A stretch of 64,000 nucleotides of DNA from Rhizomicrobium palustre (GTDB taxonomy: Bacteria > Pseudomonadota > Alphaproteobacteria > Micropepsales > Micropepsaceae). The translations under genes and the position numbers were made by a program. Position 1 is the first letter of the stretch. Each line of letters starts with the position of its first letter. Positions 1 to 64,000 of this stretch are shown here, piece by piece. The notes beneath the pieces were generated by a model, which saw only the letters and a program-made list of their open reading frames with translations, was not told the origin of the DNA and made no database searches. The stretch covers positions 682,139-746,138 of the forward strand of contig NZ_JAASRM010000001.1 of assembly GCF_011761565.1 (NCBI RefSeq), read 5' to 3'.

Positions 1-180
1 GTCATCGGGATTCCCCCTGTTCCACCCCTCCGGCTTAGCGCATTTTTCCGGCTGTGGCAGGTGTTATTGGAAGGCGCGGCACGAGGGTTCCGGCACAGCC
101 CTATATCGGGGCGGATTAGCCCTGTATAAGGCCCCCGCCGCAGCCCGAAATCCCGCGGCCAGACAAGGTTAGAGCAGGCA

Positions 181-915
181 ATGGCGTTAAGATATTCCGT
201 GGTGGTGCCGGTCAAGGATGAGGCGGGCAATATCGCCCCCCTGGCCCGTGAGATCGCCGCGGCGATGGCGGGACTTGGCGATTACGAGATGATTTTCGTG
301 GATGACGGCTCGACCGATTCCACGCCCGATGAGCTTTTGGCCCTGAAGGGCGAAATCCGCACCCTGCGCGTCATCCGCCATGCCACCAATCTGGGCCAGA
401 GCCGGGGGGTGCGCACTGGCGTGCGCGCCGCCAAGGGCGAGATCATCGTCACGCTCGATGGCGACGGGCAGAACGACCCCGCCGACATCCCCAAGCTCCT
501 CGCCGAATTCACCGCCGCCAAAGCGCGCGGGGACGAGAGCCTGGGTCTGGTCGGGGGCGTGCGCGCCAAACGCAAGGACACCGCCTCGCGCCGCCTCGCC
601 TCTCGCCTTGCCAACAAAATCCGCGATGCGCTGCTGAACGATGGCGCCAAGGATTCAGGCTGCGGCCTGAAAGCCTTTAAGCGCGAGGCTTTCCTTGCCC
701 TGCCCTATTTCGATCACCTGCACCGCTTTCTCATCACCATGATGATCCGCGAGGGCTTTACGGTGGGCTTTGTCGATGTGAACCATCGCCCCCGCCTGCA
801 TGGCCAATCCAAATACACCAATTTCCACCGCATGCTGGTGGGCATCGACGATTTGATGGGTGTGCGCTGGCTGCAGCGGCGCATGCGCAAAAAGACCGAA
901 GCGAAGGAACTCTAA
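181..915 (+). CDS. Glycosyltransferase family 2 (polyprenyl-phosphate sugar transferase-like)
   Basis: A 244-residue GT-A glycosyltransferase of the dolichol-phosphate-mannose-synthase type. The N-terminal VVVPVKDEAGNI strand and loop, the VDDGSTD nucleotide-sugar motif near residue 41 and the DGDGQNDP metal/acceptor motif near residue 95 are all visible. No C-terminal membrane segments are seen, so it is the soluble form. These enzymes move a sugar from a nucleotide donor to a polyprenyl phosphate at the inner face of the cytoplasmic membrane. The stop codon overlaps the start of the next gene by one base, and that gene is a LAB_N membrane protein. This suggests a joint role in envelope lipid glycosylation (inference). 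Confidence 0.9.
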   Translation: MALRYSVVVPVKDEAGNIAPLAREIAAAMAGLGDYEMIFVDDGSTDSTPDELLALKGEIRTLRVIRHATNLGQSRGVRTGVRAAKGEIIVTLDGDGQNDPADIPKLLAEFTAAKARGDESLGLVGGVRAKRKDTASRRLASRLANKIRDALLNDGAKDSGCGLKAFKREAFLALPYFDHLHRFLITMMIREGFTVGFVDVNHRPRLHGQSKYTNFHRMLVGIDDLMGVRWLQRRMRKKTEAKEL

Positions 916-1250
916 TGCTGGATCAGTTTGCCCAATTCTTCGGGCTCCATTCAGGCGCGGATGTCCTCTGGCTGACCATCGGCTTCGGCGGGCAATTCCT
1001 GTTCGCCTCGCGCTTCTTTGTGCAGCTTTTCTATAGCGAGCGCGCCGGCAAGAGCGTGATGCCGATCGCCTTTTGGTATTTCAGCCTGGGCGGCGGGCTG
1101 ATCACCACCATCTATGCCTTGCATCTGGGCCATTCGGGCCTGCCCTTTTTGATGGGGCAAGTGGGCGGCCTTGTCGTTTATGTGCGCAATCTGATGCTGA
1201 TCTTTAAGGAAAAGGCCCGGGCGAAAGCGGAAATCCCGCCAGCGGCGTAA
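915..1250 (+). CDS. LAB_N domain membrane protein (lipid-A-disaccharide synthase N-terminal-like)
   Basis: A 111-residue protein with three predicted membrane segments. It matches the stand-alone 'lipid A biosynthesis N-terminal' (LAB_N) family: the FASRFFVQLFYSE stretch near residue 31 and the FWYFSLGGG motif near residue 53 are typical. These small proteins usually sit beside GT2 glycosyltransferases, as here, where the two genes overlap by one base. They are thought to act in export or modification of lipid-linked sugars in the inner membrane. The exact substrate cannot be told from sequence. Confidence 0.88.
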   Translation: MLDQFAQFFGLHSGADVLWLTIGFGGQFLFASRFFVQLFYSERAGKSVMPIAFWYFSLGGGLITTIYALHLGHSGLPFLMGQVGGLVVYVRNLMLIFKEKARAKAEIPPAA

Positions 1251-1348
1251 ACCGGCGCTTCCTGTAAAGGCTGTCGCGGCTTCGCGATTGACAATGTTAA
1301 CGCTCGTGCAGACACTCGCGCCCCTGGGGACCTCGCGGGGAGACGGTC

Positions 1349-1798
1349 ATGTCCGAACACCAACACACTGATGTGAATCTGCAAGTAGGCCGTAAGCGCA
1401 GCATGCTGCAGTTCCTGCCCTACTTCCTGCCGATTCTGATTCTTTACGTCCTTTTGGAGACGGTGGGGATCGATCTGAAGAAGGTTTACGGCCAGGGCGG
1501 CTATACCGTGACTTGGGGCGAAATCCTGCTGATCCTCTCGGCCGTGATGGCGCTGGCCGAGCAGCTCAAGGTCTCCAATCCGGGCATCGACAATACACTC
1601 GAAGCCCTCACCATGGTGGGGATGGGGGTGCTGCAGCTCGTGCTGTTCGTGCTGGGCGCGGCCGGGGTTGTGTATTTCGGCATGTTCGCCAAATCGGACT
1701 TCCTGGTGCAAACCTTTATCAGCCTGTCGGCCTCCATCGTGGCCGTGCTGATCAACGCCCGCACCCTGCGCCGCTCGATTGATTTCGCCGGCAATTAG
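1349..1798 (+). CDS. Hypothetical four-helix inner-membrane protein
   Basis: A 149-residue protein with a short polar N-terminus and about four hydrophobic segments, near residues 23-43, 55-70, 90-115 and 122-142. An SD-like GGGGAGA stretch precedes the ATG at 1349. I do not recognise a named family. It lies about 100 bases downstream of the GT2/LAB_N pair on the same strand but is probably a separate unit. No catalytic motif is visible. Confidence 0.7.
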   Translation: MSEHQHTDVNLQVGRKRSMLQFLPYFLPILILYVLLETVGIDLKKVYGQGGYTVTWGEILLILSAVMALAEQLKVSNPGIDNTLEALTMVGMGVLQLVLFVLGAAGVVYFGMFAKSDFLVQTFISLSASIVAVLINARTLRRSIDFAGN

Positions 1799-1841
1799 CC
1801 GGACGGCGATTTCGCCGGAAACGGAGCCCTAGCCGCGCCAG

Positions 1842-1945
1842 AAGGCGGGAAATTCAGCCCGCCTTGTGGCCCCCAAGACGCCCGGATCAGGGGCTGCGCC
1901 CTCGTGCCAGCCCCGAGAGTGGGGAAATTGCCTTTGGGCGTCTTG
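1842..1945 (+). other. Structured intergenic region with nested inverted repeats
   Basis: Three perfect inverted repeats lie between the membrane-protein gene and tRNA-Ser. An 8-bp stem spans 1842-1849/1858-1865. A 10-bp long-range pair, CAAGACGCCC at 1874-1883 with its complement at 1936-1945, encloses a third 6-bp stem at 1890-1895/1909-1914. The strand is uncertain. It could be a terminator region for the upstream gene or a small structured RNA. No known RNA family was recognised. Confidence 0.35.
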
Positions 1946-2023
1946 CTTTATCGGGCAAATGCGATAAACCCCTGCCCCCGGACTGGACGTGGCGGTACCC
2001 CTGCCCCGACCTATGCCGAAGAC

Positions 2024-2114
2024 GGACAGGTGGCCGAGCGGTTGAAGGCGCACGCCTGGAAAGTGTGTAAACGTTAATAGCGTTTCGAGGGTTCGAATCC
2101 CTCCCTGTCCGCCA
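2024..2114 (+). tRNA. tRNA-Ser (anticodon GGA)
   Basis: A class II tRNA with acceptor stem GGACAGG paired to CCTGTCC. The D-arm TGGCCGAGCGGTTGAAGGC is typical of serine tRNAs. The anticodon loop CTGGAAA gives GGA, which reads UCC/UCU. A long variable arm precedes the T-arm GGGTTCGAATCCC. Discriminator G and CCA are encoded and included in the span. Confidence 0.96.
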
Positions 2115-2155
2115 GCACTCCCCCTCCAGATTGCGCGGTAAGCCTTCGGTGGCGC

Positions 2156-3136
2156 TTAGAGCGTCAGTACGATCTTGCCGAAGCCGCCACCCTTTTCCAT
2201 CCGGCGATGCGCCTCTGCGGCTTGGGCCAGCGGGAAGGCGTGATCGAGGAGCGGGCGCAGCTTTCCCGCCGCAAAGAGCGGTAAGGCGCGCTCCGCGAAA
2301 CGCTGCACCATGGCCCGCTTCTCTTGAGGCGTACGCGACTTCATCACCGTGCCGACGAGGCGCAGGTGGTTGTGCAGCACCAGATTGAGCGGAATGACGG
2401 CGTCATTTTCACCGCTCAGGATGCCCACCTGCACCAGAACACCGCCCGGCTTCAGGCTGCGCAAGTTACGGGCGAGATAATCGCCACCGACAAAATCGAC
2501 GATCGCATCCACACCGGCACCGTTAGTCAGCGCGGCAATCTCGGCTTCAAAATCACTGGTCCGGTAATCGATGACCGCGTCGGCGCCAAGACCGAGAACA
2601 TCTTCGTGGCGGGCCGCAGAGGCGGTGGCGTAAACCACCGCGCCCAAGCTGTGCGCGAGCTGCACCGCCGCCGAGCCGATGCCGCCTGCCGCGCTATGGA
2701 TCAGCACGGACTGACCGGCCTTGACCCCAGCCAAATGCGAGACCGCTTCGACGGCGGTGACAAAGGACTCCATCACCGCGGCGGCTTGGTGAAAGCTCAT
2801 GCTATCCGGAATGGGCACGGCCATGGCGCGATCCACCCGGGCAAAAGCGCCATAACCGCCACCGCCCACAATCGCCATCACCCGCGCGCCAACCTCTATG
2901 TCTGTCACCGCATCCCCGATGGCGATCACCTCGCCCGCCACTTCCAGACCGAGCAGCGGGCTCTCGCCGAACTGCTGCGCACCATAGAAGCCGTTGCGCT
3001 GCAACAGATCGGCGCGATTGACACCCGCAGCACCAACCTTGACTAAGAGATCGCTGGGCCGGATTTGCGGAACAGGAACCTCGGCCAGATGCAGAACCTC
3101 TGCCGGACCGAATTCTTCATAGACGATGGCGCGCAT
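2156..3136 (-). CDS. NAD(P)H-quinone oxidoreductase (zinc-free MDR family)
   Basis: A medium-chain dehydrogenase/reductase of the quinone oxidoreductase (QOR/CrtA-like) branch, 326 residues from the chosen start. The QOR signature is visible: an N-terminal MRAIVYEEFGP, the LLQRNGFYG region and the Rossmann motif SAAGGIGSAAVQLA. No structural or catalytic zinc cysteines are present. The ATG at 3136 is chosen over a TTG 12 bases upstream because GAGG sits six bases before it. It lies directly downstream of a small gene starting at 3690. A LysR regulator diverges from that pair and is the likely controller. Confidence 0.9.
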   Translation of the reverse strand: MRAIVYEEFGPAEVLHLAEVPVPQIRPSDLLVKVGAAGVNRADLLQRNGFYGAQQFGESPLLGLEVAGEVIAIGDAVTDIEVGARVMAIVGGGGYGAFARVDRAMAVPIPDSMSFHQAAAVMESFVTAVEAVSHLAGVKAGQSVLIHSAAGGIGSAAVQLAHSLGAVVYATASAARHEDVLGLGADAVIDYRTSDFEAEIAALTNGAGVDAIVDFVGGDYLARNLRSLKPGGVLVQVGILSGENDAVIPLNLVLHNHLRLVGTVMKSRTPQEKRAMVQRFAERALPLFAAGKLRPLLDHAFPLAQAAEAHRRMEKGGGFGKIVLTL

Positions 3137-3144
3137 GGCTGACC

Positions 3145-3690
3145 TCAATAGCGGTTGGCAAGCGCGCGCCGGGCGATGCTGGCGGCAAACATAGGCGTTT
3201 CGCGGCGGTTATGATCGCCACCCGCATCCTGGCGCGCCTTGGCGGCATCCTCATAGGAAAGGCCGTGTTCATCGAGGAACGCCATGAACACATCGGTGGG
3301 ATGGGCGGTGACGCGATTGGTGTAGCGGGTACGCCCGCCCTCGATGGCTTCGGCGATCAGCTCCCACACCACATTGACCTGCGTGCGGCCATTGGCGGTG
3401 AAGACATCGGAAATCGAATTCATCCGGCAATAGGTCTTCTCGGCGACCTCGGCGACATAATGCTGGACGACCAAGCCAGAACCGATTTGCTCGACATTGA
3501 TGGACATGCGGCGGCCATCATCGGTGGTGGTAACCCCGGCTGCGATATGATCGGGCATGCAGCAGCGCTGGTATTCGGCTTCCGGCAGGGTGAACAGCCA
3601 ATCGGCAATATCGATCTTTTCCAGCGGGACATCGATCTCGGCACTATAGGCGGATTGCGACAGGATACGGTCTTTAAGAACGACAACCAT
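3145..3690 (-). CDS. Hypothetical protein, possibly SRPBCC/ketosteroid-type fold
   Basis: A 181-residue soluble protein. The ATG at 3690 is preceded by AAGGAG at normal spacing; the longer in-frame extension to 3978 runs into the LysR gene and is rejected. The layout (an alternating beta-strand middle with a charged C-terminal helix) resembles SRPBCC-like proteins, but no decisive motif is seen. It ends nine bases before the quinone oxidoreductase start, so the two form an operon divergent from the LysR gene at 3812. Function is unknown; co-regulation with a redox enzyme is the main clue. Confidence 0.75.
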   Translation of the reverse strand: MVVVLKDRILSQSAYSAEIDVPLEKIDIADWLFTLPEAEYQRCCMPDHIAAGVTTTDDGRRMSINVEQIGSGLVVQHYVAEVAEKTYCRMNSISDVFTANGRTQVNVVWELIAEAIEGGRTRYTNRVTAHPTDVFMAFLDEHGLSYEDAAKARQDAGGDHNRRETPMFAASIARRALANRY

Positions 3691-3811
3691 GTGTTTCTCC
3701 TTCGGCTTTGGGGAGGCCGAAACGACCCGCCCGACGCGAGAAAACATGCGATGCTGGTGCGCCGATGATAATGTCCGTCGTCTTTCAAACCGTTTTGCGC
3801 TGGACGCACAA

Positions 3812-4732
3812 ATGACCGATCCCCGTTTCGCCGAGCAGATGGCCATTTTTGTTGATGTCGTCCGCGGCGGCAGCTTTTCCAGCGCAGCACGGCGCCGGGC
3901 GGTGACACCATCCGCCATCATGCGCCAGATCGGAGCTATGGAGGAAAGCTTGGGCGTGCCGCTTCTGATCCGCTCCACCCGCGCCTTAGCCCTGACCGAT
4001 GCCGGTCAAAGGCTGTTCGAGCGGGCGCAGCATCTTCTCGACGCGCTGGCCGATACGCGCGCCGAAATCGCCGCCTTTGACGGCACGGTAGCAGGGGTGG
4101 TGCGAACAGCCTGCTTTCCCACCTTTGGCAAACGCTATGTCATTCCGGCGCTGGGCGGGTTGATGGCAAAACACCCCGGCCTCACGGCGGAGATCGACCT
4201 TACCGAAAAACTCGCCGATCCGGTTGCGGACCGTTTCGATGCCGTGATCCGCATCGGCGAGTTATCCGACAGTAGCTTGATCGCCACCAAGCTTGCCGAC
4301 CAGAAACGCTTATTGGTCGCCAGCCCTTCCTATCTGGATAGCAAAGGCACGCCTGCGGACGGGCCCGCGCTCTCAAAGCACGCGCTCATCGACAAACTGC
4401 ATGGCGCCGATCTTCTTGGCTGGAGCGATGTGCTGGGCCGCCCCGCGGGAAACGACGCACAGGACAAGGTTGCTTTTCGCTCCGATGATTTTGAGGCCAT
4501 GCGCTTAGCTGTGCTCGCGGGCATGGGTATTGGCCTGTTGCCGGATTGGGTGGTGGGACCAGATGTGCGCAGCGGCGCGCTGATCCGCCTTGGCCTTGGC
4601 GGCGAGATTTGGAACAGGCGGCCCGCCGGGATTTACCTCTTGCGCGCCCTCGCCAAACCCTCCGCCAAGCTCAGCGCCTTCATGACAGCTTTGCGCGAAC
4701 AGATCGGAACGCCGCCGAACTGGGAGCCGTAA
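3812..4732 (+). CDS. LysR-family transcriptional regulator
   Basis: A 306-residue LysR-type regulator. The winged helix-turn-helix is near residues 5-65 (FSSAARRRAVTPSAIMRQI), followed by the periplasmic-binding-protein-like effector domain. I use the ATG at 3812, because the family N-terminus begins about five residues before the helix-turn-helix. It diverges from the operon at 3690-2156 across a 121-bp gap. In this family that arrangement usually means the regulator controls the divergent genes from that gap. The effector is unknown. No perfect palindrome stands out in the gap. Confidence 0.92.
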   Translation: MTDPRFAEQMAIFVDVVRGGSFSSAARRRAVTPSAIMRQIGAMEESLGVPLLIRSTRALALTDAGQRLFERAQHLLDALADTRAEIAAFDGTVAGVVRTACFPTFGKRYVIPALGGLMAKHPGLTAEIDLTEKLADPVADRFDAVIRIGELSDSSLIATKLADQKRLLVASPSYLDSKGTPADGPALSKHALIDKLHGADLLGWSDVLGRPAGNDAQDKVAFRSDDFEAMRLAVLAGMGIGLLPDWVVGPDVRSGALIRLGLGGEIWNRRPAGIYLLRALAKPSAKLSAFMTALREQIGTPPNWEP

Positions 4733-4759
4733 TATAGTTCAGCGCCCTTTTGCGCCATT

Positions 4760-5118
4760 TCATCCCCTCACACACTGAAACTGATCCAGCATGCCGTCGG
4801 GGCGGCGGTGGAGGGCGCAGAGGCGTTCGCCACGCTGGAATTCGACGGCGTAAATGCTGGAATGCTGATCGCTATAGACGGGCGTTTGCAGCGGTTTCTG
4901 CCAGCCGATTTTTGCGGCCCGATCGCGTGATAGGTCATTTCGAGCGTGCCGCTCTGGCGGCGGATTTGGACAAGGCGCTCATACGGGGGAAACCGCCAGA
5001 TGCCGGGCAGCACGTTTCGGGCATCGACAGAGACGTGCTCAAGCTCTGCGCCAGGCGCGGGCTCACCCGCCAGGGCAGGCACAAGCGACAAGAGCAAAGC
5101 AGCTGCTGCGAACTGCAC
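4760..5118 (-). pseudogene. Small secreted protein with a probable frameshift
   Basis: Reading from GTG 5118, with GAGGG just upstream, gives a clear signal peptide (FAAAALLLSLVPALAGEP) and a sensible mature protein to about residue 65 (THE segment LEMTYHA). In that frame the rest becomes a low-complexity serine/alanine run ending at 4768. Shifting one base near the GGG/AAAAA tract at about 4911-4921 restores a normal sequence (KIGWQKPLQTPVYSD, then VEFQRGERLCALHRR) that ends at TGA 4760. The simplest reading is one protein of about 118 residues carrying a single-base loss or a sequencing error. The family is not recognised. The shorter version may be what is actually made. Confidence 0.6.
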
Positions 5119-5409
5119 GAAACCCTCGGCCCGGCGATAGAAGGCAAGGATATCATCCAGACAGGGCCGGGCCCCAACGCACTACTTCAGATTGTCCACC
5201 TCGGGACGGCCGAAGAGCATGGCGGGTTGCAAAACCACACACTCCCACCGCTTTTCACAGCCCAGTGCGGCAAACTGGCCTGCGCTGGGTGGCATTGGTT
5301 CCTAATATCTATTATTGTTCCAAAAAATGACGTGGCGGTGGGGGGAACGCGTGCCAGGATGGGCATTCGGTTTGTTGTTTTCGGGCGGTTTTGCTGCCGG
5401 ACTTTGTGA
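5119..5409. other. Intergenic region without a confident gene
   Basis: 291 bases between the small secreted gene and the FixL-like kinase. The middle (5300-5330) is AT-rich for this genome and could hold divergent promoters. Short ORFs on both strands lack family features. No FixK/FNR-type TTGAT-N4-ATCAA site was seen. Confidence 0.4.
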
Positions 5410-6558
5410 ATGGACATGAATTACAGCCCTCCCTGGCCAGAACAGGAACTTTCCCCCGACAGCCTGTTCGGGGCCCTGATGCGCACCGCCGTCGACGGCA
5501 TCATGGTGATCGACGAGACCGGTCTGATCCAAGCCTATAACGCAGCCTGCGTGCGCCTCTTCCAGTATAACGAGAATGAGGTTTTGGGGCATAACGTCCG
5601 TATGCTGATGCCCGAGCCCTATCGCAAGCAGCACGACAGCTATATCAGCAATTACAAACGTACCGGACAGGCGCGCATCCTGGGGATAGGGCGCGAGGTT
5701 TCCGGCCAGCGCCGCGATGGCAGCGTGTTTCCGATGTATCTCTCCGTCGGCGAAGGCCTGCTCTATGGCAAGCGCGTCTTTGTCGGCATCGTGCACGATC
5801 TTTCCGCGCTTTATGGCGAGCGCGAGGCCTATGAGGCGCGCCTGCTCTCCTTGCGCGAGGAGCTGGTGCACGTGGCCCGCGTCAGCGAGCTTGGACAGGT
5901 CTCCGCAGGCATCGCCCATGAGCTTAACCAGCCGCTCGCCGCGATGCTGAACTATGCCAATGCCGCCAAGCGCTTTGCCGCCGCTGGCAAGCCTGAGGAC
6001 ATGGAGAAGGTCCACGGCGTGCTCACCAAAGTCGCCGAGCAAGCCGAGCGCGCTGGCCAGATCGTCCGGCGGATGCGCGACTTCCTGGAAAAGCGCGCTG
6101 CCACGCGTGGCTTCGAAGACGTGGTGGTGATCGCCGAAGACGCCATGGCGCTGGGGCTGATAGGGGCGCGCGCCGCCAACGTAACAGCGCATTTCAAAGC
6201 CGAGCCAGCCCTGCCGCCGGTGATGGTGGACCGGGTGCAAATCCAGCAGGTGCTAGTGAACCTTTTGCGCAATGCCGTGGAAGCGATGAGCCAGAGCGAG
6301 AAACGCGAGCTGACGCTGGCGGTGACGCGGCTTGCCAATGGGCGGGTGGAAGTCACGGTCAAGGACAGCGGGCACGGCATCGCCGACGACATCGCGCGGC
6401 AGCTTTTCAAGCCTTTTGTCACCACCAAGGAACATGGCATGGGCATTGGGCTCGCGATCTCCAAATCGATCATCGAAGCCCATGGCGGCGAGCTGACAGC
6501 GGAGCCCAATCCCGGCGGCGGCACCATCTTCCGCTTCAGCGTGCCGACGGTGGAATAG
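5410..6558 (+). CDS. FixL-like oxygen-sensing PAS histidine kinase
   Basis: A 382-residue soluble kinase. A PAS domain spans about residues 17-135. It contains the FixL haem-pocket pattern: PYRKQHDSYI with candidate proximal haem ligand His75, then ILGIGREVSGQRRDG. A HisKA domain follows with GIAHELNQPLAAML and phospho-acceptor His170. The HATPase_c domain shows NLLRNAVEAM, KDSGHGIAD and GMGIGLAIS. The C-terminal kinase is of the FixL/NtrB-like HPK4 type. There is no transmembrane segment, so it is cytoplasmic, as with some FixL proteins. No fixJ-type response regulator lies next to it, so its partner must be elsewhere. Haem binding is inferred from the motif. Confidence 0.88.
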   Translation: MDMNYSPPWPEQELSPDSLFGALMRTAVDGIMVIDETGLIQAYNAACVRLFQYNENEVLGHNVRMLMPEPYRKQHDSYISNYKRTGQARILGIGREVSGQRRDGSVFPMYLSVGEGLLYGKRVFVGIVHDLSALYGEREAYEARLLSLREELVHVARVSELGQVSAGIAHELNQPLAAMLNYANAAKRFAAAGKPEDMEKVHGVLTKVAEQAERAGQIVRRMRDFLEKRAATRGFEDVVVIAEDAMALGLIGARAANVTAHFKAEPALPPVMVDRVQIQQVLVNLLRNAVEAMSQSEKRELTLAVTRLANGRVEVTVKDSGHGIADDIARQLFKPFVTTKEHGMGIGLAISKSIIEAHGGELTAEPNPGGGTIFRFSVPTVE

Positions 6559-6560
6559 GC

Positions 6561-7316
6561 CTATAATACCTGCCCCGCCTCATAAGCTGTTCCCGTCCAG
6601 CTCATCGGGGTGACGGTGAAGGCGGGGCCGGTGACATCGATCAGGTTATAACCGGCAGCGCCGGCGCGCTCGCGATCGGAGAGCGCGGTGTTGGCGCATA
6701 ATTCGCACACAGATGATCCCGCCGCCGCGAGACAGGTTTTAGAGGTGCGATGCAGATGGCCATGCAGAAGCAGGCTCATACCTGCGGCCGCAAGACTCTT
6801 GAAGGCTTCCGGGCCATGGCTGGTGGCGGAGCGCTGCGGGTCCAGCGCATGCGGGCGCAGGGGATGATGGGCGGCGACGATGCCGAGCTTTCCCGCGGGT
6901 TTCTGCTTTAATAAGGCTTCCACCGGTTCGAGGCGCGCGCGCGGCGCGGTGCCAAGGGACCAATCGCCGAAGCGGAAAGCCGCCACGGTGTTGAGCCCCA
7001 CCACCAGCACATCCTCCGTCTCGATAAAGAGCGGCTGACCGGCAAGGTACTCGGCGAAACGGGCAAAGGGGCGCGCGAAGGTATCGGCCACCGGCACATC
7101 GTGATTGCCCGGCACCACCAAGCGCCGCGCGGGCATGGCCGAGAGAAGCTCCAAGGCGGCGCGATATTCGCGGTTGCGCCCCCTTCTGGTCAGATCCCCC
7201 GTAACAATGAGAAGATCGGGTTTGGCCGCGTTCACGCTGGCAGCCAAAGCCTCGGCCTGCCCTGGTGTTTTGGCCGGGCAATGCAGATCGGAAAGATGCG
7301 CGATACGGGTCGGCAA
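6561..7316 (-). CDS. Metallophosphoesterase (CpdA/Icc-like)
   Basis: A 251-residue calcineurin-like phosphoesterase. All metal motifs are present in order: HLSDLHC near residue 7, GDLTRRGR near residue 41, PGNHDVP near residue 69, AAHHPLRPH near residue 150 and HGHLHR near residue 190. This is the class III cyclic-nucleotide phosphodiesterase layout, though other phosphodiester substrates are possible. Translation starts at TTG 7316, with AAGGGGG upstream. It ends two bases from the convergent kinase gene and diverges from the lipid-kinase gene at 7401. Confidence 0.9.
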   Translation of the reverse strand: MPTRIAHLSDLHCPAKTPGQAEALAASVNAAKPDLLIVTGDLTRRGRNREYRAALELLSAMPARRLVVPGNHDVPVADTFARPFARFAEYLAGQPLFIETEDVLVVGLNTVAAFRFGDWSLGTAPRARLEPVEALLKQKPAGKLGIVAAHHPLRPHALDPQRSATSHGPEAFKSLAAAGMSLLLHGHLHRTSKTCLAAAGSSVCELCANTALSDRERAGAAGYNLIDVTGPAFTVTPMSWTGTAYEAGQVL

Positions 7317-7400
7317 AACGCCCCCTTAGGAAAAGTTCAGCGCGAAGGCTTCCTCGCGCGTTGTGCAGAAGGAATAGTAGCAAGACTTCGCTGAGGGCAC

Positions 7401-8318
7401 ATGGTTCCTGAACGCATAGATTTGAAAGCCGCCAAAATCGGCGCCGTGGTCAACCGCTCCTCCGGCAGCGCGGATATGGCCGCTGGAGCCACCATGCTGG
7501 CGATTTTGGACGAGGCCGGGATCAAGCCCGCCGCCATGGAAGCCGTGCATGGCAGCGAGGTCGATGCGGCGCTGACCAAGTTGGCGGCGAGCGATCTCGA
7601 CGTGCTGATCGTGCTGGGCGGGGACGGCACCATCCGCACCGCGGCGGAAAAATGTTCCAAATCCGGGATGGGCTTCATCGCATTGCCTGGCGGCACCATG
7701 AATATGTTGCCACGCGCGCTTTACGGCGAGCAAAGCTGGCCGGATGCCTTGCGCGAAACCGTGGCGGCGCCTGCTATTGCCCATATCGGGGCCGGCGAGG
7801 TGGAAGGTCACCGCTTTTTCTGCGCTGGAATTTTCGGGCCGCCCGCCCATTGGGCCGAAGCGCGAGAAGCCTTGCGGGAGAGCCGCGTATCGGAAGCCTT
7901 CCGGCGCGCCATCAATGCCTGGCGGCGCAGTTTTTCAGGACGCATCCGCTATAGTTTCAGCCTGGGCAAATTGCATAAGGCCACCGCCGTGTCGGTGATC
8001 TGCCCCTTGATCTCCAAGGTGATGCCTTCGGATGCGCCCGCGCTGGAAGCCGCGGCGCTCACCACTCGCGATCTTGGCGAAGCGTTTTCACTGGCGCTGT
8101 CGGGACTCTTCGCCGATTGGCGGCTGGCGGCACAGGTGAGGGCGGTAGCGACGCGCGAGCTTCTCTTGACGGCGCGACGGCCCATTCCGGCCTTGCTCGA
8201 TGGCGAGCGCGTGACCCTGCCCCGCACCACCGAAGTGCGCTTTGTGCCCAACGCTTTCAAGGCGCTGGTGCCGCAAACCTCGCCCGTTCTGGCCGCGCGG
8301 CATGAGGAGGCGGTGTAA
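7401..8318 (+). CDS. Diacylglycerol-kinase-family lipid kinase
   Basis: A 305-residue protein with the DAGK/sphingosine-kinase catalytic domain. The nucleotide-binding GGDGTIRTAAE motif is near residue 75 and LPGGTMNML follows near residue 95. The C-terminal beta-sandwich half is typical of YegS/DgkB-type soluble lipid kinases. It would phosphorylate a membrane lipid such as diacylglycerol. It is divergent from the metallophosphoesterase, and a hairpin repeat follows its stop codon. The substrate cannot be fixed from sequence. Confidence 0.88.
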   Translation: MVPERIDLKAAKIGAVVNRSSGSADMAAGATMLAILDEAGIKPAAMEAVHGSEVDAALTKLAASDLDVLIVLGGDGTIRTAAEKCSKSGMGFIALPGGTMNMLPRALYGEQSWPDALRETVAAPAIAHIGAGEVEGHRFFCAGIFGPPAHWAEAREALRESRVSEAFRRAINAWRRSFSGRIRYSFSLGKLHKATAVSVICPLISKVMPSDAPALEAAALTTRDLGEAFSLALSGLFADWRLAAQVRAVATRELLLTARRPIPALLDGERVTLPRTTEVRFVPNAFKALVPQTSPVLAARHEEAV

Positions 8319-8352
8319 CGTCTGGATGGCCGGGTCAAGCCCGGCCATGACG
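8319..8352. repeat. Palindromic intergenic hairpin (GGCCGGG...CCCGGCC type)
   Basis: A perfect 9-bp inverted repeat, ATGGCCGGG (8326-8334) and CCCGGCCAT (8340-8348) with a TCAAG loop, extended by CGTC/GACG on the outside. It sits exactly between two convergent genes. Elements of this sequence are common dispersed intergenic hairpins in alphaproteobacteria (recalled, not searched). It may act as a bidirectional terminator. Confidence 0.6.
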
Positions 8353-8360
8353 ATGGAAAA

Positions 8361-8978
8361 CTATTTCGGCATCGGCGCTTTCAACACCCAGGGCACGAGA
8401 TCGGCGGCGAGCCCCGAAAAAGCTTCGGTATGGGCGGCGACGACGGCATCGACCGTATTGGCTGAGGCGCGCACTTCCTTCGCGAAAACCGCGGTGCCGA
8501 CAATACGGCGCCCCCTTGTTTCCATCAGGCGGACGGCCAGCCTGATCACCGCGAGCGGCGCGCCCTCGCCTTGATCATAACGCGCCTCGAAATCGCGAAG
8601 ATCGGTGTTGAGGAGGTAATCGGCGCGAATGCCGTCGCTGTCGCGCGCCACCTGCGCGATGCGGCCGGAAGCTTCGAAAGCTTCCACCAGCGCCGTCTGG
8701 ATGAGGTTCGGCGTGCGATCCGACCAGGCGGTGTTGGCATAAAAATCAAGGCCGGAGGGCGGGCGCGTGAGCACGAGGCGCTCGGTCTCGAAAGAGCCAG
8801 CGGTTTCCGGGCGCAGCACCGAAAGCGCCCAAGGCACGGAGGGCCCAGGCACGGCAGCAAAGCGCGGCGAGAGGCGGTAGAGCTTGGGCGGCTCTGGCGG
8901 GCCGACAATATCAGCGCAGCCGGCAAGGCCCGCCGTGGCGAGCGACGACAGAATGAGGGCGCGGCGATCCAGGATCAT
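8361..8978 (-). CDS. ABC-type transport auxiliary lipoprotein (PqiC/MlaC-position component)
   Basis: A 205-residue lipoprotein. The N-terminus carries an LAGC lipobox with the acylated Cys near residue 21, followed by PKLYRLSP, typical of the ABC_trans_aux family. In MCE systems this protein is the outer-membrane or periplasmic partner of the MCE subunit. It is the last gene of a four-gene operon and its start overlaps the stop of the MCE gene by four bases. It probably docks the MCE tunnel to the outer membrane (family knowledge). Confidence 0.88.
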   Translation of the reverse strand: MILDRRALILSSLATAGLAGCADIVGPPEPPKLYRLSPRFAAVPGPSVPWALSVLRPETAGSFETERLVLTRPPSGLDFYANTAWSDRTPNLIQTALVEAFEASGRIAQVARDSDGIRADYLLNTDLRDFEARYDQGEGAPLAVIRLAVRLMETRGRRIVGTAVFAKEVRASANTVDAVVAAHTEAFSGLAADLVPWVLKAPMPK

Positions 8979-9823
8979 TGCGGTGTATACCCCTTACGGC
9001 GATCTCCGAAGATCAGTTTGGTCGGCTGACGGTCGAGCTCGTCGGTGAGACGGTTGAGGCTTGAGACCGCGCGCCGTGTGTCTGCGATAAGGCCGGACAA
9101 TTCGGCCAAACCATCGCCCTTCACAAAGTCATCGGCGTCATCGGCGAGCTTGCCGACTTTTTTCAGGCTTTGATTGGCGGTGGCGATGGTGCCGGGAAGC
9201 TCTTTGGAGGCCGCGGCGAGGTTGGCGAGCGTGGTGTCGATATCGCCCGAACGCGCGGCCAAGGCAGAGGTGGTCTTGTCCAGGCTCGCCAGGGTGTTGG
9301 TGAGGTGTTTCTGGTTCTCGTCCGAGACCACCGCCATCAAGCGATCCGCAATGTTATTCAGCTTGGCGAGCAGTTCCGGCGCACCTTGGGTGAGCTTCTG
9401 CAAGGCCGAAGGCGAGGATTTGATCTCGGCCACGCTTTCACCCGGCGGGGGCTGCAAAAGGGCCGCGTTCTTGGTGCCACCGGAAATTTCGACATAAGAG
9501 CCACCGGTGAGGCCTTGCGGCTCAATCGAAGTGGTGGAGTCGGTGCGGATATTGAGGCCGGGCTGCACTTGCAGGGTCGCGACCACGATCTGCGGATCAT
9601 TGGGATCGAATTGCAGATTATCGACACGGCCGACATCAATGCCATTGTAGCGCACCGCCGTACCCTTGCCGAGGCCGGTGACAGGGCCGTGGAAATAGGT
9701 CCGGTAATAGACATATTCATGGCTGTACTGGAACCCGGCCAGCCACAAGACGGTGATGACCAAGGCCACGAGGCAGGCCATCACGAAAGCCCCGACGGCG
9801 ACGTAATTAGCTTTGGTTTCCAT
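8975..9823 (-). CDS. MCE/MlaD-family lipid-transport protein
   Basis: A 282-residue protein with one N-terminal membrane anchor (about residues 8-30) and a single MlaD/MCE domain (about residues 38-120, with GLGKGTAVRYNGIDVG). A long helical C-terminal half with coiled-coil character follows. Such proteins form hexameric rings that carry lipids across the periplasm between the ABC permease and the outer membrane. The start overlaps the end of the ATPase gene by 17 bases, so the genes are translationally linked. Confidence 0.93.
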   Translation of the reverse strand: METKANYVAVGAFVMACLVALVITVLWLAGFQYSHEYVYYRTYFHGPVTGLGKGTAVRYNGIDVGRVDNLQFDPNDPQIVVATLQVQPGLNIRTDSTTSIEPQGLTGGSYVEISGGTKNAALLQPPPGESVAEIKSSPSALQKLTQGAPELLAKLNNIADRLMAVVSDENQKHLTNTLASLDKTTSALAARSGDIDTTLANLAAASKELPGTIATANQSLKKVGKLADDADDFVKGDGLAELSGLIADTRRAVSSLNRLTDELDRQPTKLIFGDRRKGYTPQ

Positions 9824-10595
9824 CGCTCACCTTCATTGCCGCACGGCCACGCGGGCCGGAGAAATATTCCTGAATCCAGGGATCGTTATCGCGCATCACC
9901 TCTTCGATGGTGCCGACTTTGAGCGTCTTATTGACCAAGACCGCCACCCGGTCGGCGATGGAGCGCAAGGTATCGAGGTCATGCGTCACCATGAAAACGG
10001 TGAGGCCCAAGCTCTGCTGCAGATTGCGGATCAGCATGTCGAACGCATTGGCGGCGATGGGATCCAGCCCCGCCGTCGGCTCATCAAGAAAGACGATTTC
10101 GGGATCGAGCACGAGCGCACGGGCGAGGCCCGCACGCTTTCGCATGCCACCGGAAAGCTCGGAGGGATATTTGCTGCCCGCGTCTTCAGAAAGACCGACC
10201 ATATGGAGTTTGACGCCCGCGATCTCGTCCATCAGTTGTTGCGGCAGCTTGGCGTATTCACGCAAAGGTACCTGGATATTTTCGGCCACGGTCTGAGAGG
10301 AATAGAGCGCGCCATCCTGGAACAGCACACCCCAGCGCCGTTGCAGGCGGCGCAGCCCGCCGGAATCCAGCCCCGCCGCATTCTCACCGAAGACCTCGAT
10401 ATGCCCGTCATGGGGCGTCAAAAGGCCAATGATGGTGCGCAGCAGAACCGATTTTCCCGAGCCGGAACCGCCGACAATGGCAATCACTTCGCCGCGGCGG
10501 ACATCGAGATCGACATGATCATGGATCAGCCGCCCGCCAAGCTGGGTAACAAGCCCGCGCACGCTGATGATGGTATCATTCGCCGGCTCCATCAT
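9807..10595 (-). CDS. MlaF-like ABC transporter ATPase
   Basis: A 262-residue ATP-binding subunit. Walker A GGSGSGKSVLL near residue 42, the signature LSGGMRKRAGLARAL near residue 148, Walker B IVFLDEPTAGLDP near residue 169 and the switch histidine in VTHD are all present. LSGGMRKR and DEPTAGLDP are characteristic of the MlaF branch. It powers lipid movement by the MlaE-type permease encoded just upstream, which it overlaps by four bases. Confidence 0.95.
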   Translation of the reverse strand: MMEPANDTIISVRGLVTQLGGRLIHDHVDLDVRRGEVIAIVGGSGSGKSVLLRTIIGLLTPHDGHIEVFGENAAGLDSGGLRRLQRRWGVLFQDGALYSSQTVAENIQVPLREYAKLPQQLMDEIAGVKLHMVGLSEDAGSKYPSELSGGMRKRAGLARALVLDPEIVFLDEPTAGLDPIAANAFDMLIRNLQQSLGLTVFMVTHDLDTLRSIADRVAVLVNKTLKVGTIEEVMRDNDPWIQEYFSGPRGRAAMKVSDGNQS

Positions 10596-11749
10596 ACCCC
10601 CAAAACCGAGAAGATGACGGAGAAACCGGCATCGAGCACGATGACGAGAAAGACCGACTCCACCACCGAGCGTGTCGTCAAGCGGCCCACCGAAGCGGCG
10701 TTGCGTTCCACATTGAGGCCTTCGTAACAGCCCACCATGCCGATGACGTAAGCAAAGACCGGTGCCTTGATCATGCCGACGAGGAAGGTGTTGATGTTCA
10801 CCGCCTCATGCAATTGGCGCACGAACATCGGCACCGTGATGCCAAGCTGAAAGTAACACATGATGGCGCCGCCGATCAGGGCCACGATATCGCCATAGAA
10901 GGTGAGAAACGGCAGCGCGATGATAAGGCCGGCGACGCGCGGCAGGATCAAGACGTCATCGATATTGAGGCCCATCGTCTGCATCGCATCGATTTCCTCA
11001 TTCACCTTCATGGTGCCGATCTGGGCGGTGAAGGCCGAGCCCGAACGGCCCGCGATGATGATCGCCGTGATGAGCACGCCCAGCTCGCGCAAGACGCCGA
11101 CGCCGAGCGCATTGACGGTGAAGATATCGAGCCCGAAGCGCGAAAGCTGATCGGCGCCCTGATAGGCAAGCACGATCCCGACCAGGAACATCAATAGCCC
11201 GACGATGGGCAGCGCATTGATGCCGACTTCTTCAATCTGATGGGTGAGCGCGGTAATGCGCACATGGCGCTGCGGAGCCACGACCAGTCTGAACCAATCG
11301 ACAGTGATGCGACCGAGATAGCCCAATATGCCAGCCGCGTTGCCAGCCACCTCATAAGCGGACCGCCCTACCCGATCGAGAAACCCGACCAGGGTCTCGC
11401 GTGTCTCTACCTTGGGGCAATCAAGCGACTCGGTATCGATTACCGCCAGCAGCGGGCGATAATGCTCGGGTACATCAAAGCGGGCGACTTTCAGCCCGGC
11501 CTGTTTCAGCTGAATCTTGGTGCGCAGCAAGAGCCAGGCGCCGGTGGTATCTAGGCTTTCGATTCCGGTCGCATCGATTTCCGCAACGCGCGCGTTCTCG
11601 CGCGCAAGGGCACGCAAGCCCGCATCGACCGCGCCAGCCCCAAAGACTGTCCATGGACCGCCTGCTGAAATCCGTAACTTGTCCCCATCGCGGTTTGCTT
11701 CAAACCAGGGGCTCGCTGCATCCATCTTATCGCCCATCCCCATGGACAT
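10592..11749 (-). CDS. MlaE-type permease with N-terminal STAS (MlaB-like) domain
   Basis: A 385-residue fusion. Residues about 15-120 form a STAS domain (IESLDTTGAWLLL) corresponding to the separate MlaB of E. coli. Residues about 150-385 are the MlaE permease with its five membrane helices and the conserved ELGVLITAIIIAGRSGSAF stretch. It is the first gene of the operon 11749-8361. Together these genes encode a complete inner-membrane lipid transporter acting on outer-membrane lipid asymmetry (family knowledge). The STAS fusion is common in alphaproteobacteria. Confidence 0.94.
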   Translation of the reverse strand: MSMGMGDKMDAASPWFEANRDGDKLRISAGGPWTVFGAGAVDAGLRALARENARVAEIDATGIESLDTTGAWLLLRTKIQLKQAGLKVARFDVPEHYRPLLAVIDTESLDCPKVETRETLVGFLDRVGRSAYEVAGNAAGILGYLGRITVDWFRLVVAPQRHVRITALTHQIEEVGINALPIVGLLMFLVGIVLAYQGADQLSRFGLDIFTVNALGVGVLRELGVLITAIIIAGRSGSAFTAQIGTMKVNEEIDAMQTMGLNIDDVLILPRVAGLIIALPFLTFYGDIVALIGGAIMCYFQLGITVPMFVRQLHEAVNINTFLVGMIKAPVFAYVIGMVGCYEGLNVERNAASVGRLTTRSVVESVFLVIVLDAGFSVIFSVLGV

Positions 11750-11826
11750 TACCGGGCCAAATCCGGCCCGACTAGGCCGCCGGTGACGGGAACGTCCATT
11801 TCCCGCGGAATGTTGCGCGTAAATGC

Positions 11827-11855
11827 AAAAAGGGCTCGCTGTTTCCAGCGAGCCC
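11827..11855 (-). terminator. Rho-independent terminator of the efflux gene
   Basis: A perfect 10-bp stem (GGGCTCGCTG at 11832-11841 and CAGCGAGCCC at 11846-11855) with a four-base loop, followed on the minus strand by TTTTT. It lies about 45 bases after the stop codon of the outer-membrane efflux gene. A second short hairpin sits between them. Confidence 0.82.
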
Positions 11856-11900
11856 GTTCAGCAAGGCGTTATTGAACGCCTAATTTGTAAGCGACCAAGC

Positions 11901-13370
11901 TTAGAAGGGAAGTCCGATCGGCAAATCGGTGAAATCGGGAACCGGGATGAAGGTGTTGCGCAGCGGCTTATCCTCATCCTGCTTCACGTCCCAGCCACCG
12001 CCAAGCGCGCGATAGAGACCGACGCCAGCCTGCAAACGCGCCAGCTTGATCTGGATCAGCGTGTCTTGCGCCGAGAACAGAGTCTGCTGGGCCTGCAGCA
12101 CGGTCAACAGATCGACCACGCCTTCGCGATATTGCAGTTCGGAGATGCGGAAGGCTTCCTGCGCGTTCTTCACCTGCTCGGTGGTGAGGCGCTCCTGCTC
12201 GCTATAAGAGGTGACCGAACCGAGTTGGGTTTCGGTGTCGTTCAAAGCACTGAGCACCGCCGCCTTGTAACTGGCGACAAGCTCGTTCTCGCGGCCCTTA
12301 TAGTAATCGCGCTGCGAGGTCAGGCGGCCACCGTCAAAGATCGACTGCACCACGCTCGCCCCGATATTCCAGGCGAGGTTCTGCGGCGAGATCAGGCCGT
12401 TCATCACCGTGTTGGACCAGCCACCACCCGCCGACAGGCTGACGCCCGGCAGGAAGGCCGCGCGGGCCGCATCAAGATTGGCATGGGCGGACAGAAGGCT
12501 CGCTTCAGCCTGCGCCACGTCCGGGCGGCGGGTCAGCAAGGTCGCCGGGATACCGGACTTAACGGCCGGAACGGTGAGGCCTTCGACACTCGCCGCTTCC
12601 ACCTTCAAAGCGCCGGGCATGCGGCCGACGAGAATGGCCAGCGCATTGCGCTGCTCACGTTCCAGCTCTTCCAAGCGCGGGATATTGGCTTCCACGCCCA
12701 AAACCGTGGAGGTCTGCTGCGCCAGCTCCAGATTAGAGAGGACGCCGTTCTGAACCTTGGCTTGGGTGATGGCCAGAATGCGCTTAGCGGCTTCCACGTT
12801 GCGGCGGGCGATGTCGATACGCTCGCGCAGCGCCAGAACCGCGAAGTAGGAATTGGCGACGCTCGCATCCGTCGAGAGGCGCACCGATTCGTGATAATAG
12901 ATCGCGGCGCGCGAGGAATCGCGGGCGGCACGGACGGAATTGACGTTACCGCCGAAGATGTCGAGCTCGTAGCTCGCAGCCCCGGTCAGGCCGAAGCTGT
13001 TGGACGCCTTTGCGGGATTTAAGGGGCTCGTCTTGTCGACGCCCTGACGCTTGGCCGAATAGGTCGCGTTCAGGGACGGGAACAAGGTGGCTGTGGCCGT
13101 GCCGGCCTGCGCCTGGGCCTGCTCGACACGCGCTGCCGCCGTCGCCAAATCCAGATTGCCAGTATGGGCTTCCTCGATCAGGGCCGTCAGCTCGGGCGTG
13201 GACAGGCTTTTCCACCATTCGGCGGTCACTTCCTGATCAGCCACCGGAACGGGGGCCTCATAGGCTTTCGGCATGTCCTCGGCCTTAATTGGCTCGGGAG
13301 GGGTCGTGGCGCAGGCAGTAAGGGCAAAGGCCAGCACGACAACGGATACGCTGTTGAATAGAATCTTCAT
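11901..13370 (-). CDS. Outer-membrane efflux lipoprotein (NodT/OprM family)
   Basis: A 489-residue TolC-superfamily protein with a lipoprotein signal (ALTACATTP, acyl Cys near residue 19). Two OEP domains follow, with the usual repeated helical hairpins (LEEAHTGNLDLATAAARVEQAQAQ). The family forms the trimeric outer-membrane duct of RND or MFS efflux pumps. No membrane-fusion protein or inner-membrane pump lies next to it, so the partner is encoded elsewhere. A terminator follows. A weak TTGTCG/CATATT promoter pair can be drawn near 13437-13415. Confidence 0.92.
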   Translation of the reverse strand: MKILFNSVSVVVLAFALTACATTPPEPIKAEDMPKAYEAPVPVADQEVTAEWWKSLSTPELTALIEEAHTGNLDLATAAARVEQAQAQAGTATATLFPSLNATYSAKRQGVDKTSPLNPAKASNSFGLTGAASYELDIFGGNVNSVRAARDSSRAAIYYHESVRLSTDASVANSYFAVLALRERIDIARRNVEAAKRILAITQAKVQNGVLSNLELAQQTSTVLGVEANIPRLEELEREQRNALAILVGRMPGALKVEAASVEGLTVPAVKSGIPATLLTRRPDVAQAEASLLSAHANLDAARAAFLPGVSLSAGGGWSNTVMNGLISPQNLAWNIGASVVQSIFDGGRLTSQRDYYKGRENELVASYKAAVLSALNDTETQLGSVTSYSEQERLTTEQVKNAQEAFRISELQYREGVVDLLTVLQAQQTLFSAQDTLIQIKLARLQAGVGLYRALGGGWDVKQDEDKPLRNTFIPVPDFTDLPIGLPF

Positions 13371-13856
13371 GAGTTCGCTCGCTCGAGGCCGGGGAACATG
13401 GGCCGCCGAACGCCAATATGGGTATCAGGCGTCATTCGACAACATGTTTCTCTGACTGGAATACCGAAGAGGACAGATTTCCTTTTAACGGACATATCCA
13501 TCATTTCCGGCGAATATACAGCAAAATGATCGAGGGTGTGCGGATATGGGGTGGACGGCCGGACCTTCAAGGTCTTGGGGGCACCCAAAAGCCCAGCCGC
13601 CCAGTGACTGTGCCACGGTGGTGGAGCGCCGGAGGAGCACAGCCGCGATGCCAAACCCTGTCCAAAAACGAGATCCGGCAACGTTTATGGCTGCTTCGCA
13701 AAGCAGCTTAGAACGACTGTGAAACTTCGCGGCTTCGTGCGAAAGTGCAATATAATCAGATTTGTAACCAGGTGTCGCATCGCGCCCGCCCCGCATTCTC
13801 TGGCGACCACTTCGCGGGAAAAGCCATGTGTTCATCGAAAACTTAATGAGGGTCTC
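13371..13856. other. 486-bp intergenic region, no gene supported
   Basis: This separates the efflux gene from the divergent DUF486 gene. It presumably holds both promoters. Short ORFs cross it on both strands, but none has a ribosome-binding site, family motif or sensible composition. No strong inverted repeat was found. Confidence 0.5.
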
Positions 13857-14201
13857 ATGACTTGGCCGGCGTTGGCCCCCATCATTTTGCTGCTCTGCTC
13901 AAACGTGTTCATGACCTTTGCTTGGTACGGCCAGCTCAAATTTCCTGGCACGTCCTTATGGCTAGTCATTCCTATTAGCTGGGGCATCGCCTTTTTCGAA
14001 TATTGCCTCGCCGTCCCAGCGAACCGGATCGGCTACACGGTCTATTCGGCGGCCCAGCTCAAGACCATGCAGGAAGTGATTACCCTGGCGGTCTTCGCGG
14101 TGTTCTCGACGCTCTATCTGGGTGAGGCGCTGAAATGGAATCACCTTGTCGCCTTCGCCCTCCTGGGTCTGGCGGCGTTTTTCGCGTTTCACGAGTTCTG
14201 A
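13857..14201 (+). CDS. DMT-superfamily DUF486 membrane protein
   Basis: A 114-residue protein with four membrane segments, which is the usual DUF486 length and topology. Family features are the early NVFMTFAWYGQLK, WGIAFFEYCLAVPANRIGY and QLKTMQEVITL. I chose ATG 13857 because GAGGG lies seven bases upstream and the length then fits the family; the upstream extension has no support. The protein is a small drug/metabolite-transporter-like protein of unknown substrate. Confidence 0.9.
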   Translation: MTWPALAPIILLLCSNVFMTFAWYGQLKFPGTSLWLVIPISWGIAFFEYCLAVPANRIGYTVYSAAQLKTMQEVITLAVFAVFSTLYLGEALKWNHLVAFALLGLAAFFAFHEF

Positions 14202-14208
14202 GGGGGCC

Positions 14209-14661
14209 TTACGGCAGCCAGGGATCTTCGCCGAAGTTCTTCACCGGCGTCATCGGGATGCGGATGGCGTGCGACATCCCAAAATAGAACACAACCTTCA
14301 TTTCCTGCTTGGAGGCGTCCCATTCCATCTGCGGCGCCACCCCACCCTGTTTGCGGAAGACGTGGCCGTCAAAATCGTATTGCCGCAGCTTTACCTCGCT
14401 CCAGCCCTCGGAAAGGTCATAGGCCAGACGCTTATGCATCTCGCGACGCTGCTCGTCGGTGGGATCGCCCACATCGAGAAAATCGGGGGCGCTGACGCGG
14501 ATATCGCCTGATGGAAGAATCTCAAGCCAGGCCACAACCATAACGGATGACGATTCGTAATGGCCTATCCAACGCCCCACCGGCGGGGTGTGGCGCTGAG
14601 AACAGCCTGCGAGCAGCAGGCCGGCAAGGATCAGGATGGCAAACCGACGCATGACAGCCAT
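14209..14661 (-). CDS. Hypothetical lipoprotein
   Basis: A 150-residue protein with a clear lipoprotein signal (LILAGLLLAGCSQ, acyl Cys near residue 20). The mature part is about 130 residues, mostly beta-strand, with no motif that I recognise. It is convergent with the DUF486 gene and ends eight bases from it. The gene stands alone, divergent from the aminotransferase. Confidence 0.75.
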   Translation of the reverse strand: MAVMRRFAILILAGLLLAGCSQRHTPPVGRWIGHYESSSVMVVAWLEILPSGDIRVSAPDFLDVGDPTDEQRREMHKRLAYDLSEGWSEVKLRQYDFDGHVFRKQGGVAPQMEWDASKQEMKVVFYFGMSHAIRIPMTPVKNFGEDPWLP

Positions 14662-14718
14662 TCCTCCATAGGTTGGACTATAAAGGCGAGAATCTTGAAA
14701 AACAGTAATTCAGGGTAA

Positions 14719-16011
<1,293 letters not shown>

Positions 16012-16020
16012 TCACTGCCC

Positions 16021-16068
16021 TCGAGCAGCATGTTCATCGGTCACGCCGCTGTGAACATGCTGCCTCGA
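16021..16068 (+). terminator. Long inverted repeat after the aminotransferase gene
   Basis: GCAGCATGTTCA (16025-16036) pairs perfectly with TGAACATGCTGC (16052-16063), and TCGA extends the stem on both sides across a one-base bulge. The loop is 15 bases. It starts ten bases after the stop codon. There is no T-run, so it may stabilise the 3' end rather than terminate intrinsically. Confidence 0.55.
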
Positions 16069-16117
16069 CGGAATTCCCCAAATGCGCGCGTTGGTCCCTC
16101 AAAGAGGAGACGACGCC

Positions 16118-16621
16118 ATGCAGGAATTCCTTCGCCGCTATGCCACGCCGCTGAGCCTTGTTACTGGGCTCTCCCTGGCGATCACTGGAATTATGATGTT
16201 TTTCGGCATTCGCGGAGAAATCGGCGAGGTGCATGAATGGCTCGGCTGGGCCTTTGTCGCAGCCTTGTTGATGCATATCGTGCGCAATTGGCGCGGTGTT
16301 CTCGGCATGATGCGTTCCTGGAGCAGCAAAGCGATTGTCGGCGTGCTCGGCGCGGCCATGGCGGTGCTGATCATCGCACAACTGCCGAATGGAGAAGCGC
16401 GCGGACATGCGGGCGGCCCCTGGCTGGTGGCGCGCCGCGTGGCCGATGTTCCCATCGCAACCTCCGCACCCGCCTTGGGCATGAGCGCGGATCAAGTCAT
16501 CGAGAAACTGAAAACGCGCGGCCTTACGGTGGAAACCTCGCAACAATCGCTTTCAGAGGTTGCCGAGAAAAATGACGTGCGGCTGCCGCATTTATTCGGC
16601 GCGCTGCTCAATGATGCTTAA
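16118..16621 (+). CDS. DUF4405-type small membrane protein
   Basis: A 167-residue protein. Three membrane helices are visible near residues 12-28, 40-58 and 70-90. The helices hold histidines (EVHEWLGW, LLMHIVRNW) like those of the DUF4405/cytochrome-b-like family. A soluble C-terminal tail of about 65 residues follows, with DQVIEKLKTRGL and VAEKNDVRLPHLFGAL. The tail pattern fits the small domain often attached to DUF4405 proteins. ATG 16118 has AGAGGAG upstream. Haem binding is possible but unproven. Confidence 0.75.
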   Translation: MQEFLRRYATPLSLVTGLSLAITGIMMFFGIRGEIGEVHEWLGWAFVAALLMHIVRNWRGVLGMMRSWSSKAIVGVLGAAMAVLIIAQLPNGEARGHAGGPWLVARRVADVPIATSAPALGMSADQVIEKLKTRGLTVETSQQSLSEVAEKNDVRLPHLFGALLNDA

Positions 16622-16639
16622 GAGAAATTACCCTTAGTG

Positions 16640-16657
16640 ATACGCATGCCTGCGTAT
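16640..16657. promoter_or_regulatory. Perfect 7-bp inverted repeat upstream of the small ORF
   Basis: ATACGCA, a four-base TGCC spacer and TGCGTAT form a symmetric element 77 bases before the small ORF and 18 bases after the upstream stop codon. It could be an operator or a 3'-end hairpin. Confidence 0.4.
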
Positions 16658-16696
16658 ACGGGCGCACACGGATAGAAGCCGGCTCTCCGAATGGTA

Positions 16697-16730
16697 GGCT
16701 CTCCTCACCGGATAACCGGATGGGAGAGCC
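16697..16730 (+). promoter_or_regulatory. Hairpin containing the ribosome-binding site of the 63-residue ORF
   Basis: GGCTCTCC (16697-16704) is perfectly complementary to GGAGAGCC (16723-16730), which includes the Shine-Dalgarno sequence of the ORF at 16734. An inner CCGG-ATAA-CCGG stem closes the loop. A second GGCTCTCC copy at 16681-16688 could pair with the same site. The layout suggests translational control, but no ligand or RNA partner is evident. Confidence 0.5.
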
Positions 16731-16733
16731 GCC

Positions 16734-16925
16734 ATGGAAGTCCACACTGTTCGCGCCGATAACGTGCTGCAACTCGCACAAAGCTTCCGTGACCGCGTCA
16801 CCAAGACCGGCGATGCGCGCTACAACCACATCATGCTGCTCACCGCCATCGAGCTCGAAGTTTTGGCGGAACGCCTTCTGCGCCGCCGCTGCACCGAGCC
16901 CGAGCCTTGCGATTACGTGAGCTGA
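16734..16925 (+). CDS. Small hypothetical protein (63 aa)
   Basis: A 63-residue, mostly helical, charged protein with a double-arginine patch (LLRRRCTEP) and no membrane segment or signal. GGGAG lies eight to twelve bases before the ATG. I do not recognise the family. It is separate from the upstream DUF4405 gene (112-base gap with two hairpins) and convergent with the carbonic-anhydrase-like gene, ending seven bases from it. The codon composition looks like that of its neighbours, so it is probably a real gene. Confidence 0.65.
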   Translation: MEVHTVRADNVLQLAQSFRDRVTKTGDARYNHIMLLTAIELEVLAERLLRRRCTEPEPCDYVS

Positions 16926-16932
16926 GTGTGTC

Positions 16933-17451
16933 CTACACAGTGACCGCTTCGGCTTTGCCGTCGAGGTCCATGAGGTAGAACTCGACACCGAGATCGGGGT
17001 GCTTCTTGGCGAGGGTTTTCTTGAATTCGGCCATCACCTCTTTGTGCTGCGCCGTCTCGCCTGCCCTTTCACCGACGAATTTCTCGCCATACGCCACTTT
17101 ATAGGCGCCGCAGTCGCGATGATCGACCACGATCACCTTTTTGATGGCGTGCAGCTTCTTGGCGATATCGACATGATCCCAAAGCGCCGCATTTGAGGAC
17201 GGAAACTTAGGCGACACCGCCGCCAGCGAGGCGCCTGCAAGACTCACCTGATCATATTCATTTGTAAGATGGTGGCTGTCGAAGAAATGCACCGCGTCAT
17301 CGACAAGACGATAATCGATGCAGGTGAGGACCAGCGCTTCGGCATGCCCCGCGAAAGCCGTGCCAGGCAAAAGCGCGATCCCGCCAGCCACAAACACGGC
17401 GCCGCTCAACACGGTGCGGCGACCGATATGATTACAGCAATTATGCTTCAT
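16933..17451 (-). CDS. Tat-exported beta-carbonic-anhydrase-like protein
   Basis: A 172-residue protein. The N-terminus has twin arginines (GRRTVLSGAVF) and a hydrophobic stretch ending in TAFA, which together look like a Tat signal. The mature part carries the beta-carbonic-anhydrase zinc motif: Cys44-x-Asp46-x-Arg48 (TCIDYR), then His111-x-x-Cys114 (VDHRDCGAYK). It is shorter than classical beta-CAs and therefore a periplasmic relative. It may hydrate CO2 or simply bind metal. It stands alone between convergent neighbours. Confidence 0.8.
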   Translation of the reverse strand: MKHNCCNHIGRRTVLSGAVFVAGGIALLPGTAFAGHAEALVLTCIDYRLVDDAVHFFDSHHLTNEYDQVSLAGASLAAVSPKFPSSNAALWDHVDIAKKLHAIKKVIVVDHRDCGAYKVAYGEKFVGERAGETAQHKEVMAEFKKTLAKKHPDLGVEFYLMDLDGKAEAVTV

Positions 17452-17510
17452 AGGTATCCCAGCCCTAAAGGTTGCGCCGGGATAATATGCTTCACGTCCT
17501 AAACGCGCGA

Positions 17511-18830
17511 TTATGACGCGTCTAAGGACTTCTGCTTATAGAAGCGCCGTGTTGCGATTGCGAAGAGCACAAACAGCACGGTTCCCGCGACCGGGATCAG
17601 GGCGTCTGCGAGCAGCATGCCTTTGGCGCCCCAATGGTCATGCGCCTTGCCATCCAGGATCGAGAGGTAAATGATCGGCACATTGGCGAGGCTGGCGAGA
17701 AGATTGTACTTCGTCGCCGCGGCGCCCTGCCCGATCGCTTCCAGAACCACCGCGCCAAAGGCGGCATAGCAGAAGCCAGTCAGGATCATATACAGACAGA
17801 CGAATATGATGAAGTTGGTCTCGGTCTTGGCCGCAAGCGCCATAACGAGGGCACATGCGGCTGTGGCGATGCTGAAAAGGTTCAGCGCCGTCATGCGGTC
17901 CATCTTATCGCAGAGCCAGCCACCCGCGATGCAGCCAACCATGGAAAGAACCCCGCCGAGCGCGCCGTTGACCAGCGCCACCCAATTGGCCGAAGCATGC
18001 CAATCGGCAGCCACGCCCGACCAGAGCTGGGTCATTGCGCCAACGCCGACCGGCAGCGCGAAAACCACCACGGCGAGCAAGCCCTTGCGCGAGCAAACCA
18101 GCGCCCAAGCATCCTTGCCGACATTGATGATGCTCTCGCCAAAGCTTTCGGCGCGGTGATGGCCTTCGGGCTCATGCACAAAGAAAAGACCGAGACAGGA
18201 GAGAAGGCAGACGAGCCCGACCGCGATGCCCGCGAAAGCCCCGGCGCTGACATGCTGACCGAACCAAAGGCCGAGATCAGCGAAAGCGTGAAGACCGGTG
18301 TGCGCGGTAAGCCAATCGCCAACCCCCGCCGTGCCCGAAGGCGTCGCGTTCTGGGAAAGCCAAAGACCCAAACCGCCGCCGAGCCCTGAACCGCCAAGAT
18401 TACCCGCCTGGCTCCAGCCGCCCGCGCGGCCCTTTTCCTCGGGCACGGTGGCATAGGCCATGATCGAATCCGCCGCCAAGGCGTTGAAAGCAGCGGCGGT
18501 GGAAAACAAAAATGCCAGGACGGCGATCAGATTGTAATTGGCGGCGGAAGGCGCGATCAGCGAGGCCGCGATCATCAAAATGCCCGTCGCAATCGCCGAG
18601 CCGACAAACCACGTCTTGTTGGAGAGGGTAGTATCGACCAAGGGGCCGCCCAGAACCTTCCAGGTCTGCGGCAAGAGGCTCCAGGCCCCCAGCGCCGCCA
18701 CCCCAACTGCCCCTACCCCGGCCGTGGCCAGGAGATAGGCCAGGGTCACCACCACATAACCGTTGGAGATCCCCATAGGGATGAACATGACGAGAAACCA
18801 GACCGGATGGGTCTTCGACGCAGTGGACAA
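17511..18830 (-). CDS. MFS transporter
   Basis: A major-facilitator protein of about 439 residues with around twelve membrane helices. The segment FVHEPEGHH lies in the central loop and WLCDKMDRMTALN marks the loop 8-9 motif. It resembles AmpG/PAT-like permeases in outline, but the substrate is not recognisable. The start is uncertain: the reading frame is open to a TTG at 18887. I prefer the TTG at 18830, preceded by GGGGA, because the first helix then follows a short polar N-terminus. The divergent neighbour is the EF-G-like gene. Confidence 0.85.
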   Translation of the reverse strand: MSTASKTHPVWFLVMFIPMGISNGYVVVTLAYLLATAGVGAVGVAALGAWSLLPQTWKVLGGPLVDTTLSNKTWFVGSAIATGILMIAASLIAPSAANYNLIAVLAFLFSTAAAFNALAADSIMAYATVPEEKGRAGGWSQAGNLGGSGLGGGLGLWLSQNATPSGTAGVGDWLTAHTGLHAFADLGLWFGQHVSAGAFAGIAVGLVCLLSCLGLFFVHEPEGHHRAESFGESIINVGKDAWALVCSRKGLLAVVVFALPVGVGAMTQLWSGVAADWHASANWVALVNGALGGVLSMVGCIAGGWLCDKMDRMTALNLFSIATAACALVMALAAKTETNFIIFVCLYMILTGFCYAAFGAVVLEAIGQGAAATKYNLLASLANVPIIYLSILDGKAHDHWGAKGMLLADALIPVAGTVLFVLFAIATRRFYKQKSLDAS

Positions 18831-19040
18831 ACGCAATCCCCGGGGAAAATGACGGGCGGAACTTACGACCTTTCGCGGGTGCAGCAAAGCAATTCAGAGG
18901 CGAGACCTCTTGCCAGCGGACGCATTCGGCGCGAGGCTTTGACCACCAAAAGAGGGGCGCGTGACGCGGCCCGATGAACCGGGACCGCCGCCCGCCGCGC
19001 CCCCGGACCCCGACACAACGGGGCCCGAAGGAGGCAAACG

Positions 19041-21107
19041 ATGTCCGGCAATGCCAATCCTGTAAATGGAGGAAAAGGGCCACGCACCGTGGCCTTGGTA
19101 GGACCCTATGGTTCGGGCAAGACGAGCTTGCTTGAAGCCGTGCTGTTCTCCAACGGTACCATCCTGCGCAAAGGCTCTGTGGCCCAGAACAATACGGTCG
19201 GCGATGCGGTGCCCGAAGCCCGCGCCCGCCAGATGAGCGTTGAAGTAAATTGCGCCACCACGAATTATCTCGATCAGTCTTTCACCTTCCTAGATTGCCC
19301 CGGTTCCATCGAATTTCTGCAAGACACGATTTTCACCCTGCACGGCATTGACGCGGCGGTGGTGGTGATCGAGCCCGAACCCTCCAAGGTGCAGATGCTG
19401 CGCCCCTATCTGAAGCGGCTCGAGGATTTGCAGATTCCGCACATCCTGTTCGTCAATAAGATCGAAAAGGCGAGCGGGTCCTTGCGCGCCATTCTCTCAA
19501 CCTTGCAGGCGGCAAGCACGACGCCGTTATTACTTCGCCAGATTCCGATCTGGGACAATGAGCAGGTAACGGGCTTTGTCGATCTAGCATTGGAACGCGC
19601 TTTTGCCTATCGCGACGGCCAGCATTCCGAAGCCATCGCCATCAACGATGTCGATCGTGAAAAGCAGGCCCGCTATCAGATGCTGGAACGGCTTGCCGAT
19701 TACGACGAACGGCTGATGGAAGAATTGCTTTCCGATCAGGAGCCCGCGCGTGAGGAAGTGTTTGGCGATCTTAGGCGTGAATTCGCCGAAGGGCTGGTGG
19801 TGCCCGTGCTGATCGGTTCAGCCGAACGCGGCCAGGGCATCACGCGACTGATGAAGGCGCTGCGCCATGAATGCCCCGATGTGAATTTGGCCGCGGCGCG
19901 GCTTTCCATTCCGGTTTCGAGCGATGTCTATGCGCAAGTCTTGAAGACCAGCTACACCAATCACGGCGGCAAGGTTTCCATCGCCCGGGTGATGCAAGGG
20001 GTGTTGAAGGACGGCGCGGTGCTCAAAACCGCCGATGGGACAGAAGCACGGGTGAGCGGCATCTTCTCGCTGGTCGGCCAAACCCAGACCAAACTCACCG
20101 AAGCAGGCCCCGGGCAGACCGTGGCGCTGGCGCGGCTGGAAGGCGTACCAACAGGTGCAACGCTGACCAGCGGCAAAGCCGCACCACCGAAAAAAGCGAT
20201 CGAGCTTTTGACGCCGGTATTTAAACTCGCGGTCCAAGCAGCCGACCGCAAGGATGAAGTGAAGCTTACCGCGGCACTGGCCAAGCTGATCGAGGAAGAC
20301 CCTTCGTTGAAGTTCGAGCAGGATGGCGAGCTGCATGAGATGACGCTCTCCGGCCAGGGCGAAATTCATCTCAGAGTCGCCACCGAAAAGCTGATCAGCA
20401 AATACGGGCTGAAGCTTCTGACCAAGCCGGCCAGCGTTCCTTACAAGGAGACCATCCGCAAATCGGTCAGCCAGCGCGGGCGCCATAAACGGCAATCAGG
20501 CGGGCACGGACAATTCGGCGATGTCGAACTCGTCATCCGTCCGCAGGAACGCGGCGCGGGCTTCCTCTTCGTCGATCAGATCGTCGGCGGGGTGGTGCCG
20601 CGCCAGTGGATTCCCTCGGTCGAAAAAGGCGTGATCGAATATTTGAAGGAAGGCCCCCTGGGTTTCCCGGTGGTGGATATCTCCGTCACGCTTTGCGATG
20701 GCTCGTATCACACCGTGGATTCCTCCGATGCCGCCTTCCAGACCGCCGCCCGTATCGGCATGCAGGATGGCATGCCGCAATGCGCGCCGGTACTGCTGGA
20801 ACCGATCATGAAAGTGAAAATCCACGTACCGAACGAATCCACCTCCAAGATCAATGCGGTGGTGTCGGGACGGCGCGGTTCGCTGCTCGGTTATGATGCC
20901 CGCGAAGGCTGGAACAACTGGGATACGGTGGAAGCCGAAATGCCGCAAAGCGAAATCGGCAATCTTATCGTCGATCTGCGCTCGCTGACCCAAGGCGTGG
21001 CGACCTTCGAGATGGAATTCGATCACCTCGCCGAGCTTTCCGGCAAGATCGCAGACCAAGTGGTAGCCGCGCGCAAAGCCGCCAAGGAGGAGGCCAAGGC
21101 GGGATAA
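19041..21107 (+). CDS. Elongation factor G-like GTPase (EF-G2 type)
   Basis: A 688-residue translational GTPase with the EF-G domain order: G domain, domain II, III, IV (about residues 470-590) and the C-terminal EFG_C fold. The P-loop is GPYGSGKTSLLEA (residues 21-33) and the G3 motif is FLDCPGSIEF. The G4 motif reads NKIEK instead of the canonical NKxD. It begins without the usual EF-G N-terminal AHIDAGKTT. These are marks of the EF-G-like paralogue found beside a normal fusA in many bacteria, whose role is unclear. AAGGAGG precedes the ATG and a strong terminator follows. Confidence 0.9.
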   Translation: MSGNANPVNGGKGPRTVALVGPYGSGKTSLLEAVLFSNGTILRKGSVAQNNTVGDAVPEARARQMSVEVNCATTNYLDQSFTFLDCPGSIEFLQDTIFTLHGIDAAVVVIEPEPSKVQMLRPYLKRLEDLQIPHILFVNKIEKASGSLRAILSTLQAASTTPLLLRQIPIWDNEQVTGFVDLALERAFAYRDGQHSEAIAINDVDREKQARYQMLERLADYDERLMEELLSDQEPAREEVFGDLRREFAEGLVVPVLIGSAERGQGITRLMKALRHECPDVNLAAARLSIPVSSDVYAQVLKTSYTNHGGKVSIARVMQGVLKDGAVLKTADGTEARVSGIFSLVGQTQTKLTEAGPGQTVALARLEGVPTGATLTSGKAAPPKKAIELLTPVFKLAVQAADRKDEVKLTAALAKLIEEDPSLKFEQDGELHEMTLSGQGEIHLRVATEKLISKYGLKLLTKPASVPYKETIRKSVSQRGRHKRQSGGHGQFGDVELVIRPQERGAGFLFVDQIVGGVVPRQWIPSVEKGVIEYLKEGPLGFPVVDISVTLCDGSYHTVDSSDAAFQTAARIGMQDGMPQCAPVLLEPIMKVKIHVPNESTSKINAVVSGRRGSLLGYDAREGWNNWDTVEAEMPQSEIGNLIVDLRSLTQGVATFEMEFDHLAELSGKIADQVVAARKAAKEEAKAG

Positions 21108-21132
21108 CCTTCACATAATGGGTGTTTCATGG

Positions 21133-21168
21133 CGGTGCGAAGAGGTCCCTCTTCGCACCGTTTCTTTT
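21133..21168 (+). terminator. Rho-independent terminator of the EF-G-like gene
   Basis: A stem of up to 13 bp (CGGTGCGAAGAGG with its complement ending at 21160) is followed by TTTCTTTT. It begins about 25 bases after the stop codon and ends just before the convergent peroxidase gene. Confidence 0.88.
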
Positions 21169-21174
21169 GCGGGC

Positions 21175-21654
21175 CTAACCCAGCGCCTTTTCAATCGCCA
21201 GAGCGATTTTCACGGGCGTCTTGGTGGGGGCGAAGCGGCGCAAGGGCACACCATCGCGGCCGATGAGAAATTTCGTGAAATTCCAGCGGATGGACGAGCC
21301 GAACAGACCGGGCTTGGCTTTCTTCAAGAACTGAAACAGCGGGTGGGCGCCGGGACCGTTCACCTCAACCTTGGCGAACATCGGAAACGAGACGCCGTAA
21401 TTGGCCTGACAGAAGGAGGCGATCTCATAGGCGTTCCCCGGCTCCTGGGCGCCGAACTGGTTGCAAGGAAAGCCGAGCACGGTGAAGCCGTGGAACTGAT
21501 AAGCCTTATAGACCGCCTCAAGCCCTTCATATTGCGGGGTGAAGCCGCATTTGCTGGCCGTATTAACCACCAGCACAACACGCCCCTGATAGGCCGACAA
21601 GGACACCTCTTCTCCGCTGAGCTTGGTGGCTTGAAAATCATACAGCGTGGTCAT
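21175..21654 (-). CDS. Glutathione peroxidase (Cys type)
   Basis: A 159-residue thioredoxin-fold peroxidase. The active-site segment NTASKCGFTPQYEGLE places the peroxidatic Cys at residue 36. GFPCNQFGAQEPG supplies the conserved Gln and the second Cys, and RWNFTKFLI supplies the Trp/Asn pair. It is the non-selenium form that usually takes electrons from thioredoxin rather than glutathione (family knowledge). It reduces hydrogen peroxide and lipid hydroperoxides. Confidence 0.94.
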   Translation of the reverse strand: MTTLYDFQATKLSGEEVSLSAYQGRVVLVVNTASKCGFTPQYEGLEAVYKAYQFHGFTVLGFPCNQFGAQEPGNAYEIASFCQANYGVSFPMFAKVEVNGPGAHPLFQFLKKAKPGLFGSSIRWNFTKFLIGRDGVPLRRFAPTKTPVKIALAIEKALG

Positions 21655-21750
21655 GGACGTGCCCTTTCACCTTCGCGAGGGAAATTAGGGGCAGGCCTGA
21701 AAATGTGCACGCGGTTTTTCTCTACCTCACCAGATCTTCATGCAGAGTCC

Positions 21751-23748
21751 TTAGAAAGTCCTTCGAACCTCGACATAGAGGCGGGCCTGGGAGTGCACTT
21801 GGTAATCCGTCCATTGCACCGCAGGCGAGGAGCCGCGCAAGCCCGAATAGAAGGTGTTCTGATCATCGTAGTTGAACTGGCCCACATTCTTGGCCGCAAC
21901 CGCGATCATCCATTGCGGCGTCGGCTTGTAGTCCCATTCCAGCTCGACATAGAGCGGCGGCAGGTTGCGATCGCGGAACCGGTCCGGGCGGTAGCTGTTC
22001 TCGTGCCAGCCCGTGTAGAAAAAGGCGCTCCAGGTGGATTTCAGGCTGTCGATATCCTGGCTGAAAGTGAATTTGTAGCTGCGCGGGCGGACACCGGAGA
22101 TGGCGCGGGTCTCACCCGTAGCCGGATCGCGCACGCCGGTGAGCTTCCACGCGATGGTGGTTTTTAAACGCCCGTTCGGTAAGCCGAGAAAATCCAGCGG
22201 CAGCATGCTGGAAATGTCGACAAGGTTCTTATGGCCGCCGCCGATATTGCCGGGCGCATTGAAAAAGCCCGACCCACTCGGCACCGGAATGTAATCGAGC
22301 ACACCCGAAATATCTTCATGGGTGAGAGACAGCGAAACCGCGCCGCGCTCCCAGAAATGGCGTTCGAAAGCGATCTGGTATTGCCAATGCCGGTCGGGGG
22401 CAAGATGGGCATTGCCCGCGCTGACACCCGTAGAGGTGAGACTGGCCGAAGCAATGAAGTTGGTGAAATCGAGCTGGCCCAAAACGCGCTCGGCCTTCAT
22501 ACGAATCTGCGTATTGGGTTCTGGCGTGTAGGAGAGGAGCACGCGCGGTTTGGGATAAAAGAACTCGCGCGAAATCCCGCCCTGCTCGGCAATCACCGAA
22601 TATTCGAAGCGCGACCCGGCCTCTAGCTTCCATTTCGGCGAAAAACTCCACATGGCTTGTGCAAAGACTTCGCCGCGGCGTTCTTCCACCCGCGCGTTCG
22701 CGTTTGGCAGCGGCACGATGGTGCCATTGATGGTATAGACCGAGCCGCCATCAAGCTCGTTATAGGCGCCCTCTGCACCGCCTTCGAGGGTCAGATCGGC
22801 ATTGGGGCGATAGCGCAGCGTGGCGCGCAGAATGCTCTCCACCGTGCGCGTGCGCTGGGCAAAGGTTTCAATATCGCCAATCGCATCCTGGATCTGATTG
22901 TCGGTATCGCGGCCGAAACGCTGCAGCGCGAGGGTTTCAAGTTCGGTATCGCCGACCGGTCCCACCCAGTGAAGCCCGATCTCGCCGCGCTTCTGTGCCC
23001 AGCTATCGATATTCGAGAAGCTGTCATTGGCGCCCGTAAACGCCTCGGTCGAGCTTTGCGGGCTGTCTTGATAGGTGAAATTGGCTTTGAACTGCCCGCC
23101 CCACAGCGGCACCGTGGCCGCGCCAGTCGTCATCCAGCCGATACCCCAGCTCTTATAGCGCAGGCCGTAATTGCGGGTGGTCCCGTTCGTCAAATCCTTG
23201 ATGTTATAAAAGCCATGGCCGACGGAATCGTCGTAGCTGGTCGAGGTTTCGAGCGCGAATTCATAGGTGGACTGGCCGACGCGGCGCGTGAGCTGCAACG
23301 AGGCCGAGGGCACCATATGGCCATCGGTCCAGATGTCGTTGGAAATGTCAGCCACGAGCTGGGTGGATTCGACAGTCTTGCGCACGATGTTTGCGACCAC
23401 CGCCTGGCCATGCATATCTATGCCTTGGGCGCCGCCACGAATAAGCTCGATATGATCGACGTCGTTCGCTGGAATCCGGTTCAAGATCGATTGCAGATCG
23501 TTGGTCTTGGCGGTGGGGCGCTGGCCGTCGATCAGAACGTTGCCCGCGGTGCCTGCAAAGCCACGCGCCGATTGGCCGTCATCGAAAACAAAGCCCGGTA
23601 AGCGGGTGATCATGTCATAGGCGGTGGAGGGGCGGGCATCGGCAAAAAAGCTGATCGGATATTGCAGTACGCTACCCTGATCATCCGCGGCCAGAGCAGA
23701 CCCGCTTAACAGGGCTGCTGCCAAAACTGCCGCTCCACAACTCTTCAT
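21751..23748 (-). CDS. TonB-dependent receptor
   Basis: A 665-residue outer-membrane receptor. A signal peptide (about residues 1-20, ending GSALA) is followed by a plug domain with YDMITRLPGFVFDDG and the GNVLIDGQRP segment, then a 22-strand-type barrel ending in the aromatic LYVEVRRTF. The barrel belongs to the outer-membrane-beta-barrel-2/FecA-like class. The substrate is unknown. I use ATG 23748, where the signal peptide begins. A ~93-bp element ending 40 bases upstream is repeated in front of the next minus-strand gene, so the two may share regulation. Confidence 0.9.
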   Translation of the reverse strand: MKSCGAAVLAAALLSGSALAADDQGSVLQYPISFFADARPSTAYDMITRLPGFVFDDGQSARGFAGTAGNVLIDGQRPTAKTNDLQSILNRIPANDVDHIELIRGGAQGIDMHGQAVVANIVRKTVESTQLVADISNDIWTDGHMVPSASLQLTRRVGQSTYEFALETSTSYDDSVGHGFYNIKDLTNGTTRNYGLRYKSWGIGWMTTGAATVPLWGGQFKANFTYQDSPQSSTEAFTGANDSFSNIDSWAQKRGEIGLHWVGPVGDTELETLALQRFGRDTDNQIQDAIGDIETFAQRTRTVESILRATLRYRPNADLTLEGGAEGAYNELDGGSVYTINGTIVPLPNANARVEERRGEVFAQAMWSFSPKWKLEAGSRFEYSVIAEQGGISREFFYPKPRVLLSYTPEPNTQIRMKAERVLGQLDFTNFIASASLTSTGVSAGNAHLAPDRHWQYQIAFERHFWERGAVSLSLTHEDISGVLDYIPVPSGSGFFNAPGNIGGGHKNLVDISSMLPLDFLGLPNGRLKTTIAWKLTGVRDPATGETRAISGVRPRSYKFTFSQDIDSLKSTWSAFFYTGWHENSYRPDRFRDRNLPPLYVELEWDYKPTPQWMIAVAAKNVGQFNYDDQNTFYSGLRGSSPAVQWTDYQVHSQARLYVEVRRTF

Positions 23749-23787
23749 AGGTAAAACTTCCCCCCGGTTTGCAAGGATATTGCCTCT

Positions 23788-23880
23788 CATAACGGGGAAA
23801 GTGGGGAGTCCCTACTATTGGCGGCAAGAATGTCAATTCGCATAGCCGCTATGCGGGGCTGATGGCAATTCAAACTAGCG
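23788..23880 (-). repeat. Direct-repeat leader, copy 1 (upstream of the TonB receptor)
   Basis: This 93-bp segment matches 24943-25035 at 80 of 93 positions by my count, without gaps; the right-hand 60 bases match at 55. It contains a 17-bp perfect palindrome, CGCATAGCCGCTATGCG (23839-23855). Two bases beyond it lies a TTGACA-like -35 hexamer on the minus strand (23831-23836). It precedes a minus-strand gene, as does copy 2. Confidence 0.8.
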
Positions 23881-23987
23881 TGGGTCAGCGCCGCGCCATT
23901 TTGGAGGCTGCGGATGGGTCAGAATACGTGCCTCACGTAAAGGCAAACCGGCACTATCGACGCTGTACGGGGGCGTTCACGGCCACT

Positions 23988-24929
23988 CTACTCAAAACAG
24001 GATGCGGGGGCCGTGCCCATATTCCCGCCGACATAGCAAGGTGCGCCTAACATGCGATCAAGCGCGGGACGCAGGATCATGAGATGGCTCGCACCGAACA
24101 CGACCAGAAGGTTTTCGCCCTCGCCCAAATGATCGGCGATGGTCCCGAGGAGAAAAGCATCTCGCGCACGCCCAACGGCCGCTGCCAATTTGTTGGTGCT
24201 GAAGTCGCCGTCCACCAGCGGGCCAACTTCCTCAAGCTGGAATTTGGAGCCAAAGGCTTGACCATTCGTCCGTTCGTACCACTGCGCCCACGCCGTGTAG
24301 TCCGGAAGCAGAGCCTCCTTGAGCCCAAGCCGGCTTCTATTGCGGATCAACTCGCTTTCAACCAGATCCTTAACGCGAGGATCTCCGCCATCGGCTATTC
24401 TCTTCTCTCTGATCCATTGAGGAACGGATCGGAGCGTATAGAACCCCAACAGATCGACGTCCGAAATGCCCTCGGCGAGAAGGCGATCGCGAATAACGCT
24501 ATCGCCGGGCTCGCCGCCCCAGATATGCGCATGCTGTTGAACCGCGCCGCGTAGAGCTGGAACGCTTTCGCCGCCCATCACAAAGCCGTCGGTTTCGGTT
24601 TGAGATTGAAGCCATTGCAAAGTACGGGGGGCGTCTGGGCCTGCCGCGTATGAGAAGCCTTCGGCAATCAGGGTATCAAATCTTTTGCGCGCATAGACAT
24701 CCGCGATGAGCTTGAATGTTGGGCTATCGGAGCGGGTTGAATGGCTCGCGCCCACGAAGACCAAACTATGCCCTCGCCAGCGATAGACAGCCGCGAAAGC
24801 CTCTTCAGGCTGCCGGTCGCGCAGCTCCCGTGTCCATGGCGCGAGTTGCGTAACATCAGGCTGGGGTGTGCTGGAACAACCCGCCAACAGCGTTCCACAG
24901 AGAAACAAGATTAGGCTTGGGTTGCGCAC
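23988..24929 (-). CDS. Lipoprotein with possible TraB/ChaN-like fold
   Basis: A 313-residue lipoprotein (LILFLCGTLLAGCSST, acyl Cys near residue 18). The mature part has FVGASHSTRSDSP near residue 55, IAEGFSY near residue 89 and a late VVFGASHLMIL. The paired ASH motifs and acidic core resemble the TraB/GumN and ChaN-like superfamily, but I would not assign a function. The start is GTG 24929, with GGGAGAG upstream. The gene lies between the two direct repeats, with copy 2 ending 14 bases before its start. Confidence 0.7.
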   Translation of the reverse strand: MRNPSLILFLCGTLLAGCSSTPQPDVTQLAPWTRELRDRQPEEAFAAVYRWRGHSLVFVGASHSTRSDSPTFKLIADVYARKRFDTLIAEGFSYAAGPDAPRTLQWLQSQTETDGFVMGGESVPALRGAVQQHAHIWGGEPGDSVIRDRLLAEGISDVDLLGFYTLRSVPQWIREKRIADGGDPRVKDLVESELIRNRSRLGLKEALLPDYTAWAQWYERTNGQAFGSKFQLEEVGPLVDGDFSTNKLAAAVGRARDAFLLGTIADHLGEGENLLVVFGASHLMILRPALDRMLGAPCYVGGNMGTAPASCFE

Positions 24930-24942
24930 GCGGCTCTCCCGT

Positions 24943-25035
24943 CATCACGCGGAAAGTGCGAAGACCCACCTATTAGCGGCAAGAATGCCAATTCGCATAG
25001 CCGCTATGCGAGGCCAATGGCGATTCAAACTAGCG
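24943..25035 (-). repeat. Direct-repeat leader, copy 2 (upstream of the lipoprotein gene)
   Basis: The partner of 23788-23880, in the same orientation relative to the minus-strand gene it precedes. The 17-bp palindrome is identical and lies at 24994-25010. The -35-like hexamer reads TTGGCA here. Sequence similarity stops abruptly at both ends of the unit. Confidence 0.8.
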
Positions 25036-25078
25036 CGCTGGCGGAAGGGGGCGCGTCGCCTAGCCCCCATTCACACGC

Positions 25079-25654
25079 TCAGGCTGGAGGATAATACGGC
25101 TCCAGCACTTTGGCACAGGCGGTAATCGCCTTGGGTAAAGCCTCGCCTGCCCGGCCCGCTTTGGCCTCGGCAAGGAATTCCTTGATGATCGCATCCCAGG
25201 TGCCTTGCGGAATGTGCAGATCGACATCGCGGTCGGTCACCACTTCCACATAGTGCTCGCCAAAGGAGACGAAGAAGAGGATGCCGGTCTTGCGCTCATT
25301 CTGCGCCAGGATGCGCGAGGCAAAGGCGCGATGTGCGAGTTCCCAGGCTTCCCAGTTCTTGGCATGGCGCGGGATCAAGGCCAACCGCAGGGGAAGAAAT
25401 TCGCTCGCCAGCGCGACAACGGCCGCCGCCGCCGCGGTGAACAGGAACGCCTCGCGCAGATGCATATGGGGCACCAAGGCCGCGAGCACGGTGAAAACCA
25501 GCATCGCCGTGACGCCGGTATAGATGAGCGGATAGAGCTTATAGTGATCGCTTACCGGCACGGTGAGGACAGCGATGCGGGCCGAGGTGCGTTTGGCCGC
25601 CTCATCCTGCGCCGCGCGCAAGGCCTTGCGCTGGTCATCCGAGAGTTTCTGCAT
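25079..25654 (-). CDS. TPM-domain membrane protein
   Basis: A 191-residue protein of the TPM_phosphatase (DUF477) family. A short cytoplasmic start (LSDDQRKALRAAQDEA) is followed by two membrane helices near residues 40-60 and 68-88, then the conserved GILFFVSFGEHYVEVVTD segment. ATG 25654 lies one base after the stop codon of the upstream TPM gene, so the genes are translationally coupled. The cellular role is unknown. The upstream partners are another TPM protein and LemA. Confidence 0.85.
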   Translation of the reverse strand: MQKLSDDQRKALRAAQDEAAKRTSARIAVLTVPVSDHYKLYPLIYTGVTAMLVFTVLAALVPHMHLREAFLFTAAAAAVVALASEFLPLRLALIPRHAKNWEAWELAHRAFASRILAQNERKTGILFFVSFGEHYVEVVTDRDVDLHIPQGTWDAIIKEFLAEAKAGRAGEALPKAITACAKVLEPYYPPA

Positions 25655-25655
25655 C

Positions 25656-26429
25656 TTACCAATTCCCCGATGCACCGCCGCCCCCGAAGGAGCCGCCACC
25701 GCCCGAAAAGCCGCCGCCGCCGGAACCCCAGCCACCGCCGCCACCATCGCCCCAGCCGCCGCGTCCACCGCCGCCCAAACCACCGAGCAAGAACAGCGGC
25801 CAGAGATGACGCCCGAACACGGCCCAGAAGATCACGAGCAAGATGAGGAAGGGAATACCGCCGAGGGGATTGCCGCCGCCCTTATGCTTGCGCGGCTCGG
25901 GAATACCCTCGGCACCGGTGGGATTGCCGCCTAATGTGCGCAGCACATTGACCGTGCCAGCCATCACGCCGCCGTCGTAATCGCCTTTGCGAAAATGCGG
26001 CAGCATGGAGTTTTCGATGATCAGCTTGGACTGGGCATCGGTGAGATCGCCTTCCAGCTTATAGCCGACATCGATACGGGTCTGGCGCTGGTTCGGCGCG
26101 ATCTCGATGAGAACGCCGTTATCCTTGCCCTTTTGCCCGATGCCCCAGGCGCGGCCGAGCTGATAGCCGTAATCGGCGATATCGGTGCCGCCAAGGTCTT
26201 TCAGAGTGACGACCACGACCTGATTGCCGGTCTGCTGCTCATGTTCGGCAAGATAGGCGGTGAGTTTTTCCTTGGCCTCGGGCGAGAGGATGCCCGCCTC
26301 GTCCACCACCCGGCCTGTGAGCGCGGGAAACTGCAGCGCAGCCTCAGCGGGAATAACGGTGAACAGAACAAACAAGGCAGCAAAAAACGCCAGCAGCGGA
26401 AGCCGAGCGCGCTTAAGAAGAGAGGGCAT
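25656..26429 (-). CDS. YgcG/TPM-domain protein with glycine-rich tail
   Basis: A 257-residue exported protein. A signal sequence (about residues 1-31) is followed by a TPM domain (about residues 35-170, with GRVVDEAGILSPE and IEIAPNQRQTRIDVGYKLEG), a membrane helix near residue 190, and a glycine-rich C-terminus that also has tryptophan and serine. This is the standard YgcG layout. It is the middle gene of a lemA-ygcG-TPM operon. A hairpin in the gap to lemA may adjust expression. Confidence 0.9.
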   Translation of the reverse strand: MPSLLKRARLPLLAFFAALFVLFTVIPAEAALQFPALTGRVVDEAGILSPEAKEKLTAYLAEHEQQTGNQVVVVTLKDLGGTDIADYGYQLGRAWGIGQKGKDNGVLIEIAPNQRQTRIDVGYKLEGDLTDAQSKLIIENSMLPHFRKGDYDGGVMAGTVNVLRTLGGNPTGAEGIPEPRKHKGGGNPLGGIPFLILLVIFWAVFGRHLWPLFLLGGLGGGGRGGWGDGGGGGWGSGGGGFSGGGGSFGGGGASGNW

Positions 26430-26448
26430 GAGATGAACCCTCCTTAGC

Positions 26449-26479
26449 CGTCATGGCCGCCGAGGTGGCAGCCATGACG
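26449..26479. repeat. Inverted repeat between lemA and the TPM gene
   Basis: CGTCATGGC (26449-26457) and GCCATGACG (26471-26479) form a 9-bp stem. The interior can pair further with one G-T wobble. The arm sequence resembles the outer part of the dispersed hairpin at 8319-8352. Confidence 0.55.
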
Positions 26480-26494
26480 ATAAGGGATGGACAA

Positions 26495-27091
26495 TTAGAA
26501 TTGCACCGACGGAGCGTTCTGGTTCTTCTCGGTGGTCGTGAAGGCCGGATAGGGCTTCAGCTCCGGATAAAACCAGGACGCGGTCCAGCGCGTCGGAATG
26601 GTGCGCAGGGTGGTGTTGAATTCCTGAACCTTGCCGATGTAATCGCGGCGGGCCACCGTGATGCGGTTTTCCGTGCCCTCAAGCTGGGCCTGAAGCGCGA
26701 TGAAGTTCTGATTGGATTTCAGCTCGGGGTAATTCTCCGAGACCGCGAGAAGACGGCCGAGCGCGCCGGAGAGACGGGCCTGGCTCTGCTCATATTGCTT
26801 GAAGGCCTCCGGATCGGTCGCGATCTTTTCCGGCAGCACGGTCTGCGTGGCTTTGGCGCGCGCTTCGGTGACCGCAGTCAGAACCGAGGATTCCTGCTTG
26901 GCATAGCCTTTCACAGTCGCAACCAGGTTCGGCACGAGATCGGCGCGGCGCTGATATTGGTTCTGCACTTCGGCCCAAGCGGCTTTCACCTCTTCGTCCT
27001 GCTTCGGAATCTGGTTAACCCCGCAGCCGGCGAGGGTTGCACCCAGAACCGCCACCGCGGCGATGCGGCCAAGATTTTTCCAAAACGACAT
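26495..27091 (-). CDS. lemA: LemA family protein
   Basis: A 198-residue protein with a lipoprotein-like N-terminus (AVLGATLAGCGVNQ, Cys near residue 23) and the helical LemA domain. The signature runs through YQRRADLVPNLVATVKGYA and SENYPELKSNQNF. The ATG at 27091, with GGGAG upstream, is chosen; the longer frame adds sequence from the region of a terminator. It is the first gene of an operon with two TPM proteins, a common pairing. LemA is a membrane-associated protein of unclear role. Confidence 0.93.
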   Translation of the reverse strand: MSFWKNLGRIAAVAVLGATLAGCGVNQIPKQDEEVKAAWAEVQNQYQRRADLVPNLVATVKGYAKQESSVLTAVTEARAKATQTVLPEKIATDPEAFKQYEQSQARLSGALGRLLAVSENYPELKSNQNFIALQAQLEGTENRITVARRDYIGKVQEFNTTLRTIPTRWTASWFYPELKPYPAFTTTEKNQNAPSVQF

Positions 27092-27153
27092 CGAATGTTC
27101 TCCCAAAAGCCCCGTGTCAGTGACCTTAGGAAAGATGGGGCTCCCATAAAATG

Positions 27154-27187
27154 AAAAAATTGCCGGAGCGGGGGTGCGCTCCGGCAA
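27154..27187 (-). terminator. Rho-independent terminator, far from any CDS end
   Basis: A perfect 11-bp stem (TTGCCGGAGCG and CGCTCCGGCAA, loop of six) is followed on the minus strand by TTTTTT. It lies more than 200 bases past the LysR stop codon and about 60 bases before the lemA start. It therefore probably ends a separate short transcript. Confidence 0.85.
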
Positions 27188-27312
27188 TCAGCTTGGGATC
27201 TCCCGCGCGGTTGGGGCGCAGGGCAGAGCCGGGGCGGCGGATCATCGCCGCCCAAGGCTCACGCGGCTGGGGGCAGCCGCCGGCGGGGTCGTGGGGGGAC
27301 GATGCCGCCGTA
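27154..27312 (-). ncRNA. Putative small RNA with C-rich hairpin loops
   Basis: A promoter-like TTGAAA (27341-27346), 16-base spacer and TATCTA (27319-27324) on the minus strand are followed by about 159 bases and the terminator at 27154-27187. The transcript would hold a perfect 7-bp stem with a C4 loop (27263-27280), a perfect 8-bp stem (27232-27253), and a C6 loop near 27293-27298. No convincing ORF is present. Signal-recognition-particle and 6S RNA motifs were not found. C-rich loops are typical of alphaproteobacterial RNAs that pair with ribosome-binding sites (general knowledge). Existence and function are inferred. Confidence 0.5.
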
Positions 27313-27318
27313 CCATTC

Positions 27319-27346
27319 TAGATAAGAGGCATTTTCCGCTTTTCAA
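27319..27346 (-). promoter_or_regulatory. Promoter-like element for the putative small RNA
   Basis: -35 TTGAAA and -10 TATCTA with a 16-base spacer, on the minus strand. It is placed to start transcription near 27312. Confidence 0.45.
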
Positions 27347-27397
27347 GGATGCGAAAGCGGCGGCTTTTCGCGTTTTCGCCGCATCCGGCATTACTTC

Positions 27398-28294
27398 TTA
27401 GTAACGCCAATCCTTGGATTCGCGCACCAGGAAATCACGGAAAGCGGCAACGCGTTTGGACTGGCGCAAAGCATCAGCATAGACCAGATGCACATCGAAG
27501 CTGGGGCCCGGCACATCAGGCATGACGCGGATCAGTTCGGGATGCTGCGCCGCGACGTAATCGGGCACAGAGGCAATGCCAAGACCGGTCAGACAGGCGT
27601 TCAGTACGCCCGTCACGTTATTGATGCGCACGATGCGCCCGCGCGGATTGGGTGCATGACAACGCTTGAACAGATCGCAGAGCCAATTGACCTCACGCAC
27701 TTCCGGCGGCGCGGTTTCGCCATAACCGATCACGGTGTGGTCGGGCAGATCCTCGGCCTTCAACGGCGTGCCATGGGCATCGAGATAGGCCTGGGTCGCG
27801 TAGACGTGATAATGAACGGTGAAGAGCTTTCTCTGAATGAGATCGGCCTGCACCGGCGCGCGCATGCGGATGGCGACGTCAGCCTCGCGCTGGGAAAGAT
27901 CGAGCTCGCGATCCTCCATCACGAGATGGATTTCCAGCTCCGGGCATTCGGTCAAAAGCCCCGACAGGCGTGGTACCAGCCAATAGGTGCCTATGCCATG
28001 GGTGGAGGTGACCTTTAACGAGCCGCGCGGCGCGTCGTGCACATTCTTGAGCGCTTCTTCGGCCTGGGCGAGACGAGCCAGCACATCGCTCACCGCCGCA
28101 TACAGCATCTCGCCTTCATCGGTGAGGGTGAGGCCACGGGCATAGCGCTGAAAGAGCGGTGTGTTGATCTCTTCTTCCAGCGCGCTGATCTGACGGCTGA
28201 CTGCGGACTGGCTGAGGGTCAGCATCTGCCCGGCATGGGTGAAGCTTCCTGCGGACGCCACGGCGTGAAAAATACGCAGCTTGTCCCAGTCCAT
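27398..28294 (-). CDS. LysR-family transcriptional regulator
   Basis: A 298-residue LysR regulator of the GcvA-like class. The helix-turn-helix is near residues 17-38 (FTHAGQMLTLSQSAVSRQIS), with the effector-binding domain after residue 90. GAGGGG lies seven bases before the ATG. It is followed by a small-RNA-like segment, and trxB lies upstream on the same strand with a gap of 56 bases, so the two may be co-transcribed. The trxB-LysR-Lrp neighbourhood is conserved in several alphaproteobacteria (recalled). Confidence 0.9.
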   Translation of the reverse strand: MDWDKLRIFHAVASAGSFTHAGQMLTLSQSAVSRQISALEEEINTPLFQRYARGLTLTDEGEMLYAAVSDVLARLAQAEEALKNVHDAPRGSLKVTSTHGIGTYWLVPRLSGLLTECPELEIHLVMEDRELDLSQREADVAIRMRAPVQADLIQRKLFTVHYHVYATQAYLDAHGTPLKAEDLPDHTVIGYGETAPPEVREVNWLCDLFKRCHAPNPRGRIVRINNVTGVLNACLTGLGIASVPDYVAAQHPELIRVMPDVPGPSFDVHLVYADALRQSKRVAAFRDFLVRESKDWRY

Positions 28295-28350
28295 GCGATC
28301 CCCTCAATCCACCTTCATCAGCGCCGGTCCAAACCGACAAATATTAGGCC

Positions 28351-29322
28351 CTACCAGGAGGGCTCAAAATGCGCCCCCGCCAGGAAGCGCTCGGCCTCTA
28401 GCGCCGCCATGCACCCCATCCCCGCCGCGGTGACGGCCTGACGGAAGACGCGATCTTTGACGTCGCCCGCCGCGAAGACACCGGCCACACTGGTATGCGT
28501 GGAATCGGGTGCAGTCTTGATATAACCGAATTCGTCCATCTCCACCTGCCCCTTGAACAAAGAGGTTGCGGGAGAGTGGCCGATGGCAATGAAAAGTCCG
28601 TCCACGTCGATTTCGGTGACGGTGCCGGTGATGCAGTTGCGCAGAGCCACACCTGTCACTCCTTTAGGCGCCTCGCTGCCCAAAACCTCGGCAACCTCGT
28701 GGTCATAGAGGACTTCGATCTTCGGATTGGCCTCCAAACGCTTCATATTGGTCGCATCGCAGCGCAGTTTATCGCGGCGATGGATGAGCGTGACCTTCTC
28801 GGCGAAGTTGGTCAGGAACAGTGCTTCCTCCGCCGCGGTGTTGCCGCCACCGACCACCGCGACCTTTTTTCCGCGATAGAAGAACCCATCGCAGGTGGCG
28901 CAGGCCGAAACGCCCGAGCCCTGGAAGTGATTCTCAGAATCCAGCCCCAGCCAATTGGCCTGGGCGCCGGTGGCGATCACCACCGTGTCGGCGGTGTAGC
29001 GCTGGCCCGAATCCCCGATCAGGGTGAAAGGGCGGCGGGCGAAATCGACCGAAGCGATCAGGTCGGTGACGAAGCGGGTGCCCAGATTCTTGGCCTGCTC
29101 TTCCATCTGTTGCATCAGCCAAGGGCCTTGAATCGCCTCAGCAAAACCCGGGAAATTCTCAATCTCGGTGGTGATGGTGAGCTGCCCGCCCGGCTGCATC
29201 CCGGAAATCAGGATCGGCTCCAGCATGGCGCGGGCGGCGTAAATCGCCGCGGTGCAACCCGCAGGGCCGCTGCCCAGGATGATGACCTTGGAATGGATGG
29301 GGTCATTGGTGGAGTCGGACAC
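28351..29322 (-). CDS. trxB: Thioredoxin-disulfide reductase
   Basis: A 323-residue flavoprotein. The FAD-binding GSGPAGCTAAIYAARA is near residue 17, the redox-active CATC motif is near residue 144 (SACATCDGFFYRGK), the NADPH-binding GGGNTAAEEALFL follows near residue 165, and the C-terminal AAGDV motif is present. It reduces thioredoxin with NADPH in the cytoplasm. It probably supplies electrons to the Cys-type peroxidase found in this window (inference). It is divergent from the Lrp-like gene. Confidence 0.97.
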   Translation of the reverse strand: MSDSTNDPIHSKVIILGSGPAGCTAAIYAARAMLEPILISGMQPGGQLTITTEIENFPGFAEAIQGPWLMQQMEEQAKNLGTRFVTDLIASVDFARRPFTLIGDSGQRYTADTVVIATGAQANWLGLDSENHFQGSGVSACATCDGFFYRGKKVAVVGGGNTAAEEALFLTNFAEKVTLIHRRDKLRCDATNMKRLEANPKIEVLYDHEVAEVLGSEAPKGVTGVALRNCITGTVTEIDVDGLFIAIGHSPATSLFKGQVEMDEFGYIKTAPDSTHTSVAGVFAAGDVKDRVFRQAVTAAGMGCMAALEAERFLAGAHFEPSW

Positions 29323-29598
29323 GGGCGTACACTTTCGTTAGGGCGGGTGCGGGGCTGATATCGGGAGCCGGACCCAAAAGGTCAAGCCAGAGAGGTTCCC
29401 CATCAACAGTCTTGGCGACAGGCATGGGCCCAGCTTGGCCCGGTTCGGGCAAGAAAACCATGGATTGGGCTGCACCTTGGGGGCATTTGCAGCCCCGGAC
29501 GCACTCCGCCCTGCGACCGGGTGTTTATCGAAATATAATTGCGCTTAATTCCCCTCCAGGGTAAAAAGTGACCCGAAAGATTATTTCGGGGAACACCC

Positions 29599-30078
29599 TT
29601 GGAGCACCATAAGCTCGATTCTATCGACGTGAAGATCCTCGCCGAACTGCAGGCGGACGGACGCATCACCAATGTCGAACTCTCCCGCCGGGCGAAAATC
29701 ACCGCCCCGCCCTGCCTGCGCCGCATGCGGGCGCTGGAAAAAGCCGGGTTCATTCAGGGCTATCACGCCGTTCTTGACGCCAAATCGCTCGGCTTCGAAG
29801 TGACGGGCTTTGCCTTTGTCGGCCTTGCCAGCCAGCACGACCAAGATCTGAAAAGCTTTGAGGAGCATGTGCGATCCTGGCCGAATGTGCGCGAATGCTA
29901 CATGCTTTCAGGTGAAGTCGACTTCATCCTGAAAATCGTCGCCAAGGACCTTTCGAGCTTCCAGAGCTTCATCACCGAAGTTCTGACCGCCGAGAAGAAT
30001 GTCGCGAGCGTCAAGACAGCCCTTTCCATCCACGCCTCGAAGAATGCGCCGGGCGTGCCGATCGAAAGCAAGCTGTAA
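29599..30078 (+). CDS. Lrp/AsnC-family transcriptional regulator
   Basis: A 159-residue Lrp-type regulator. The N-terminal helix-turn-helix (LDSIDVKILAELQADGRITN, then VELSRRAKI) is followed by the RAM ligand-binding domain (GEVDFILKIVAKD). Translation starts at TTG 29599 with a weak GGGG-containing site. The next ATG-type start would cut the helix-turn-helix. It is divergent from trxB and convergent with the APC permease, ending six bases away. An amino-acid effector is likely. Confidence 0.92.
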   Translation: MEHHKLDSIDVKILAELQADGRITNVELSRRAKITAPPCLRRMRALEKAGFIQGYHAVLDAKSLGFEVTGFAFVGLASQHDQDLKSFEEHVRSWPNVRECYMLSGEVDFILKIVAKDLSSFQSFITEVLTAEKNVASVKTALSIHASKNAPGVPIESKL

Positions 30079-30083
30079 GCAAT

Positions 30084-31502
30084 TTACTTCGCCAGACGTG
30101 ATTTGCGGACGCTATAGGCCAGATAAACAACAAGGCCGATCGCGTTCCAAATCACGAAGCGGATCTGGGTATCGAGCGGCAGGCTGGCGAAAAGATAGAG
30201 ACAGCCAACAATCGCACCCGTTCCCACCAGCCCCCAAAGCGGGGTTTTGAACACGCGTTTGCGCGCCGGGTCCCTGACGCGAAAGATCATCATCGACAGG
30301 GCCACCGCGATGAAGGCGCAGAGCGTGCCGGAATTGGCAAGCTGGGCGATCTCGCTGAGGGGCGCGAGGCCCGAAATCACCGCCGAGACAACACCCGTGA
30401 AGATCGTGACTGCGATGGGCGTGCCCGTGCGCGAATTCACCTTGGCAAGACTGCCGGGCAAGAGCCGGTCGCGCGCCATGACGAAAAAGATGCGGCTCTG
30501 GCCATACATGAAGACCATGATCACCGTCGGAAAAGCGATGATCGCAGCAAGGCCGATCATGGCGGACCAATTTTCCTGATGAATGGTGCGCAGGATCAGC
30601 GCCAAAGGTTCGGCGCTGGGCGCGAAAACCGCCACGGGCACCGCGCCAATCGCCGCCAGCGCCACCGCGATATAAATCACCGTACAGAGCAGCATCGAGC
30701 CAACAATGCCGACGGAAAGATCGCGGCCCGGACGCTTGGCCTCTTCGGCGGCGGTAGAAATCGTATCGAAGCCATAAAAGGCAAAGAAGATCAGCGAGGC
30801 TGCGGGCAACACGCCGAGCTTCACACCTGCCGCGGTCATCGAGGACCAGCCATAAGGCAGGAAGGGTGTGAAATGGGCGCTGTTGAAGGCGGGCAAGGCC
30901 AGCGCCACGAAAGCGGCCAAAGCGGCGAGCTTGAGGATCACCAGCACGAAATTCACGGTGGCGCTTTCGCGTGTGCCGGCTGCGAGCAATCCCGCCACCG
31001 CCAGACAAATACCCACGGCAGGAAGATTGATGATCCCGCCCGCACTCGGCCCCTTCAGCAATTCCGGGACGATGGGCAGATTGAGCCAAGCCATGAAACC
31101 GGCCGCATAAGCAGACCAGCCCACAGCAACCGCGGCACAGACCACGGTATATTCAAGGATCAGACTCCAGCCGACCAGCCAGGCAATCGGCTCGCCCATC
31201 ACGACATAGCTATAGGTATAGGCACTGCCGGCGGCGGGCATCATGGTCGCCATCTCAGCATAAGCGAGCGCGGCACAGGCGCTGACGAGGCCAGCGATGA
31301 TGAAAGAGACGATCATGCCGGGACCGGCAAGCCCCGCCGCCTGCCCGATCAGGGTATAGATGCCGGTGCCGACAATGCCGCCCACGCCAAGGGCGACGAG
31401 ATGATGCCAGGAAAGGGTGGGAACAAGTTTTTCGGTGCCGGGATTATCGTGCACGCTTTCGATGGGTTTCAGCCGCCTGAAGACCGCTGCGAAATTGCGC
31501 AT
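30084..31502 (-). CDS. APC-family amino-acid permease
   Basis: A 472-residue permease with about twelve membrane helices. The unwound helix-1 motif GVGGIVGTGIYTLIG near residue 37 and a helix-6 ASLIFFAFYGFDTIS mark the cationic amino-acid transporter-like (CAT) subgroup. It would import an amino acid or polyamine across the inner membrane. The start overlaps the end of the phosphotransferase gene by 34 bases, so they form one unit. The neighbouring Lrp regulator may sense the same amino acid (inference). Confidence 0.9.
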   Translation of the reverse strand: MRNFAAVFRRLKPIESVHDNPGTEKLVPTLSWHHLVALGVGGIVGTGIYTLIGQAAGLAGPGMIVSFIIAGLVSACAALAYAEMATMMPAAGSAYTYSYVVMGEPIAWLVGWSLILEYTVVCAAVAVGWSAYAAGFMAWLNLPIVPELLKGPSAGGIINLPAVGICLAVAGLLAAGTRESATVNFVLVILKLAALAAFVALALPAFNSAHFTPFLPYGWSSMTAAGVKLGVLPAASLIFFAFYGFDTISTAAEEAKRPGRDLSVGIVGSMLLCTVIYIAVALAAIGAVPVAVFAPSAEPLALILRTIHQENWSAMIGLAAIIAFPTVIMVFMYGQSRIFFVMARDRLLPGSLAKVNSRTGTPIAVTIFTGVVSAVISGLAPLSEIAQLANSGTLCAFIAVALSMMIFRVRDPARKRVFKTPLWGLVGTGAIVGCLYLFASLPLDTQIRFVIWNAIGLVVYLAYSVRKSRLAK

Positions 31503-32533
31503 TCTTCCCGCCCCTTTGAGTCGGCCTCTATTTGACGAGCGTTAAGGGCCTCTGTCCAGCGCTCCAGAAGAGCATCGAGATGGCCAATGCCATCTTTGAG
31601 AAAGGCTTTGGCTTGTTCTCGCACGAAAATCTGATCGGAGGGGGCGGTCAGATATTCGACCGGCGATTTGCCGTCGATCCGCGCCAAAAGCAGCACGGAT
31701 AAAAGCCCACTTACGCGCCGTTCCAACCCCGCGCGGTGTTCCCAGCTCGCACCCTTGAAATACGCCCGTGCAAGGCTTGTAAACGTGGCGGCGTAAGCTG
31801 CGGCATGCGCGGGATGCCAAACGCTTTTCAGCAAAAGATGATTGAGACAGAAGGCCAGATCGAAAGCGGGATCGCCATAGGAGCAGGTTTCGGCATCGAG
31901 AAAGACCGGCCCTTGCGGCCCCATCAGAATATTCTTGGGGCTGATATCGCCATGCATCAGCGCGATATGCGCAGCGGAAAGGTTGCGCGCCATCCCCTTT
32001 ATTATGGGCGCGACATCTGCATGTTTGGCGGCGGTATGGAGGAGATAGGCATCCACCCGCAAGGCGTGGAAATGAACCCCATTGCGAAAATCGCGCGCGA
32101 TATCCTCGCGGCCCGCCGTCTCGCTATGAATGCGCGCGAGGCGATCGCCCAGCTCCGCCGCAAAGGCTGGATCGGCATGGCCCGCGGCGAGTTCGGCCTT
32201 CCAATTCCTATGCGTCTCGGGTGGTAAGTACTCCATCGCAAAAATGTGATGAGCGCGGTCCTCGCCTAGCACCATCGGCACCCAATCCGGATCGATGCCG
32301 CCAACGAGCTTCATCCAGGCGACTTCGGCATGGCTGCGGTCAGCCGGAGCGCGCCAATCGGCGGCGACGCGCAGCTTCGGCAAAGCCGCTTTCACGCAAT
32401 AAGAACGGCCCCTTACGGTGACGAGATAGACATCACAGGAGATGCCGCCCGCGAGCGGCTCGGCGGTAAAGCTTTCCCCAGGCGCCAGCAAACCCATAAC
32501 GCGAAGGGACGGTTCGAGCGCGGTCAAGCACAT
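31469..32533 (-). CDS. Aminoglycoside-phosphotransferase-like kinase (APH/choline-kinase fold)
   Basis: A 354-residue protein-kinase-like enzyme. The catalytic Brenner motif LMHGDISPKNIL lies near residue 195 and the metal-binding FLDAETCSYGDPAFDLAF follows near residue 215. The family phosphorylates small molecules such as amino alcohols or sugars; antibiotic resistance should not be assumed. It shares an operon with the APC permease, so the substrate may be what that permease imports (inference). Confidence 0.82.
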   Translation of the reverse strand: MCLTALEPSLRVMGLLAPGESFTAEPLAGGISCDVYLVTVRGRSYCVKAALPKLRVAADWRAPADRSHAEVAWMKLVGGIDPDWVPMVLGEDRAHHIFAMEYLPPETHRNWKAELAAGHADPAFAAELGDRLARIHSETAGREDIARDFRNGVHFHALRVDAYLLHTAAKHADVAPIIKGMARNLSAAHIALMHGDISPKNILMGPQGPVFLDAETCSYGDPAFDLAFCLNHLLLKSVWHPAHAAAYAATFTSLARAYFKGASWEHRAGLERRVSGLLSVLLLARIDGKSPVEYLTAPSDQIFVREQAKAFLKDGIGHLDALLERWTEALNARQIEADSKGREECAISQRSSGG

Positions 32534-32667
32534 GGGGTGAGCCTAAAGCGAGCTGAAAGCCATCATGCCATGAGCGGAGCGCGAGCGCATCAGGCTTTAC
32601 GGTGGATGCTTTGCCAAAAAGCCCGTGCCATAGTCCGCGCCGCAAAAGGAAGATTTGGGGAGACGAC

Positions 32668-33423
32668 ATGAAAAAAATGCTTTCGGCCGTCCTTTTATCC
32701 GGCGCGGTTTTGTCGATGGCGGCGCTGGCGGCCAAGCCTGCCGCGATCACCACCGCGCTTAGCGACACTGCGCGTCCCGCAGACGATGTGAAACGCGATG
32801 GCGACCGCAAGCCCGCCGAGATGCTGGAATTTTCCAAAATCAAGCCGGGCGCCAAGGTGATGGATCTGGTTCCGGGCGGCGGCTATTTCACCAGAATCTT
32901 CGCCAAGGCCGTAGGGCCGGAGGGCTGGGTCTATGCCTACCAGCCGAGCGAACTCGACAGCTTCTCGAAGGGCAAATCGCCCAAGATCCTGGCGGTGGCC
33001 AAGGAATACCCGAACGTCAGCGTCATCCATGCCCCTATTAACGATCTCAGCGCGCCCGAAGCCCTCGATGTGGTTTTCACAGCCCAGAACTACCACGACA
33101 TGAAGGACGATTTTTTCAAGCCGGCGGACACCGACAAGGTCAACAAAGCGGTGTTTAAGGCTTTGAAACCAGGCGGGCTTTATATCGTGATCGATCATGC
33201 CGCGGAAAAGGGCTCGGGCCTCCGGGATACCAATACGCTGCATCGCATCGACGAAGCGGCGGTGAAACAGGAAATAACTGCGGCCGGGTTCGAATTTGCA
33301 GGCGAGTCCAAGGTTCTGCGCAATACCAAGGACCCCAAGACCGCCAACGTTTTCGATCCCTCCATCCGCGGTAAAACCGACCAATTCGTCTATAAGTTCA
33401 GAAAGCCCCTGAAGGCCAAATAG
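32668..33423 (+). CDS. Exported class I SAM-methyltransferase-like protein
   Basis: A 251-residue protein with a signal peptide (about residues 1-21, LSGAVLSMAALA). A methyltransferase fold follows, with motif I VMDLVPGGGYFTRIFA near residue 58 and a FTAQNYHDM motif IV. Exported relatives of this type are widespread in proteobacteria and have no known substrate. Whether it binds SAM in the periplasm is doubtful. GGGGAG precedes the ATG at 32668. Two small genes follow on the same strand. Confidence 0.85.
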   Translation: MKKMLSAVLLSGAVLSMAALAAKPAAITTALSDTARPADDVKRDGDRKPAEMLEFSKIKPGAKVMDLVPGGGYFTRIFAKAVGPEGWVYAYQPSELDSFSKGKSPKILAVAKEYPNVSVIHAPINDLSAPEALDVVFTAQNYHDMKDDFFKPADTDKVNKAVFKALKPGGLYIVIDHAAEKGSGLRDTNTLHRIDEAAVKQEITAAGFEFAGESKVLRNTKDPKTANVFDPSIRGKTDQFVYKFRKPLKAK

Positions 33424-33454
33424 GCCTTCCGGCGACAGACGACGGAGTAGGATC

Positions 33455-34141
33455 ATGCGCGCGGCGGTTTGGATTGTGACGGCGGTGCTTTCGCTTATGC
33501 CTGCGCTCGCCCAAACCGCCCCGGCAACGGCATCCAGCACGGCGCCGCAGCGTATCAAAGGCAGCATCGTGGGCTTCGCCGCCCCGACCCTGACGGTGAA
33601 GACCACCAAGGGCGAGACTATCGCCCTTAGCCTTGCGCCCAATGCAAGGGTGATCGCGACGGAGAAAGCCGATTTCGCCGCGCTGAAACCTGGGGATTTC
33701 ATCGCCTCCACCTCTTCGGCCGGAAAGGACGGGCGGCTTCTGGCGAGCGAGCTGCGCCTCTTTCCTGAACCGCTTCGGGGGCTGGGTGAAGGTCAATACC
33801 CCTCCAGTGATCAGAAAAGCCTGATCAACGCCACGGTTTCCACCATTACCCCCGCCGCCAAAGGCAAAGGCGGGAGTTTGAAACTGACCTTCCACGGCTC
33901 CATTCCCGGCCCTAACGGCATGTGCAGCGGCCATGCCCCTGCCCCCGGCCAAGGGCCTTGCGCTAGCGACAACGAAATCGTGGTCGGACCCAAAACCATG
34001 ATCACACGTTGGGTGCTTGGCGATACGAGCTGGCTGGAACCAGGCAAGGCTGTATCGCTTTTTGCGGTGACGGATGCGGGCGGAAAACTCTCCACCTATG
34101 GCGTCCTGGTGGAACATAACGGAGTAAAACCGCTGCCATGA
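33455..34141 (+). CDS. Hypothetical secreted protein (DUF5666-like OB fold)
   Basis: A 228-residue secreted protein with a signal peptide (about residues 1-20, MPALAQT). The mature part begins IKGSIVGFAAPTLTVKTTKG, a beta-rich pattern seen in DUF5666-type domains. A Cys pair near residues 150-170 could form a disulfide. Function is unknown. It lies 31 bases after the methyltransferase-like gene and overlaps the next small gene by four bases (ATGA). Confidence 0.75.
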   Translation: MRAAVWIVTAVLSLMPALAQTAPATASSTAPQRIKGSIVGFAAPTLTVKTTKGETIALSLAPNARVIATEKADFAALKPGDFIASTSSAGKDGRLLASELRLFPEPLRGLGEGQYPSSDQKSLINATVSTITPAAKGKGGSLKLTFHGSIPGPNGMCSGHAPAPGQGPCASDNEIVVGPKTMITRWVLGDTSWLEPGKAVSLFAVTDAGGKLSTYGVLVEHNGVKPLP

Positions 34142-34383
34142 GCACAACCGAACCCAAACCCGCCAAGAAAATCGGTGCCGTCGCGGCATTGCCTATCGGA
34201 ATCTCGCCGGTGGGCCTGGCCCTTTTAGGGGCCGGGATGCTGGGGGCGATTTCCATTGGCGCGCTCGCTATCGCGCGGCTCGCTATCGGGCGCATCGGGG
34301 TCGGTCATTTGCACCTGAAATCGGCGGAAATCGACTCCCTGACGGTGCGCCATCTCAACGTCGTGGACCGGGCGCATCACTAG
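34138..34383 (+). CDS. Small hypothetical membrane-associated protein
   Basis: An 81-residue protein with a glycine/alanine/isoleucine-rich hydrophobic middle (about residues 15-62) and a polar C-terminus ending in histidines. It overlaps the previous gene by four bases, so it is probably translated with it. The repeated IAxxRxAIGR-like pattern suggests a short pentapeptide-like or membrane-inserted structure. The family is not recognised. Confidence 0.65.
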   Translation: MSTTEPKPAKKIGAVAALPIGISPVGLALLGAGMLGAISIGALAIARLAIGRIGVGHLHLKSAEIDSLTVRHLNVVDRAHH

Positions 34384-34479
34384 CGAAAAACCGCCTCTAA
34401 AGCGCGGGTCACAACCACAATTCCGTTGCGGCGGAGCAAAAGCCCTGTGCTAGCCTTCCCCCTATAATAGGGGTGGGTA

Positions 34480-36210
34480 ATGCGGGCCTATGCGTGGTGG
34501 GCTGTGACGGCTATAGCCGTTATCGCCGCCGGGATGTGGATTGTACCCGCGCCGCCGGTGCAGGGCCTTTCTATGGCTGTCTGCCGCGGCGGCGAAGGCA
34601 TCGCGTTTTACCAGCAAGTCGCCGCCTGCTCTGACCTCATCCTGGATCCGAGCCTTTCGGCGAAAAAACGCGCCGTGATGCTGACCCGCCGTGCCGCCGC
34701 CTATTCGGGCGAAGGCGATTATGCCACCGCGATCAACGATCTGAGCGAGGCGGTGAAAATCGCTCCAGGCGATGAAGAAGCCTGGCTCGCCCGCGCCGAC
34801 GCGCGTGACAATGCCGATGACGATACGGGCGCGCTGCGCGATTACGCCCGCGCCTTGGCGCTGAAGGAAGATGACGACCGCGCCTATAACAATCGCGGCT
34901 GGGCCTATGTGCGCCTTGGCAAGCTCGACAAGGCCATGGCCGATTACAATACAGCGATTTCCTTGATGCCGGGCATCGCGCTCTATTACGAGAACCGCGG
35001 CAATCTCTGGCGCAAACTCGATCAGGCCGACAAAGCCACCGCCGATTACAGCCAGGCCATCGCCATTTTTCCCGGCTATACGCGCGCTTATCGCGACCGC
35101 GCCGATACTTTCGCGGACACCGATGAAACCGATAAAGCGATTGCCGATTACCGTGCTGCCTTAAAGCACAACGCCCAAGACGCGCTGGCCTGGAATGGGC
35201 TTGGCTGCATGATGGACCGCAAGGAAGATACCGCGGCGGCGATCAAGGCTTTCGATAACGCCATCAAATACGCGCCGAAATTCGCCATCGCCTATGATAA
35301 TCGCGGCCTGATGCGCCAAAAGAAAGACGATGCCAAAGGTGCGCTCAGTGATTTCAGCAAGGCGATCAGCCTTGATCCGAAAAACCTCGACATGCTGCGC
35401 CACCATGCGGAGGCGCTGGCGGCGCTCGACCAGAACGACAAGGCGCTGAAAGAGTATGCACGCATCCTGAAACAGACGCCGGAGGATTATGCGAGCCTCA
35501 ACCGGCGTGGAAATATCTATAACCGCAATGGGCAATATGATCTGGCCATCGCCGATTATGCGGCGGCTCTCAAACTTTTGCCCGGCAACGAAGTGCTGCT
35601 GACCAATCGCGCCGACGCCTTGCAAGCCAGCGGCAAGCCGGAGGCCGCGCTGAAGGACATTTCCGCCGCGCTGGAAAAAGCGCCAAGCTCCGACCGCTAT
35701 CGCCGCCGGGGCGATGTCTATGCCGATCTGCACCGTTCAGAAGCGGCAGCCGCCGATTACGGGCGGGCGCTGAAACTCGATCCCGATAATTGGGTCGCCT
35801 ACTACAATCGCGGGGTGCTGCTCAATAACGCGGGCGAGACCGAGACGGCGCTGAAGGATTTCAATGCCGCCGTGGCGCGCAGCTTAGGCGAAGATAAATC
35901 CATCGCGCTGTCCGGCCGGGCGGAAGCCTTCTTCGCCCTGAAGCAGGACAAGAAGGTACTCGCCGATTGCGCCGAGGCCGAGAAACTCGATTCCCAGAAC
36001 GCCCTGCCCTTTTACTGGCGCGGCAAAGTTCATGCGCGGGCCGGAGAGGACAAGCTGGCGCTCGCCGATTTCGATGCCGCGATTAAGCGTGACGATGGCC
36101 TGGGCGAAGCCTGGTATCAGCGCGGGCTCATCAAGCGGCGGCTGGGCGATAAGCCGGGCGGAGACGCCGATATCGCGCGTTCCAAAGCCTTGGCCAAAGC
36201 TTCCGCGTAA
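34480..36210 (+). CDS. TPR-repeat protein with N-terminal membrane anchor
   Basis: A 576-residue protein. One membrane or signal segment (about residues 4-24) is followed by roughly fourteen tetratricopeptide repeats, recognisable by repeating AxADYxxAIxLxP and AYxNRG patterns from residue 65 to the end. Such arrays act as protein-docking scaffolds, here probably in the periplasm. A TATAAT-like box (34463-34468) sits 11 bases before the ATG inside a CCCCTATAATAGGGG palindrome, so the transcript may have almost no leader. No partner gene is obvious. Confidence 0.88.
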   Translation: MRAYAWWAVTAIAVIAAGMWIVPAPPVQGLSMAVCRGGEGIAFYQQVAACSDLILDPSLSAKKRAVMLTRRAAAYSGEGDYATAINDLSEAVKIAPGDEEAWLARADARDNADDDTGALRDYARALALKEDDDRAYNNRGWAYVRLGKLDKAMADYNTAISLMPGIALYYENRGNLWRKLDQADKATADYSQAIAIFPGYTRAYRDRADTFADTDETDKAIADYRAALKHNAQDALAWNGLGCMMDRKEDTAAAIKAFDNAIKYAPKFAIAYDNRGLMRQKKDDAKGALSDFSKAISLDPKNLDMLRHHAEALAALDQNDKALKEYARILKQTPEDYASLNRRGNIYNRNGQYDLAIADYAAALKLLPGNEVLLTNRADALQASGKPEAALKDISAALEKAPSSDRYRRRGDVYADLHRSEAAAADYGRALKLDPDNWVAYYNRGVLLNNAGETETALKDFNAAVARSLGEDKSIALSGRAEAFFALKQDKKVLADCAEAEKLDSQNALPFYWRGKVHARAGEDKLALADFDAAIKRDDGLGEAWYQRGLIKRRLGDKPGGDADIARSKALAKASA

Positions 36211-36309
36211 CAGAAGTGTGATCGCCTAAATTTTAGACCTGCATCTTTCCGAGGCGGTTTCACCTCGCTATCGTCCCAGCCGTTCACGAGTCCGAAAAGG
36301 GGGCAGTCG

Positions 36310-37749
36310 GTGCGAAGGGTAGATCGGTTGTGCATGGCGGGGGTGACCCTCCTGCTGCTATCGGGGTGTGCCGCAATGGGCGGCGACGGGGCAAAACCCG
36401 TGGCTGCGAAGGCATTGCCCAAAGGGCTTGATGCCTCGGCCAATCCTGATCCTTTCCCCTCCACCTATAAGCCCCTGCCGGGCAAGACCGTCGCCATTGT
36501 GGGCGCCAACATCCTGACCGCGACCGGCAAGGAGATTGATGGCGGCGTGGTGGTGCTGGAGGGCGGCAAGATCACCGCCGTGGGCGCGGCAGGCACCGCG
36601 GTACCGCAAGGCGCCGAAATCATCGACGGCAAAGGCAAATGGGTGACACCCGGCGTGATCGATGCCCATAGCCATTTGGGTGTTTATCCCACCCCGGCGG
36701 TGCAAGCCCATTCCGATGGCAATGAAGCGACCGATCCCAATACCGCGCAGGTCTGGGCGGAACATTCGATCTGGCCGCAAGACCCCGGCTTCAATCGCGC
36801 CCGCGCGGGCGGCGTGACCACGCTGGAAATCCTGCCCGGCTCGGCGAATTTGTTCGGCGGACGCGCGGCCATCGTCAAGAACGTACCTTCGGTCACCTAT
36901 CAAGGTATGAAGTTTCCCGGCGCGCCTTATGGCCTGAAAATGGCCTGCGGTGAGAATCCCAAGCGCGTCTATGGCAGCAAGGGCCGTTCGCCTTCCACCG
37001 CCATGGGTAATGTTGCGGGCTACCGCAAAGCCTGGATCGATGCCGCCGAATACATGCGCAAATGGGACGAGTATCACGCCAAGGTCGGGCGCGGTGAGAA
37101 AGCCGATCCGCCCAAGCGCGATCTGCAGCTCGACACGCTGGCGGGCGTGATCCGCGGCGAGATCCTGGTGCAGAACCACTGCTATCGCGCCGACGAAATG
37201 GCGACCATGATCGATATCAGCCATGAATTCGGCTTCCATGTCGCCATGTTCCACCATGCCAGCGAGGCCTATAAGGCAGCCGATATTCTCGCCAAGGAAA
37301 ACGTCTGCATCGCCACCTGGGCCGATTGGGCCAACTTCAAGATGGAATCTCTCGACGGCATCGAAGCCAATGCCGCCATCGCCCATAAGAAGGGCGTCTG
37401 CGTGGTGATCCATTCCGATGACGAGACCATCACTCAGCATCTGAACCAGGAAGCGGCCATCGCCATGACGGCGGGCAACCGTATCGGGCTCAACATCTCC
37501 AAGGCCGACGCCATTTCCTGGATCACCGCCAATCCGGCCAAGGCCATCGGCATTCTCGACAAGACCGGCACGTTAGAGACCGGCAAGGCAGGCGATTTGG
37601 TGGTATGGAGCACCGATCCCTTCTCGGTCTATGCCAAGGCGGACAAGGTGTTCATCGACGGCGCCCTCGTCTACGACCGCTTCGATCCCGCCAAAAAAGC
37701 CAAATCCGATTTCGAACTCGGCCAGCCGGGCGCAGGAGAATTCCAATGA
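36310..37749 (+). CDS. Amidohydrolase-family lipoprotein (metal site intact)
   Basis: A 479-residue exported amidohydrolase starting at GTG, with a lipoprotein signal (LLLLSGCAAMGG, Cys near residue 20). The TIM-barrel metal motif DAHSHLG is present near residue 119. A VQNHCYRADEM segment, a FHHASEAY segment and IHSDDE near residue 375 supply further ligands. The family includes imidazolonepropionase-like and dipeptidase-like hydrolases. Its last four bases overlap the start of a second, degenerate amidohydrolase, so the two are made together. Confidence 0.88.
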   Translation: MRRVDRLCMAGVTLLLLSGCAAMGGDGAKPVAAKALPKGLDASANPDPFPSTYKPLPGKTVAIVGANILTATGKEIDGGVVVLEGGKITAVGAAGTAVPQGAEIIDGKGKWVTPGVIDAHSHLGVYPTPAVQAHSDGNEATDPNTAQVWAEHSIWPQDPGFNRARAGGVTTLEILPGSANLFGGRAAIVKNVPSVTYQGMKFPGAPYGLKMACGENPKRVYGSKGRSPSTAMGNVAGYRKAWIDAAEYMRKWDEYHAKVGRGEKADPPKRDLQLDTLAGVIRGEILVQNHCYRADEMATMIDISHEFGFHVAMFHHASEAYKAADILAKENVCIATWADWANFKMESLDGIEANAAIAHKKGVCVVIHSDDETITQHLNQEAAIAMTAGNRIGLNISKADAISWITANPAKAIGILDKTGTLETGKAGDLVVWSTDPFSVYAKADKVFIDGALVYDRFDPAKKAKSDFELGQPGAGEFQ

Positions 37750-39086
37750 GCCGTATCGCTTCTCTTTTGCTGGCGGCTTCGGCTTTCGCACTGAGTGCCA
37801 ATGCCGAGACCATCGCTATCACCCATGCCAAGATCGAAACCGCGAGCGCGGCGGGAACCATCGAAGATGGCACGCTGGTGATCAAGGACGGCAAGATCGC
37901 TGCTGTCGGCGCGCATGTAGCCGTGCCTTCGGGCGCGCGCGTGATCGACGCCAAAGGCGGCGTGGTGACACCAGGCCTGTTCGCGGCCTCGACCGATCTC
38001 ACCGCTGTGGAAGTGGGCGGGGTGCGCAGCACGCATGAAGAAAGCGCCAAGCTGGGCGCAGCCTTCGATGTGCAGTACGGCATCAACCCTGCCTCCACCC
38101 TGGTGCCGCTGGCGCGCCAGACGGGGCTGACCCGCGTGATGGTGACGCCGGTTTCGCCGCGCGGCTTTGGCGGCGATCAGGACGAGAATGTCGGTGAGGA
38201 GTTCACCGCGGGCACCGATAGCGAAGGCGTCGCCGCCTCCAGCCTGTTCGGCGGACGGGCGGCAGGCGTGGTGCTGAAGGCAGGCGATACCGATCCGGTC
38301 TTCGCACCCAAAGCAGCTGTGGCAGTTGATCTGGGCGATGCGGGCGCACGGGTGGCGGGCTCGCATGGCGCGGCGCTGCAGCTTTTGAAAACCGCCCTCG
38401 AGGACGCGCGCTCTTACGGCAAGCGGCGGGCGGCTTATGAGAATGGCCAGACCCGCGCCTATTCCCTGAGCCACGAGGAGCTGGAAGCCTTACAGCCGGT
38501 GCTCGCCGGAAAAGCGCCCTTGCTCGCGCGCGTGCATAGCGCCGGTGACATCCGCCAGCTTTTAAAGCTTGCCAAGGAACAGCACATCAAGCTGGTGCTG
38601 GAAGGCGCCGAAGAGGCTTGGCTGGTGGCCGATGCTTTGGCGGCAACGAAAACGCCGGTGATCATCGACACCGAACAGGACCTGCCGCAGCAATTCGAAA
38701 GCCTGGGGGCGCGGCTCGACAATGCCGCGCGGCTGGAGAAGGCGGGCGTGCTCTTTGCCATCTCGGGCAGCCGCAGCTTCAACGAACTGCGCCAGGCGCG
38801 CTTCAATGCGGGCACAGCCGTTGCCAATGGGCTTTCCTATGCGGCGGCCATAAAGGCAGTGACGGTCAACCCGGCGCGCATCTGGGGGCTGGAGGCAAAG
38901 CTCGGCACGCTGGCGCCGGGCAAGGAAGCCGATGTGGTGCTGTGGAATGGAGATCCCTTGGAGACCACCACATGGCCGGTGACGGTCATTATCGCCGGCG
39001 TGGAACAGCCCCAAGGCTCACGCGGCTTCGAACTGCGCGACCGTTACCTGCATGTCAATGACGGCATGCCGTCCGCCTATCACTGA
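37746..39086 (+). CDS. Amidohydrolase-like protein lacking metal ligands
   Basis: A 446-residue exported protein (signal about residues 1-20, SAFALSANA) with the amidohydrolase composite fold. The beta-sandwich begins IKDGKIAAVGAH and ends LGTLAPGKEADVVLWNGDP. Where active members have DxHxH after 'TPGL', this one reads TPGLFAASTDL. The expected later histidines are also absent, and a FAISGS segment stands where HSD would be. It is therefore probably non-catalytic and may pair with the intact upstream enzyme. A terminator follows. Confidence 0.87.
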   Translation: MSRIASLLLAASAFALSANAETIAITHAKIETASAAGTIEDGTLVIKDGKIAAVGAHVAVPSGARVIDAKGGVVTPGLFAASTDLTAVEVGGVRSTHEESAKLGAAFDVQYGINPASTLVPLARQTGLTRVMVTPVSPRGFGGDQDENVGEEFTAGTDSEGVAASSLFGGRAAGVVLKAGDTDPVFAPKAAVAVDLGDAGARVAGSHGAALQLLKTALEDARSYGKRRAAYENGQTRAYSLSHEELEALQPVLAGKAPLLARVHSAGDIRQLLKLAKEQHIKLVLEGAEEAWLVADALAATKTPVIIDTEQDLPQQFESLGARLDNAARLEKAGVLFAISGSRSFNELRQARFNAGTAVANGLSYAAAIKAVTVNPARIWGLEAKLGTLAPGKEADVVLWNGDPLETTTWPVTVIIAGVEQPQGSRGFELRDRYLHVNDGMPSAYH

Positions 39087-39111
39087 GGCGTGCGCTATCG
39101 AAACCTGCGAG

Positions 39112-39141
39112 AGGCCGGGCGAAAGTCCGGCCTTTTGTTTT
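39112..39141 (+). terminator. Rho-independent terminator of the amidohydrolase pair
   Basis: An 8-9 bp stem (GGCCGGGC with GTCCGGCC, one G-T pair) with a GAAA tetraloop, followed by TTTTGTTTT. It lies 26 bases after the stop codon. Confidence 0.9.
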
Positions 39142-39155
39142 AGGAGAAAGGGAAG

Positions 39156-39245
39156 TGGCGGACAGGGGGAGATTCGAACTCCCGATACGGTTACCCGTAT
39201 GCCGCATTTCGAGTGCGGTGCATTCAACCGCTCTGCCACCTGTCC
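39156..39245 (-). tRNA. tRNA-Ser (anticodon CGA)
   Basis: A class II tRNA on the minus strand. The acceptor stem GGACAGG/CCTGTCC is the same as in the GGA isoacceptor at 2024. The D-arm TGGCAGAGCGGTTGAATGC, anticodon loop CTCGAAA (CGA, reads UCG), long variable arm and T-arm GAGTTCGAATCTC are present. CCA is encoded and included in the span. Confidence 0.96.
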
Positions 39246-39346
39246 GCACGGCAAGGGCGCTCCAATATCGAAGCCTGCCCGGGAGCGCAAGCGGCATAGC
39301 GGCACTCTTGGGGCCTAATTTGCGGAAAAACGCGTTTAAGGTCGGC

Positions 39347-40162
39347 TCATTCCGCCGCAAGGGGGATAAAATCGGCTTCAGCGGCCAAAAGAGGCAGGAT
39401 CGGCGCCAGGGCAGCCCTCATATCCTCCTCGAACTGCCAGGGCGGGTTAACGATCAAGAGCCCTGCCGAAGCGAGCTTGCCATCGGGCGCCGCGGTGAGG
39501 CGGATGTCGAGCCGCAAGAGCTTCTTCACCCCTGAGGCCAGGACCTCGCCACAGAACAGATCCGCCTCGGCCGGGGATTTGACGGGAAACCACAATAAAT
39601 ACACCCCAGTGGCAAAGCGCCGGTAGGCGGCGGCGAAGGCCTTCGCGGCAGACTGGAACTCGTCGGGCGCCTCGAAGGGCGGATCGATCAAGATGAGGCC
39701 GCGGCGCTCGGGCGGCGGGGTGAGCGCAGCAAGGCGGCGATAGCCATCCCCCTCCTCCACCCGCGCCTTGAGGAAGGGTGCCAGTATGGAGCGCAGCGCA
39801 ACCACGTCCTCAGGGTGTTTCTCAATCGCGACGAGGCGATCCTGCGGGCGCAAGAGACGCGCCGCAAAAAGTGGTGAGCCGGGATAGAGCGGGCCGGATA
39901 AGGCGTGCGATAGATACGCCTGCAAGGCCCCGGGCAGATTTTTACCCGCAAGAGTTTTGAGCCTGCCAATACCAGCTTCAGCTTCGCCCGTACGGCGCGC
40001 TGTATCATCAGATAAATCATAGCCGCCGCGCCCGGCATGGGTGTCGATCACCGCCAAAGCGCTAGGCTTCTTTTGCAGATGTATAAGCGCAGTCAGTAAA
40101 GCGAGATGCTTGGCAACATCAGCAAAGTTTCCGGCGTGGAAGGCGTGGCGGTAATTCATCAC
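39347..40162 (-). CDS. rlmJ: 23S rRNA (adenine(2030)-N6)-methyltransferase
   Basis: A 271-residue RlmJ-family enzyme. The family N-terminus MNYRHAFHAGNFADVAKH and the SAM-binding VIDTHAGRGGYDL near residue 39 are distinctive. The catalytic IDPPFE motif lies near residue 157. It methylates A2030 of 23S rRNA in the ribosome's large subunit (established for the family). The length is normal. It stands alone between tRNA-Ser and the sodium symporter. Confidence 0.95.
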   Translation of the reverse strand: MMNYRHAFHAGNFADVAKHLALLTALIHLQKKPSALAVIDTHAGRGGYDLSDDTARRTGEAEAGIGRLKTLAGKNLPGALQAYLSHALSGPLYPGSPLFAARLLRPQDRLVAIEKHPEDVVALRSILAPFLKARVEEGDGYRRLAALTPPPERRGLILIDPPFEAPDEFQSAAKAFAAAYRRFATGVYLLWFPVKSPAEADLFCGEVLASGVKKLLRLDIRLTAAPDGKLASAGLLIVNPPWQFEEDMRAALAPILPLLAAEADFIPLAAE

Positions 40163-40315
40163 TGCGTCTTATCAAGCACAGGGTAGCCACGGCAACGCCT
40201 AACCTGTTGACAACCATTACTGTGAGATACAGCCCGCGCTCAATTGCGGGTCGAAGCGGGGGCGTTATGATCCGGGACCGCGAATCGCGAGCATGTCAGC
40301 CGGGGGCTCTAGAAC

Positions 40316-41875
40316 ATGCATCTGCGCCTATTCGACATTGTGATCATCATCATCTACGCCATCCTGGTACTGACGGTGGCGCGGCTGTTTCATCGTCAGC
40401 ATACGGATCAAGATGATTTCGAGGATCGCGCCCCGGCGCAGCGCCCGCTGCCCTGGTGGGCAATCGGCACATCGCTGATTGCAGCCAATATCTCCGCCGA
40501 ACAGATCATCGGCATGTCGGCTTCGGCTTTCGCCCTGGGGCTTGGCATCGCAGGCTATGAATGGCTGGCTGCCGTTGCCATGCTGGTGGCGGGAAAATAC
40601 TTCCTGCCGGTGTTCCTGAAACATCGCATCACCACCATGCCGCAATTCCTGCGCCTGCGCTATGGCGCCAAGACGCAGGTGACCATGGCGGTGTTCTGGA
40701 TCCTGCTCTACACCTTTGTCAGCTTGACCGCGATCATGTGGCTTGGCGCCAATGCGGTGCACACCATCACCGGACTTTCGCTGACCATGAGCGTGGTTCT
40801 TCTGGGCCTCGTCGCGGGAAATTATGCACTCTATGTCGGGCTCAAGGCGACGCATTTCACCGATGTGGTGCAGGTAAGCGCGCTGGTGCTGGGCGGACTT
40901 GTCATGAGCATCTATGCGCTGGAGAGCATCGGCACCGGCAAAGGGCTGTGGGCAGGCTTCGTGACGCTGCAGGCGAGCATGCCGGATCATTTCCATATGA
41001 TCCTGAAACCTGACGATCCCTATTACAAATACCTGCCCGGCCTTGCCTCTGTGGGGCTTGCCATGTGGGTGCTGCATTTTTCCTATTGGGGCTTCAACCA
41101 AGGCATCGTGCAACGCGCGCTCGCCGCCACCAATGTGCGCGAAGTGCAAAAGGGCATCGTGCTCGCCGCGTTCCTGAAACTCTTGATGCCGCTGATCGTG
41201 GTGCTTCCGGGCCTCGCCGCAGCGTATCTCATCGAAGGCATGCCAACCCGCGCCGACGAAGCCTATCCGCTTCTGATGACCATGCTGCCTTCGGGGCTTT
41301 TAGGCTTTGTCTTCGTGGCGCTGATGGCGGCGATCATTTCCTCCACCGGCTCGACCTTGAGTTCCATCGCCAAGATCTTCACCAGTGATGTGGTGCAAGT
41401 CGTCTATCCGCAAGCGAGCAAGCGGCTGTCGGTGATCCTTGGCCCCTTTACCGCAATCGCGGCGCTGATGATCGCGATGGCGGTCGCCACGCCCCTGCTG
41501 GACCGCAGCGATCAGGCTTTCCAATACATCCAGGAATTCACCGGCTTTGTTTCCCCCGGCGTGGTGGTGATCTTCATGATGGGCCTGTTCTGGCCCCGCG
41601 CCAATGAAACCGGCGCCCTTTTGGCGGCAGGCACATCGGTTTTCGGCTCAGCCTTTTACGCACTCATCTGGCCCGGCGTCCCGTTCCTGACGCGCATGGC
41701 AGACATTTTCCTGATCTGCATGGTGGTAGCGGCCGCAGGATCGCTTTTGACCAGGCCCGCCCCGGAAAAGCGGCTGGATTTGAAGGGCGTCGATTTCACC
41801 ACGGCGCGACGCTACAACCTCGCCTCCGCCCTTATCGCCATGATCCTGATCGGGCTTTACTGGTACTTCTGGTAA
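40316..41875 (+). CDS. Sodium:solute symporter (SGLT-like, sugar class)
   Basis: A 519-residue SSS-family transporter with about fourteen membrane helices. Helix 1 holds GTSLIAANISAEQIIGMSASAFALG and the core shows GYEWLAA, the pattern of the vSGLT/sugar branch of the family. The late SSTGSTLSSIAKIF segment matches the sodium-site helix. It couples inward sodium flow to uptake of a sugar or related solute. The neighbouring glycoside and sugar genes support a sugar substrate (inference). Confidence 0.9.
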   Translation: MHLRLFDIVIIIIYAILVLTVARLFHRQHTDQDDFEDRAPAQRPLPWWAIGTSLIAANISAEQIIGMSASAFALGLGIAGYEWLAAVAMLVAGKYFLPVFLKHRITTMPQFLRLRYGAKTQVTMAVFWILLYTFVSLTAIMWLGANAVHTITGLSLTMSVVLLGLVAGNYALYVGLKATHFTDVVQVSALVLGGLVMSIYALESIGTGKGLWAGFVTLQASMPDHFHMILKPDDPYYKYLPGLASVGLAMWVLHFSYWGFNQGIVQRALAATNVREVQKGIVLAAFLKLLMPLIVVLPGLAAAYLIEGMPTRADEAYPLLMTMLPSGLLGFVFVALMAAIISSTGSTLSSIAKIFTSDVVQVVYPQASKRLSVILGPFTAIAALMIAMAVATPLLDRSDQAFQYIQEFTGFVSPGVVVIFMMGLFWPRANETGALLAAGTSVFGSAFYALIWPGVPFLTRMADIFLICMVVAAAGSLLTRPAPEKRLDLKGVDFTTARRYNLASALIAMILIGLYWYFW

Positions 41876-41877
41876 GC

Positions 41878-42849
41878 TCAGGCACCATTACGCGCCATCA
41901 TCAGCGCGGCGAGATCGAAGCGGATTTCCTTCACGCCGTAATCAATCGACACCCGCGCGAACTGGCGCAAGAAGTTCATGCCGATCAGCATGGCGGGCTC
42001 GTTCGCCAGACCCCAGACATTGAAGATGTCCATATCCGCGATCGCGATCACCGCATCAGTGAAGGAAATACCGTGCAACTGAATGCGACCGACACGGATC
42101 ACCTTGGCCATGATCATCCCACCTGTAACACCGGTGATAGGAATAGCGCCGATCAGGGCGATATCGGTGTTTTGCGCCGCCAGCGCGCGCAAGAGATGCA
42201 CATTCCCGCAGGAAACCTGCGCGCCCGTATCGATAAAGCAGGTAGTGGAGACATTCTCCACGCTGCTGTTCATGGCGCGCAGATGCCCCATCGAGCCACG
42301 TACAGGAATGGCAATTTGCTGCCAACGATTTCTCGCCGTGTAAAAGGATGCGCGCGAACGCTCGATCTGCAAAAGGTGATCCTTGAAATCGAGAACCACC
42401 CGGGTGCCATCCACCGCGTCGAGACCGAGATAGCCATCCGCCCTAAGATAGTTTCGCGGCAAAACCGGTAGCGAGAGATTACGCCGCTCCACGGTTCCAA
42501 AATGCAGATCGGCCACGGCGACGAAGCGCGAATTGTAGCTGCGCACCACCCCCTGCACGGTGACGTTATTGCCGCGAATGAGCCCAAGCGCGACGGCGAG
42601 ATCATCGGCGATCACCGAACGGTCCGCTCCGGTATCGACGACAAAGCGGAACGGCCCCTTATTGCCGAGCATCACCGGAATGGTCAGGTGCTCGGCGCCA
42701 TCGTCTTCGGCAGCGATACGCGCTGCATCATCAGGGGGGGCGCCGGGAGGAGCTGGCGCAATGGACTGTGCGAAAGTGCTCGGCGAAAGAGCGAGCGCCG
42801 CGCCGCCAGCGGTGATGAGACCACGGCGAGAAAGCAAATCCCTCAGCAT
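41878..42849 (-). CDS. Exported retropepsin-like aspartyl protease
   Basis: A 323-residue protein with an N-terminal signal (GGAALALSPSTFAQ, preceded by SRRG). It has two aspartyl-protease half-sites in one chain: VVDTGADRSVI near residue 72 and CFIDTGAQVSCG near residue 206. Each carries the catalytic DTG. It is therefore a single-chain, pepsin-like arrangement of two retropepsin folds. Such bacterial proteins are common in Caulobacterales and related orders, with unknown substrates. It is convergent with the symporter gene, two bases apart. Confidence 0.85.
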   Translation of the reverse strand: MLRDLLSRRGLITAGGAALALSPSTFAQSIAPAPPGAPPDDAARIAAEDDGAEHLTIPVMLGNKGPFRFVVDTGADRSVIADDLAVALGLIRGNNVTVQGVVRSYNSRFVAVADLHFGTVERRNLSLPVLPRNYLRADGYLGLDAVDGTRVVLDFKDHLLQIERSRASFYTARNRWQQIAIPVRGSMGHLRAMNSSVENVSTTCFIDTGAQVSCGNVHLLRALAAQNTDIALIGAIPITGVTGGMIMAKVIRVGRIQLHGISFTDAVIAIADMDIFNVWGLANEPAMLIGMNFLRQFARVSIDYGVKEIRFDLAALMMARNGA

Positions 42850-43031
42850 GTACGCCTCCCGGGATGACGGCCGTTCTTTTTATATGGCGACCGTAGACGG
42901 CGATCTTATCAGAAATCGCCCCGTGGAGATATCATGCTCCTTTGCCCTGCACGCGCGGTAGAGCAGGCCCAGAAGGCCCCTATCACAACCCCGTGACCAC
43001 TGGCTTCATCGCCAGCTTAAGAGCGAGGGCT

Positions 43032-45905
43032 TTAATGGTGTTTGCGGCGGCTCTTCTTAGACGTCTTATTATCCGCAGACGAACTGTTAGCGCTACGCTT
43101 CTTGCGTACATGCGTCTCGCCAGACTTCTTCTTCCCGCTATGGGCCGAGCCGACATAGAAATCGCGGCGGCTGCCCGCCGGAACGGCCGCGGCGGCGGTC
43201 ACAGGCGGGACGGAGGCACACGTCAAAGCCTCACTTTCGCGCGAAATCCGCACCTGGGAGACACGCACGGAGAAGTTCCCGGAGGTGGTAAGCGCGAAAG
43301 GCGTGGTGACGTTCGTAAGATCAGCACCAGCCGATTTAAGGCAGGCGAGCGGGACATTGATCGTCGCCGCAGGGCGGCCTGCAGCGTCTTTCATGAGGGC
43401 GGAAACATCGAGCTTACCGCCGCATAAGGGACCACAGCCCATGGCGAGCACGACCGGCGCGGTGGGGGCTTTATCGACATCGATCGAGAATGACAGGCTC
43501 ATGCCACGATCCGCTTCACGGGTAAGATCGATGGGGGCGCCGGTAACCGTGAGGCTGACCGGAACATGGCTCGCCCAATTGGCGGAAAGACCGTTCTCGG
43601 AACGCTGGGCGGTGAGACCCTGCACCGAAGATTTAACGGCGACACGCTGGCCACCCGCCGTCACCGTCCAGCCGCTCGTCACATCCCCGTTTTCGAACAA
43701 GGGGCGGCGGTCCAGCACCGGACCTAGCGGCGCCGAAGCGGGCGTGGATGGCGCGGTGGCAACCGTGGTCGCCGCCGCGCGTACCAGCGGACGAACAGCA
43801 GAGGCTTCCGCCAGACGCCCGATATTCTGCGGCGCGCCATAGGTGAGGCCATAGCCAAAAGCGAAGAGCGGGAAATAGGGCTCCTGGCCGATGTTGAGAT
43901 CATACTGGTCGGGCGAACGCGGCCAGGAGAAGCTTAGACGGCCGCGGAAATCGAAGGCCACCGAACCATCGGCGTTGGCGAACAGCATGTCGGAGACGCC
44001 CTCGCCTTCCGAACCCGGCTGCCAGGCGGCGACAAAGGCGTTGGAAGCATTTATCTCGGGCGTGACATAGAGCGGACGGCCCGACAGGAACACCGCCACC
44101 ACCGGAATGCCCTGAGCCTGCAGCTTCTGCAGAAGCTTCAGATCGCGCTTGTCATTGGGGGAATATTCGAGGGTCTGGATATCGCCCTTACCCTCGGCAT
44201 AGGCGTCTTCGCCAAAAACCACGATGGCGACATCGGGACGCTCGCGGAACGATCCATCCTCGCTGAGCTGGGCGGTGCCACCCGAGGCCTCGACATTGGC
44301 TTTGATGCCGTCATAGATCGTAGAGGCATGGGGGAAATCGGCACGGCTGGTGGCTGTGCCCTGCCACGTGATAGTCCAGCCGCCGGTCTGCTTGGACATG
44401 TTATTGGCGCCATCGCCCGCGACCAGAACATGGCTGCGCGGCGACAGGGGCAAGAGCCCACCATCATTCTTCAAGAGCACAAGAGACTCGCGCACGGCGC
44501 GGCGCGCGATATCGCGATGCTCGTGCGAGCCTAAGAGGTCATAACGGCCTGCGAAGGGACGCGAGGACGGCTTACCCGCACTCATCAAGCCCATCTGAAG
44601 CTTCACACGCAGGATGCGCGACACCGCTTCATCGATCCGGGCCTGAGGGATGGTGCCGTCGCGCACTTCCTTCAAAAGGTTGTTGTAGAGACCTTTCCAG
44701 TCATTGGCGGTCATGAACATGTCGATGCCGGCATTGGCGGCTTGCGGACAATCGGAGACGGTGCAGCCCGCGACGCGATCAATCGCCTGATAATCGCTGA
44801 TCACAAAGCCCGGAAAGCCCATGCGCCCAACTAGCACATCGGAGACAAGCTCCTTCTGCACATGCATCTTGAGGCCGCGCCAGCCCGAATAGGAGATCAT
44901 GATGTTTTGCGCGCCGGCCTTGATCGCGGCGGCGTAGGGCGGCGCAAAAATATCGCGCAGCGCGGTCTCGCTATAGGTGGTGTTGCCTTCATTGATGCCG
45001 TGATCGGTGGCGCCATCGCCAATGAAATGCTTCACCGAAGCGAGCACATGGCCATTGCGCAGATAATCCGGCGTGCCGGGTTTGCCTTGAAGCCCTTCCA
45101 CCATCGCAGCAGCGTTTTTGGCAACCAGACCCGGATCTTCCGAATAGCCCTCGTAGGTGCGGCCCCAGCGGTCGTCGCGCACCACCGCGACGGTCGGGGC
45201 GAAGGTCCATTCCTGCCCGGTGACACGGATTTCCTGAGCCGTGATCTCGCCAATGCGGCGGACGAGATCGGGATCGCGCATCGCACCAAGGGCGATGTTA
45301 TGCGGGAACAAGGTCGCGCCGATGATATGGCCGTGGCCATGCACGGCATCGATGCCCCACATGGTGGGGATCACCGGGCGGCCCGGCGCCACCGCGACGG
45401 AAGCGTTGTAATAGAGATCAGCGGCGGCGAGCCAATCCTGGGCGGGGGCGCGCAGATCTCCATGCGGACCCGCGCTGCCGCCATTCAGGATCGAGCCCAA
45501 ATGATACTGGCTGATATCGGCGGGCGTGATCGCCTTGATGTCGGGCTGCATCATCTGCCCGATCTTCTCTTCCAACGTCATCTGCGAAAGAAGGCGCTGC
45601 ACCTCGGCCTCGATGGCGGAATTCTTCGCCGGCGGCGGGGTCAGCGGCCAGAGCTCTGGATGAATGACGGTGGAGGTCGCAAGATCAACAGCCGGCGCCG
45701 AAGCGGGCGCGGCGGGAGCTGCCGGGGTGGGGGCTACCGGGGTGGGGGCGGAATCGACCGGCTTCTGCGCGCTCGGCTGATCACTCGAAAAGAGGTCACC
45801 GATATCGCCGATCCCCAAATCCGTCGAACAGCCCATCAGTGCGAAAGCGCAGACACTGAGAACAAGCGCATTGCGCTTCGCCGGAGTTACGGGAATCGCT
45901 TTCAT
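43032..45905 (-). CDS. Glycoside hydrolase family 3 lipoprotein (exo-beta-glucosidase type)
   Basis: A 957-residue protein. A lipoprotein signal (CAFALMGCSTD, Cys near residue 26) and a proline/alanine-rich linker lead into the GH3 N-terminal TIM barrel. The barrel contains AVHGHGHI and the nucleophile segment GFVISDYQAIDRV. The GH3 C-terminal sandwich and an ExoP-like galactose-binding domain (about residues 715-910) follow. This is the layout of the exo-1,3/1,4-beta-glucosidases. The last 35 or so residues are lysine- and arginine-rich and outside the family fold. It would release glucose or xylose from oligosaccharides at the cell surface. Confidence 0.92.
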   Translation of the reverse strand: MKAIPVTPAKRNALVLSVCAFALMGCSTDLGIGDIGDLFSSDQPSAQKPVDSAPTPVAPTPAAPAAPASAPAVDLATSTVIHPELWPLTPPPAKNSAIEAEVQRLLSQMTLEEKIGQMMQPDIKAITPADISQYHLGSILNGGSAGPHGDLRAPAQDWLAAADLYYNASVAVAPGRPVIPTMWGIDAVHGHGHIIGATLFPHNIALGAMRDPDLVRRIGEITAQEIRVTGQEWTFAPTVAVVRDDRWGRTYEGYSEDPGLVAKNAAAMVEGLQGKPGTPDYLRNGHVLASVKHFIGDGATDHGINEGNTTYSETALRDIFAPPYAAAIKAGAQNIMISYSGWRGLKMHVQKELVSDVLVGRMGFPGFVISDYQAIDRVAGCTVSDCPQAANAGIDMFMTANDWKGLYNNLLKEVRDGTIPQARIDEAVSRILRVKLQMGLMSAGKPSSRPFAGRYDLLGSHEHRDIARRAVRESLVLLKNDGGLLPLSPRSHVLVAGDGANNMSKQTGGWTITWQGTATSRADFPHASTIYDGIKANVEASGGTAQLSEDGSFRERPDVAIVVFGEDAYAEGKGDIQTLEYSPNDKRDLKLLQKLQAQGIPVVAVFLSGRPLYVTPEINASNAFVAAWQPGSEGEGVSDMLFANADGSVAFDFRGRLSFSWPRSPDQYDLNIGQEPYFPLFAFGYGLTYGAPQNIGRLAEASAVRPLVRAAATTVATAPSTPASAPLGPVLDRRPLFENGDVTSGWTVTAGGQRVAVKSSVQGLTAQRSENGLSANWASHVPVSLTVTGAPIDLTREADRGMSLSFSIDVDKAPTAPVVLAMGCGPLCGGKLDVSALMKDAAGRPAATINVPLACLKSAGADLTNVTTPFALTTSGNFSVRVSQVRISRESEALTCASVPPVTAAAAVPAGSRRDFYVGSAHSGKKKSGETHVRKKRSANSSSADNKTSKKSRRKHH

Positions 45906-45969
45906 GCGACAGCCTCTTCGCAGAATGGTCGGGGCAGTTTAGCCGTTAGAGCAGGCGATATGCCAAGCC

Positions 45970-46827
45970 CTAAAGTTTGCGCACGGAAATATGCATTTCC
46001 ATGGAGACGGTCTGGCCCGGCTCGAGCACGCCTGCACCCGTCTCACCCGCTGATTCGGGGCGATTGAGCGCATTGGGCATGGCCGTGGTCGGTTCAGCAC
46101 AGAAATAGTCCTCACCTTCCGGGATGAAGACATGGAAAAAACCGCAATTGGCCGAGGCTTTCAGCATGATCTCAAGCCCAAGCTCGGGCTGTTCGATGCG
46201 TGCCGGGCCCTGCCAGCCGGTAAAGGTATTATCGACGAAGGGGGCCTTGGAGACGATCTGGCCCGCGTTCAGATCGATGAGATCAGTCGCAGCGACAAGC
46301 TCGGTCGGGATCATGGTGGAATCAGCGCGCCACATGCCATCGACCTTGGCGGTCACTTTGGAGCCGGGGCGGCGCGGGAAATAGGGATGCAGGCCGAGGC
46401 TATAGGGCATCGGCTTGTCGTCCTGGCTGCGCAGCGTCAGGACCATCGAGACCGCATCATCGGTCATCGAGAAGACCTGTTCGGCGCTATAGGCCCAGGG
46501 CCAGGCATCGCGAGCATGGTCATAGGCAATGGCGACCTTATCGCGCGAGACCGTTTCCACCCGCCAGGCGGTCTGCCAGCCATGGCCATGCAGCGCATGC
46601 GGGTGGTCCGCGAAATTCAGGGGAAGGCGATATTCCTTGCCCCCAAACTTGAACACGCCGTTCTCGATCCGGTTGGCTACCGGCACGAGCGGGAAACAGG
46701 AGGCGTCCAGGACCTTGAGCCCACCATGGCGCAAGACCGGAACATCACCACAGTCCAACCGCGTAACCGCCCCCCCAATTTCGGGAGAAATGTCGATCTC
46801 GAGAGCGCCGCGTCCAAGTGTGATCAT
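45970..46827 (-). CDS. Aldose 1-epimerase
   Basis: A 285-residue galactose-mutarotase-fold protein. Family features are the N-terminal GGAVTRLDCGDVPVLR, the PHALHGHGW motif near residue 75 with catalytic His, the SLGLHPYFPR motif near residue 152 and the late FIPEGEDYFCAEPTTAM. It interconverts sugar anomers before metabolism. The ATG at 46827 fits the family length; an upstream extension runs into the MFS gene and is rejected. The start lies six bases past the MFS stop, so the two share a transcript. Confidence 0.93.
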   Translation of the reverse strand: MITLGRGALEIDISPEIGGAVTRLDCGDVPVLRHGGLKVLDASCFPLVPVANRIENGVFKFGGKEYRLPLNFADHPHALHGHGWQTAWRVETVSRDKVAIAYDHARDAWPWAYSAEQVFSMTDDAVSMVLTLRSQDDKPMPYSLGLHPYFPRRPGSKVTAKVDGMWRADSTMIPTELVAATDLIDLNAGQIVSKAPFVDNTFTGWQGPARIEQPELGLEIMLKASANCGFFHVFIPEGEDYFCAEPTTAMPNALNRPESAGETGAGVLEPGQTVSMEMHISVRKL

Positions 46828-46832
46828 GCCCG

Positions 46833-48299
46833 TCAAGCCTTCTTGCGATGCCAGACCTGTTCCATCTCTTCCAGGGACCGGCCTTTGGTTTCGGGCACGT
46901 AGCGCAGGACGAACCAGGCTGCAAGCGCCGAAGCGACGCCATAAATCCAATAGGCGAAACCGTGGTTGAAATTCTGGTTGAGAACCGTCGAGCCGTCCAT
47001 CATCGGGAAGGTCTGCGAGACGATAAAGTTGGCGATCCACTGGGCCGCAACCGCAATGGACATGGCCTGCCCCTTGATCGAATTGGGGAAGATTTCAGCC
47101 AGAAGCACCCAGACGATCGGGCCCCAGGAGAAGGAGAAACCCACAATGTAGAGGACAACCGCCGCAATCGCCAGAACAGAGGACCCGCCAGCCGCGGCGC
47201 CCGAGGCTCCCGTGGCGCTGACGAGGTGCAGGTGGAAGAGGAAGCCCAAGGTAACCATGGCGACGGCCATCACCACCGCACCCCAGAAGAGCAGCGGCTT
47301 GCGGCCGAATTTCTCGACCGTGAAGGTGGCAACCAGCGTGAAGAGGGTCATGGAGACACCCACGAACCAGGCCGATTGCAGATAGGCTTCGTTCGGCGTC
47401 GAGCCCATATTCTCGAACATATGCGGGGCGAAATAGAGCACCGCGTTAATGCCGACGGCCTGCTGGAACACCGACAGAAGAATGCCAACCACCAGAATGA
47501 GCACGCCGTAGGAAAACAGCGGGCGGGTGTGTTCGACCAGCGTAGCCTTGATTTCGGCGTGAGTCTTTTCGGCTTCTTCGGCGCTGCCGAAAAGGCGCTT
47601 GAGAAGCGCTTTGGCTTCGTCGTGGCGATCCTTTAGCACCAGGAAGCGCGGCGTTTCCGGCACCAAGCACATGAAGACGATCAACAGCGTCGCCGGGATC
47701 GCGGCAGAGGCCAGCATGAAGCGCCAGCCTTCCCGCATCAGGAAATCATGGCTGCGGCCCGATTGGATGAAGAAGTTCACGAAGTACACGAGATTGATGC
47801 CCACCACGATGGCGATCTGCTCGAAGGTGAGGAGCATGCCGCGAATATTGGTCGGCGCCATTTCGGAGATGTACATCGGGGCCAGCATGGAGGCCATGCC
47901 GATCGCGACCCCGCCCATTACGCGATAGAAGATGAAGGCCGGCAGAGCTTTCTCACCCACCGCGCCAAACGCGCTCCAGATGAATTCGGGGTAACCCGCG
48001 CCCACGCTGGAGAGGAAGAACAAAACACCCGCAATCAGAAGGCCCCATTTGCGGCCGATACGGGTGGAGATGGGACCGGCGGCAAGCGCGCCAAGCACGC
48101 AGCCCAAAAGTGCGCAGGAAACCGCGAAGCCATGCAGGAAATTGGCGGTGCCTTCGTCCAGATGCCGGGGATCAACGAAATTCACCTTGATCGCATCCGT
48201 CGCCCCCGAGATGACGGCCGTGTCATACCCGAACAACAGGCCGCCCAACGTAGCTGCGACCGTCAATCCTGTAATCAGTGCGTAATTGGTCTTCGCCAT
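46833..48299 (-). CDS. MFS sugar porter (XylE/GLUT-like)
   Basis: A 488-residue sugar-porter-family transporter with twelve membrane helices. The GYDTAVISGA motif of helix 1, RIGRKWG after helix 2, the PETPRFLV motif of the central loop and the C-terminal PETKGRSLEEME signature are all present. It resembles D-xylose/glucose:proton symporters. It is the first gene of an MFS-epimerase(-GH3) unit. A perfect LacI-type palindrome lies about 100 bases upstream, so the LacI regulator nearby probably represses it. Confidence 0.94.
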   Translation of the reverse strand: MAKTNYALITGLTVAATLGGLLFGYDTAVISGATDAIKVNFVDPRHLDEGTANFLHGFAVSCALLGCVLGALAAGPISTRIGRKWGLLIAGVLFFLSSVGAGYPEFIWSAFGAVGEKALPAFIFYRVMGGVAIGMASMLAPMYISEMAPTNIRGMLLTFEQIAIVVGINLVYFVNFFIQSGRSHDFLMREGWRFMLASAAIPATLLIVFMCLVPETPRFLVLKDRHDEAKALLKRLFGSAEEAEKTHAEIKATLVEHTRPLFSYGVLILVVGILLSVFQQAVGINAVLYFAPHMFENMGSTPNEAYLQSAWFVGVSMTLFTLVATFTVEKFGRKPLLFWGAVVMAVAMVTLGFLFHLHLVSATGASGAAAGGSSVLAIAAVVLYIVGFSFSWGPIVWVLLAEIFPNSIKGQAMSIAVAAQWIANFIVSQTFPMMDGSTVLNQNFNHGFAYWIYGVASALAAWFVLRYVPETKGRSLEEMEQVWHRKKA

Positions 48300-48400
48300 G
48301 GTTACCCCTCTCGCGGACTATCGTCCCGTTCTCCCCGCCAGCAGGCTCTTAACGGCCTGCCGGGTTCTTCTGTTCGCCGCATTCGGCGGGCCACCCTAGC

Positions 48401-48412
48401 GGTAGCGCTACC
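48401..48412 (-). promoter_or_regulatory. LacI-type operator GGTAGCGCTACC
   Basis: A perfect 12-bp palindrome with the central CGCT/AGCG typical of LacI-family operators, 102 bases upstream of the sugar-porter start. It resembles the operator of the Caulobacter xylose genes as I recall it (TGTTAGCGCTACCA). The LacI regulator at 50293-51375 is the obvious candidate binder. No second copy was seen near the other genes of the region. Confidence 0.7.
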
Positions 48413-48509
48413 AAGATGCGAGCGGCAATTCAGCCGCTCAAGGCTTGTTTATCGGCCACCTTAGCGCGGCCTTTTGCGGCCGCATAATGGGGATGCCGCT
48501 CAAAACGCG

Positions 48510-50282
48510 TCAATGATTATGCCGGGGCGTCTTCTTGGCGATGCCGCGATACTTGACCGCAAGCTCCATCACCGCGCCCGAATCTAATTGCCCCACCCCG
48601 GCACGATAGATTTCCTGCCAGGGGCTTTGGCTTTCCGGAACTGCTGGCGGCTTGTCCTTCTTGCGCCGTGCAATCTCCTCCTCATCGACAAGGGCATCAC
48701 AACGCCCGGTCGTCAGATCGATGCGGATGATATCGCCCGTCACAAGCCAGGAGAGCCCGCCGCCCACCGCGCTTTCGGGTGCCGCGTTGAGAATGGAAGG
48801 ACTATCCGCCGTGCCCGATTGACGCCCATCGCCGATGGTCGGCAGAGAGGTGATGCCTTTCCTCAGAAGCGCATCGGGCGGCTGCATGTTGACCACTTCC
48901 GCCGAACCCGGCCAGCCGATGGGGCCTGAACCGCGGATGACGAGGATGGAACGCTCATCGATATTGAGCGCGGGATCGTTGATGCGCGCGTGATAATCAT
49001 CCGAGCCATCAAAGACCACGGCTTTGCCTTCGAAGATGCCTTCGCGACCAGGCTCGCACAAATAGCGGCGGCGGAACTCTTCCGAAATCACGCTGGTTTT
49101 CATGATCGCGAAATCGAAGAGATTGCCCATCATCACCATGAAGCCCGCATGTTCCTGCAAAGGCTTGTCGTAAGCGGTGATCATCTCGCGGTCGGTGGAA
49201 TGGGCGCCTTTGACATTCTCCGCGAGGGCTTTGCCGGTGCAGGTGATGACCGAACCATCGATACGGCCAGCACCAAGGAGTTCACACAGTACCGCAGGCA
49301 CGCCGCCCGCACGATGGAAGCGCTCGCCGAGATATTTGCCCGCAGGCATCATATTGACGATAAGCGGGATATCATGCGCCGCCATCCAATCTTCCGGCGT
49401 GATCTCCACACCGGCATGGCGCGCCATGGCGTGAATATGGGGCTGGGCATTGGTGGAGCCGCCGATCGCCGCGATCACCGCAATGGCATTCAAGAACGCT
49501 TGGCGGGTGAGGATTCTCGAGGGCGTCAGCTCTTCATATGCCATCGCCACAATGCGCTTGCCGGTCTCGTAAGCGATCTGGCCACGCTCGCGATAAGGCG
49601 CGGGAATTGCCGCACAGCCAGGCAGCGAAAGACCAAGCGCTTCAGCCACCGCATTCATGGTGGAGGCCGTACCCATGGTGTTGCAATGACCGAGCGAGGG
49701 CGCCGATTTAGCCGCGGCGGCGATGAACTCTTCTTCAGTGATTTCGCCCGCGCCCAAACGTTTGCGGTTGCGCCAAATCACCGTGCCGGAACCGGCAAGT
49801 TCACCATCGGCATAGGAATCCAGCATCGGCCCGCCCGAAAGAACGATGGCGGGAATATCGACCGTGGATGCGGCCATGACCGAAGACGGCGTGGTCTTAT
49901 CGCAGCCCGTGGTGAGCACCACGGCATCGATCGGATAGCCGTGCATGATCTCGACCAAGGAAAGATAGGCAAGGTTTCGATCCAGCGCGGCGGTGGGGCG
50001 GCGGCAGTTCTCGAACAAGGGATGGGTCGGAAATTCGAGCGCGATGCCGCCCGCATCCCGCACGCCATCCTTGATGCGCTGGGCCAGCGTCAGATGCACG
50101 AGGTTGCATGGATTGAGCTCGTTGCCGCTTTGGGCAATGCCGATAATGGGGCGGCCATCGCGGAATTCTTCCGGCGTGAAACCAGAATTCATCCAGCGCT
50201 CGAGATAAAGGCCGACCATATCCATGCGATGGGGATCATCAAACCAATCGCGAGAGCGGAAGCGTTTCTTCGGCCTTTGCAT
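48510..50282 (-). CDS. IlvD/Edd-family sugar-acid dehydratase (xylonate/arabinonate type)
   Basis: A 590-residue iron-sulfur dehydratase. The segments IGIAQSGNELNPCN near residue 50, TTGCDKTTPSS near residue 120 and LGHCNTMGTASTMN near residue 190 supply the cluster cysteines and the active site. IRGSGPIGWPGSAEV lies in the C-terminal domain. The pattern fits the D-xylonate/L-arabinonate dehydratase subgroup rather than branched-chain amino-acid IlvD. The ATG at 50282 is used because it lies ten bases after the LacI stop codon. It is co-transcribed with the LacI regulator. The exact sugar acid is unproven. Confidence 0.88.
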   Translation of the reverse strand: MQRPKKRFRSRDWFDDPHRMDMVGLYLERWMNSGFTPEEFRDGRPIIGIAQSGNELNPCNLVHLTLAQRIKDGVRDAGGIALEFPTHPLFENCRRPTAALDRNLAYLSLVEIMHGYPIDAVVLTTGCDKTTPSSVMAASTVDIPAIVLSGGPMLDSYADGELAGSGTVIWRNRKRLGAGEITEEEFIAAAAKSAPSLGHCNTMGTASTMNAVAEALGLSLPGCAAIPAPYRERGQIAYETGKRIVAMAYEELTPSRILTRQAFLNAIAVIAAIGGSTNAQPHIHAMARHAGVEITPEDWMAAHDIPLIVNMMPAGKYLGERFHRAGGVPAVLCELLGAGRIDGSVITCTGKALAENVKGAHSTDREMITAYDKPLQEHAGFMVMMGNLFDFAIMKTSVISEEFRRRYLCEPGREGIFEGKAVVFDGSDDYHARINDPALNIDERSILVIRGSGPIGWPGSAEVVNMQPPDALLRKGITSLPTIGDGRQSGTADSPSILNAAPESAVGGGLSWLVTGDIIRIDLTTGRCDALVDEEEIARRKKDKPPAVPESQSPWQEIYRAGVGQLDSGAVMELAVKYRGIAKKTPRHNH

Positions 50283-50292
50283 GGTCGCTCGC

Positions 50293-51375
50293 TTACTCGG
50301 CAGGCTTTTGCACGATGCCCTTTGGGGCACCCGCCGAGCCGCGCTTGATCAAGGTGTAGGTGACAAGATGATCGACTGGTTTTGACTCGCCGCCATTACG
50401 CTTCACCGTGCGGATCGCCTGGACAATGAGATCAATGGCGATCTCGGCCATCGAGGTGACCGGCTGGCGGATGGTGGTCAGCTCCGGCCAGATATTGGTG
50501 GCGATGGCGGTATCGTCGAAGCCCACAACGGATAAATCGCCCGGAATATCGAGACCCTTGCGATGCGCGACCGAAACGGCAGCCGCGGCCATATCGTCAT
50601 TGCTGGCGAAAATCGCGGTCGGCAATTGCTTGGCCGAGAGCAAGGTTTCAGCGGCATCAAGACCTGAGCGGTAGCTGAAATAGCCCTGCACCATCAGCGC
50701 CGGATCGGCTTTGATCCCGGCTTCGGAAAGCGCAGTGAGATAGCCTTTCTCACGCTCCTGACTGGCGGTCTGGTTGGGATGACCCTTGATGAAGCCGATG
50801 CGCCGGTGCCCCAAAGCCAGAAGGTAATTGGTCATCTCGCGCGCGGCAGCGGTATCATTGATGTGGACGCAAGAGGCTTCCTTGCCCGAATGCCCGGTCG
50901 CCACTGCGACGGTAGGCAGGCCAGTGATGCGCAGCTCGTCCAGCACATCATGGGATTCGCACAAAGGCGGCGGCAGGATGACCCCTGCGGCCCCGGATGC
51001 CACGAGCTTTCGCACCGCCGCGCGTTCCGCCGCCGAGGTGGCCTCGCATTTCTCGAGCATGATCTGCACCGAAGTCCGGCTCGCCTCGTCCAGGGCGCCG
51101 ACCAGAAACTCGGTGAGATAGGCCGCTGAGGGGTTGGAATAGATCAGGCCGATACGGGCAGCCTCGGCCCCCGCCAGCGATCGGGCCGCCGGATTGGGCG
51201 AATAATTCAACGCCTTGACCGCGGCCAGCACCGCAGTGCGTGTAGCCGGGCGGACATTCTTTTCGCCATTCACCACCCGGCTGACGGTCATGGGCGAAAC
51301 GCCCGCACGTCTTGCCACGTCCAAAATGGTGGTCGCACCACGCTGCTTACGGGAGGAAGGCTTCTTAGTATCCAA
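50293..51375 (-). CDS. LacI-family transcriptional regulator
   Basis: A 360-residue LacI/GalR regulator. The helix-turn-helix ILDVARRAGVSPMTVSRVVNG is near residues 17-37, the hinge (PNPAARSLAG) near residue 60, and the sugar-binding domain follows. Translation starts at TTG 51375. It is the first gene of a unit with the sugar-acid dehydratase. It probably binds the palindrome at 48401 and is released by a pentose or hexose. An inverted repeat of CGGGCCCG elements at 51399-51420 lies just upstream. Confidence 0.93.
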   Translation of the reverse strand: MDTKKPSSRKQRGATTILDVARRAGVSPMTVSRVVNGEKNVRPATRTAVLAAVKALNYSPNPAARSLAGAEAARIGLIYSNPSAAYLTEFLVGALDEASRTSVQIMLEKCEATSAAERAAVRKLVASGAAGVILPPPLCESHDVLDELRITGLPTVAVATGHSGKEASCVHINDTAAAREMTNYLLALGHRRIGFIKGHPNQTASQEREKGYLTALSEAGIKADPALMVQGYFSYRSGLDAAETLLSAKQLPTAIFASNDDMAAAAVSVAHRKGLDIPGDLSVVGFDDTAIATNIWPELTTIRQPVTSMAEIAIDLIVQAIRTVKRNGGESKPVDHLVTYTLIKRGSAGAPKGIVQKPAE

Positions 51376-51398
51376 TGCTTGGGCCCGCGCACTAGGAC

Positions 51399-51420
51399 CG
51401 GGCCCGGAAAAGCGGGCCCG
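51399..51420. repeat. Paired CGGGCCCG palindromes upstream of the LacI gene
   Basis: CGGGCCCG occurs at 51399-51406 and 51413-51420, six bases apart, and forms a perfect stem. It lies between the Rrf2-type gene and the LacI start. Without a T-run it is either a weak terminator or a protein-binding site. Confidence 0.45.
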
Positions 51421-51517
51421 CTTCCGATTCTTTACGTTTGCCCATCTTTAGTCCATGCGGATGCGTTTGTCGAAACCGACCAATGGACTAGTCCTGGGTG
51501 CTTGCCTTGTGGCCAGG

Positions 51518-51976
51518 TCAGGCGACAGCCGCGACACCGTCGGTCAAAAGCCGACGCATGCGTGTGGCTTTGCCCGGGGTCTGCGCGACGTCGGCGAGGC
51601 TGGTGCGGTCCAAAACCTCTAGAAATGCCGCCATGGCCTCGTCCAGGGGCTTCCTAAGCCCGCAAGCCGGTGTGATCACGCAAGTGTTACGGCGCTTGTC
51701 GAAGCATTCGACGAGATGGAAACCATCTTCCGTCGCCCGCACCACGGCCCCCACCCGGATCGCCGCCGGGTCCATGCCCAGCCGCAAGCCGCCATGCCGT
51801 CCGCGCACACTGGCAACGAAGCCCGCCTGAATAAGGGTCTGCGCCACTTTCATCAGGTGATTGCGTGAAATCCTGTAGCGCTGGGCTACACTGGCGATTG
51901 TATGTAATTCTTCTGGTTCAAGCGCGAGCAGCATCAGCATGCGCAGCGCATAGTCTGTGTGCAGAGTAAGTCGCAC
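51518..51976 (-). CDS. nsrR: NsrR-type Rrf2 transcriptional regulator
   Basis: A 152-residue Rrf2-family regulator. The start is GTG 51976 with GGGAG upstream, giving the family N-terminus MRLTLHTDYALR. The winged helix is near residues 24-60 (ISRNHLMKVAQ). Cys91, Cys99 and Cys105 in the LVECF...NTCVITPACGL segment match the three cluster cysteines of NsrR (C91/C96/C102 in E. coli), with a slightly longer first spacing. NsrR senses nitric oxide through an iron-sulfur cluster and represses detoxification genes. It diverges from the M3 peptidase; no target gene is evident nearby. Confidence 0.8.
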   Translation of the reverse strand: MRLTLHTDYALRMLMLLALEPEELHTIASVAQRYRISRNHLMKVAQTLIQAGFVASVRGRHGGLRLGMDPAAIRVGAVVRATEDGFHLVECFDKRRNTCVITPACGLRKPLDEAMAAFLEVLDRTSLADVAQTPGKATRMRRLLTDGVAAVA

Positions 51977-52169
51977 GGCATTTTCTCCCAAGACCGCTAT
52001 TTTTTTGGCATGCGGTTCCTGGGTGGATGATACTCCATGACAGGGGGGATAAGTATTTGCGTTACTCCTTTGACCTATGACATCCTGACGCGGTTCGTCA
52101 CGGGGCTGTGGCTTGAGCCCACCCCCGCTAGGCGCGATGGTCAGACCCCGCAAATCCCCAGGGAAGCAC

Positions 52170-54287
52170 ATGCAAAGACGTACATTTCTGCTAGCCTCAG
52201 CAGCCGTAACCGCATTGTCGACGATTGAGCCCATGGCCGCCGCCGCCCCCACCAATCCTCTGCTCGCCCCCTGGACCGGCCCCTATGGCGGGGTACCCGA
52301 CTTTTCCAAGGTTAACCTGGCCGACTTCATGCCTGCCCTCAAAGCGGGTATCGAAGAGAACCGTGCCGATATCGCCAAGATCGCCAATAACAAGGCGCCG
52401 GCGACCTTCGAGAACACCATCGCCGCCCTGGAAGATGCCGGCCGCCCGCTTGGCCGCGCCGCCTCGATCTTCAACATCTACACCTCGACGATGAACTCGA
52501 AAGAGATGCAGGCCATCGAAAAGGAAGCGACCCCGATCTTCGCTGCCTTCGGTGACGAGGTGGTGCAGAACCCCGCCCTCTTCGCGCGCATCAAGGCCGT
52601 CTACGACAAGCGCGACAGCCTGAACCTGACGCCGGAACAGAAGCGCCTGGTCTGGGTGACCTATCGCCGTTTCGCCCAGCAGGGCGCGGCCCTTTCCCCG
52701 ACCGATAAGAAGCGCCTCGCGGACGTCAATCTGCAGCTCGCCTCGCTCTATACCGAATTCAGCCAGAACGAGCTCGCGGACGAGGAAGATCATTTCCTCA
52801 CCCTCGAAAAAGCCGATCTCGCAGGCCTGCCGGATTGGCTGGTATCGGCGGCAGCCAGCGCTGCAACCGAAAAGAAGCTCGACGGCAAATACGTCTTCGC
52901 CAATACCCGCTCGGCAATGGAGCCGCTGCTCACCTATTCCACACGCCGCGACATTCGCGAAAAAGCCTTCCGCATGTGGACCTCGCGCGGCGACAACAAC
53001 GACGCGCATGACAACAACAAGATCATCGCCAAGATCCTGAAGCTGCGCGCCGAAAAGGCCAAACTGCTCGGCTATCCGACCTTTGCCCATTGGATCACCG
53101 ATTATCAGATGGCCAAGACACCCGAAGCGGTGATGGACCTTCTGATGAAGGTGTGGAAGCCGGCGGTGGCGCGCGTCCACGAAGAAGTGGCCGATATGCA
53201 GAAGATCGCCGATGCCGAAAAAGCCGGGGTCAAAATCGCGCCCTGGGACTATCGCTTCTATGCCGAGAAGGTGCGCAAGGCGAAATACGACCTCGATGAA
53301 TCCACCATCAAGCCGTATCTGCAGCTCGAGAAAATCCGCGAAGGCATGTTCTGGGCCGCCAACCAAGTCCATGGGCTGGAATTCAAGGAAGTCAAAGGCC
53401 TTCCCACCGTGCGCCCCGATGTGCGCGTGTTCGAAGTCACCCGCGGCGGCAAGCATCTGGCGCTGTGGTACTTCGACCCCTATGCCCGCGCCGGCAAGAG
53501 TTCGGGCGCCTGGATGAACGAATACCGCACCCAGGAGCGCTTCAAAGGCGACATTTCTCCGATCGTCTCCAACAACTGCAACTTCATCCCGACCTCGGAT
53601 GGCAAGCCGATCCTGATCTCGTGGGACGACGCCTCGACCATGTTCCATGAATTCGGCCATGCCTTGCATGGGATGAATTCGAACGTGACCTACCCGTCAC
53701 TCGCGGGCACCAATGTGGTGCGTGATTTCGTGGAGTTCCCGAGCCAGCTCAACGAGCATTGGCTGCCGACCCATGAAGTGCTGTCGCGCTTTGCCCTGCA
53801 TGTCGAAACCGGCAAGCCCATGCCGGAAGAACTGGTGAAGAAGCTGAAAGCCGCGAAGACCTTCAATCAGGGTTTTGCCACGGTCGAATATCTCTCCTCG
53901 GCCATCGTGGATTTCAAAATCCATCTGGCGGGCAATGCCGATATCGATGCCAAAGTGTTCGAGAAGGAGACCCTCGCCGCCCTTGGCATGCCGAGCGAAA
54001 TCGTCATGCGCCATCGCCTGCCCCATTTCGGGCATATCTTCTCCGGCGAGGGCTATGCCTCGGGCTATTACAACTACATGTGGGCCGATGTGCTGGTGGC
54101 CGATGCGGCGGAAGCCTTCCAGGAAGCCCCTGGCGGCTTCTACGACAAGGCGCTCTGCAAGAAGCTGCATGACGACATCATCAGCGTCGGCAATACGGTG
54201 GAAGCGGCAGATGCCTATCGCGCCTTCCGCGGCCGCGATGCCACGGTGGATGCACTGATGCGCGATCGCGGCTTTCCGGTCGCCTGA
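52170..54287 (+). CDS. dcp: M3-family metallopeptidase (peptidyl-dipeptidase Dcp-like)
   Basis: A 705-residue zinc peptidase with an N-terminal export signal (RRTFLLASAAVTALS, possibly Tat-type because it follows two arginines). The catalytic HExxH is in TMFHEFGHALHGMNS near residue 495. The preceding PILISWDDAST and the later GYASGYYNYMWADVL are typical of Dcp. It would cleave dipeptides from oligopeptide C-termini, probably in the periplasm. ATG 52170 is chosen because the signal sequence begins there. A terminator follows. Confidence 0.92.
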   Translation: MQRRTFLLASAAVTALSTIEPMAAAAPTNPLLAPWTGPYGGVPDFSKVNLADFMPALKAGIEENRADIAKIANNKAPATFENTIAALEDAGRPLGRAASIFNIYTSTMNSKEMQAIEKEATPIFAAFGDEVVQNPALFARIKAVYDKRDSLNLTPEQKRLVWVTYRRFAQQGAALSPTDKKRLADVNLQLASLYTEFSQNELADEEDHFLTLEKADLAGLPDWLVSAAASAATEKKLDGKYVFANTRSAMEPLLTYSTRRDIREKAFRMWTSRGDNNDAHDNNKIIAKILKLRAEKAKLLGYPTFAHWITDYQMAKTPEAVMDLLMKVWKPAVARVHEEVADMQKIADAEKAGVKIAPWDYRFYAEKVRKAKYDLDESTIKPYLQLEKIREGMFWAANQVHGLEFKEVKGLPTVRPDVRVFEVTRGGKHLALWYFDPYARAGKSSGAWMNEYRTQERFKGDISPIVSNNCNFIPTSDGKPILISWDDASTMFHEFGHALHGMNSNVTYPSLAGTNVVRDFVEFPSQLNEHWLPTHEVLSRFALHVETGKPMPEELVKKLKAAKTFNQGFATVEYLSSAIVDFKIHLAGNADIDAKVFEKETLAALGMPSEIVMRHRLPHFGHIFSGEGYASGYYNYMWADVLVADAAEAFQEAPGGFYDKALCKKLHDDIISVGNTVEAADAYRAFRGRDATVDALMRDRGFPVA

Positions 54288-54310
54288 TCGCTTTTTAGAA
54301 ACGTAAAGGA

Positions 54311-54346
54311 AACGCCGTCCCATCAAAGGGGCGGCGTTTTTCTTTG
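54311..54346 (+). terminator. Rho-independent terminator of the M3 peptidase gene
   Basis: AACGCCGTCCC and GGGGCGGCGTT form an 11-bp stem (one G-T pair) with a six-base loop, followed by a T-rich tract. It lies 23 bases after the stop codon. Confidence 0.9.
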
Positions 54347-54443
54347 GCTCGAGGCGACCATTTCAAATGGCTTACACGCGTACCTTAATTCTTGCTTAGG
54401 CCGTTAACGCTAAGGTTGATTTGCAACCTTCGCACGTATTGCC

Positions 54444-55262
54444 ATGCCGTCCCGCGGCCGGACCTCGCTTCTTTCCCGCTACACCCTCGATATGGGGCAG
54501 TGCGTCTCGCGCCAGCGCGGGGAGCAGGCGCTGAAGGCTGCCGCCATGGACCAAGCCTTGGCCAATCGCGCCAAAAACGAGTTCCTCGCCAATATGAGCC
54601 ATGAGCTGCGCACGCCGCTCAATGCCATCATCGGATTTTCCGATCTGATCACCGGACCAAAGCCGATGGCGCTCGAAAAGATCGTGGAATATGCCGGGCT
54701 CATCAATGGCGCCGGACGCCATCTTCTGGAAATCATCACCGACATTCTCGATGTTGCCAAGATCGAGAGCGGTACCTTCGAACTCGACCGCGACAGCCAC
54801 GATTTGCGGGAGCTTTTGATCCATGCCGCCGCGCTGGTCGAACCGCGCATGCTCGACAAGCGCCAAAAACTCTCGGTGATGCTGCCCCAAAAGCTGCCGC
54901 GCGTGATCGGCGATGCACGGCGCCTGAAACAGGTTCTGATCAACCTTCTCAGCAATGCCAACAAATTCACGCCACAAGGCGGATCGATTACCTTGGCCGC
55001 CGTGGCCGTGGACGCGCACACCGTTGCCGTCTCTATCCGCGACACCGGATGTGGCATGAGCGCGGCTGGGCTGCAGCTCGCGCTTCGGCCTTTCGGGCAA
55101 GTACGCGGCGGTCATACCCGCGCCCATGAAGGCACAGGCCTCGGCCTTCCCATCGCCAAGGCGCTTATCGAGCTACACGGCGGCAAGCTTCACATCGACA
55201 GTTTTGAAGGCCGCGGCACCACCGTCGCCTTCACGATTCCCGCCGAGGAGAGTCAGCCATGA
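54444..55262 (+). CDS. Soluble histidine kinase core without a sensor domain
   Basis: A 272-residue kinase. Only about 40 residues precede the HisKA domain, whose H-box FLANMSHELRTPLNAI has the phospho-acceptor His53. The HATPase domain shows INLLSNANKFTP, RDTGCGM and a G2 box GTGLGLPIAKALIE. There is no membrane segment, PAS, GAF or response-regulator domain, so sensing must come from a partner. Its stop overlaps the start of the HerA-like ATPase gene by four bases, so the two are translated together. No response regulator lies nearby. Confidence 0.88.
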   Translation: MPSRGRTSLLSRYTLDMGQCVSRQRGEQALKAAAMDQALANRAKNEFLANMSHELRTPLNAIIGFSDLITGPKPMALEKIVEYAGLINGAGRHLLEIITDILDVAKIESGTFELDRDSHDLRELLIHAAALVEPRMLDKRQKLSVMLPQKLPRVIGDARRLKQVLINLLSNANKFTPQGGSITLAAVAVDAHTVAVSIRDTGCGMSAAGLQLALRPFGQVRGGHTRAHEGTGLGLPIAKALIELHGGKLHIDSFEGRGTTVAFTIPAEESQP

Positions 55263-56899
55263 ACTCCACAGCAGAACATAAGCCGGGCCAGCGTGCCCAG
55301 CCCGCCTTGCGCGTCGGCCATATCGTTTCGGTAACAGGCGCACAGGCCGTTGCCATCATGGAGCGCAGCGCCGGACAATCGTCTCGGGTTGAGATTGGCG
55401 CGGCGCTGGTCATTCCCACGCCGCATGCGCTGGTGGTGGGTCTCGTCTCAGCCTTGAGCGTGCCGATGCCGGATGCCACATCGGGCGAGGAAGTGCATCT
55501 CATCGAACTGAACCTTGCCGGAGAAATCATCCTTGACCCGATCAAGGGGCAGGTCTTCCGCCGCGGCGTCACCAGCCTGCCGACACTGGGCGATACGGTG
55601 CAGATTGCCGACCGCGAGGTGCTGTCGCTGGTCTATACGCGCCCTGACATCTCCACCATCGAAATCGGCAACCTTTATCTGCACCCCGACGTGCCCGCGC
55701 GGCTCTTGGTGGATGACCTCTTCGGCAAGCATTTCATGATCGTGGGCACCACCGGCAGCGGCAAATCCACCGCGCTGATCTGCATCCTGAAAGGCATTCT
55801 GCCGGAATACCGCCAGGCGCGCGTGGTGGTTCTCGACGTACACGGAGAATATGCCGCCGCCTTCGGCAAGGAAGCCGAGCTGGTCGATCCCTCCACCTTG
55901 AACCTGCCCTTCTGGCTCTTGAATTTCCAGGAATTGTCGGTCGCATTCACCACACCGGATGAACAGCGCGACGCCCAGATCGAAATCCTTTCCGACGCCG
56001 TGGTCTGGGCCAAAAGGCGCTATTCGGATGCCTATGCGGGCCGCGTGCGCCGTCCCGATTCCACCGTTATCACGGTGGACACGCCGGTGCCGTTCCGCCT
56101 TGCCGATCTTATCGCCTATATCGATGAGCAGCTTGGCCGATTGGATCGCACGCTCAATACCCTGCCCTTCAAACGGCTGAAGAGCCGTGTGGAAGCCTTG
56201 GTCAGCGATGCGCGCTATAGCTTCATGTTCGGCAGCGTGATGATCGAAGATACCATGACGGATGTCCTGGGCCGACTCTTCCGTGTGCCCGTGGATGGCA
56301 AGCCGATCACCGTGCTGGACCTTTCCACTGTGCCCGGAGAAATCCTGGATGTGGTGATCTCGGTGATGAGCCGCCTTGCTTTCGATCTAGCAAGCTGGAG
56401 CGAGGCGCGGCTGCCGGTGCTGATCGTCTGCGAAGAGGCGCATCGCTATGCCCCCGCCGATGGCGGCAGCAAATTTTTGCCCACACGCCAAGCGCTCGCC
56501 CGCATCGCCAAGGAAGGGCGCAAATACGGTGTCTCCTTGGCGCTGATTACACAGCGCCCCTCAGAGCTCGATCAGACAATACTTTCACAATGTTCGACCG
56601 TGATCGCCATGCGGCTTTCGACCGAGCGCGATCAGGCGGTGATCCGCGCCAATACCCATGAAGGCGCCATCGACATGCTGGATTTCCTGCCGCTGCTCGG
56701 CGACCGCGAGGCCATTGTGCTCGGCCAAGGCTCGGTGATGCCGATGCGCATCCGCTTCAAGGAGCTACGCCAAGCCCGCGCCGCGCACACGCCCAGCAAG
56801 AGCTTTTCGGCGGCGTGGCGCAGCACCGATATCAGCCGCGAAGAACTTTCCCAGATCGTCCGCCGCTGGCGTGCGCCTGCGAAGGCGAAGCCGGGTTAG
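55259..56899 (+). CDS. HerA/DUF87-like hexameric ATPase
   Basis: A 546-residue ATPase. An N-terminal HAS-barrel-like beta region (residues 15-140) leads to Walker A IVGTTGSGKSTALI (residues 161-174), Walker B VLIVCEEAHRYAP near residue 393 and an arginine-finger segment TQRPSELDQTILSQC near residue 440. This is the HerA/FtsK-type motor layout, which in archaea pumps DNA with the nuclease NurA. No NurA-like gene is adjacent; instead the partner is a histidine kinase. Bacterial DUF87 proteins are widespread and poorly characterised. Confidence 0.88.
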   Translation: MNSTAEHKPGQRAQPALRVGHIVSVTGAQAVAIMERSAGQSSRVEIGAALVIPTPHALVVGLVSALSVPMPDATSGEEVHLIELNLAGEIILDPIKGQVFRRGVTSLPTLGDTVQIADREVLSLVYTRPDISTIEIGNLYLHPDVPARLLVDDLFGKHFMIVGTTGSGKSTALICILKGILPEYRQARVVVLDVHGEYAAAFGKEAELVDPSTLNLPFWLLNFQELSVAFTTPDEQRDAQIEILSDAVVWAKRRYSDAYAGRVRRPDSTVITVDTPVPFRLADLIAYIDEQLGRLDRTLNTLPFKRLKSRVEALVSDARYSFMFGSVMIEDTMTDVLGRLFRVPVDGKPITVLDLSTVPGEILDVVISVMSRLAFDLASWSEARLPVLIVCEEAHRYAPADGGSKFLPTRQALARIAKEGRKYGVSLALITQRPSELDQTILSQCSTVIAMRLSTERDQAVIRANTHEGAIDMLDFLPLLGDREAIVLGQGSVMPMRIRFKELRQARAAHTPSKSFSAAWRSTDISREELSQIVRRWRAPAKAKPG

Positions 56900-56921
56900 A
56901 GGCGGGCAGTTTCCTTTTACA

Positions 56922-57326
56922 CTACCACCAGCAGCCGCCCATGCTTTTGCCTTGCCGCATGCCGAGCGCGCCCCAGCGTCCGTCGTTTCTGTAGGTGGTG
57001 AAGCTCTGCTGAATTTTAGCCCTTTGCTGAGGGGCCAGCGCCTTCCACTTTGCCGTAAGATCTTGCGCAAAATGCATGCGTTCGGCAGGCGTCATCGCCT
57101 TTACATGGTTGCGCAGGTCCGAGCGGAAGCTGCGCATATCATTGGGAGAGAGGTTGGCGACCGCGTCCTGCACCTCGGCATAATGCATCATGCGTTGCTC
57201 TTGGCTGAGCGAGCCCATCACGCCGGTACCATAATCCTCGCCGCAATAGGGCGCCTGAGCTTGCGCCGCGGCGAAGACGAACGAGGCTGCCGCCAGTGCA
57301 GGCATCCAGACGTAAGTGCGTGACAC
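56922..57326 (-). CDS. Small secreted protein of unknown function
   Basis: A 134-residue protein starting at GTG 57326, with AAGGA upstream. It has a signal peptide (LAAASFVFAAAQAQA) and a helical mature part rich in Met, Arg and Gln (MTPAERMHFAQDL, LAPQQRAKIQQS), then a C-terminal GGCWW. The helix pattern is loosely like Spy/CpxP-type periplasmic proteins, but the LTxxQ motif is not clear. It is convergent with the HerA-like gene, 22 bases apart. Confidence 0.7.
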   Translation of the reverse strand: MSRTYVWMPALAAASFVFAAAQAQAPYCGEDYGTGVMGSLSQEQRMMHYAEVQDAVANLSPNDMRSFRSDLRNHVKAMTPAERMHFAQDLTAKWKALAPQQRAKIQQSFTTYRNDGRWGALGMRQGKSMGGCWW

Positions 57327-57511
57327 AGCAGATTTCCTTCGCGCAGTGAACCAGAAAGCCGGATGAGGTTCCCATTCCGCCCGCACAGATTCCACTCCGT
57401 AGTTTCTCGCACACAAACGTTCGCCAAAGGCAACCGTTTTAGGGCAGACCTGAGCGCAATGCGGGCTGAACCCACCCTAGAGCGCGCATCACAAAATCCA
57501 CAAGGGATTGA

Positions 57512-57811
57512 TTCTGGTTTTTCGCTTTTGGCCAGTTCTGGAAGCCCAATTACGGGCTGGTTCCGATTGCTGATGGCACGGATTTTCTGGCTTATGACGC
57601 GGAGGATAGCGCCAAGCTTGTGCTTGCCTTCGCGGCCCATCGCACTCCGGACGGACAAACCCGGCTTGTCACCGAAACACGCGTGCACTGCGCGAACCGC
57701 TCGGCCCGTCTGAGGTTCACGCCCTATTGGCTGCTCATTCGCCCCGTCAGCGGCCTTCTGCGTCAGCGCACGCTCTCTGCCATCAAGAAGGCTGCGTTGC
57801 GGCGGCGCTGA
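57512..57811 (+). pseudogene. N-terminally truncated gene remnant
   Basis: The frame after the TGA at 57509 reads about 99 residues with good codon usage: a FGQFWKPNYGLVPI start, a LAYDAEDSAK middle and a C-terminus with TETRVHCANRSARLRF followed by YWLLIRPVSGLLRQ. That C-terminal pattern is familiar from a family of about 180-residue uncharacterised proteins (recalled). The N-terminal half is missing and no start codon with a ribosome-binding site precedes it. The remnant overlaps the end of the next minus-strand gene by 29 bases. It looks like a decayed gene. Confidence 0.55.
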
Positions 57812-58607
57812 GGAAAGCGGCGCGTTGCGCTTTGATGGCTTGTATCTGCGCATAAAGCGGGTCTTGCTTCATTGCTTCAAGATTGATTTGGGGCCGCAGT
57901 TTTTCCTGATCAATCGGGTTGGCGTTGAATTGCGATTGGGTGATGGCGGTGAGCGATGAAACCACTTTGCCACCCAAGGCCTGAGCGATTTTGTCCGCAC
58001 GGGCCTTCGCCAAATCCGGGCCATTGGTCCCATTCACGTCATTAGGCACAAGGTTTTTCAGCTTTTCATAGATCTCGTCAGAGGTGCTCATCACGCCCTG
58101 GTTATCGATGGTCGCCACCACCTTGCCGCCCACCTGGACCGTCGCATAGGGTTTCATGGCGGGGTGGTTGGCGAGATAGGACGTATCGGGCGCGATCATG
58201 TTCTCTTCGCTCATAGCGGAGGCTTCCAACCCGCGCTCCATGCCGCGGATCGCTTCCTGATACTGATCTTCTGGCAGTTCGGCGATTGGCTTCGCCTTGA
58301 AGTCGCTCAGCCGCACGATGCTGCCATACACGTCGCGCCTGCCTTGAACCGCAATGTGGGGTTCCACGACGGGCGACGCGGAGGTAGAAGGATCGATCTC
58401 CTGTAAACCTAAGAGCGCGGCAGTAGTTTCCCCGCTCAAGGTGTTGGGAATGTTTTGCCCGGCAAGCGAAGGCGTTGCCGTGGTGTTCGAAGCGCTCGCC
58501 GGCGCTGAAGGCTGCGATGAAATATCCGCAAAATCCGCCTGTTTTGTTGGAGCCGCAGTCCGGTTCGCCGGGAAAAAGGGATTTGAGATGGTGGCGCTGA
58601 TGGTCAT
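57783..58607 (-). CDS. Hypothetical protein with disordered N-terminus
   Basis: A 274-residue protein without signal peptide or membrane segment. Residues 1-75 are rich in Ser, Thr, Ala and Pro and likely unstructured. The remainder is helical, ending in repeated QAIKAQRAAFLSAA. ATG 58607 is preferred over the longer in-frame start at 58652. The N-terminus (MTISATISNPFF) is reminiscent of flagellar or secreted-substrate proteins, but no family is recognised. The upstream neighbour is a peptidoglycan-hydrolase-like gene. Confidence 0.68.
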   Translation of the reverse strand: MTISATISNPFFPANRTAAPTKQADFADISSQPSAPASASNTTATPSLAGQNIPNTLSGETTAALLGLQEIDPSTSASPVVEPHIAVQGRRDVYGSIVRLSDFKAKPIAELPEDQYQEAIRGMERGLEASAMSEENMIAPDTSYLANHPAMKPYATVQVGGKVVATIDNQGVMSTSDEIYEKLKNLVPNDVNGTNGPDLAKARADKIAQALGGKVVSSLTAITQSQFNANPIDQEKLRPQINLEAMKQDPLYAQIQAIKAQRAAFLSAAATQPS

Positions 58608-58690
58608 GACGCTCTCTGGACAAATGTAAACGTACAGAGACATAAGCAACAATCACACCAAACGGTGGCGGCGGTCAGGCGTAACTAGCG

Positions 58691-59506
58691 TCACACACCG
58701 TATTCGATGAAGCCTGCGATTTGGCTATCCTGAAGCTTGCGGAATTTGGTTTCGAAAACGCCGACGCCGTTACGGTCATTAGGTTTGCCGCTGGAATTGC
58801 CTTCCACCACGGTCAGATGCGGGCCGTCGCAATCGGTGACGATGCCGGTATGGCCAAGGCCGCCACCGTGATCGAGGATGAGAAGCTGGCCGGGACGCAC
58901 CAGCGCCGGATTGCTTCTCGCCTGATCGGCGGGGATGGCGCGCACACCGGGGCGATTTTGGCAGGCGTGCCATTGGCCGAGCACGCTGGCGCTTTTGGGA
59001 AGCGGATTTGGCATGGCTTTCTGCGTAGCCGCCGTATTGACGCAGAAATACGCGAAGGCCATGCACCAGAAGCGATCATTAGGCGTGCCATGCGTTGGGT
59101 CGATGCCGACGCTTCTGAGATAGTCATCCACGCGCGGGCCGCGATTGGCCCCGGCCGGGCTTTCCTGCGTGCCGATTTCGCCTTGGGCTATGGCAACAGC
59201 CGCCGCCATCACCTCAGGAACTGTTGCCGAAGGGATTTGCGGTGCCTGGGTATAGATCGCGCCCCAGCTGAGCGGCCCGATAATGCCGTCGGCATCAAGC
59301 GGCCGCGCCTTCGCATCGACATGCTGAGACTGGAAGAGTTTCACCACCGCAGTCATGGCCGCATCGAAAACGCCATCGGCAAAGGGGCCATAGCCATGGG
59401 CCTGCAAGGCCGCTTGCAGGCTTTTGACCAGCGCAACTTCCGGCTCGCCTTCTTTTATCGCGTGACCGGGATAGGCCTCGACCGGAGCGGGGATGGATAA
59501 GCTCAC
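58691..59506 (-). CDS. Peptidoglycan-binding CHAP/NlpC-type hydrolase
   Basis: A 271-residue protein. A PG_binding_1 domain (about residues 22-85, LVKSLQAALQAHGYGPFADG) is followed by a cysteine peptidase domain. Cys148 in DRFWCMAFAYFC and His219 in GGLGHTGIVTD are the likely catalytic pair. No signal peptide is visible, which is a feature of phage endolysins or proteins exported by another route. It would cut peptide links in the cell wall. It sits beside tRNA-Leu, but no other phage genes are present. Confidence 0.8.
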   Translation of the reverse strand: MSLSIPAPVEAYPGHAIKEGEPEVALVKSLQAALQAHGYGPFADGVFDAAMTAVVKLFQSQHVDAKARPLDADGIIGPLSWGAIYTQAPQIPSATVPEVMAAAVAIAQGEIGTQESPAGANRGPRVDDYLRSVGIDPTHGTPNDRFWCMAFAYFCVNTAATQKAMPNPLPKSASVLGQWHACQNRPGVRAIPADQARSNPALVRPGQLLILDHGGGLGHTGIVTDCDGPHLTVVEGNSSGKPNDRNGVGVFETKFRKLQDSQIAGFIEYGV

Positions 59507-59657
59507 CTACAACCCCAACAAGATTTTATACTCGCCGCATCTATAGCACGAATTTAGAAGAATTAAATGCAGATCAGTTGCAAATGCGAAAAGCGTTGCG
59601 CGACTGAGGGGGGATTGAGGGCTTCGCTTAAGCCTAGCGCGCACACTGCGCTGCTTT

Positions 59658-59743
59658 TGGTGCCCCTGGCCGGACTTGAACCAGCACGCCCGTAAAGGCG
59701 ACAGATTTTGAGTCTGCTGCGTCTACCATTCCGCCACAGGGGC
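59658..59743 (-). tRNA. tRNA-Leu (anticodon CAA)
   Basis: A class II tRNA on the minus strand with acceptor stem GCCCCTG/CAGGGGC and D-arm TGGCGGAATGGTAGACGC, typical of leucine tRNAs. The anticodon loop CTCAAAA gives CAA (reads UUG). A variable arm (CGCCTTTACGGGCG) and T-arm GGTTCAAGTCC follow. Discriminator A and CCA are encoded and included. Confidence 0.96.
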
Positions 59744-59857
59744 ATCCTGCGAAAAAAGCGAATGGAGGCCGGGGACTATACTGATCAAGACGCCCCGGTC
59801 AACGCTAGACGCCGCTGCCGCCACGACTTTTTGGCTGCGGCAAGAGCGGCGATGGGG

Positions 59858-60565
59858 CTAATCCGTGACCGCGGCGGCGGTCTTGTCGCTTTCCCGGAAG
59901 ATGGCGGAGGCGACGGGGGCGAAATCCATGTCTTGGGGATTACGCGGCAGGGTCACGACCTCAAATTCGGGCAGGAAACGGTGCAGGCTCGCCGCCGTAT
60001 CGGCCAAGGGAATCGCAGGCGCGTCCGGCCCGGCGCCCGCCTCATTCACCACTACCGTCACCGTGGTCAACCCCGCCGCTTTCAGCGCGACAGCCGCGGT
60101 GAGGGTGTGGCTGAGGCTGCCGAGATACGAGCCCGCCACCAGCACCACCGGCAGACGCAGGAGCGCCATCAGATCAAGCACCGTATGCTCAGTATCAAGC
60201 GGCACCATCACACCGCCGACGCCCTCGATCAGCACCGTGCCGGAGCGCGACGCCGCCTGATGGCAGAACTGCGTGAGGGCGGAAAAATCGATGCAGCGAT
60301 TCTCGGCGAGCGCCGCCATATCGGGCGAAAGCGGCGCCTTGAAACGGAAGGCCGAGATTTCGGCCACGGCATCATCCGTCGGCATTTTGCCCATAGCTTC
60401 GAGGAGCGAGGCGGCATCGCTGCCCGCAGGACCTTCATAGCCGCTCATCACCGGCTTGAAGCCTTCTGCTGGGCGGCCATTCGCGTTCAAATAGCGCAAT
60501 AGCCCCGAAGTGATAAAGGTTTTGCCGATACCCGTTCCGGTAGCCGTAATGAAAATACCGCTCAT
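59858..60565 (-). CDS. bioD: Dethiobiotin synthetase
   Basis: A 235-residue P-loop enzyme. The N-terminal FITATGTGIGKTFITSGLL motif, the KPVMSGYEG segment near residue 37 and IEGVGGVMVPLD near residue 115 are diagnostic of BioD. It closes the ureido ring of 7,8-diaminononanoate using CO2 and ATP, the penultimate step of biotin synthesis. It diverges from bioB across a 127-bp gap that presumably holds both promoters. No BioR-type TTATCTATAA box was seen there. Confidence 0.96.
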   Translation of the reverse strand: MSGIFITATGTGIGKTFITSGLLRYLNANGRPAEGFKPVMSGYEGPAGSDAASLLEAMGKMPTDDAVAEISAFRFKAPLSPDMAALAENRCIDFSALTQFCHQAASRSGTVLIEGVGGVMVPLDTEHTVLDLMALLRLPVVLVAGSYLGSLSHTLTAAVALKAAGLTTVTVVVNEAGAGPDAPAIPLADTAASLHRFLPEFEVVTLPRNPQDMDFAPVASAIFRESDKTAAAVTD

Positions 60566-60623
60566 TTTGGGAAGTTCTCTTGCTTAACCGAGGTCAACGA
60601 GAAGGCGCCAAGGCGGGTTCCCG

Positions 60624-60650
60624 TTGCATCCAAGGGATGGCCACTATAAT
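60624..60650 (+). promoter_or_regulatory. Promoter-like element upstream of bioB
   Basis: TATAAT (60645-60650) lies 42 bases before the bioB ATG, with TTGCAT (60624-60629) upstream at a short 15-base spacing. The consensus -10 box is striking in this GC-rich genome, but the spacing lowers confidence. Confidence 0.45.
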
Positions 60651-60692
60651 CGGGGGCCGTCAACTGAATATCGCAACTGTTCAAGGCAGGCT

Positions 60693-61661
60693 ATGAGCGA
60701 ACATTCCGAGATCCGGCACAATTGGACGCGCGCAGAACTGGCAGCGATCTATGCAAAGCCTTTCGCCGATCTTCTGTTCGAAGCGCAAAGCGTGCACCGG
60801 AAGTATTTCCCCGCCAATGAAGTGCAGATTTCCACCCTGCTCTCAATCAAGACCGGCGGCTGCCCGGAAGATTGCGGCTATTGCTCGCAAAGCGCCTATC
60901 ACAAATCGGGCGTGAAGGCCGAAAAGCTGATGGATGTCTGCGCCGTTTTGGCCGAAGCCAAGAAGGCAAAAGAAGCAGGCGCGACACGCTTTTGCATGGG
61001 CGCTGCCTGGCGCGCGCCGAAGGATCGCGATCTCGACGCGGTGTGCGAGATGGTTTCGGAAGTCAAAGCCTTGGGCCTTGAAACTTGCGCCACGCTGGGC
61101 ATGCTTTCCTGTGGCCAGGCCGACAAGCTGAAAAGCGCTGGCCTCGACTATTACAATCACAACATCGATACCTCGCCGGAATATTACGGCGACGTCATCA
61201 CCACGCGCACCTATCAGGATCGCCTGGATACGCTGGGCGCAGTGCGCCAGGCGGGCATCAATGTCTGCTGCGGCGGCATTGTCGGCATGGGCGAAGATCA
61301 ATCCGACCGTATCGGCATGGTCCACACCCTGGCGACACTGGAAAAACATCCCGAGAGCGTGCCGATCAATCTGCTGATGAAGGTGGAAGGCACCAAGCTC
61401 GGCGAGAGTGCACCGCTGGATGTATTCGATTTCATCCGCACCATCGCCCTGGCCCGCATCACCATGCCGAAATCTTTCGTGCGGCTTTCCGCAGGGCGCG
61501 AATATATGAGCGAGGAAGCACAGGCGTTATGTTTCCTTGCCGGCGCGAATTCGATTTTCTATGGCGAGAAGCTGCTGACGACGCCCAATCCCGAAGCACA
61601 AAAGGATATGGGGCTGTTTGCCAAACTCGGTATCTCGCCCATGGCACTGAACAAGGCGTAA
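60693..61661 (+). CDS. bioB: Biotin synthase
   Basis: A 322-residue radical-SAM enzyme. The CxxxCxxC cluster motif is [13 protein letters not shown] near residue 53. [11 protein letters not shown] near residue 155 and [10 protein letters not shown] near residue 192 are further BioB hallmarks. It inserts sulfur into dethiobiotin using two iron-sulfur clusters. The start at 60693 (AAGGCAGG upstream) gives the normal length. bioA follows after 14 bases, so they form an operon. Confidence 0.97.
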
Positions 61662-61675
61662 GGCGTTATCAGGGC

Positions 61676-62938
61676 ATGAGCGACTGGGTGGAAACAGGAA
61701 TGAACGCCATCTGGATGCCTTATCGCCAGATGAAAACGGCTGCCCCGCCGCTGGCCGTCGCCATGACCGATGGCAGCCGCATTTTCCTGAAAGACGGCCG
61801 CGTGCTGATCGACGGCATCGCGAGCTGGTGGACGGCGGTGCATGGCTATAACCATGCCCATATCGAAGCAGCGCTGATCCATCAGGCTAAGACCATGCCC
61901 CACATTATGCTGGGCGGGCTTCTGCATGAACAGGCAGCGAAGCTGGCGACACGGCTGGCGGCGTTGTTGCCGGGCGATTTGAACCGCGTGTTCTTTTCGG
62001 AATCGGGCTCGGTGGCGGTGGAAGTCGCCATGAAAATGGCGGTGCAATACTGGCTGAATCAGGGCGTTCGTAAGCGCACCAAATTCATTGCCTTCAAGGG
62101 CGGCTATCACGGCGATACCTTCGCCACCATGGCGGTGTGCGATCCCGAAGAAGGTATGCATAGCCTCTTTTCCGGCACGCTGGCCGAACAGTTCATCTGC
62201 GAGCTGCCGCGCGATGGCGAAAGCGAAGATGCGCTGGACCGTTTCCTGGGCGATTATGCAGGCGAGATCGCGGGCATCATTGTGGAGCCATTGGTACAAG
62301 GCGCGGGCGGGATGCTGTTCCATGATGAGCAGACGCTGCAGCGCTTGCGGAAACTGGCCGACAAGCATGACCTCTTGTTGATCTTTGATGAGATTTTCAC
62401 CGGCTTCGGGCGCACCGGCGTGATGTTCGCGAGCCAAGCGGCGGAAGTCGTTCCCGACATCATGACCATCGGCAAGGCGCTGAGCGGCGGGGTGCTGCCG
62501 CTCGCGGCCACCGTTGCCAGCGAAAAAGTCTTCGCCGCCTTCTGGTCGGATGATCCTCTTCATGCGCTGATGCATGGGCCCACCTTCATGGGCAATGCTA
62601 TGGCCTGCGCCGCCGCCAATGCCAGCCTGGACCTGTTCGAAACAGAGAATCGCGTCCTCGCCGCCAATGAAATTGGCAAACAGATGAGCCAGGAGTTGGG
62701 CCGCTGCCTGTCGCTTCCCGGTGTGGTGGACGTGCGGGTACGCGGCGCCATCGGCGTAGTGGAATTAGAAAAGATCGCCGATCTGGAAGGCTTGCGGCAG
62801 CGATTCGTCGCCGAAGGGGTGTGGATTCGCCCCTTGCGCAATGTGGTTTACCTGACCCCCGCCCTCACCATCGCCGAAAACGACCTTTCCCGGCTGACCG
62901 AAGCGGTGGAAAAGGTGCTGAAATCCGGCGTTGCCTGA
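61676..62938 (+). CDS. bioA: Adenosylmethionine-8-amino-7-oxononanoate aminotransferase
   Basis: A 420-residue class III aminotransferase. The BioA-specific N-terminal IWMPYRQM and GIASWWTAVHGYNH motifs are present. GGYHGDTFATM follows near residue 142 and the PLP lysine is in MTIGKALSGGVLPLAA near residue 265. It makes 7,8-diaminononanoate from 7-keto-8-aminopelargonate, using SAM as the amino donor. With bioD and bioB it gives the last three biotin steps; bioF, bioC and bioH are not in the window. Confidence 0.96.
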   Translation: MSDWVETGMNAIWMPYRQMKTAAPPLAVAMTDGSRIFLKDGRVLIDGIASWWTAVHGYNHAHIEAALIHQAKTMPHIMLGGLLHEQAAKLATRLAALLPGDLNRVFFSESGSVAVEVAMKMAVQYWLNQGVRKRTKFIAFKGGYHGDTFATMAVCDPEEGMHSLFSGTLAEQFICELPRDGESEDALDRFLGDYAGEIAGIIVEPLVQGAGGMLFHDEQTLQRLRKLADKHDLLLIFDEIFTGFGRTGVMFASQAAEVVPDIMTIGKALSGGVLPLAATVASEKVFAAFWSDDPLHALMHGPTFMGNAMACAAANASLDLFETENRVLAANEIGKQMSQELGRCLSLPGVVDVRVRGAIGVVELEKIADLEGLRQRFVAEGVWIRPLRNVVYLTPALTIAENDLSRLTEAVEKVLKSGVA

Positions 62939-63019
62939 GAGTTTCCTGGGTTTTTCCTTCCCCTCTTCGCCCAAGCGCAGTATCAGAACCGCGGACGCCC
63001 CTAACCTGTGCGAGTTGCC

Positions 63020-64000
63020 ATGACGATTGCCCGCGCGCTGCTTTCCGTTTCCGACAAAACCGGCCTGGTCGAGTTTGCGCAAGGCCTCGCCAAACATGGG
63101 GTGGAGCTGATTTCCACCGGCGGCACCGCCAAGGCGCTGCGCGATGCGGGCCTTGCCGTGAAGGACGTTTCCGAGATCACTGGCTTCCCTGAGATGATGG
63201 ACGGCCGCGTGAAGACGCTGCACCCGATCGTGCATGGCGGTCTTCTGGGGCTGCGCGACAAGCATGCCGACGCCATGAAAGAGCACGGCATCAAGGGCAT
63301 CGATTTGTTGGTGTGCAATCTTTATCCCTTCGAAGCCACGGTTGCCAAAGGCGCCGAGTTCGATGAGGTGATCGAGAATATCGATATCGGTGGCCCGGCG
63401 ATGACGCGCTCCGCTGCCAAAAACCACGAATTCGTCACCGTGGTGGTGGATGTGGAAGATTACGCTGTGGTGCTGGCCGAGATGGACGCCAACAAAGGCG
63501 ACACGACGCTCAGCTTACGCCGCCGCCTCGCCCAGACCGCCTATGCGCGCACCGCGGCTTATGACGCCGCCGTCTCCAATTGGTTTGCGACCCAGCTTGA
63601 TACGAAAGAGCCACCGCGCCGCCGTGCGTTTGCAGGCGCGCTGCGCCAGTCGCTGCGCTATGGCGAGAACCCGCATCAGGACGCCGCTTTCTATGTCACC
63701 GGCGAGAAGCGCCCGGGCGTTGCCAATGCCGAGCAGGTGCAGGGCAAGGAACTCTCCTATAACAACATCAACGACACCGACGCGGCCTATGAGCTGGTGG
63801 CGGAGTTCGATCCGGCGGAGCGCGCCGCTTGCGCCATCATCAAGCACGCCAATCCTTGCGGCGTGGCGCTGGGCACCAGCCTGAAGGATGCCTATGAGAA
63901 GGCGCTGGCTTGCGATCCGGTTTCGGCCTTTGGCGGCATTGTCGCCTTCAACCGCAAGCTCGATGGTGAAACGGCGGAGCTGATTTCGCACCTCTTCACC
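63020..64000 (+). CDS. purH: Bifunctional AICAR transformylase/IMP cyclohydrolase (partial)
   Basis: The first 327 residues of PurH; the reading frame is open at the window end, so about 200 residues are missing. The N-terminal MGS-like IMP cyclohydrolase domain begins [15 protein letters not shown] and contains STGGTAKAL and GRVKTLHP. The AICAR transformylase part shows [11 protein letters not shown] and [10 protein letters not shown]. It catalyses the last two steps of purine synthesis. The ATG at 63020 matches the family N-terminus. It follows bioA by 81 bases and is probably a separate transcript. Confidence 0.96.

Follow-up and report, generated by a model that had tools for sequence, protein, structure and literature searches.

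Two neighbouring genes of Rhizomicrobium palustre, one for a TonB-dependent receptor and one for a lipoprotein, are each preceded by a copy of the same 94-base control region. The best explanation, to which we give a probability of roughly two in three, is that this region is a duplicated operator-promoter which places both genes under an LsrB/VtlR-type regulator. The comparisons below give good support to shared control through such a duplication, and we infer from them LsrB binding, activation, the promoter hexamers and the route of duplication. The parts are ordinary and their arrangement is informative.

In the proposed mechanism, a LysR-type LsrB/VtlR regulator, most likely the product of the gene at 27398-28294, would bind a dyad of 63 bp. 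The dyad has CGCAT-N7-ATGCG at its centre, some 20 bp 5' of the putative -35 box TTGCCG, and from this position the regulator would be expected to activate the receptor gene. The promoter would be old in the receptor lineage of the genus. An accessory lipoprotein gene would later have come to lie between a TPM gene and the receptor gene, equipped with a second whole copy of the operator-promoter, and therefore both genes should answer to the same regulator. The genes concerned lie as follows in the window, that is, the whole stretch of 64,000 nucleotides that was analysed.

21751-23748, minus strand: TonB-dependent receptor gene (PF00593, PF07715); the reading frame opens at 23790
23988-24929, minus strand: accessory lipoprotein gene; GTG start, lipobox LLAGC (by eye), two GASH motifs
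25079-25783, minus strand: TPM-domain gene, upstream neighbour of the element, in relatives too
27398-28294, minus strand: LsrB/VtlR-like LysR gene, candidate binder of both copies (domain and structure-sequence matches, full-length alignment)
28351-29322, minus strand: trxB, synteny marker directly upstream of the lsrB-like gene (name from similarity, by eye; synteny in PMC7486931)

Two copies at two gene starts

A repeat search and a base-by-base comparison found 81 identical bases among the 94 of positions 23787-23880 and 24942-25035 (13 mismatches, about 86%), and outside both copies the similarity drops off abruptly. At one fixed register, the binomial chance of at least 81 matches in 94 is about 3e-34. 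An earlier note on this DNA had reported about 80 of 93 positions alike, ungapped and with abrupt ends, which these figures bear out. It had also placed each copy 5' of a minus-strand gene, the TonB-dependent receptor and the lipoprotein gene, as the list of reading frames confirms. Within the receptor frame, a start at 23748 is likelier than one at 23790, judged by eye from the ribosome site and signal peptide. By sequence, the receptor had no match among solved structures.

In the genome itself (4,264,312 bases), BLAST retrieved the second copy at E 7.7e-26 and the next match at E 0.19. With the model search included, the genome-wide total is two copies, both at gene starts. Each copy holds the 17-mer CGCATAGCCGCTATGCG, a perfect odd-length palindrome with 8-bp arms and one central base, identical in the two. 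A pattern search of the 4.26-Mb genome found no further exact copy of its 15-bp core. With up to two mismatches, the core occurs 24 times per strand versus 22 for a reversed control pattern, which is about the same frequency.

A near-palindrome, CGCAGAGCGGCTATGCG, lies at L018:1501-1519 (genome positions 2482479-2482497), 3' of a membrane acyltransferase-like gene, and is either a further site or a chance occurrence.

Operator and promoter architecture

The upstream sequences of 29 receptor homologs from the genus have a common element in most cases. Alignment A3 combines 21 of these 29 regions with the lipoprotein copy, leaving out eight (L039, L041, L042, L047 and L052-L055), and from it a sequence-only search model, R1, was built. 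Across its 22 sequences, the layout is CTAnT, GCA-N9-TGC, 11 or 12 bases, an invariant TTG, AnTAG and a CCAnTTT-like stretch. Apart from one TTG, the most conserved columns make up a 63-bp dyad, CTAnT...GCA-N9-TGC...AnTAG, with the column pairs C5-G67, T6-A66, A7-T65, T9-A63, C28-G44, G29-C43, C30-G42 and A31-T41. The best dyad centre outscores the best centre of every column shuffle (0 of 300 equalled it). The operator is thus wider than the 17-bp palindrome.

23787-23880, minus strand: predicted operator-promoter copy 1, receptor (repeat search; A3; R1 56.2 bits, E 1.2e-16 in the window, the copy being in the training set)
24942-25035, minus strand: predicted operator-promoter copy 2, lipoprotein (repeat search; A3; R1 53.8 bits, E 6.8e-16, the copy being in the training set)
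23839-23855, no strand: 17-bp palindrome, copy 1; contains a VtlR/LsrB-like box, 6 of 7 bases
24994-25010, no strand: 17-bp palindrome, copy 2; contains the same VtlR/LsrB-like box, 6 of 7 bases
23875-23878, no strand: CTAG, the upstream one of the outer half-sites in the dyad of copy 1 (A3 alignment, dyad analysis)
25030-25033, no strand: CTAG, the upstream one of the outer half-sites in the dyad of copy 2 (A3 alignment, dyad analysis)
23815-23819, minus strand: AATAG, the downstream one of the outer half-sites in copy 1; most relatives have it one base closer to the centre
24970-24974, minus strand: AATAG, the downstream one of the outer half-sites in copy 2; most relatives have it one base closer to the centre
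23822-23827, minus strand: TTGCCG of copy 1, probably the -35 hexamer; its TTG is unchanged in all 22 aligned elements, promoter role putative
24977-24982, minus strand: probable -35 hexamer TTGCCG, copy 2; conserved TTG, promoter role putative
23798-23803, minus strand: possible -10 hexamer CACTTT, copy 1; from conservation and spacing, weak
24953-24958, minus strand: possible -10 hexamer CACTTT, copy 2; weak

The palindrome had been noted together with an adjacent TTGACA/TTGGCA hexamer. The palindrome is indeed identical in both copies and the hexamer is present, but relatives do not conserve the hexamer. What all 22 aligned elements share is a TTG lying 12 bases downstream of it. TTGCCG is more likely to be the -35 hexamer than TTGACA. 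ATGC(A/G)-N11-TTG occurs in 25 of 26 sequences (the receptor and lipoprotein copies and 24 relatives), always with a spacing of 11 although 9 to 12 were allowed.

Operators of LysR-type regulators are interrupted dyads of about 15 bp upstream of the -35 box. The conserved GCA-N9-TGC has this form, and its centre lies about 20 bp upstream of the TTG. An example of this geometry is the NodD box, ATC-N9-GAT. The window operator resembles it in its three-base half-sites, nine-base spacer and position upstream of the -35 box, and differs in two ways: its half-sites read GCA/TGC where the NodD box has ATC/GAT, and a second, outer pair flanks them at a distance of about 24 bp.

The 17-mer could also form a stem of about 7 bp in both copies, as a leader hairpin of an attenuator or riboswitch would. 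This is the least probable of the readings considered, as RNAalifold predicted zero pairs for the 22-sequence alignment and no Rfam family reached threshold between 21 and 30 kb; a DNA operator therefore fits better than an RNA leader. Moreover, many relatives keep GCA...TGC while the rest of the stem is broken, and the palindrome is located upstream of the conserved TTG.

The element across the genus

The comparison set comprised 69 genomes of the GTDB genus, which includes Rhizomicrobium electricum, with our own genome counted; some are incomplete, which makes absences soft. Receptor homologs were detected in 54 of the 69, own included (E<=1e-60). At E<1e-5, R1 gave 25 matches in 24 of the 69 genomes; the receptor accounts for 24 of them and the lipoprotein gene for the other. 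Among these genomes only G034, G038 and G041 are independent, because the other 21 contributed training sequences. No element was found at this threshold in 30 of the 54 receptor-bearing genomes. The upstream region of one receptor with 51% identity (L042) has no anchor, and the most distant receptor homologs have other motifs upstream.

The earlier note had raised the prospect of a wider regulon in this genome. The searches did not reveal one: with R1 the two window copies are the only clear sites and the next best scores E 0.28, and a shorter model, R2, gave two matches at E<=0.3. Relaxing R1 to E<=0.05 across the genus produced 60 matches. Thirty-five were weaker than 1e-5, six of them at protease promoters, and five of the remaining weaker ones, when inspected, overlapped reading frames or were unclear. 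R2 was applied to 20 genomes; of 14 weaker matches retrieved, nearly all lie on reading frames or start codons (mechanically called ORFs), and these were dropped as chance. One R2 match, L297, sits between genes.

Around the receptor, the order trxB-lsrB-lemA-tpm-tpm-element-receptor was recovered by tblastn in all five close relatives, each with one CTAGTT...ATGCGAA element at that location. The second TPM gene is directly beside the element in three of them, and other DNA fills the slot in two. This extra DNA between the second TPM gene and the element spans L161:5125-5886 and L163:5177-5887, with one element each.

The candidate regulator

The LysR gene lies 2.4 kb upstream of the repeats, beside trxB. 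Its product aligns over the full length with PDB 9HH1 (E 2e-89), the LsrB of A. tumefaciens (PMC11975290), and the HTH segments are closely similar. The trxB-vtlR order is well conserved in Alphaproteobacteria (PMC7486931), and the window gene likewise lies downstream of trxB, so that similarity and synteny together point to orthology. It thus shares the full-length alignment, HTH and trxB linkage with A. tumefaciens LsrB. The host differs: LsrB has been called unique to Rhizobiales (PMC11975290), whereas the window LysR belongs to Rhizomicrobium.

According to PMC7486931, VtlR binds the box GCAT-N3-TG-N3-T, which has been confirmed for B. abortus and is a hypothesis for A. tumefaciens. We scored all 16,384 boxes of the same spacing against A3 at all positions and on both strands. 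The VtlR box came second, and first among the 420 with the same letters. A3 was built independently of the published box, and its ranks alone are independent. In a further alignment, A6, the box ranks first, which is partly circular as A6 joins the 25 receptor-type elements with ten exact-box protease promoters (of 23 anchored). The box is present in 19 of 48 anchored core sequences, against 6 for the best of 500 letter-shuffled boxes. Exact boxes occur in 8 of the 25 receptor-type elements and in 10 of the 23 anchored protease promoters (30 inspected), in one register and read on the strand opposite to transcription. L030 is counted among the 25, with its anchor on a later site and its mismatch count wrong. 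The window copies each miss one of the seven box bases, and the box match therefore rests on the relatives.

The likeness to the A. tumefaciens VtlR promoters (PMC7486931) includes an LsrB-type gene directly downstream of trxB and, at 6 of 7 bases in the window copies, the GCAT-N3-TG-N3-T box. Sites are few per genome in both: three in A. tumefaciens, at the VtlR/LsrB-regulated promoters of abcR1, atu1667 and vrsA (PMC7486931), and two here. The targets differ: those in A. tumefaciens are small transcripts (PMC7486931), and the predicted ones here are the receptor, the lipoprotein and, in some relatives, a protease. In the account of VtlR promoters that we drew on in PMC7486931, we saw no counterpart of the perfect palindrome or of the outer CTA/TAG half-sites that the window copies have. 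In titles and abstracts of the open-licence literature we found no such site described, which is weak evidence of novelty.

For the small RNA AbcR we took the Rfam family to be RF02345 (database label ar15). A search with it gave no match in 289 genomes and none in 14 controls either, and is uninformative.

Given the agreement of the site with the published VtlR/LsrB box and the presence of an LsrB-like gene nearby, the regulator, which the earlier note had called unknown, is no longer wholly so; the comparative evidence supports the note's reading of a duplicated promoter and operator under one shared control. We predict that the regulator of both copies is probably of the LsrB/VtlR type, which is a strong prediction and not a demonstration. 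The same duplication could instead answer to another LysR-type protein, GcvA-like and encoded elsewhere, which is an unlikely alternative. In its favour, a first look with the LysR query picked out 24 candidate stretches in the genome, of which just a single match reached E<=1e-60, and the adjacent LysR shows sub-cut-off similarity to GcvA and other LysR models as well. Linkage between the LsrB-like gene and the receptor was observed in the closest clade only; beyond it, the two are unlinked where their locations were compared. What favours LsrB over such a protein is that the box is the one published for VtlR/LsrB and that the candidate and A. tumefaciens LsrB have similar HTH segments. Presence of the gene does not discriminate, because LsrB-like genes occur in 64 of the 69 genus genomes, including some without a detected element. 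In G034 (86% complete) the element is present and no LsrB-like match was obtained at E<=1e-60. Within the window, the R1 search found no element copy at lsrB or trxB.

R. palustre is a soil bacterium, and its genus is free-living. If LsrB control is true, LsrB/VtlR, which in Rhizobiales has been examined for its part in host interaction and redox control, would also govern genes for uptake and the envelope in such a genus, and would do so through a site that can be tested.

The lipoprotein gene and the duplication

A search of 59 other genus genomes did not find the lipoprotein gene, nor was it found in G101, and in the class it was found in 7 of 387 genomes, own included. The best relative, in G070, is 51% identical and has no receptor adjoining within 3.9 kb (ORFs by eye). 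A peptide-pattern scan of genome contigs for further relatives found none. Third-position GC is 0.62 in the lipoprotein gene versus 0.71-0.78 in eight neighbours, a value for tpm2 having been disregarded (wrong frame).

As the gene was not found in the relatives searched and the TPM gene, element and receptor adjoin directly in three of the five close relatives, the accessory gene appears to have come with the second operator. Relatives without the lipoprotein have one copy at the receptor; therefore the element predates the insertion. The receptor copy would thus be ancestral, and the lipoprotein would have arrived with, or next to, the second copy. The window copies are about 85-86% alike and only 58-69% similar to the elements of the five relatives; hence the copying postdates their split or used an unsampled nearer relative.

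The possibility, raised in the earlier note, that the lipoprotein gene between the repeats is an insertion therefore agrees with its not being found in the relatives compared. The note's alternative of a mobile or duplicated cassette survives in that respect only, as nothing points to a mobile element. It is improbable that the repeats were left behind by a small cassette, mobile or recombining, that carries the lipoprotein, and that the promoter match is incidental, even though the gene is an accessory insertion and the same slot holds other extra DNA in two of the five relatives. Between the copies, the ORF list shows, by eye, no other long minus-strand gene and no transposase-like ORF. Neither a transposase or recombinase nor dispersed copies were seen, the genome has only two copies, and lipoprotein-free relatives retain one at the receptor.

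Under the preferred reading of a duplicated operator-promoter, promoter copying may be a route by which a newcomer gene enters existing control. If true, the window offers a clean example from nature of how copying a whole control region can bring an acquired gene into a circuit that was already there, and the two diverged copies give an internal footprint of the important bases.

The lipoprotein matches no Pfam or NCBIfam family. H63, E90, E121, R256, G279 and H282 are invariant in all seven aligned sequences, and the first GxxH glycine is not. Proteins of the Tiki/TraB/ChaN/erythromycin-esterase-like group carry two GxxH motifs, a conserved E and R, and an EreA/ChaN-like fold. The lipoprotein resembles them in its two GASH motifs and invariant H, E and R, and departs from Tiki/TraB-like proteins in lacking a family match, in the variable first GxxH glycine and in its weak fold matches. 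Its predicted model (mean pLDDT 85.9) had no Foldseek match at E<=0.001. With VIA-align, the best match was a Tetrahymena complex IV subunit (Z 12.2); EreC, an erythromycin esterase, reached Z 6.7 and a succinoglycan-biosynthesis protein Z 6.0, a level at which, according to the tool, the likeness may be no more than one of overall arrangement. Among the structure matches, chains of Tiki or ChaN were not prominent, and an absent row proves nothing. Motifs and weak fold evidence suggest a Tiki/TraB-like protein, and we do not assign it there.

Protease promoters in relatives

R1 also matches, at E 3e-5 to 0.04, directly 5' of a gene whose product is a secreted PDZ-domain aspartyl protease in G105, G011, G035, G013, G027 and G054. 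The protease family is unlinked to the receptor, and in some relatives the promoter is common to both. These protease promoters count as one event because they are orthologous to each other. In our own genome the protease promoter (L157) has a weak version, with at least two mismatches and off register. The GCATnTTG anchor is missing from 7 of 30 protease upstream regions. In G105 the protease gene and a gene for a periplasmic binding protein (PF01497) are transcribed divergently, and the shared GCAT may partly be the start codon of the latter. As a tentative proposal, LsrB might control a small cell-envelope regulon of receptor, PDZ aspartyl protease and captured lipoprotein via the 63-bp dyad, the acquired gene having been recruited in one step by duplication of a complete operator-promoter.

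The secreted retropepsin-like aspartyl protease with a PDZ domain (L122:401-2248, minus strand, and orthologs) is found in 37 of the 69 genus genomes (E<=1e-30).

More distant receptor loci

Among 31 more distant receptor loci (of 79 fetched), none has a VtlR box within about 330 upstream bases, with gene starts approximate. A TTGTAACTGG-like box lies upstream in 16 of the 31 (L187-L218; Caulobacter, Brevundimonas and kin). Because of this difference, the regulator of the receptor seems to have been exchanged between clades. Five of the 31 (L179-L185) carry TATGCAAGGTATAATG upstream. The upstream regions of L184 and L185 hold AAGGTATCTTG palindromes, which resemble PadR-type sites.
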